Below, piece by piece: positions 1-24,472 of a stretch of 24,472 nt of DNA. This DNA comes from an uncultured Bacteroidales bacterium (GTDB lineage Bacteria; Bacteroidota; Bacteroidia; Bacteroidales; UBA932): positions 1 to 24,472 of the forward strand of contig CAKUYG010000010.1 in NCBI GenBank assembly GCA_934702165.1, written 5' to 3'. Each line of letters opens with the position of its first letter. Position 1 is the first letter of the stretch. The position numbers and the translations under genes are program-made. The notes beneath the pieces are model-generated. The model did no database searches, was not told the DNA's origin, and was given only the letters and a program-made list of their open reading frames with translations.

Positions 1-2203
1 CCTCAAGCACCTGCCGGAAGACCATATCCTGCTCGGCAACAAGCATGACAATTTCTGGGAGATGGGGGACACCGGCCCGTGCGGACCGTGCTCAGAAATC
101 CACATCGACATCCGCACCCCCGAGGAAAAGGCCGCCACTGGCCTGAGCGGACGCGAACTGGTCAACAAGTCCGACCCGCACGTGATCGAGATCTGGAACC
201 TCGTGTTCATGCAGTACCAGAGGATGGCCGACGGGCATCTGGAGAGTCTCCCGGCCCGCAACATCGACACCGGCATGGGATTTGAGCGCCTCTGCTGCGT
301 GCTTCAGGGCAAGGAGAGCAACTACGACACTGACGTGTTCAGCGGCCTGATCTCCAAGATCGCCGAGATCTCGGGACACCGCTATGGCGAAAATGCGCAG
401 GCCGACGTCGCCATGAGGGTCATAGCCGACCACATCCGCGCCATCAGTTTCAGCATAGCCGACGGCCAGCTTCCGTCCAACGTCAAGGCCGGATACGTGA
501 TCAGGAGAATCCTGCGCCGCGCCGTCCGCTACGGATATACTTTCCTCGGCCTGAACGAGCCGTTCCTCTGCCGACTGGTGCAGCAGCTCGTGGATGATAT
601 GGGCGAGGCCTACCCTGAGATAGCCAAACAGCAGAAATTCATCGAGAACGTCATCCGCGAGGAAGAACTGGCCTTCCTGCGCACCCTTGACAGGGGCATC
701 AAGCTGATGGACGAGTGCATCGCCAAGGCCGGCGAGGGCAAGGTCATCTCCGGGACGGACGCATTCAAACTATACGACACCTACGGCTTCCCTATCGACC
801 TCACCGAGCTGATCGCCGGGGAGAACGGCTGCGCGGTGGACCTGGAAGGCTTCAAGGTCGAGCTTCAGAAGCAGAAAGACAGGGCTCGCAACGCCACGGC
901 CAACACCTTCGGTGACTGGGCCATCTACCACAGCGGAGAGGATGTCGAGTTCACCGGATACGACACAACCCGCACGGAAGGCGCCCTGCTGCTAAAACAG
1001 AGGACCGTGGTCCAGAAAAACAAAGAGATGCTCCAGCTCGTCTTCGACCGCACCCCGTTCTACGGGGAAATGGGCGGTGAAGTCGGGGACACAGGATACA
1101 TCATCTCCGCCGACGGTGAACGTGTCAGGATCCTCAACACCATAAAGGAAAACAACCTCACCATCCACATCGCCGAGAAGCTCCCGCTCAACTGCGAGGG
1201 AGAGTTCACCTTGGAGGTAGACGAAGACCGCAGACGGAAGATCGCGGCCAACCACAGCTGCACGCACCTGCTCGACAGGGCGCTCAGAGAAGTGCTCGGA
1301 GATCACGTGGAGCAGAAAGGCTCGTACGTCTGCGACACCAGTTTCCGTTTCGACTTCTCCCACTTCGAGAAACTCAGCGACGAGCAGATTGCCAAGGTGG
1401 AGGCAAGGGTCAACCAGCTAATCCGCGACAACCTGCCGCTCCAGGAGAAACGCGACGCCACCATGGACGAAGCCAGGCAGATGGGTGCCATCGCCCTTTT
1501 CGGGGAAAAGTACGGTGACAGGGTGAGAGTCGTCAAGTTCGGTCCGAGCGTGGAACTCTGCGGCGGCTGCCACACCAGCGCCACCGGCAACATCGGATTC
1601 TTCAAAATCCTCTCCGAAAGTGCGATAGCCGCCGGCATCAGGCGTATTGAAGCCGTCACCGGCGAAGCCGCCGAGGCCTATGTCTACGGGATGCAGGAGC
1701 TGCTCAAGACCGCACGCTCATTCTTCAACAACGTGCCGGATCTCGCCGGGGCGATAAAGCACCTGGTGGAGGACAACGCCACCTTCAAGAAACAGGCGGA
1801 GGAGTTCGCCCGCCAGAAGGCCGCACAGCTTGCACAGCTGCTCGCCTCCAAGGCAGAGGAAGTGGGCGGCATCAAACTCATCGTGGCAAGCCGCATAGCC
1901 GAGAACGGCGGCGACCCGACGATGCTGCGCAACGCCGCGCTCGCCCTCCAGAAAGAGCTCAGCAACACAGCCCTCGCGGCAGCTTTCGAGTCCGACGGCA
2001 AGCCGCAGCTCCTCCTGATGTACTCCGACGACCTCGTGGCCAAAGGGCACAACGCCGGCAAGGAAATCCGTGAAGCCGCCAAGTTCATCCTCGGCGGAGG
2101 AGGCGGACAGCCGGGCCTGGCCTCAGCCGGCGGCAAGAACCTCGAGGGACTCAAAGACGCTCTCGACGCCCTTGTCAAGGCGGCGACAACCTCCGGAAAA
2201 TAG
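1..2203 (+). CDS. alaS: Alanyl-tRNA synthetase, 5'-truncated by the window edge
   Basis: Charges tRNA-Ala with alanine in the cytoplasm and clears mischarged tRNA with its editing domain. The frame is open from base 2 (LKHLPEDHILLGNKHDNF leads into the first in-window ATG at 62), so that ATG is internal and the true start lies outside. About 733 residues are visible, compared with roughly 870 for the full family. Landmarks in order: GPCGPCSEIH of the class II catalytic core, the editing-domain zinc motif HSCTH (inside NHSCTHLLDRAL), the second zinc motif CGGCH, and a C-Ala tail with a glycine run (GGGGGQPGLASAGG) that recognises the tRNA elbow. The stop is followed 15 bases later by the lptG-like start, so the two are probably co-transcribed. 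Identification is secure. Confidence 0.97.
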   Translation, partial: LKHLPEDHILLGNKHDNFWEMGDTGPCGPCSEIHIDIRTPEEKAATGLSGRELVNKSDPHVIEIWNLVFMQYQRMADGHLESLPARNIDTGMGFERLCCVLQGKESNYDTDVFSGLISKIAEISGHRYGENAQADVAMRVIADHIRAISFSIADGQLPSNVKAGYVIRRILRRAVRYGYTFLGLNEPFLCRLVQQLVDDMGEAYPEIAKQQKFIENVIREEELAFLRTLDRGIKLMDECIAKAGEGKVISGTDAFKLYDTYGFPIDLTELIAGENGCAVDLEGFKVELQKQKDRARNATANTFGDWAIYHSGEDVEFTGYDTTRTEGALLLKQRTVVQKNKEMLQLVFDRTPFYGEMGGEVGDTGYIISADGERVRILNTIKENNLTIHIAEKLPLNCEGEFTLEVDEDRRRKIAANHSCTHLLDRALREVLGDHVEQKGSYVCDTSFRFDFSHFEKLSDEQIAKVEARVNQLIRDNLPLQEKRDATMDEARQMGAIALFGEKYGDRVRVVKFGPSVELCGGCHTSATGNIGFFKILSESAIAAGIRRIEAVTGEAAEAYVYGMQELLKTARSFFNNVPDLAGAIKHLVEDNATFKKQAEEFARQKAAQLAQLLASKAEEVGGIKLIVASRIAENGGDPTMLRNAALALQKELSNTALAAAFESDGKPQLLLMYSDDLVAKGHNAGKEIREAAKFILGGGGGQPGLASAGGKNLEGLKDALDALVKAATTSGK

Positions 2204-2218
2204 TGTAAAGGCAGGAGG

Positions 2219-4609
2219 ATGAAGAAACTCGACCGCTTCATACTGAAGTCGTTTTTAGGGCCGCTGGTAGCGATCCTGTTCGTCGTCGTCTTCATCCTTC
2301 TGCTCCAGTTTCTCTGGCTCTACATAGATGAGCTTGTAGGCAAAGGGTTGGGACTCAAGATCATCCTTGAGTTCCTGATGTGGGGAGCCTGCACGATTCT
2401 CCCTCAAGCCCTGCCGCTCGCGACCCTGCTGGCCTCCATGATGGTAGTGGGGCAGATGGCCGAGAACAACGAGCTTCTCGCCATCAAGGCAGCCGGAGTA
2501 TCGTTCTCCCGTATCATCGCCCCGCTCACGGCAGCTTCGCTGCTCATCGCCATCGGGGCGTTCTTCATCGGGGACCGTCTGGTGCCGCACGCCTTCAACA
2601 AGATCTACACCCTGCGTGACGACATCGGCCGTACCAAAAACGAGATCAAAATACCGTCAGGCACGTTCTACGACGGCATCGACGGCTACATCCTCAGAGT
2701 GGACGACCAAAGCAAAAAGAGCGGGATGCTATACGGGGTCATGGTCTACGACCACAGCGCCGGCAAGGGCAACATCTCGCTGACCTTGGCCGACTCGGCC
2801 CTCATCAAGATGTCCAGCCGCAAGGACTACCTGACATTCACGATGTTCGACGGATCCTCCTACCAAGAGGACAACAGCATACGCTATGCCGATACGAGCC
2901 TTGCCCTGCAGAGGGTCAAGTTCGCCAGACAGGAGATAGTGGTCCCCCTGTCCAACTACAACTTCGAGAAATCGGACTCGAGCCGCTTCGGCGACCAGGC
3001 CAAGTCCATGAGCGTGAAGCAGCTCAAGCACGACAGCGACTCGCTGCACCGCCATGTGGACTCCGTCCAGAGAGTGCACTACGCCTCCATCATCAGGATG
3101 AAGCCGTTCCAGGAGAGCGCACAGCTCGACACCGCGCTGCGCAACCCGGACAGAGCACTCTTCAGCTATGAGGGGTCATGTGAATGGAAGGACATCGACA
3201 GCAAGGCCATAGCCTACAAGGAGGCCGGAGAAAGGGCAAGCCGCTACGCATCCGACATCGGGAGCCTCAAGTTCGACACCTACGAGCAGGACTACTACAT
3301 CCGGCACACGGACATCGAGCTGCTGAAGAAATTCGCCCAGGCTCTCGCCTGCTTCATACTCTTTTTCATCGGTGCTCCGCTCGGCTCGCTTATACGCAAG
3401 GGCGGTCTGGGCACAAGCGCCATCATCTCAGTGCTCTTCTTCGTGCTGTACTGGGTGGTGGACATCTCAGGCACCAAACTCGCCAGGGACGGTGCGATCG
3501 GCGCCTTCGCCGGAGCGTTCATCTCAGCATTCATACTCGCACCGATAGGCATCTTCCTGACATGGAAGGCCATAAACGACTCAGAACTTTTCAATTTGGA
3601 TCAATTCAAGAATTGGCGCAGGAGGCTCAAGAGCAAGATTGCCGGCTTCTTCCGCCCTGTGCGCATAGTCTATATGGGCACCCCGGAATTTGCGGTGGCA
3701 CCGCTGGACAATCTCATCCGCAACAAGTACAAGGTCGTAGGGGTAGTGACAGTCCCGGACAAGCCGAGCGGACGCGGGCTCAAGGTAAACGAGAGCGCCG
3801 TCAAGCGCTACGCCGTGGAGCATGGACTTCCTCTGCTCCAGCCCGAGAGACTCAAGGATCCCGAATTCCTTGCATCACTCAAAGCATGGAAACCGGATCT
3901 CATAGTGGTGGTGGCCTTCCGCATGCTCCCAGAGGCCGTATGGTCAATGCCTCGGCTCGGCACCATCAACCTGCATGCCGCCCTGCTGCCGCAGTACCGC
4001 GGCGCAGCCCCTATCAACTGGGCAGTCATCAACGGGGAGAAGCTCACCGGAGTGACCACATTCATGATAGATAAGGACATAGACACCGGCGGCATCCTGA
4101 TGCGCCACGAGTGCAGGATAAGCCCTGTGGACACTGCCGGGGATGTGCATGACAAACTGATGGAGATCGGCTCGGACCTGGTACTCCAGACAGTGGAAGG
4201 ACTCATAGAGCACAACATAGAGACGAGGGTGCAGCGCTCTTTCATCCAAGGCTCGGAAGTGCTCAAGCCGGCACCGAAGCTCACCCGCGAGACCTGCCGC
4301 ATCGATTGGAACGACAGCAGCGAACACATCTACAACCTCATACGCGGCCTGAGCCCATATCCGGCAGCATTTACAGAGATCGCTGAAGGCGACAAGGCTC
4401 CGCAGACCCTCAAGATATACAGGGCGGAGAGAGTCGATCTGCACGCCGCTCCGGGAGAGATCCTCTCCGACGGCAAGACATATCTCGCCATAGCCACGGC
4501 CGACGGGGCCATCTCGCTCAAGGACATGCAGCTTTCCGGCAAGAAGAGGATGGAAGTCAAGGACTTCCTGCTAGGTTTCAGAAACCCTGACAAGTACCAT
4601 ATATGTTAA
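2219..4609 (+). CDS. LptF/LptG-family permease fused to methionyl-tRNA formyltransferase
   Basis: One uninterrupted 796-codon frame encodes two normally separate proteins. Residues 1-480 are an LptF/LptG (YjgP/YjgQ) permease: membrane segments near 13-35, 55-75 and 98-118, a long periplasmic region (about 120-365), then segments near 370-392, 398-418 and 425-447. That family moves lipopolysaccharide out of the inner membrane with LptB. Residues 481-796 are a full-length Fmt, which formylates initiator Met-tRNA. It opens VRIVYMGTPEFAV and keeps the catalytic Asn584, His586 (INLHAALLPQYRGAAPI) and Asp622 (IDKDIDTGG). The join falls exactly where a free Fmt would start: codon 481 is GTG and codon 486 is ATG. 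An AGGAGG lies about 34 bases before that GTG, so a separate Fmt could also be made. An AGGAGG directly touches the permease ATG, which is unusually close. The last 7 bases overlap the next gene. An assembly indel hiding a stop is the main alternative. Confidence 0.9.
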   Translation: MKKLDRFILKSFLGPLVAILFVVVFILLLQFLWLYIDELVGKGLGLKIILEFLMWGACTILPQALPLATLLASMMVVGQMAENNELLAIKAAGVSFSRIIAPLTAASLLIAIGAFFIGDRLVPHAFNKIYTLRDDIGRTKNEIKIPSGTFYDGIDGYILRVDDQSKKSGMLYGVMVYDHSAGKGNISLTLADSALIKMSSRKDYLTFTMFDGSSYQEDNSIRYADTSLALQRVKFARQEIVVPLSNYNFEKSDSSRFGDQAKSMSVKQLKHDSDSLHRHVDSVQRVHYASIIRMKPFQESAQLDTALRNPDRALFSYEGSCEWKDIDSKAIAYKEAGERASRYASDIGSLKFDTYEQDYYIRHTDIELLKKFAQALACFILFFIGAPLGSLIRKGGLGTSAIISVLFFVLYWVVDISGTKLARDGAIGAFAGAFISAFILAPIGIFLTWKAINDSELFNLDQFKNWRRRLKSKIAGFFRPVRIVYMGTPEFAVAPLDNLIRNKYKVVGVVTVPDKPSGRGLKVNESAVKRYAVEHGLPLLQPERLKDPEFLASLKAWKPDLIVVVAFRMLPEAVWSMPRLGTINLHAALLPQYRGAAPINWAVINGEKLTGVTTFMIDKDIDTGGILMRHECRISPVDTAGDVHDKLMEIGSDLVLQTVEGLIEHNIETRVQRSFIQGSEVLKPAPKLTRETCRIDWNDSSEHIYNLIRGLSPYPAAFTEIAEGDKAPQTLKIYRAERVDLHAAPGEILSDGKTYLAIATADGAISLKDMQLSGKKRMEVKDFLLGFRNPDKYHIC

Positions 4610-6009
4610 GAAGGATCAGAATCGCGGCAGCCGCCCTGTTCATCGTCGGGATCACGCTGCTATTCGCCGGTATCGGCCACCAATTGTGGGGCTGGATGGC
4701 TAAACTCCAGTTCCTCCCGTCCTGTATGGCACTGAATTTCTGTGCCATAGCCTTCATCTTGCTGTTGACTTTCGTCTTCGGCCGAATCTACTGCTCCGTC
4801 ATCTGTCCGATGGGAGTTTTCCAGGATCTTGTCATCAGTCTGCGCAAGGCTATCTCCCCGAAAGGGCACAAACCAAAGAGGCATTTCGTCAAGGAGCCGC
4901 GCATCGTCCGTTATGGCATTCTGGCTACCGTCATCGTAAGCGCTTTGACTTTCAGCCAGTTGCTGCTGACCGCTCTGGCACCGTACAGTGCTTATGGACG
5001 CGCGGTGCGCAGCGTCATCGGTCTCGCCAGCGGGGATAGCATCGCACCGGCACTGCTCATCACCGCATTCGTGACACTGGCCGTTATCATCGCCTGTGCG
5101 TGGATCTGGGGGCGCGGCTGGTGCAACACCATCTGCCCTGTAGGGTCGGTGCTCGGACTTGTCTCCCGATTCTCGCTCTTCAAGATCAGCATAGACAAGA
5201 GCCAGTGCGTCTCCTGCCACAAATGTGAGAGAGGTTGCAAATCATCATGCATCGACATAGACACTCACACCGTGGACAGCAGCCGGTGCGTGGACTGCTT
5301 CGACTGCCTGGACAGCTGTCCGAAAGGCGGTATAAAGTTCCGTTTCTCCCTGCCGGGCAAGACTGAGGCCAAGACGGAGAGTGTGGACAAGGGACGTCGC
5401 GCATTCATGACCACCACGGCCCTCGTCGGCGGAAGTCTCGCCCTCGGGGCACAGAACAAGCGGCTCGATGGCGGACTGGCCGAAGTGATCGACAAGACCT
5501 CACCAGAGCGCGCCGAGAGGCTGGTGCCGTTCGGGGCCAGAAGCGTCAAGGACTTCTACGACCGCTGCACCGCCTGCCAGCTCTGCGTGAGCAATTGCCC
5601 GAACGGGGTGCTCCGCGCCTCCACTGACTTAGAGCACTTCCTCCAGCCGCAGATGGGCTATGAAAAGGGCTGGTGCCGTCCGGAGTGCACCACCTGCAGC
5701 CAACTCTGTCCTGCGGGAGCAATCCTCCCTCTCGAAAAAGATGAAAAACTCTCGCACAAGATCGGCACGGCCAAAGTAAACCTGAGTCTGTGCCTCGCAG
5801 CCAAAGACGAAGCCGGATGCGGCAACTGCTCTCGCCACTGCCCGACAGGGGCTGTGCGCATGGTCAAGACAGACGGCTTCCGCAGGAGCATCCCGGTAGT
5901 GGCTGAAGCCCAGTGCATCGGCTGCGGCGCCTGCGAATATCTGTGCCCGTCAAGGCCGATAAGCGCCATTACTATAGATGGAATTTCCGTTCACACAAAA
6001 AAAGACTGA
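4603..6009 (+). CDS. NapH-NapG-like membrane polyferredoxin (fused quinol dehydrogenase)
   Basis: Predicted inner-membrane iron-sulfur protein of 468 residues that should take electrons from quinol and pass them outward. Residues 1-195 are NapH/CcoG-like: hydrophobic segments plus two CxxxCP motifs (RIYCSVICPMG, Cys64/68; RGWCNTICPVG, Cys174/178). Two ferredoxin clusters follow (Cys202/205/208/212, Cys229/232/235/239). A twin-arginine segment (GRRAFMTTTALVGGSLALG, Arg265-266) then precedes four more cysteine clusters around 322-332, 358-369, 397-413 and 438-448, the NapG-like part. The whole therefore resembles NapH joined to NapG, with potential for six 4Fe-4S clusters. It overlaps the preceding gene by 7 bases, and its stop is one base before the next start, so the three are likely translated from one message. 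The physiological electron acceptor is unknown; the adjacent reductase is the obvious candidate. Confidence 0.85.
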   Translation: MLRRIRIAAAALFIVGITLLFAGIGHQLWGWMAKLQFLPSCMALNFCAIAFILLLTFVFGRIYCSVICPMGVFQDLVISLRKAISPKGHKPKRHFVKEPRIVRYGILATVIVSALTFSQLLLTALAPYSAYGRAVRSVIGLASGDSIAPALLITAFVTLAVIIACAWIWGRGWCNTICPVGSVLGLVSRFSLFKISIDKSQCVSCHKCERGCKSSCIDIDTHTVDSSRCVDCFDCLDSCPKGGIKFRFSLPGKTEAKTESVDKGRRAFMTTTALVGGSLALGAQNKRLDGGLAEVIDKTSPERAERLVPFGARSVKDFYDRCTACQLCVSNCPNGVLRASTDLEHFLQPQMGYEKGWCRPECTTCSQLCPAGAILPLEKDEKLSHKIGTAKVNLSLCLAAKDEAGCGNCSRHCPTGAVRMVKTDGFRRSIPVVAEAQCIGCGACEYLCPSRPISAITIDGISVHTKKD

Positions 6010-6010
6010 T

Positions 6011-7351
6011 ATGGACAGAAGAGAATTTCTCAAGACCGCAGGTCTTGGCGCTGCCGCTGCAGGGCTCGCAGCCTGCGCCCCGAAGACGCTCACAGAGGAG
6101 AAGACCGGCGTTTCCGACAAAGGACTTGACGGCTCCATGCCGCAGCACTACCCTGGAGTGGGGCTGCTCGGCTACGGCTGCATGAGGTGGCCGATGGTCG
6201 ACGGAGATGACGGAAAGAAACACATCGACCAGCAGGAAGTCAACCGCTTGGTGGATTTCGCCCTCGAGCACGGAGTCAACTATTTCGACACATCTCCTGT
6301 CTACCTCGAAGGCGACAGCGAGCGGGCCACTGCCGAAGCCCTCAACCGGCATCCGCGCGAGAGCTGGCTTCTCGCCACCAAACTGTCCAATTTCTCGGAT
6401 GCATCCTATGACAACTCAGTCAAGATGTACCGCAAATCCCTGGAAATCTTCAAGACGGACCATGTGGACTACTACCTGCTGCATTCTCTTAGCGGCGGAG
6501 AGGATTTCTCAAGACGCTTTGGGGATACAGGGATCATGGAATTCCTGCTGAAGGAAAAGGCCGCGGGACATATCCGCCATCTGGGCTTCTCCTTCCACGG
6601 TGCCAAGAGCGGATTTGACGAGATGATGGCACTGCACGACAGCGGCAAATACCACTGGGACTTCGTCCAGATCCAGATGAACTATGTGGACTGGACCCAT
6701 GCCGGCGGACGCAACACCGACGCAGAATATCTTTACGGGGAACTCGACCGCAGGCAGATTCCGATAGTGATCATGGAGCCGCTGCGCGGAGGGCGTCTTG
6801 CAGACATGCCGGCAGGCACGGCTGACCTTTTGAAAGCCAAGGCCCCAGGGGACTCACTCGCTTCATGGGCTTTCCGTTTTGTCGGCAGCTATCCCCGGGT
6901 ACAGGTGGTGCTGAGCGGCATGACCTACATGGAGCACCTCCAGGACAACCTCCGCACCTTCCTCAACTTCAAGCCAGTGACCGACGAGGAGAAAACCCTT
7001 TTGGAAGAGGTCGCCGACAGGCTTGAGAACTACCCGTTGGTGCGCTGCACAGGCTGCCAGTACTGCATGCCATGCCCTTACGGGATCAACATCCCGGCCA
7101 TCTTCCGCTTCTACAACGACAGCGTCAACGCCGGCACCTACGTGACCAGCAAGGAGCAGAAAGGCTACGCCAAGGCCCGCAGTAATTATCTGCTCGCCTA
7201 CAACAAGGCCATCCCTGCGGTCCGCCAGGCCGATCACTGCATCGCCTGCGGCAAATGCGTGGGCGCATGCCCGCAGCACATCGCCATCCCGCGTGAGCTG
7301 CGCCGCATCGACCAGTACATCGAGAGCCTCAAGCGCGAGACGCTGGAGTAG
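6011..7351 (+). CDS. Tat-exported aldo/keto reductase lipoprotein with two 4Fe-4S clusters
   Basis: Predicted oxidoreductase of 446 residues. The chosen start (MDRREFLKTAGLGAAAAGLA) lies one base after the upstream stop and gives a textbook twin-arginine signal ending in a lipobox, LAAC. An in-frame ATG at 5978 would bury that signal and is less likely. The aldo/keto reductase barrel keeps the expected tetrad: Asp and Tyr in YFDTSPVYLEGDSE, Lys in LATKLS, His in YLLHS. The C-terminus adds two ferredoxin motifs, CTGCQYCMPCPYGINIP and CIACGKCVGACPQHIAIP. Classical family members use NADPH in the cytoplasm. Export plus iron-sulfur clusters suggests instead that electrons arrive from a membrane partner, most simply the NapH-NapG-like protein encoded just upstream. 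Substrate is unknown. Confidence 0.88.
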   Translation: MDRREFLKTAGLGAAAAGLAACAPKTLTEEKTGVSDKGLDGSMPQHYPGVGLLGYGCMRWPMVDGDDGKKHIDQQEVNRLVDFALEHGVNYFDTSPVYLEGDSERATAEALNRHPRESWLLATKLSNFSDASYDNSVKMYRKSLEIFKTDHVDYYLLHSLSGGEDFSRRFGDTGIMEFLLKEKAAGHIRHLGFSFHGAKSGFDEMMALHDSGKYHWDFVQIQMNYVDWTHAGGRNTDAEYLYGELDRRQIPIVIMEPLRGGRLADMPAGTADLLKAKAPGDSLASWAFRFVGSYPRVQVVLSGMTYMEHLQDNLRTFLNFKPVTDEEKTLLEEVADRLENYPLVRCTGCQYCMPCPYGINIPAIFRFYNDSVNAGTYVTSKEQKGYAKARSNYLLAYNKAIPAVRQADHCIACGKCVGACPQHIAIPRELRRIDQYIESLKRETLE

Positions 7352-7365
7352 CCACCACTTCCCTA

Positions 7366-7389
7366 CCCGCCCGCGCAGGCAGGTTTTTT
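7366..7389 (+). terminator. Likely intrinsic terminator after the alaS-to-reductase unit
   Basis: Arms CCCGCC (7366-7371) and GGCAGG (7378-7383) pair with one mismatch around a CGCGCA loop, followed directly by six T residues. It starts 15 bases after the reductase stop. Confidence 0.6.
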
Positions 7390-7392
7390 GAC

Positions 7393-7426
7393 AAAAATGT
7401 CCGGCCAGAGGGGTATCTGACCGGAC
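7393..7426 (-). terminator. Intrinsic terminator of the SusCD-type operon
   Basis: On the minus strand an 11-bp stem (GTCCGGTCAGA / TCTGGCCGGAC, one G-T wobble) with a 6-base loop is followed by A and then five T residues. Read on the plus strand the same pair is a C-A mismatch with no T run, so it serves the minus strand. A near-identical hairpin lies at 19913-19940. Confidence 0.75.
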
Positions 7427-7447
7427 AATTGAGTTTCTACACGGCTA

Positions 7448-8371
7448 TCAGAAGCTGTAGCCCAGTCCGAAGGTCATGGTGCCGCCGAGAGCTTCGGAAG
7501 CGAAGAGATAGGCGGCGTTGAGCTCAATGCCGAAGAACTTCACCCCGAGACCGGCGGAGGCAAAAGACGGCAGCACAGCCGTCTCCGGGCCATAGTGATA
7601 ACCGGCACGGGCGAACACCATATCCTTGAAAGAATACTGCACACCGGCAGCAGCCATAACGCTGCCGGAGAACAAATAGTCCAGATCCGCATCCACTTTG
7701 AGAGTGTGAACCTCAGACAGCGACCTTGTCCAGTCCACACCTACGCGGGCTGAAGCCGGTAATGACCAACTGTTGCCATCTGCACCCTTGACCTTGCTTC
7801 CAAGCGAAGCAGCTCCGGCAGTGATGTTGAAGTCAGAGAAGCGGTAGCTTACGAAAACATCCCCGCAAAATGCGGTGTAGGAGTCGTCTTTGCTGAGCTT
7901 TTGAGAAGCGAAACGGACATTGACGCCGGCAGAGAGATTGTCGATAATCTTCACGCCAAAGCCGAGCCCTGCAGAAAGCAGGGAGGGCTTGAATGTGCCG
8001 GCAGGATTCCCGGTCTCGTCAGTGAGATTGTACTCTTCGCCATTCTGCATGACACCGGCCACTGAAAGACCGAAGCGCTCTCCAAGTTTAAAGCCTGCAC
8101 CCAGACCCATGTTGGCACTGGCTGCCCCGTCCGGAGCCCAACTCTGATACGACGCTCCGAAGTCCATGCTCTTCTCCGAGAACGGTACGATGGAAGAGTT
8201 ACGCAACGCGGACCACGCCGTCCCGTTCGTAGAGGCGAGGCCTGCGAAGCCCATTCCTGTGGAAACAGGATCCTGCTCTACTCTCAATGACGGCATCGCC
8301 GTCTGGGCTGACAGAACTCCCGCAGAAAGCAGGCAGGCAGCCGCCAAAACGATTATGTTCTTATGCATCAT
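7448..8371 (-). CDS. PorV/PorQ-like outer-membrane beta-barrel protein
   Basis: Predicted outer-membrane barrel of 307 residues. It has a cleavable signal peptide (hydrophobic residues 5-20, ending SAQ) and then alternating amphipathic strands to a terminal aromatic residue (TMTFGLGYSF). The N-terminal part, with MGFAGLAST and ALRNSSIVPFSEKSMDFGASY, matches the pattern of PorV/PorQ family barrels; in T9SS, PorV acts as a shuttle for cargo leaving the translocon. Its ATG overlaps the protease stop by one base (TAATG), a strong sign of translational coupling with a T9SS-tagged cargo gene. It is the last gene of the operon. Whether it is a dedicated PorV paralogue or a more distant barrel cannot be settled here. 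A second ATG at 8368 is equally usable. Confidence 0.75.
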   Translation of the reverse strand: MMHKNIIVLAAACLLSAGVLSAQTAMPSLRVEQDPVSTGMGFAGLASTNGTAWSALRNSSIVPFSEKSMDFGASYQSWAPDGAASANMGLGAGFKLGERFGLSVAGVMQNGEEYNLTDETGNPAGTFKPSLLSAGLGFGVKIIDNLSAGVNVRFASQKLSKDDSYTAFCGDVFVSYRFSDFNITAGAASLGSKVKGADGNSWSLPASARVGVDWTRSLSEVHTLKVDADLDYLFSGSVMAAAGVQYSFKDMVFARAGYHYGPETAVLPSFASAGLGVKFFGIELNAAYLFASEALGGTMTFGLGYSF

Positions 8372-11013
8372 TACTTCTTGACTATATTTTGCTTATACTC
8401 CTTGTCCCCGATCTTGACAGAGACGACATACCTTCCAGGGGCCTCACCAGACATGTCCACCACGAGAGGATCGAGGATGCTCACGTCTGTCACCGTCTCA
8501 TATACCAGCCCACCGGTCTCAGAACGGACAGCCACCTCTGTGGAGGCTTTGACGCCGGTACCGATATTCAGTTTGTCCACCACAGGGTTAGGGTAAGTGG
8601 TGACAGGCTTTTCCGGATCCGGTATCGCCACACGGAAGCTGAATTCCGCAGTCTTGTTCTTGGCATCGGATGCGACCACGGTGACATTGGTCATGCCATA
8701 GTCCAGAGCTGTTCCGTTGAGGATATTGCCCTTAGGGTTGATGTGCAGAACGGCGACATTCTGGTTCTTCACCGTGTATTTCAGCGTCTCCCCATCCGGA
8801 TCCTCCACGTATTGCGACATGTCGATAGCGAACTTCTCACCCGGTGAAGCAAGGATCATGTCGTCAATCTGCTTTATCACAACTGGCGGATGGTTCTCGA
8901 GGATTTCGAAAGTCACTGTATAGTCAGTACTGTCCCACTTGTCACTTGCGATGATGTGGGCCGTATATACTCCTGCATCAGCCAGAGGGCCGCTTATCTT
9001 AAGCTCATACACCCCGCTTACGGTATTCTTCTCGAAGGTGTCGGCAGATGAGGTAGCGGACTGGTATTTGACAGTGAATGAGTGCCCGTCAGGGTCATAG
9101 ATATTGAAAGGAACAGTGAGGGTGTTATGCGAACGAATCCTGTAATCCCCTGTATATGAAGTCTCGATGACAGGAGGATTGTTCGGCAGGGTGCTCACAG
9201 TCTGGACTTCTCCAATTCCGGAGAAGTTGCGCCCATAGCTGAAAGCGCAAATCGACACAGCGTATTCAGTGTTGAAGTCAAGATTCTCGATGCTGCCGCT
9301 GAGCTGTGCACCCGTCGCAGCCGAACCAGTGTACACAACGGAACTCACCACCCCGGAAGGCAGGTTGTTGAAATCAAGCCCCTCAAGAAGACTCTTGTCC
9401 TTGGTGGCAAGGAGAATGAAGCCGTATGCCTTGTTACCGTCCTTGTCGGCAGTCAGCGACCAGCTGAAGTTGAGATTATTGGCTTTGGCCTCAACCTTGA
9501 GATCCTCCACCGGGGCAGGGGCCTGTGAACCTCCGTATACTATTGAGCCGATAGCATCCACGAGCGGACCTATCCTGGTGCTGGAAGAGAGAGCGTCCTT
9601 GCGCGCACCGTTGATGAGCCTCTCCTTGAGCATATCGTTGGTGAAGCCCTGGCCGCCATAATACGAAACTATGAGCGCAGCCACGCCAGACACGTGCGGA
9701 CATGCCATGGAAGTACCCTGCATCCATCCGTACTTGCTGCCCGGGATGGTGCTGTAGACCTGTCCGTTGCCGTAGTAGGCGTCTCCACCCGGAGCTGCGA
9801 TGTCCACCCAGTCCCCGTAGTTGGAGTAATAAGCCCTGTTGTAGTCCGGAGCGATAGAGCCGACAGCTATGACAGGCTCATAGTTGGCCGGGGCTCCGTA
9901 CTCGATGGCATCGTTGCCTGCAGCGAAGATCACCACTCCACCCTTCATCGGGGAGTTCGGGAGCTGGTTGCCGGCATTGTCACAGCCGGCGTACTTGATG
10001 AAGTAGTCCACGGCCTCTTTCTGGGCTGCACTGATCTTGCCTGCCTTGGCGGCCTCAAGCTCACTTCCTGTCACCTTGCCGTCACCGTTATAGTCGTAAT
10101 TGTATCCCCAGCTGTTCTGGGAGATCACGGCACCGTTGTCGGCTCCCCACTTGATCGCAGCGGCAGTATCTCCCCCGCGGTCATTGCCGTCTGCACCGGT
10201 CTCGAAAATCTGGCAGGACAGCAGGCGCACGCCCTTGATGCCCTTGGCGGCATCACCGCCGGCGATGCCCTCTACGCCCTTGCCGTTGTTGCTTATGGCA
10301 CCGATGGTGCCGGCCACATGGGTGCCATGATCATGCGCACTCACCTGACCTCCGGAGACGAAGTTGCGTCCGCCGACATAGGCATCAGCAAGATCCTCGT
10401 GATTGAAGTCGATACCGCCGTCAACCACGCTGACTATCACTTTCTCGCTTCCGACAGTGTAATTCTGCCAGACCGGCTGCACATTGATGTCGGCCCCGGC
10501 CTTATGCTTGGATGTAAGGGTGCCGTCGTTGTGATAGTGCCACTGGTATTTGGCGTACGGGTCATTGAAGTAGGAAATCTTCACCACCGGCACCGGCTCG
10601 GCTATGACGACTCCCGGGATGGCCCCGACTTCTTGTGTGGCCTTGGTGACGCTGACAGGCTTACGGTAGGTTACCTTATACCAGCGATGCAGCCCCTCGG
10701 CCCTCGTGCGCGGCTCGAACTCTCCCGCATACGGGAAGAGACGCTCCAAGGATTCGATGCCCAGCTGTTCGTACAGAGCGGCAACATCCGGAGAAGAAGC
10801 CTTGGTGACAACGCCTTCGGCGGCGAGATCCTTCTCTATGAGTTCCGCCGTCTGCTCGTCAAAATTGATGTTGAGTGTGCCTTGTTCGTATGCAGCCTCT
10901 TGCGGTGAAATGCTGACCTCCTCTTCAGAAGCCGGCACAGTCTCCCTGGAGCAGGAGAAAGCCGCAGCGAGAGCCGCGCATACGAGCGCGAGTGATAAAA
11001 GATTTCTCTTCAT
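8371..11013 (-). CDS. Secreted S8 (subtilisin) protease with T9SS sorting domain
   Basis: Predicted surface or secreted serine protease of 880 residues. A signal peptide with a possible lipobox (AFSC, Cys21) is followed by a propeptide-like region (about 40-150) and the catalytic domain (about 190-480): Asp198 (VVDGGIDFNHEDL), His229 (HDHGTHVAGT), oxyanion Asn367 (FAAGND) and Ser435 (GTSMACPHVSG). An EF-hand-like loop with Asp307, Asn309, Asp311 and Glu318 sits inside the domain. Next come an Fn3-like module (about 498-608) and two Ig/cadherin-like modules (about 612-705 and 708-797). The tail (TYPNPVVDKLNIGTG to YKQNIVKK) is a type A T9SS C-terminal domain, normally recognised by the translocon and removed by PorU. 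Six bases separate it from the upstream gene, and its stop overlaps the barrel gene. Likely role: degrading extracellular protein to feed the SusCD importer (inference). Confidence 0.93.
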   Translation of the reverse strand: MKRNLLSLALVCAALAAAFSCSRETVPASEEEVSISPQEAAYEQGTLNINFDEQTAELIEKDLAAEGVVTKASSPDVAALYEQLGIESLERLFPYAGEFEPRTRAEGLHRWYKVTYRKPVSVTKATQEVGAIPGVVIAEPVPVVKISYFNDPYAKYQWHYHNDGTLTSKHKAGADINVQPVWQNYTVGSEKVIVSVVDGGIDFNHEDLADAYVGGRNFVSGGQVSAHDHGTHVAGTIGAISNNGKGVEGIAGGDAAKGIKGVRLLSCQIFETGADGNDRGGDTAAAIKWGADNGAVISQNSWGYNYDYNGDGKVTGSELEAAKAGKISAAQKEAVDYFIKYAGCDNAGNQLPNSPMKGGVVIFAAGNDAIEYGAPANYEPVIAVGSIAPDYNRAYYSNYGDWVDIAAPGGDAYYGNGQVYSTIPGSKYGWMQGTSMACPHVSGVAALIVSYYGGQGFTNDMLKERLINGARKDALSSSTRIGPLVDAIGSIVYGGSQAPAPVEDLKVEAKANNLNFSWSLTADKDGNKAYGFILLATKDKSLLEGLDFNNLPSGVVSSVVYTGSAATGAQLSGSIENLDFNTEYAVSICAFSYGRNFSGIGEVQTVSTLPNNPPVIETSYTGDYRIRSHNTLTVPFNIYDPDGHSFTVKYQSATSSADTFEKNTVSGVYELKISGPLADAGVYTAHIIASDKWDSTDYTVTFEILENHPPVVIKQIDDMILASPGEKFAIDMSQYVEDPDGETLKYTVKNQNVAVLHINPKGNILNGTALDYGMTNVTVVASDAKNKTAEFSFRVAIPDPEKPVTTYPNPVVDKLNIGTGVKASTEVAVRSETGGLVYETVTDVSILDPLVVDMSGEAPGRYVVSVKIGDKEYKQNIVKK

Positions 11014-11019
11014 ATTGAA

Positions 11020-11709
11020 TTATTGTTGATTGTCTGCAAGGTAATCGACCAGCACTATGAGAGACACCGGTTCTTTCCACTTGATCTTGTTGGACTTCAG
11101 GAAAGTCTTGAGTTTGGCCTTGTCGATGCCGGGCATATCCTGGACCTCCCTTTTCGTGGCAAGCACCGACCTGCCACCGAAGACGAGGTAAAGCTTCTTG
11201 TTGAGGGAGAGCGTCTTGCCGTTCTCTTTAGAGTTCTTGAGCTCCATGTGGTTCATGTTGGATCTGGTGCCACCGATGCCTTCGAGCGAACTGAGGGCTG
11301 TCGTGGCGATGGAGCTGGAGGAAGAACCATAAGCTCCGCCCGTCTCGTTGAGACGCGCGTAATCGATACTTATGTCTTCGGCGACAACACCCTTGTCCGA
11401 TTTCTGGAGCACCTTCATCATCCTGCCTGCCGCATTGATATAGACATCATTGCCGATCTGGACAGAGACGACCTCCACGACTGAAGCCTGCTTGACCATG
11501 TCCCCGTCGATGAAATGGACTCTGCTGTCATCAATGCAGATGTTGTACTTGCCCTCAACAACCTTGCCAGTGTTCATCACCAGCTTACCCGGCATGAAAT
11601 CTTCGTAGATATAGGGCCAGGTGGTGGTGGGCTCGAAATTCTGCGCCACGCAAAGCACGGCGGACAGCGCAAACAATGCGGCTGCGATGAGAGTTTTAAG
11701 TGTTTTCAT
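11020..11709 (-). CDS. Exported protein of unknown function
   Basis: Function not recognised. The start at 11709 was chosen because it yields a clean signal peptide (MKTLKTLIAAALFALSAVLC, then VAQ); an upstream in-frame ATG at 11763 would place 18 unlikely residues before it and run into the hairpin at 11735-11760. The mature part (about 205 residues) has a short-strand, acidic first half (EGKYNICIDDSRVHFIDGD, EVVSVQIGNDVYINAAG), a Gly/Ser-rich linker (GGAYGSSSSS), and a basic C-terminal half (KAKLKTFLKSNKIKWKEP). No lipobox, catalytic motif or membrane segment is visible. It lies 70 bases after the upstream lipoprotein gene, the largest gap in the operon, and 6 bases before the protease gene. 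It may be a periplasmic accessory to protease secretion, but that rests only on position. Confidence 0.75.
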   Translation of the reverse strand: MKTLKTLIAAALFALSAVLCVAQNFEPTTTWPYIYEDFMPGKLVMNTGKVVEGKYNICIDDSRVHFIDGDMVKQASVVEVVSVQIGNDVYINAAGRMMKVLQKSDKGVVAEDISIDYARLNETGGAYGSSSSSIATTALSSLEGIGGTRSNMNHMELKNSKENGKTLSLNKKLYLVFGGRSVLATKREVQDMPGIDKAKLKTFLKSNKIKWKEPVSLIVLVDYLADNQQ

Positions 11710-11731
11710 GATATGGACTTTTATAACGGAC

Positions 11732-11760
11732 AAAACTGCCCCGGCGCGGGCCGGAGCAGT
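11732..11760 (-). terminator. Hairpin inside the operon, possible attenuator
   Basis: On the minus strand ACTGCTCCGG pairs with CCGGGGCAGT (10 bp, one G-T wobble) around CCCGCG, followed by only three T residues and then G. The stem is strong but the T tract short, so it may stop part of the transcription between the four susC-to-lipoprotein genes and the three downstream genes, or protect the 3' end of the upstream message. Confidence 0.5.
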
Positions 11761-11779
11761 CAAGTCTTATTTAACAGTC

Positions 11780-13408
11780 TTATTTGACGACTTTTGCGTC
11801 AAGGCCGAAAGCCTTCTTCGCAACGGATACGGCACTGGCCTTTGCACTGCCGCCCTCTGTAGTCTTGGATGCTGCATAAGTATATACTCCATCATACCAC
11901 ATCGCAGGGGATCCGCCCTTATACCCGAGGAATCCGAAGTAACCCGTATTCTCCAGTTCCCCTACCTCAGGCATCTGAAGAACAATAGGGAGAGTTTCAC
12001 TGTACAAGAAACTTGAGCCTTGGATTGCGGCGCAAACCAACTTTGCATTGTAGGTGACACCTTCATCCTCGAAGTCGAAGCAGTCCTGAGCAGGGCTGAT
12101 TGAAATCTCCCCGCTCTCAGGAGTGAATGTGGCGTATACAGGCTTGGTCAACGGCATTCCGCAAAGAGAAGTGAACATCACGTTACCCTTCTTATCATCA
12201 TCGCTGGCCACGATGACATCACTGCCACCATAGTAGTTTCCGTCAAATACTGACCTGTACTGTGCCGTATACGTTCCGAGCACATCCTCAAACTTATAGT
12301 CATAAGCATACTTGAACTCGGCAGTCCACTCTGCGTTGGTGTTGCCGTAGTAGTCCTCGAAGGTACCGGCCGCAATCTTGACAGCCACATCACTTCCCCT
12401 TGAAGGCTCTGCAGGGAGATAAACCACTACCTTTCCTGCTGACTTGACATAACCGAAGTCAGAATTAGGAGTAAGATCGTAGGTGACAGTCTTGCCCGTT
12501 TCAAAATACGTAGCCGAGCCTGTCTTCTTGGAGTAAGCATAACCGTATCCATATTCTGAACCGAAGTCAACTACCAAAGGAGTCTCCCAGTCCGTCATGA
12601 CAGTGACATCTGACTTCCCGAGACTGAACTCCTTGAGCTTGTTCTGTGCAAAAATGTTGCTCCCCTCCACATCGTACGTGGAAGCGTTAAGTTTGGCGGA
12701 AGATGCCAGAGCGACAGATTTGTTGCCGGCATAGTCCTCAAATGCCCCTTCAGCGACATCTACTGAGTACCAGGCACCTGCAGGGAGTTCGAATCTGATG
12801 GTAGCTGTAGCATCCGTGACCTCGGTCACAGTGCCGGCCACAGTGCCGACAGGAGTGCCGTTGATGAACTCCGGATCGTTGAGTGCATAGTACTTCGCTG
12901 TGATTTCGCCGTCCGCCTTCTTGATGTTCTCTGAGAAGACAAGCTTTATCACACAGCTGTCAGCACTGAACTTCGTCGGCCTCGGAGCCACCTTATCAGA
13001 AGTCTGGAAAGTGACGCTGGCCACGCTGGAAGGAATTCCGGTGGAACTTCCGGCTACTGCGTAGATGACATACGGAGTGTTAGGAGCAAGCCCCTCAACA
13101 GTGAGGGTCTTGCTCTTTGAGAGATGCCAGTCGATAGTGCCCTGGGCCACGCTCTTGTAGGAAACGGAGAAGAGGGAAGCGGAGTCGAGAGCCTCCACCA
13201 CATCACTCTGATCAACGAGGTATGAGTAGTAGGTCGCCTCGCTTTTCGGGGTGAGGGTGAATGTGACAGCGTCATCCTCCACAAGCTTCACCTCGATGTC
13301 GATGCCGTCAGACTTGACTTCCGGCGTTGCGCTCTCCGTAGGACCGTAAAGGTCGCTGCAGGCCACGAGGAGAGCCGCTGCTGATATGAGTGTAAATATC
13401 TTTTTCAT
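11780..13408 (-). CDS. Lipoprotein with Fn3/Ig-like domains, SusE/F-position protein
   Basis: Predicted surface-exposed lipoprotein of 542 residues, in the place usually held by accessory binding lipoproteins in SusCD operons. The start at 13408 gives MKKIFTLISAAALLVACSD with lipobox LVAC, and an AGGA lies 8 bases upstream; ATG 13414 would add only two residues. Visible parts: an Fn3-like module (about 35-140), Ig-like modules with repeated signatures AEGAFEDYAGN and AAGTFEDYYGN (roughly 140-250 and 320-365), and a C-terminal module beginning LGTYTAQYRSVFDGNYYGGS. That last module resembles the tail of the neighbouring Calx-beta lipoprotein. No enzyme motif is seen. It probably captures the substrate at the cell surface, but ligand is unknown. 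It starts 12 bases after the upstream gene's stop. Confidence 0.85.
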   Translation of the reverse strand: MKKIFTLISAAALLVACSDLYGPTESATPEVKSDGIDIEVKLVEDDAVTFTLTPKSEATYYSYLVDQSDVVEALDSASLFSVSYKSVAQGTIDWHLSKSKTLTVEGLAPNTPYVIYAVAGSSTGIPSSVASVTFQTSDKVAPRPTKFSADSCVIKLVFSENIKKADGEITAKYYALNDPEFINGTPVGTVAGTVTEVTDATATIRFELPAGAWYSVDVAEGAFEDYAGNKSVALASSAKLNASTYDVEGSNIFAQNKLKEFSLGKSDVTVMTDWETPLVVDFGSEYGYGYAYSKKTGSATYFETGKTVTYDLTPNSDFGYVKSAGKVVVYLPAEPSRGSDVAVKIAAGTFEDYYGNTNAEWTAEFKYAYDYKFEDVLGTYTAQYRSVFDGNYYGGSDVIVASDDDKKGNVMFTSLCGMPLTKPVYATFTPESGEISISPAQDCFDFEDEGVTYNAKLVCAAIQGSSFLYSETLPIVLQMPEVGELENTGYFGFLGYKGGSPAMWYDGVYTYAASKTTEGGSAKASAVSVAKKAFGLDAKVVK

Positions 13409-13420
13409 ATACATTTTCCT

Positions 13421-14305
13421 TTATTTCTTTACCCAAACGATGCCCGGCATAAGCAGATCATATAGAGATACTCCGCCACTCTCCGCCTGATATCCGATAC
13501 CGCAACCGTCCTCGGAAGCGAATCCTTTGCTGGTGGCAGCGAAAGCGATATTGCCGCTCGTTGAGACGGAACTGCCTCCCCCAAAGTACCACAATTTGGC
13601 TTCATTGGTGCCCACCTTGTCCGGAAGAGACTGTCCGCACGGGAACGTGATACCGGAAATATTGCCGTCTTCATCCTTGACCACGTTACCATAAATACGG
13701 TAGTCCGCAGAAGGATAGGTACCTGCAAATGACGCAGTAAAGCCATCAACCCATACGACATTCACATCATCAGGGTCCTTCATCAAGGTAACGGTCCAGC
13801 TGACATCAACGTCATCAAAGTAATCATGGGCCGTCGCAGTGTACTCGCCAAGGATGGCGCTGAGAGGGTGATCAAGATCATTGATGGTGACAGTGCAGGC
13901 ACTGCTTGCCCCAAGCTTCAACCCAGTGGCAGACACGAGTTTGACGGTAAAAGAAAGGTCTCCCGTATAGCCTGCAACGTTCTTGATGTTCACCACGATA
14001 GCACCTGTGCGGGACTCGCCGTCAAATACTACCACAGCAGACTCGTCGCCGCTCTCATAGTTCACGCCTTCTTTGGCCGTGCCGTCCACAAGCTCGTAAG
14101 AGACATTGGATTTGGCCGGGTCGATAGAAGCAATCGTGAGAGGAAGGGTCACTGTCCCGGCATCTTCGTTGACAGAAACGGCTGACTTGTCGAAAGCAAC
14201 GAAAGACTCGGACTCATCGAATGTCGGGAGCGGGTTGAGATTACACCCTGCAAGGGATGCCACTGCCACAGCTCCAGCTATGTATTTAAGTATATTTTTC
14301 ATCAT
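13421..14305 (-). CDS. Calx-beta-domain lipoprotein, accessory to SusCD
   Basis: Predicted lipoprotein of 294 residues; lipobox LAGC after a short hydrophobic stretch. Residues about 30-145 look like a Calx-beta domain: VNEDAGTVTLPLTI, YELVDGTAKEGVNY and the closing CTVTINDLDHP. Calx-beta domains bind calcium or mediate adhesion in other proteins, but function here is unproven. The rest starts ILGEYTATAHDYFDD and ends LLMPGIVWVKK, sharing the start pattern with the next lipoprotein's tail. AGGAGG lies 4 bases before the first ATG and 7 before the second (14302), so either start is possible and this gene has the clearest ribosome binding site of the operon. It follows susD by 13 bases, the usual place for a surface binding lipoprotein. 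Confidence 0.83.
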   Translation of the reverse strand: MMKNILKYIAGAVAVASLAGCNLNPLPTFDESESFVAFDKSAVSVNEDAGTVTLPLTIASIDPAKSNVSYELVDGTAKEGVNYESGDESAVVVFDGESRTGAIVVNIKNVAGYTGDLSFTVKLVSATGLKLGASSACTVTINDLDHPLSAILGEYTATAHDYFDDVDVSWTVTLMKDPDDVNVVWVDGFTASFAGTYPSADYRIYGNVVKDEDGNISGITFPCGQSLPDKVGTNEAKLWYFGGGSSVSTSGNIAFAATSKGFASEDGCGIGYQAESGGVSLYDLLMPGIVWVKK

Positions 14306-14318
14306 TAGTCCTCCTTAA

Positions 14319-15755
14319 TTAGTTGGTATAACCAGGATTGTGGGTAAGGTTTGGATTGACGCCATACTCCCTGTCAGGGATAGGCATGGCCCAACGGTAG
14401 TCTCCAGCCTTGATATCCTTTGCGTCAGGGTCACCGGTAAAGTCACTGCGGGTCATGTCGCGCTTGGTACGTGCGAGGTCGAACCAGAGGTGGCCTTCCC
14501 ATGCGAGCTCCTTACGGCGCTCCTCATACACACCTGCGAGGGTCTGAGGCAGAACGCTTGCGCCACGGTTGTCGGCGATGGTCTTGAGATCATCTACAGC
14601 ATTGACTCCAGTGATGGTGGCACCATTGATAAGAGCCTCAGCGCGGTTGAGATACATCTCGGAGAGCCTGAAGACGATGGTGTTGTTGACATCAGGTGTG
14701 CCAAGGCCCTTGCCGGCATATTTGCCTGTCCATACGACATCACCCTTTGCCTGGAAGAGACTTCCGCGGACATCTGTCTCCTCATAAGACTCATAGAGGT
14801 CGGCAGAAGCACCTGCATCACCATAGCCGGTAGGGCTGGTCATAGGCATGATGCCGTCATGATATCCATCATAAGAATTGGTCTTGATACCATATACTTC
14901 GAAGATGATCTCTCCACCCTTAGGTGTATCTTCACGGAAGCAGGCGGCGTTTTTAAAGTCTTCAGGCTTCCACATAGTGTATTTGCCGCTGTTGATGACC
15001 TTGGTAGCATAGTTGGCAGCCTCCTGCCACTTGCCCATGTAGAGGTAGGCTCTGCTGAGGAACGCCTGGATGGCGTAGATTGACACGGCAGACTTGGCAT
15101 CGGCTACTCCGCTCCTGACATAAGTCGGGTCGATGATGGACTCGGCCTCAAGAAGGTCAGCCACGATCTGTGCATATACCTTGGCCACGCTCTCGCGGGC
15201 AGGCTTGGCGTTCGCATCTGTGTGAAGCACTACAGGCACACCGTCATGAGAAGCATCAGCGGTGTAATTGTAAGGCTGGGCATAAGTGCGCACGAGATCG
15301 AAGTGTGCCAAAGCGCGAAGGAAGAGAGCCTCAGCCTTGAGATTTTTCTTTGTCTGTGCATCCCCTTCGACATTCTCGAGGGCATCGATGGCGTTGTTGG
15401 CGGCTGAAATCACATAGTAGCCATAACCCCAGAGACCATAGGTACTGGACTCGGAAAAGTTGACATTGTAGGCATCTGTAAGACGGCCTGAATCCCAGTC
15501 CGAATTGAAGTATTTCTTACCGTTGCCGGTCTTCATCTCGTTGTAGATAATGAAGTCTGCACCATACCAAGTGGTAGAAGCAAGAGGTGAATATGCTCCG
15601 GCGACAGCCTTGTTGACGCCACTCAGGGTGGAGAGCGTAAGCTCGTTGCTCTGCTCGAGGATCGGCTCTTCTGTCAAGAAGTCCTGGCAGGAGTTTGCGC
15701 AGCAGAGCGCAAGCGCTGCGGATGCGATAGCTATATATTTGTTCATATTCGTCAT
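14319..15755 (-). CDS. SusD/RagB-family outer-membrane lipoprotein
   Basis: Surface lipoprotein of 478 residues that caps the SusC barrel and presents ligand to it. It has a signal peptide with Cys at ANSCQDFL, followed by the family N-terminus TEEPILEQSNELTLST. The helical repeat core carries the typical motif AEALFLRALAHFDLVRTYAQ (about 142-161), and the C-terminal part has the RRKELAWEGHLWFDLARTKR signature and the closing MPIPDREYGVNPNLTHNPGY. Length is typical, slightly short. The gene starts 3 bases after the susC stop; an alternative ATG at 15746 would shorten the signal by three residues. Family members bind glycans (SusD) or peptides (RagB). No carbohydrate enzyme in the operon supports the first option. 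Confidence 0.95.
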   Translation of the reverse strand: MTNMNKYIAIASAALALCCANSCQDFLTEEPILEQSNELTLSTLSGVNKAVAGAYSPLASTTWYGADFIIYNEMKTGNGKKYFNSDWDSGRLTDAYNVNFSESSTYGLWGYGYYVISAANNAIDALENVEGDAQTKKNLKAEALFLRALAHFDLVRTYAQPYNYTADASHDGVPVVLHTDANAKPARESVAKVYAQIVADLLEAESIIDPTYVRSGVADAKSAVSIYAIQAFLSRAYLYMGKWQEAANYATKVINSGKYTMWKPEDFKNAACFREDTPKGGEIIFEVYGIKTNSYDGYHDGIMPMTSPTGYGDAGASADLYESYEETDVRGSLFQAKGDVVWTGKYAGKGLGTPDVNNTIVFRLSEMYLNRAEALINGATITGVNAVDDLKTIADNRGASVLPQTLAGVYEERRKELAWEGHLWFDLARTKRDMTRSDFTGDPDAKDIKAGDYRWAMPIPDREYGVNPNLTHNPGYTN

Positions 15756-15758
15756 GAT

Positions 15759-18740
15759 TTAGAATGATAACTCGATACCTCCGACGACAGACTTGGTGAG
15801 AGGATATGTACCGGCGGTAAGTCCGGTGATACCCTGCTCAGGGTCCCAGAAGTTGACATCGTTGAAGCAGTAGAGGTTGAGGCCGCTGACATAGAACTTA
15901 AGGCCCTTGACCTTGAGCTTCTTGAGAGCGCGCTCCTGCAGGGAGTAGGAGATGGTGACATCCTTGACGCGCAGGTAGCTCCCGTCTGCGAGCCAGCGGG
16001 TGCTCAGAGTAGCGTCATTGCTGACCGACTGTCCGGCAACCGGCTTAGGCTGCACTCCAGTGTCGCCCGGCTTCTTCCAATAATTGTTGGATGAGGCCAT
16101 CTGATTCATGGTCATCTCTGAGCCATCGGAGTTGAGGTAGCTCCACTCGTTGACGAGGAACACCTTGTTGCCTGCCTTGAACTCAAAGAATGCGCTGGCA
16201 GAGAATCCCTTCCAGGCGAAGCTGGTGTTGAATCCACCGATGATCTTCGGCTCTGGAGAACCGGCATATATCTTCTGTGCTTTTGCGGCGTTGTTGGTAA
16301 GAGTGCCATCAGCTGCCCTGAAGAGAGCCTCACCGTTGCTAGGGTTCACTCCGTAGTAATCGGTCAAGTAATAGGTGTATCTGGACTTGCCGACCACATA
16401 GTGCATGTAAGATGCGGCTTCGATCTTCTCGTCTCCTGCAAGGTCAAGGATCTCGTTGCGGTTGTAGGCAAGGTTGAGGCCCACATTCCAAAGCATGTCG
16501 CTGGTAGATACGATGTCACCGTCAATCTGGAACTCGACACCGTCGTTTTTCATCGCGCCGGCATTCATGAAGTTGGTGCTGAAACCGGTGGTCTGAGGAA
16601 CCTTCTTGCTGAGGAGCATGTCGGTGGTCTTACGGCTGTAGACGTCCACGCTACCCCTTACTCTGCCGAGGAAGCCGAAGTCAACTCCGACATTCCAGGT
16701 GCCGTTCTTCTCCCATGAAAGATATGGGTTTGAAGGCTGGGAAGGAAGCATTCCGACCACACCGTTGTACTGTGATGAGGCGTAGACACCATAAGCTTTG
16801 TAGGCGGCGATACCGTTGTTACCGTTGACGCCATAGCTTGCACGGATCTTGAGAAGATCGAGCCAGCGGTACTGCATCCACTTCTCTCGGCTCATATTCC
16901 ATGATGCGGAAGCTGACCAGAAGAAGCCCCACTTGTTCTGCTCTCCAAAGAGGGAGCTTCCGTCCTCACGGGCGGTGAGCTGGGCGAAATATTTGTTGTC
17001 GTAGTTGTAGTCGAGGATTCCGAAGAATGAGAGGAGGGTCTCACGGGTAAAGCCCTGTTCAGTCTCTTTCTTGCTGCTGTCACCGGTGTTGACATACGGG
17101 ATCTCCGGGTCAACTCCCTGTGCAGACGTATACATGAACTCGTAGTTGTAGCGGTTGGCCTCCTGTCCGAGGAGTGCCCTCACTGAGTGGTAGCCCTCGA
17201 AGATGTTGGTATAGTTGAGGGTGTTGGAGGTAGTGAGGTTCTGGAACTGGCTGTTGGTGGTCTGGAGGGTTCCGGTACCGCCCTGCTTCGGGTGGGACTT
17301 CGGAGACCAGTACCTTCTGTCCTGAGTGAATGCGACCTCTGCGGAGTTCTTGGTCTCGGCTACGAGGTTCTTGGTGAGCTCCCAACGGAGGAAAGCTGTG
17401 CCGTTGAAACGGTATGACTTGGACCACTGGTCATCATAGGCCGCTGTGGCACGAGGGTTCTGGTTGGAGTTGGAAGGGATGTTGGTGTTGAAATCCCCGT
17501 TCTCATCGTACTTCGGAATCCAAGGCAGAAGTCCGAGCCCAGCCCATGCCGGGTTGGAGTAGTAAAGGGACTCCATAGGGACATCGTTCTGCTCGGTGTA
17601 GGCGGCGTTGACACGGACACCGGTCTCGAGGTTGTCACGAAGCTTGTAGTCGGCGTTGACACGGGCTTGGAACTTGGAGTAGTCGATACCGTAGAAAACA
17701 CCGTCGTTCTTGTGATATGAAACTGAAGAGAAATACTTTGCCTTGTTGGTACCACCACGGGCGCTGATCTCGTACTCCTGAAGCACACCCGGACGGGTGA
17801 AATGCTCCATCCAGTTGGTCTGCTCCTTGGAGAGCAGGGACAGAGGACGGTAGTAAGTGCCGGTAGGATCGTCAGGATCCATACCCGCATTATATACGGC
17901 ATCCCTCTGATAAGCGAGGAGCTCGCTCGGAGTCATCATGCGAAAACCGCTGTCGCTCTGGAGCCATGACACGCCGTACTTGGCACGGGCGTCGAACTGG
18001 GCCTGTCCTTCCTTACCACTCTTGGTGGTGACGAGAATGACGCCGTTTGCCGCACGTGATCCATAGACGGCCGCTGCAGCAGCGTCCTTGAGGACGGTGA
18101 TGGACTCGATATCGTTAGGGTTGATGGTGGCGATGGAGTTGGACTGGTTGGTCATCTCTGATGTGCCTGCGGAAATGATAGGAATACCGTCCACAACCCA
18201 AAGCGGAGCGTTGCTCGCGTTGATTGAGGAGGTACCGCGCACGCGGATCTGTGATGCTGCGCCAGGCTGGCCGCTGTTCATGGAAATCTGCACGCCGGCA
18301 AGTTTTCCTGAGAGCATCTTGTCCACTGATGAGACCGGTGCTTCAGCGAGGCCCTGTCCCTTGACGGCGGATACTGATCCCGTCACGGCCTCACGCTTCG
18401 CCGTACCGTAGGCTACGACAATCGTCTCGTCCAGGAGCTGGGAGTCCGGGTTGAGGGCGATGTCAAGGTTCTGCCTTCCGTTCACGCTGACCTCCGCCAG
18501 TACATATCCCATGCAGCTGACGGTAAGTGTTGCGTTTGAAGGCACGGAAATGCTGTATGCCCCGAAGCTGTCGGTGAGGGTGTAGTTGCTGGTGCTGCCC
18601 TTGAGCTGCACCGCCGCGCCTATCACCGGATCACCGTTGGAGGCATCTGTGACAGTACCCGTCACTTTCACGTTCTGCGCGGAAAGTGACACTGTCAGGA
18701 GCGCTAAAATCGCGCTGAAATACAGTTTCGCTTTTTTCAT
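15759..18740 (-). CDS. SusC/RagA-family TonB-dependent transporter
   Basis: Outer-membrane importer of 993 residues powered by TonB-ExbBD. The ATG at 18740 (MKKAKLYFSAILALLTVSLS) gives a signal peptide ending SAQ. A carboxypeptidase-regulatory-like N-terminal domain follows (KVTGTVTDASNGDPVIGAAV, GYVLAEVSV), then the TonB-box region DETIVVAYGTAKREAVTGS. The plug carries the family motifs RVRGTSSINASNAPLWVVDG and DAAAAAVYGSRAANGVILVT, and a 22-strand-type barrel ends GGIELSF. It is the first gene of the minus-strand operon and lies 3 bases before susD. A matching promoter is seen at 18856-18886. No SusR, hybrid two-component regulator or sigma/anti-sigma pair is next to it. The presence of a T9SS protease in the same operon suggests peptide or protein-derived substrate (inference). 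Confidence 0.96.
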   Translation of the reverse strand: MKKAKLYFSAILALLTVSLSAQNVKVTGTVTDASNGDPVIGAAVQLKGSTSNYTLTDSFGAYSISVPSNATLTVSCMGYVLAEVSVNGRQNLDIALNPDSQLLDETIVVAYGTAKREAVTGSVSAVKGQGLAEAPVSSVDKMLSGKLAGVQISMNSGQPGAASQIRVRGTSSINASNAPLWVVDGIPIISAGTSEMTNQSNSIATINPNDIESITVLKDAAAAAVYGSRAANGVILVTTKSGKEGQAQFDARAKYGVSWLQSDSGFRMMTPSELLAYQRDAVYNAGMDPDDPTGTYYRPLSLLSKEQTNWMEHFTRPGVLQEYEISARGGTNKAKYFSSVSYHKNDGVFYGIDYSKFQARVNADYKLRDNLETGVRVNAAYTEQNDVPMESLYYSNPAWAGLGLLPWIPKYDENGDFNTNIPSNSNQNPRATAAYDDQWSKSYRFNGTAFLRWELTKNLVAETKNSAEVAFTQDRRYWSPKSHPKQGGTGTLQTTNSQFQNLTTSNTLNYTNIFEGYHSVRALLGQEANRYNYEFMYTSAQGVDPEIPYVNTGDSSKKETEQGFTRETLLSFFGILDYNYDNKYFAQLTAREDGSSLFGEQNKWGFFWSASASWNMSREKWMQYRWLDLLKIRASYGVNGNNGIAAYKAYGVYASSQYNGVVGMLPSQPSNPYLSWEKNGTWNVGVDFGFLGRVRGSVDVYSRKTTDMLLSKKVPQTTGFSTNFMNAGAMKNDGVEFQIDGDIVSTSDMLWNVGLNLAYNRNEILDLAGDEKIEAASYMHYVVGKSRYTYYLTDYYGVNPSNGEALFRAADGTLTNNAAKAQKIYAGSPEPKIIGGFNTSFAWKGFSASAFFEFKAGNKVFLVNEWSYLNSDGSEMTMNQMASSNNYWKKPGDTGVQPKPVAGQSVSNDATLSTRWLADGSYLRVKDVTISYSLQERALKKLKVKGLKFYVSGLNLYCFNDVNFWDPEQGITGLTAGTYPLTKSVVGGIELSF

Positions 18741-18855
18741 AAGCAAATACTTTAATTAAACAAACGTTATACTAACCACTAAATTTCTCTTGTCTGTAGG
18801 CTTCCCTTCGGCCTCGGCTACATAAAAGGGGCGTTTTGGAAAGCGAAATTCGGTG

Positions 18856-18886
18856 CAAAATTATCAGAATATTTCAGATAAGCAAA
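18856..18886 (-). promoter_or_regulatory. Bacteroidota-type promoter for the SusCD operon
   Basis: On the minus strand TTTG (18886-18883) is followed after exactly 19 bases by TAATTTTG (18863-18856), a full match to the Bacteroidota housekeeping consensus TTTG / TAnnTTTG. The expected transcript start near 18850 would give a leader of about 110 bases before susC. Confidence 0.8.
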
Positions 18887-18927
18887 TTCGCTAATACCTG
18901 ATTTATAGGTAGTTATAAATACAGATT

Positions 18928-18939
18928 GTAACCGGTTAC
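18928..18939. promoter_or_regulatory. Perfect 12-bp palindrome, possible LacI-family operator
   Basis: GTAACCGGTTAC is fully symmetric and, with its flanks (TGTAACCGGTTACG), resembles LacI-family operators with a central CG. It lies about 42 bases upstream of the -33 element of the susC promoter, a place suited to activation or upstream repression. No regulator gene is in the window, so the assignment is inference. Confidence 0.45.
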
Positions 18940-19135
18940 GCCGTTTTTGCTTACAAACTTCAATAAAAATGGCCGAAATTCTTTCTAAATGAAAGCATTT
19001 TTTGGCAGATTTCCAAAAATCAGTGACAAAATAAAAATTTGAAAATTTTTAAAAATTATTTCCCTTCGGGGCGCGCGAGTCGGTGATGCCCCCTTTGGCT
19101 TGACTTCTCCGGACTGTGCCCAACTCTCATGCGTA
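18940..19135. other. AT-rich non-coding stretch
   Basis: No gene is supported between the palindrome and the first hairpin repeat. The section has runs of A and T near 19015-19065 and a GC-rich patch near 19066-19105 (GGGGC ... GCCCC could form a weak hairpin). I see no RNA gene. Confidence 0.5.
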
Positions 19136-19169
19136 GGTTATAGCATTTCGCTCGCTTTCTGCTATAACC
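19136..19169. repeat. 34-bp hairpin repeat, copy 1
   Basis: GGTTATAGCA and TGCTATAACC form a perfect 10-bp inverted repeat around a 14-base loop. A second copy with the same arms and loop length lies at 19209-19242. No T run follows, so it is not a simple terminator. Confidence 0.85.
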
Positions 19170-19208
19170 CAGTAGGCGAAACGGCATTGGAAGGTGTTTT
19201 TCAATCCA

Positions 19209-19242
19209 GGTTATAGCACTATGACCTGCTTTTGCTATAACC
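19209..19242. repeat. 34-bp hairpin repeat, copy 2
   Basis: Same perfect 10-bp arms (GGTTATAGCA / TGCTATAACC) and a 14-base loop of different sequence from copy 1. The copies start 73 bases apart. Identical arms with a diverged loop suggest selection on, or recent copying of, the stem. Confidence 0.85.
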
Positions 19243-19420
19243 TTTCCAGTCAGTTAATATCCAAATAAAATTGGGCCTAATAATTTTGGTTTAACCTTTA
19301 TATTTTAATAATCAATATTTTATATAGTCGGCAAGAAGCCTTGTCGTTTGCGCGCAAGCGCCATCCCTACGTCTCCAGCGATCAGGGTTCTCAATCGAAC
19401 ACCATCTGATGAAGCCCGGC

Positions 19421-19628
19421 TCAATCCTTCAAACAACCTATAGGTACTATATATAATATATATACCGTCTTTGCGGCGATATGCATAGTCACCGACTCCG
19501 ACGAGCACCATCATGAATGAGGGATCATTCATCTTATCGGTGTTGATTCTCCCAGCCAGTTCTAGCAGATTTCCGGCCCCCTCTTCTATGAGCTTGTCGC
19601 CGCCCAATTTCACCTCTACAAGGCCATA
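19421..19628 (-). pseudogene. C-terminal remnant of a DUF4143-type ATPase, frameshifted
   Basis: The reading YGLVEVKLGGDKLIEEGAGN, then LLELAGRINTDKMNDPSF, MMVLVGVGDYAYRRKDGIYI matches the C-terminal end of the AAA ATPase/DUF4143 family, whose full members have about 400 residues; about 70 are left. The family normally closes with a sequence like VPIGCLKD and a stop. That ending exists here, but in another frame: GTA CCT ATA GGT TGT TTG AAG GAT TGA, ending at 19421. The frame is lost in the AT run at 19448-19464, and the sequence is explained by 7 extra bases (ATATATA) after ATT. Upstream of 19628 the family similarity stops and repeats begin. A 130-codon open frame reading through to 19320 is therefore not a real gene. 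Confidence 0.75.
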
Positions 19629-19652
19629 GAAAAATATTTTCTGTTTCCTCAA

Positions 19653-19692
19653 TTGGCGCGTTTTTGCTTCTGAGTTGGCGCACTTTTGCTTC
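19653..19692. repeat. Two 18-bp near-identical direct repeats
   Basis: TTGGCGCGTTTTTGCTTC (19653-19670) and TTGGCGCACTTTTGCTTC (19675-19692) differ at two positions and are spaced 22 bases start to start. They border the truncated end of the ATPase remnant. Confidence 0.7.
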
Positions 19693-19705
19693 CCGGTTTG
19701 GCTGT

Positions 19706-19769
19706 ATTCCAAAATTTACGCTAAATCTTGGAGTGGCATTCCGAAAATTACGCTAATTTTTGGAATTGC
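19706..19769. repeat. Tandem pair of 32-bp palindromic repeats
   Basis: Unit A (19706-19737) and unit B (19738-19769) agree at 26 of 32 positions by hand alignment. Each contains a near-palindrome around a CGC centre; in B the arms are TTCCGAAAATTA and TAATTTTTGGAA, one mismatch in 12. Function is unknown. Confidence 0.75.
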
Positions 19770-19807
19770 ATACAACCGATATTGAGAGATGTCTCAGAAG
19801 TGATTTT

Positions 19808-19821
19808 CCACAAATTTGTGG
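19808..19821. repeat. Perfect 14-bp palindrome
   Basis: CCACAAATTTGTGG is fully symmetric and lies 11 bases before the barrel-gene relic; it may be a protein-binding site or a chance symmetry in AT-rich DNA. Confidence 0.4.
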
Positions 19822-19831
19822 TCCACAAGTT

Positions 19832-19894
19832 TATGAAATCGCCTCCGAGGCTCTCGACGGCACCATGACCTTCGGTCTGGGATACAGCTCCTGA
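19832..19894 (+). pseudogene. Relic of the 3' end of a PorV-like barrel gene
   Basis: The plus strand reads YEIASEALDGTMTFGLGYSS followed by TGA. The intact barrel gene at 7448-8371 ends ASEALGGTMTFGLGYSF. Over the 54 bases 19841-19894 the two differ at 6 positions by hand alignment, mostly in third codon positions. Similarity disappears upstream of 19832, so only the last 20 codons or so remain. The relic is inverted relative to the intact gene and is followed by a similar terminator hairpin. It is evidence of a second family member lost or broken here. Confidence 0.75.
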
Positions 19895-19912
19895 TGTCAC
19901 ATGCCTGTTTTT

Positions 19913-19950
19913 GTCCGGCCAAACGGGTATTTGGCCGGACAATCTTTTTT
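19913..19950 (+). terminator. Intrinsic terminator following the barrel relic
   Basis: A perfect 11-bp stem (GTCCGGCCAAA / TTTGGCCGGAC) with loop CGGGTA, then AATC and six T residues. On the minus strand the hairpin is followed by A residues, so it is not a canonical terminator for the atp operon, although it could still block or protect that transcript. Confidence 0.7.
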
Positions 19951-19962
19951 CCACCCAAAGAA

Positions 19963-20796
19963 CTATTCCTGACTTGCGCCGCCGACGAGATCGAGGATCT
20001 CAGAAGTGATCTTCTGTTGGCGGCCCTTGTTGTATTCGAGCGTCAAGTCCGCGAGGAGGTGCTCTCCGTTGTCGGTCGCCGTCTGCATGGCCACTGTGCG
20101 GGCCGCCTGTTCTGCAGCTTCCGAGTCGAGTACAGCAGCGTAGAACTTAAGACAGATCATCTGGGGAAGCAGGTCCGAAGCTATCGTCTGCGCGTCCGGC
20201 TCGAAGATGTAGTCCTCCTGCTCCCCAACCGCAGGAGCATCGGAAGAAAGCGAGAACGGCATGTATGTCTCGACTGTCGGTCTCTGGACCGATGTAGAGA
20301 TAAAGCGGTTGTAGACAAGGAGTATCTTGGAGAACTCCCCCCTCTCGTAGCGCTCAATCAGGGCACGGGCGAAAGCGGAAGCCTTGTCGTAACTGGTGTG
20401 TGCTATGAGGTCGCTGTAATCGGCTTCCGAAGCGTATCCGGCCCGCCGGATCGCTTCCGCACATTTCTTGCCCACAGGGAAGTAGGCCACTCCCTTATAT
20501 TCATCCTTGAGTTCAAGAGCAGTACGGATGACATTGGCATTGAAAGCCCCGCAGAGTGATGTGTTTGAAGATATCACCACCACCGCCACCGGGGCGTCGC
20601 CGGAGACAGCCTTCTGCTCTAGCGGCCCGACTGCTGCAAGTATGTCCGAGAGAGCATCGGCATACGGCCTCATCCCCTCTATGACCTTCTGCGCCTTGCG
20701 CAGCTTGGCTGAGGAGACGAGCTTCATCGCAGAAGTCACCTGCAAGGTGCTTCTGACTGAACCTATACGGTCTTTGACTTCGCGCAATGATGCCAT
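19963..20796 (-). CDS. atpG: ATP synthase F1 gamma subunit
   Basis: Central rotor shaft of the F1 sector, coupling c-ring rotation to catalysis at the alpha/beta hexamer. It has 277 residues, near the family norm. The N-terminus MASLREVKDRIGSVRSTLQV followed by TSAMKLVSSAKLRKAQ is the conserved coiled coil, and the C-terminus has the classic DNGEHLLADLTLEYNKGRQQ with ITSEILDLVGGA. The internal VVVISSNTSLCGAFNANV corresponds to the family's SDRGLCGxxN site, with N-T in place of D-R/K and G. It follows atpA by 6 bases and is the last gene of the operon in this window. Confidence 0.97.
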   Translation of the reverse strand: MASLREVKDRIGSVRSTLQVTSAMKLVSSAKLRKAQKVIEGMRPYADALSDILAAVGPLEQKAVSGDAPVAVVVISSNTSLCGAFNANVIRTALELKDEYKGVAYFPVGKKCAEAIRRAGYASEADYSDLIAHTSYDKASAFARALIERYERGEFSKILLVYNRFISTSVQRPTVETYMPFSLSSDAPAVGEQEDYIFEPDAQTIASDLLPQMICLKFYAAVLDSEAAEQAARTVAMQTATDNGEHLLADLTLEYNKGRQQKITSEILDLVGGASQE

Positions 20797-20802
20797 ATAT
20801 GA

Positions 20803-22389
20803 TTACTTTGAAAGGAACTGGCAAACCTCATGGGCTTCCCTGCGTATCACGGAATCCAGATCATCCGGCATACGTCCTTCCCCAAGCGCATCCAGAATAT
20901 CCTGATGAGAAGAACGCATCACATCAAGAAAGCGGGACTGGAATTCACCGACACTTCCGACAGGTATGTCTGCCATCAGGGCGTGGGTGCCGCAATAAAG
21001 TATGGCGACCTGCTCCCCTACCGGCATAGGGCTGTACTGCGGCTGAATCAGCAGACGCTCGTTTTTGCGCCCTTTGTCCAAAGTCATGGCAGTAACCTTG
21101 TCCATGTCAGATGAGAACTTGGTGAATGACTCAAGTTCGGAGAACTGCGCCTGATCGATCTTGAGGGTTCCGGCCACTTTCTTCATGGACTTGACCTGAG
21201 CCGCACCACCGACACGGGATACGGAGATACCGACATTGATGGCCGGACGGAAACCGGCGTTGAATAGCGACGGCTCAAGGTATATCTGTCCGTCAGTGAT
21301 GGAGATCACATTGGTCGGAATATAGGCTGAGACGTCACCGGCCTGCGTCTCGATGATCGGGAGGGCCGTCAGCGAGCCGCCACCTTTGACCTTGCCTTTA
21401 AGGCACTCCGGAAGGTCATTCATCTTCTCCGCCACGTCCTGCTGGCTGATAATCTTGGCCGCACGCTCAAGAAGCCTTGAGTGCAAGTAGAAAACATCGC
21501 CAGGATAAGCCTCGCGCCCGGAAGGGCGACGGAGGATCAACGATACCTCACGGTAGGCCACAGCCTGCTTAGAAAGGTCGTCATAGACCACAAGCGCATG
21601 CCGTCCCGTGTCACGGAAATATTCGCCTATGGCAGCCCCGGCAAACGGAGCGTAATACTGGAGCGCAGCAGGATCAGCTGCGGTCGCAGCCACCACCACC
21701 GTATAGTCCATAGCTCCTTTGGCACGAAGCGTCTGCACTATGGAAGCCACGGTGGAACCCTTCTGCCCCACAGCCACATAGATACAGTAGACAGGCTTGC
21801 CCTTGAGGAACTCCGAGCGCTGGTTGATGATGGTGTCGATGGCTATCGCAGTCTTGCCGGTCTGACGGTCACCGATGATCAGCTCACGCTGTCCGCGGCC
21901 GATAGGAATCATCGAGTCTATGGCTTTGAGACCCGTCTGGAGAGGTTCGGTGACCGGTTCACGGAAGATGACACCAGGGGCTTTCCTCTCTATAGGCATC
22001 CTGATGGTATCGCCCTTGATGGATCCGAGCCCGTCGAGCGGAGAACCGATAGGATCCACGACTCTGCCGATGAGGCCCTCGCCCACAGGAATGCTCGCGA
22101 TACGGCCAAGCCGGCGCACACGCATGCCCTCCTTGACCAGATCCGTCGGCCCGAGGAGCACCGCTCCCACATTGTCCGCCTCAAGGTTCATGGCAACACC
22201 CTTGACGCCGCTGTCAAATTCAAGCAGTTCGCCGGCTTCGGCGTTGACAAGGCCATATATGCGGGCCACACCGTCACTTACTGTCAGCACATAGCCGACC
22301 TCTTCATATTGGAGGGAGTTGTCCACTCCCCTCAACTCATTGAGCAGGATTTCCGATACCTCGCTCGCCTTTATGGTATTATGCGCCAT
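20803..22389 (-). CDS. atpA: ATP synthase F1 alpha subunit
   Basis: Non-catalytic nucleotide-binding subunit of F1, 528 residues. The Walker A motif is GDRQTGKT (173-180). Other family signatures are [40 protein letters not shown] and [20 protein letters not shown], the last carrying the arginine finger that reaches the beta site. It normally assembles with AtpD, whose gene is outside the window. The ATG overlaps the atpH stop by one base (TAATG), so the two are probably translationally coupled. Confidence 0.98.
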
Positions 22390-22865
22390 TAGACTATTCT
22401 GTTGTTTAGCGTTATGAACTGTCTGCGTATGGTCTCCACCTGGCTGCGAACGCTTGCATCCAGCAGATAGTCATCCACCGTCACGAGGAATCCGCCCACA
22501 AGGGACGGGTCCACAGACGACTCGAACACTATCTTGCAGCCGAATTTATCCTCCAGCATCTTGTGCAGCCTGTCCTCCAGACCGGGAGATGGCACCGCGC
22601 TGACAAGCGTTGCGATACGCATACCCTTGGAGCGGTAGTACATCCCCACAAAGGAGCGCAGAATGAAGCGGATATCTTCCATGCGCCCGTTTCTGGACAC
22701 GAGAGAGATAAATCTCTCAAAATCCGGTTCCAGCCTCTGCGGCATCTTGTCCGGATCTTTCAGGATTTCCCGCACCTGCGCGCACACCCTCTCCCCACTT
22801 CCGTTCTCCTCAGTGAACATCAGCAGGGCTTTGGCGTATCTGGTGGATATGATTCCTGTGTTCAT
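22389..22865 (-). CDS. atpH: ATP synthase F1 delta subunit
   Basis: Peripheral-stalk protein (158 residues, slightly shorter than the usual 170-180) that links the top of F1 to the b-subunit dimer. The N-terminus [17 protein letters not shown] is the conserved helical start. The C-terminal part [20 protein letters not shown] followed by [16 protein letters not shown] is the family signature. It follows atpF by 5 bases and overlaps atpA by one base. Confidence 0.95.
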
Positions 22866-22870
22866 CGCTT

Positions 22871-23377
22871 TCAGTTCTTGACATTGGCCTTTGAGGCCTC
22901 ATCGACCAGACGGTCGATCAGGGCGAGCTGCTCGCCCGTGGCATCAAGGTCTTTTCTTACGATCTTTTCGGCCACCTGCACCGAGACGAGCGACACCTGC
23001 CTGCATATTTCCTGCAGCGCGGTCTCGCGCTCTGCAGCAATGGCCGTCTTGGCCTGCTCTATCATTTTGGCGGCCTCCTCCTGGGCCTGCTGTTTGGCTG
23101 CGGCTATGATGCTGTCCCGCGCCTGGGAGGCTTCCTGAAGGATGCGTTTCTGCTCCAGCCTCGTCTGCTCTATCATCTTTGTCTGCTCAGAGGCAAGGCT
23201 TTCCAGCTTGTCCTGCGCCTCCCGGGCCTTGCGGAGCGACTCCTCAATGTGGTCGGAGCGCTTCTGCACCATGGAGGTGATGACAGGAAAGCCGAACTTC
23301 GCAAGCACGAAGAAGACAATCCCGAATATCAGGACCATCCAGAAGAGAAGACCGAAATCTGGTGTAATCAGTGACAT
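22871..23377 (-). CDS. atpF: ATP synthase F0 b subunit
   Basis: Peripheral-stalk subunit of 168 residues: one N-terminal membrane helix (about 8-28, LLFWMVLIFGIVFFVLAKFG) followed by a long, charged coiled coil rich in Glu, Gln, Lys and Ala (about 38-150). It acts as a homodimer holding F1 still against the membrane. The start MSLITPDFGLLFWM is typical of Bacteroidota b subunits. It lies 6 bases after atpE and 5 before atpH. Confidence 0.96.
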   Translation of the reverse strand: MSLITPDFGLLFWMVLIFGIVFFVLAKFGFPVITSMVQKRSDHIEESLRKAREAQDKLESLASEQTKMIEQTRLEQKRILQEASQARDSIIAAAKQQAQEEAAKMIEQAKTAIAAERETALQEICRQVSLVSVQVAEKIVRKDLDATGEQLALIDRLVDEASKANVKN

Positions 23378-23383
23378 AGAAGA

Positions 23384-23632
23384 CTATAGTACAGCCATCA
23401 GGCACACGATCACGCCGAAGAGGCAGACACCTTCGATGAGGGCGCCGATGATGATGGCGGTAGTGCGCAGTTTGCCCTCAATCTCCGGCTGACGGGCGGA
23501 CGCCTCCATCAGGGCCTGTGCAAGCTTGCCGATGCCAAGACCGGCTCCCAGTGCGACAATACCTGCTCCGATAGCTCCGCCGACCTTTGCAAGTGCGGCG
23601 GCCTCAAGAATCATTGATGAGATAAGTAACAT
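23384..23632 (-). CDS. atpE: ATP synthase F0 c subunit (proteolipid)
   Basis: Subunit of the rotor ring, 82 residues. The start at 23632 (MLLISSMILEAAALAKVG) was chosen because the frame upstream of it is an overlap shadow of atpB. Two membrane helices (about 18-42 and 56-80) flank the polar loop ARQPEIEGK. The ion-carrying acid is Glu67 in IGALIEGVCLFG. The residue after it is Gly rather than the Ser/Thr typical of sodium-binding rings, which favours protons (inference). It follows atpB by 13 bases. Confidence 0.96.
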   Translation of the reverse strand: MLLISSMILEAAALAKVGGAIGAGIVALGAGLGIGKLAQALMEASARQPEIEGKLRTTAIIIGALIEGVCLFGVIVCLMAVL

Positions 23633-23645
23633 ATTGTTTGTGTTT

Positions 23646-24472
23646 TTAATTGGTTTTCTTTTCCGGTTCCTGATGCGCAAGCCCGATGAACACGGCCGAA
23701 AGCATCGTGAACACATAGGCCTGGATGAACGACACCAGAAGTTCCAGACAGTCAAGGAAGACTCCGAAGAGCACGGCCACAACCGTCATAGAACCGTTGA
23801 GCACTGCGCTCATCCTGGCCGTGATAAAGATGATCCCGATCACGCTGAGCAGCATTATATGCCCCGCCAACATATTGGCAAAAAGCCTTATCATCAAGGA
23901 GAAAGGCTTCGTGAACATCCCTATCACCTCCACTGCCGGCATGATCGGTATGGCCTTGAGCGCCAGCGGCACGTCAGGCCAGAATATGTCTTTGAAATAG
24001 TGTTTGTTGCCGAAGAGGTTGACCATGAAGAACGTGAAGAGCGCGAGCACCATAGTCACAGCGATGTTGCCGGTGATGTTGGCGCCGCCCGGGAATATCG
24101 GGAATATGCCCATCAGGTTGTTGATAAGTATGAAGAAGAACGCCGTCAGAAGATAAGGCGCGAACCTCTTGTACTCAGGGCCGATAATGTCCTTGACGAC
24201 ATCATCGTTTATCATCATTATGACAGGCTCCAGAAGGGCCGCTATGCCGGCAGGCTTGTCCTTGAGGACATCATGCCTGCGGTACCATGATGCACACGCG
24301 AGGATCAATACCACCAGAAGCAGGGAGTCGATCATCAGGCCGAGCACATTCTTGGTGATGGAGAGGTCCACAGGACGTTCACCGGTGGAGGCATTGGCAA
24401 TCTTGCCGTCGGAGTTGAGGGTGTAACCGTGCCGCTCCATCTGGTCAGACATGAATACATGCAGGCCACCAT
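23646..24472 (-). CDS. atpB: ATP synthase F0 a subunit, 5'-truncated by the window edge
   Basis: Stator channel subunit carrying protons to and from the c-ring. The ATG at 24452 is probably internal: the frame stays open to the window edge and reads GGLHVF before MSDQMERHGY, matching the extended N-terminus of Bacteroidota a subunits. The conserved channel arginine is in MIRLFANMLAGHIM, and the helices PYLLTAFFFILINNLMGIFP and VSFIQAYVFTMLSAVFIGLA are diagnostic. At least 275 residues are in the window. It heads the visible part of the operon; atpD and atpC should lie beyond, as is usual in this phylum (inference). Confidence 0.95.
   Translation of the reverse strand, partial: GGLHVFMSDQMERHGYTLNSDGKIANASTGERPVDLSITKNVLGLMIDSLLLVVLILACASWYRRHDVLKDKPAGIAALLEPVIMMINDDVVKDIIGPEYKRFAPYLLTAFFFILINNLMGIFPIFPGGANITGNIAVTMVLALFTFFMVNLFGNKHYFKDIFWPDVPLALKAIPIMPAVEVIGMFTKPFSLMIRLFANMLAGHIMLLSVIGIIFITARMSAVLNGSMTVVAVLFGVFLDCLELLVSFIQAYVFTMLSAVFIGLAHQEPEKKTN

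Follow-up and report, generated by a model that had tools for sequence, protein, structure and literature searches.

Methionyl-tRNA formyltransferase (Fmt) is known as a free enzyme of the cytosol that is translated from its own start codon, while the LptF/LptG-family permeases are the two membrane subunits of LptB2FG, the inner-membrane LPS-export transporter. In their known activities, the LptF/LptG permease and Fmt each work without the other. The formyltransferase fold also occurs within longer proteins, such as ArnA, which formylates a lipid A sugar donor, HypX and 10-formyl-THF dehydrogenase. To our knowledge, these are soluble enzyme domains that have been joined and act on other substrates, and none of them is fused to a membrane transporter. 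No published description of an LptF/LptG-Fmt fusion was found in the open-access literature, as judged by titles and the beginnings of abstracts, in agreement with an earlier note on this DNA, which knew of no described protein joining LPS export to initiator-tRNA formylation.

Herein, a gene of this kind is described in a stretch of 24,472 nucleotides (the window) from an uncultured Bacteroidales bacterium (assembly GCA_934702165.1, contig CAKUYG010000010.1). The gene is likely to encode a genuine bifunctional protein in which Fmt, probably the sole copy in the cell, is tethered to the inner membrane. A single open frame without internal stop runs from the ATG at 2219 to the stop at 4609 and encodes 796 residues. 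The features of the locus are as follows:

62–2203, forward strand: alaS, its first part outside the window (TIGR00344, 654 bits from profile position 153)
2219–4609, forward strand: fused gene, LptF/LptG-family permease plus methionyl-tRNA formyltransferase, 796 aa
2234–3568, forward strand: LptF/LptG permease domain, residues 6–450 (PF03739, helices, Foldseek)
3572–3664, forward strand: linker, residues 452–482, 31 aa, net basic, equivalent to the cytoplasmic tail of unfused LptF/LptG
3620–3625, forward strand: AGGAGG in the part of the gene that encodes the linker, not conserved
3659–3661, forward strand: GTG codon (Val481), proposed start of a free Fmt, not conserved
3662–4579, forward strand: methionyl-tRNA formyltransferase domains, Formyl_trans_N (residues 482–658) and Formyl_trans_C (residues 687–787) (Pfam)
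3968–3976, forward strand: codons of the catalytic Asn584 and His586
4082–4084, forward strand: codon of the catalytic Asp622
4603–6009, forward strand: NapH-like polyferredoxin gene, whose start overlaps the end of the fusion

The N-terminal half resembles the LptF/LptG subunits of LptB2FG (PF03739; PDB 5x5y). It covers the full LptF_LptG profile of Pfam (positions 1–353 of 353, 226 bits, over the cut-off) and keeps the six long helices, the third of which is followed by a beta domain. Unlike those subunits, it carries a helical insert and a fused enzyme, and the fused protein scores below the equivalog cut-offs of both the LptF model (TIGR04407, 138.5 of 230 bits) and the LptG model (TIGR04408, 100.2 of 240 bits). 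Because both strict models score under their cut-offs, LptF and LptG are indistinguishable here, and the permease half is assigned to the LptF/LptG family only. The C-terminal half resembles Fmt (TIGR00460; E. coli Fmt, PDB 1fmt and 2fmt) in its complete N- and C-terminal domains, the latter being the tRNA-binding Formyl_trans_C (PF02911, 88 bits), and it passes the NCBIfam fmt model with 253.3 bits against a cut-off of 201.5. Residues N584, H586 and D622 (P0001 numbering), the catalytic Asn-His-Asp of Fmt, are all present, and they are kept in 110/110 fused and 64/64 unfused Fmt sequences aligned. It differs from known Fmt in forming the C-terminal half of a membrane protein. The earlier reading of this frame as an in-frame fusion of a complete permease with a complete Fmt, its Asn-His-Asp intact, is thus upheld by the full Pfam profile, TIGR00460 and the open frame.

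An AlphaFold2 model built with 66 sequences reached a mean pLDDT of 81.3 and a pTM of 0.45, the relative placement of the two halves being undefined. In the permease half, the model contains six long helices (residues 3–40, 46–82, 96–139, 355–391, 396–424 and 435–452), the beta domain, and an extra helical hairpin or insert at about residues 252–353. A further helix at 460–478, in the linker region, was predicted with low confidence (pLDDT 57–58 at residues 451–470), and the amphipathic moment of this helix in the window was not significant, 17% of shuffles reaching the same value. In Foldseek comparisons, the permease half matched the LptB2FG chain 5x5y_F with a probability of 1.00, but with an rmsd of 12.2. 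The Fmt half matched solved Fmt structures, the 11 top Fmt chains giving TMt values of 0.85–0.91 (0.85 for 2fmt_A) at 33–39% identity. Since the permease has six long helices, both of its ends should lie on one side of the membrane, which from the known LptB2FG topology we take to be the cytoplasm, the beta domain being presumably periplasmic. The Fmt half is accordingly expected at the cytoplasmic face of the inner membrane, and the anchoring of formylation there, suggested at the outset, finds support in this six-helix topology.

The linker spans the distance from the end of the last transmembrane helix to the first Fmt strand. Measured in the alignment from the residue aligned to A451 to the Fmt fold, it has a median length of 31 residues (range 30–46) in 110 fused loci. 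The tail of unfused permeases has a median of 36 residues (range 27–171, 45 loci), and of 32 in the 38 of these 45 loci with tails under 60 residues. The two domains had been thought to follow each other with no linker; this was wrong, because the permease's own basic tail became a linker of 31 residues, about the length of the cytoplasmic tail in most unfused relatives. Six unfused permeases (L114, L118, L123, L125, L136 and L137) stand apart, with a tail of 146–171 residues versus about 32.

The gene order of relatives points to the origin of the join. A total of 181 loci were classified, namely 180 fetched loci and the window. The raw classes were 111 fused, 47 adjacent, 3 apart and 20 with no permease in their stretch; two of the adjacent loci (L062 and L170) are fused genes with a frameshift, which corrects the numbers to 113 fused and 45 adjacent, and these ratios are no census, because the 100 loci from the family of the unfused genome G031 (60 unfused, 40 fused) were picked from listed rows. 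Where a locus extends 1500 nt or more upstream, alaS is found no further than 400 nt before the gene in 99/101 fused and 30/39 adjacent unfused cases. Downstream, a gene that we read as a putative thiamine pyrophosphokinase is found in 48/108 fused and 28/44 adjacent unfused loci. In the unfused relative L068 and others, the two genes belong to the same operon, in the order alaS-lptF/G-fmt, and in L068 the permease stop and the ATG of fmt are 7 bases apart in different frames. In an alignment with L068, 22 bases are missing from the window and from six fused relatives, and with them the stop codon of the permease gene, the intervening spacer and the fmt start codon. Within this packed operon, a small deletion removing these three elements would have produced the fusion, and the alignment suggests such a deletion as the fusing event. 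Neutral fixation is the simplest account, since near-overlapping neighbours need only a small indel and reversal is hard once start and stop are lost.

An error of sequencing or assembly, in which a lost stop or an indel merged two separate genes, has a next to negligible probability, even though unfused relatives have these genes adjacent or overlapping. In a search of a protein database of 5.8 billion, all three domains were present in 120/120 listed homologues (65–97% identity, the best 120 of 7672 matches), and the nearest cluster, P0002 (97% identity), comprises 338 members on 23 contigs. In addition, the listed through-matches in the family of G031 (150/150) are free of stops. This shared architecture and the absence of stops lead to the rejection of an assembly error: the search of related genomes proposed in the earlier note recovered the same fusion, and a stop or missing base between the domains is not general among relatives. 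Among 80 loci in genome contigs, 72 are fused (one of them, L062, with a frameshift), five are unfused (L068, L074, L075, L077 and L079) and three consist of an fmt fragment at the end of a contig (L073, L076 and L078). It is likewise highly improbable that the C-terminal half is an ArnA-like N-formyltransferase of LPS or lipid A sugars, an identity that would suit an LPS permease as neighbour. ArnA has the same fold and a lipid A-related activity, and its model NF005998 matches at 147 bits, but TIGR00460 is passed at 253 bits while the other formyltransferase models listed remain under their cut-offs, no other protein exceeds the Fmt cut-off in any of the 32 fused genomes examined, and the C-terminal half occupies the position of the relatives' free fmt. 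An identity with ArnA itself was rejected (146.9 of 777 bits for NF005998), a decarboxylase or other further domain being absent according to Pfam.

The remaining alternatives would release Fmt from the membrane. Very unlikely is the internal initiation put forward in the earlier note, in which a free Fmt would be translated from the GTG at 3659 with the aid of the AGGAGG at 3620, so that one gene yields both forms. Both elements do exist in the window, and the fmt of unfused relatives starts near the join; neither, however, is conserved. The position of the GTG holds GTG in 14/112 fused loci, threonine codons being commonest (50/112), and AGGAGG is present in the 80 nt before the Fmt fold in 3/112. 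An in-frame ATG, GTG or TTG within 12 codons before the fold is found in 60/112 fused loci, versus 63/64 unfused ones and a chance expectation of 55.6% derived from the overall frequency in fused loci; for ATG alone, the counts are 22/112 and 57/64. Furthermore, 33 bases separate the AGGAGG from the GTG, and usual Shine-Dalgarno spacing is much shorter. Given this lack of conservation, and with in-frame starts around the join about as frequent as chance predicts, free Fmt from internal initiation is unsupported as a conserved feature, although a single species may still use such a start. Somewhat less improbable, yet still unlikely, is that the fused chain is made and then cut in a flexible linker, leaving Fmt free in the cytoplasm as usual. 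The basic character of the linker and its low model confidence would allow this, and neither half requires the other for its known activity. Against it stand the linker length, held to 30–46 residues across the 110 fused loci, and the aligned joins, in which a cleavage motif is not apparent by eye.

The reading of a bifunctional, membrane-tethered protein is favoured by the copy number in relatives. Fmt is found over the TIGR00460 cut-off exactly once in 33/33 genomes examined, those behind 33 of the 80 contig loci, in a frame of 798–996 aa in the 32 fused genomes and of 339 aa in the unfused G031 (L068). The check for a second fmt, made in the genomes of relatives, revealed no further Fmt over the cut-off in any of the 32 genomes carrying the fusion, and judged from these the fused copy is probably the cell's only Fmt. 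A separate free LptF/LptG copy is present in 24/26 fused genomes of relatives, and no second LptF/LptG was seen in the other two searched (G006 and G022). Since peptide deformylase is over the cut-off in 26/26 fused genomes (G011 has only a 75-aa piece), the formylation cycle is present. One further genome, G147, has two Fmt genes that exceed the cut-off, on contigs C253 and C378; both are unfused, and the assembly is perhaps mixed.

In the proposed bifunctional protein, the N-terminal half would provide the exporter with one of its two subunits of the LptF/LptG family, and the C-terminal half would act as a catalytically complete Fmt joined through the short basic cytoplasmic tail of the permease. 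Such a protein is expected because both halves keep the features of their families. From the sequences we infer that both halves are active and that the chain stays uncleaved, so that Fmt would be tethered at the cytoplasmic face of the inner membrane near its substrates, with one Fmt per transporter. Initiator-tRNA formylation would be supplied from the membrane, and it would depend on the tethered enzyme because the fused Fmt is probably the only one in the cell.

The number of fusion events was addressed with a three-gene tree of AlaS, permease and Fmt (131 rows, 98 of them fused, rooted on two Bacteroidales outgroups). In this tree, 94 fused rows including the window form one clade, and the fused L157, L161, L163 and L165 fall in a separate clade of eight together with four unfused rows. 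With L062 and L170 relabelled as fused, two changes are needed; L155, left out of the tree because its stretch yielded no alaS, would raise this number by one. A quick likelihood tree (LG+G4) of 61 of the 131 rows agrees, and a single clade of all fused genes was rejected on these 61 rows (lnL difference 160, p-AU 4.2e-6). The Fmt-only tree suggests four changes, three of them forced by starred branches, and the AlaS and permease trees require four each, with L062 and L170 still labelled unfused. The join of L157, L161, L163 and L165 also differs, having 45–46 linker residues versus the overall median of 31. A second fusion fits this group, the alternative being one early fusion and a later split; the trees thus indicate at least two fusions, or a single fusion with a later split. 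In the Fmt tree, L155 stands beside the unfused L127 with a support of 100, away from the other fused groups. Because its nearest permease relatives (P0122, P0123, P0124, P0127, P0128 and P0135; 75–89% identity, 478–484 aa) are unfused, L155, whose fusion rests on one assembly, is either an additional, recent fusion or an artefact of that assembly.

Altogether, two neighbouring genes appear to have been fused on more than one occasion. Such recurrence hints at tolerance or advantage and is no proof of selection. A stronger reading holds that, across much of a family of Bacteroidales from the gut, formylation is now an inner-membrane activity in obligatory 1:1 ratio with the LPS exporter, and that the link, with at least two independent fusions behind it, is under selection as a coupling of envelope assembly to the start of translation or to the folate one-carbon state; we regard this as unlikely.

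The carriers of the fusion are uncultured gut bacteria and form a large group; among the genomes sampled, all of them belong to a single family-level group of Bacteroidales, Candidatus Cryptobacteroides included. Of the genomes sampled from the family of G031, 251/398 match the fused protein at E <= 1e-170, a number that is an overcount because G190 (L140), G204 (L128) and G144 are unfused despite their match: the first two have separate in-phase genes and the match reads through the stop, and G144 has Fmt in a 323-aa frame. The 150 listed of the 251 matching genomes all have uninterrupted frames of 696 aa or more, and a further 28 of the remaining 101, fetched as loci, are fused (one, G403, with a frameshift), so that at least 178/398 genomes of the family carry the fusion. 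In 25/398, no Fmt match was found at E <= 1e-50, incomplete assemblies being the likely reason. Across the order, an uninterrupted whole-length match occurs in 3/393 genomes (G055, G073 and G038), all of which are also in the family sample, and across the phylum 1/296 genomes passes E <= 1e-130, this being the unfused G031 itself. The fused loci include Candidatus Cryptobacteroides, the genome behind L002 (G002) is among those sampled from the family, and the name of one fused protein points to Candidatus Coprenecus. A family name is withheld for the fused group because NCBI places the former in Bacteroidales incertae sedis and the latter in Rikenellaceae.

The fusion explains why names in databases describe just one of the two halves: among the matches listed, 8/9 named fused clusters are called methionyl-tRNA formyltransferase and 1/9 LPS export permease. 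As the apparently sole copy in many species, the fused enzyme is a natural experiment on whether formylation of the initiator tRNA requires an enzyme that diffuses freely. A probably recurrent gene fusion with unfused relatives and readable junctions also makes neutral and selected origins comparable.

Several other arrangements were also observed. In two other Bacteroidales genomes (L189, 4118–6940; L190, 2353–5175), an fmt frame lies 6 bases behind, and in phase with, a gene named a ClC-type channel from reading its sequence, another case of fmt after a membrane-protein gene. The 940-aa frames had raised the suspicion of a channel-Fmt fusion, which was discarded as two genes with a stop between them. 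In the window, the NapH-like polyferredoxin gene is followed by a TAT-signal aldo/keto reductase with a ferredoxin domain (4603–7351, forward strand), the genes overlapping the fusion and each other; similar genes also occur in the stretches of L062, L162, L170 and L177. Further along, a gene for a PorV/PorQ-family protein adjoins one for a subtilase with a type IX secretion sorting tail (7448–11013, reverse strand). Finally, a 130-aa frame between the genes for a SusC-like receptor and ATP synthase (19320–19712, reverse strand) gives the impression, from its sequence, of the tail end of a larger protein, possibly what remains of an ATPase.
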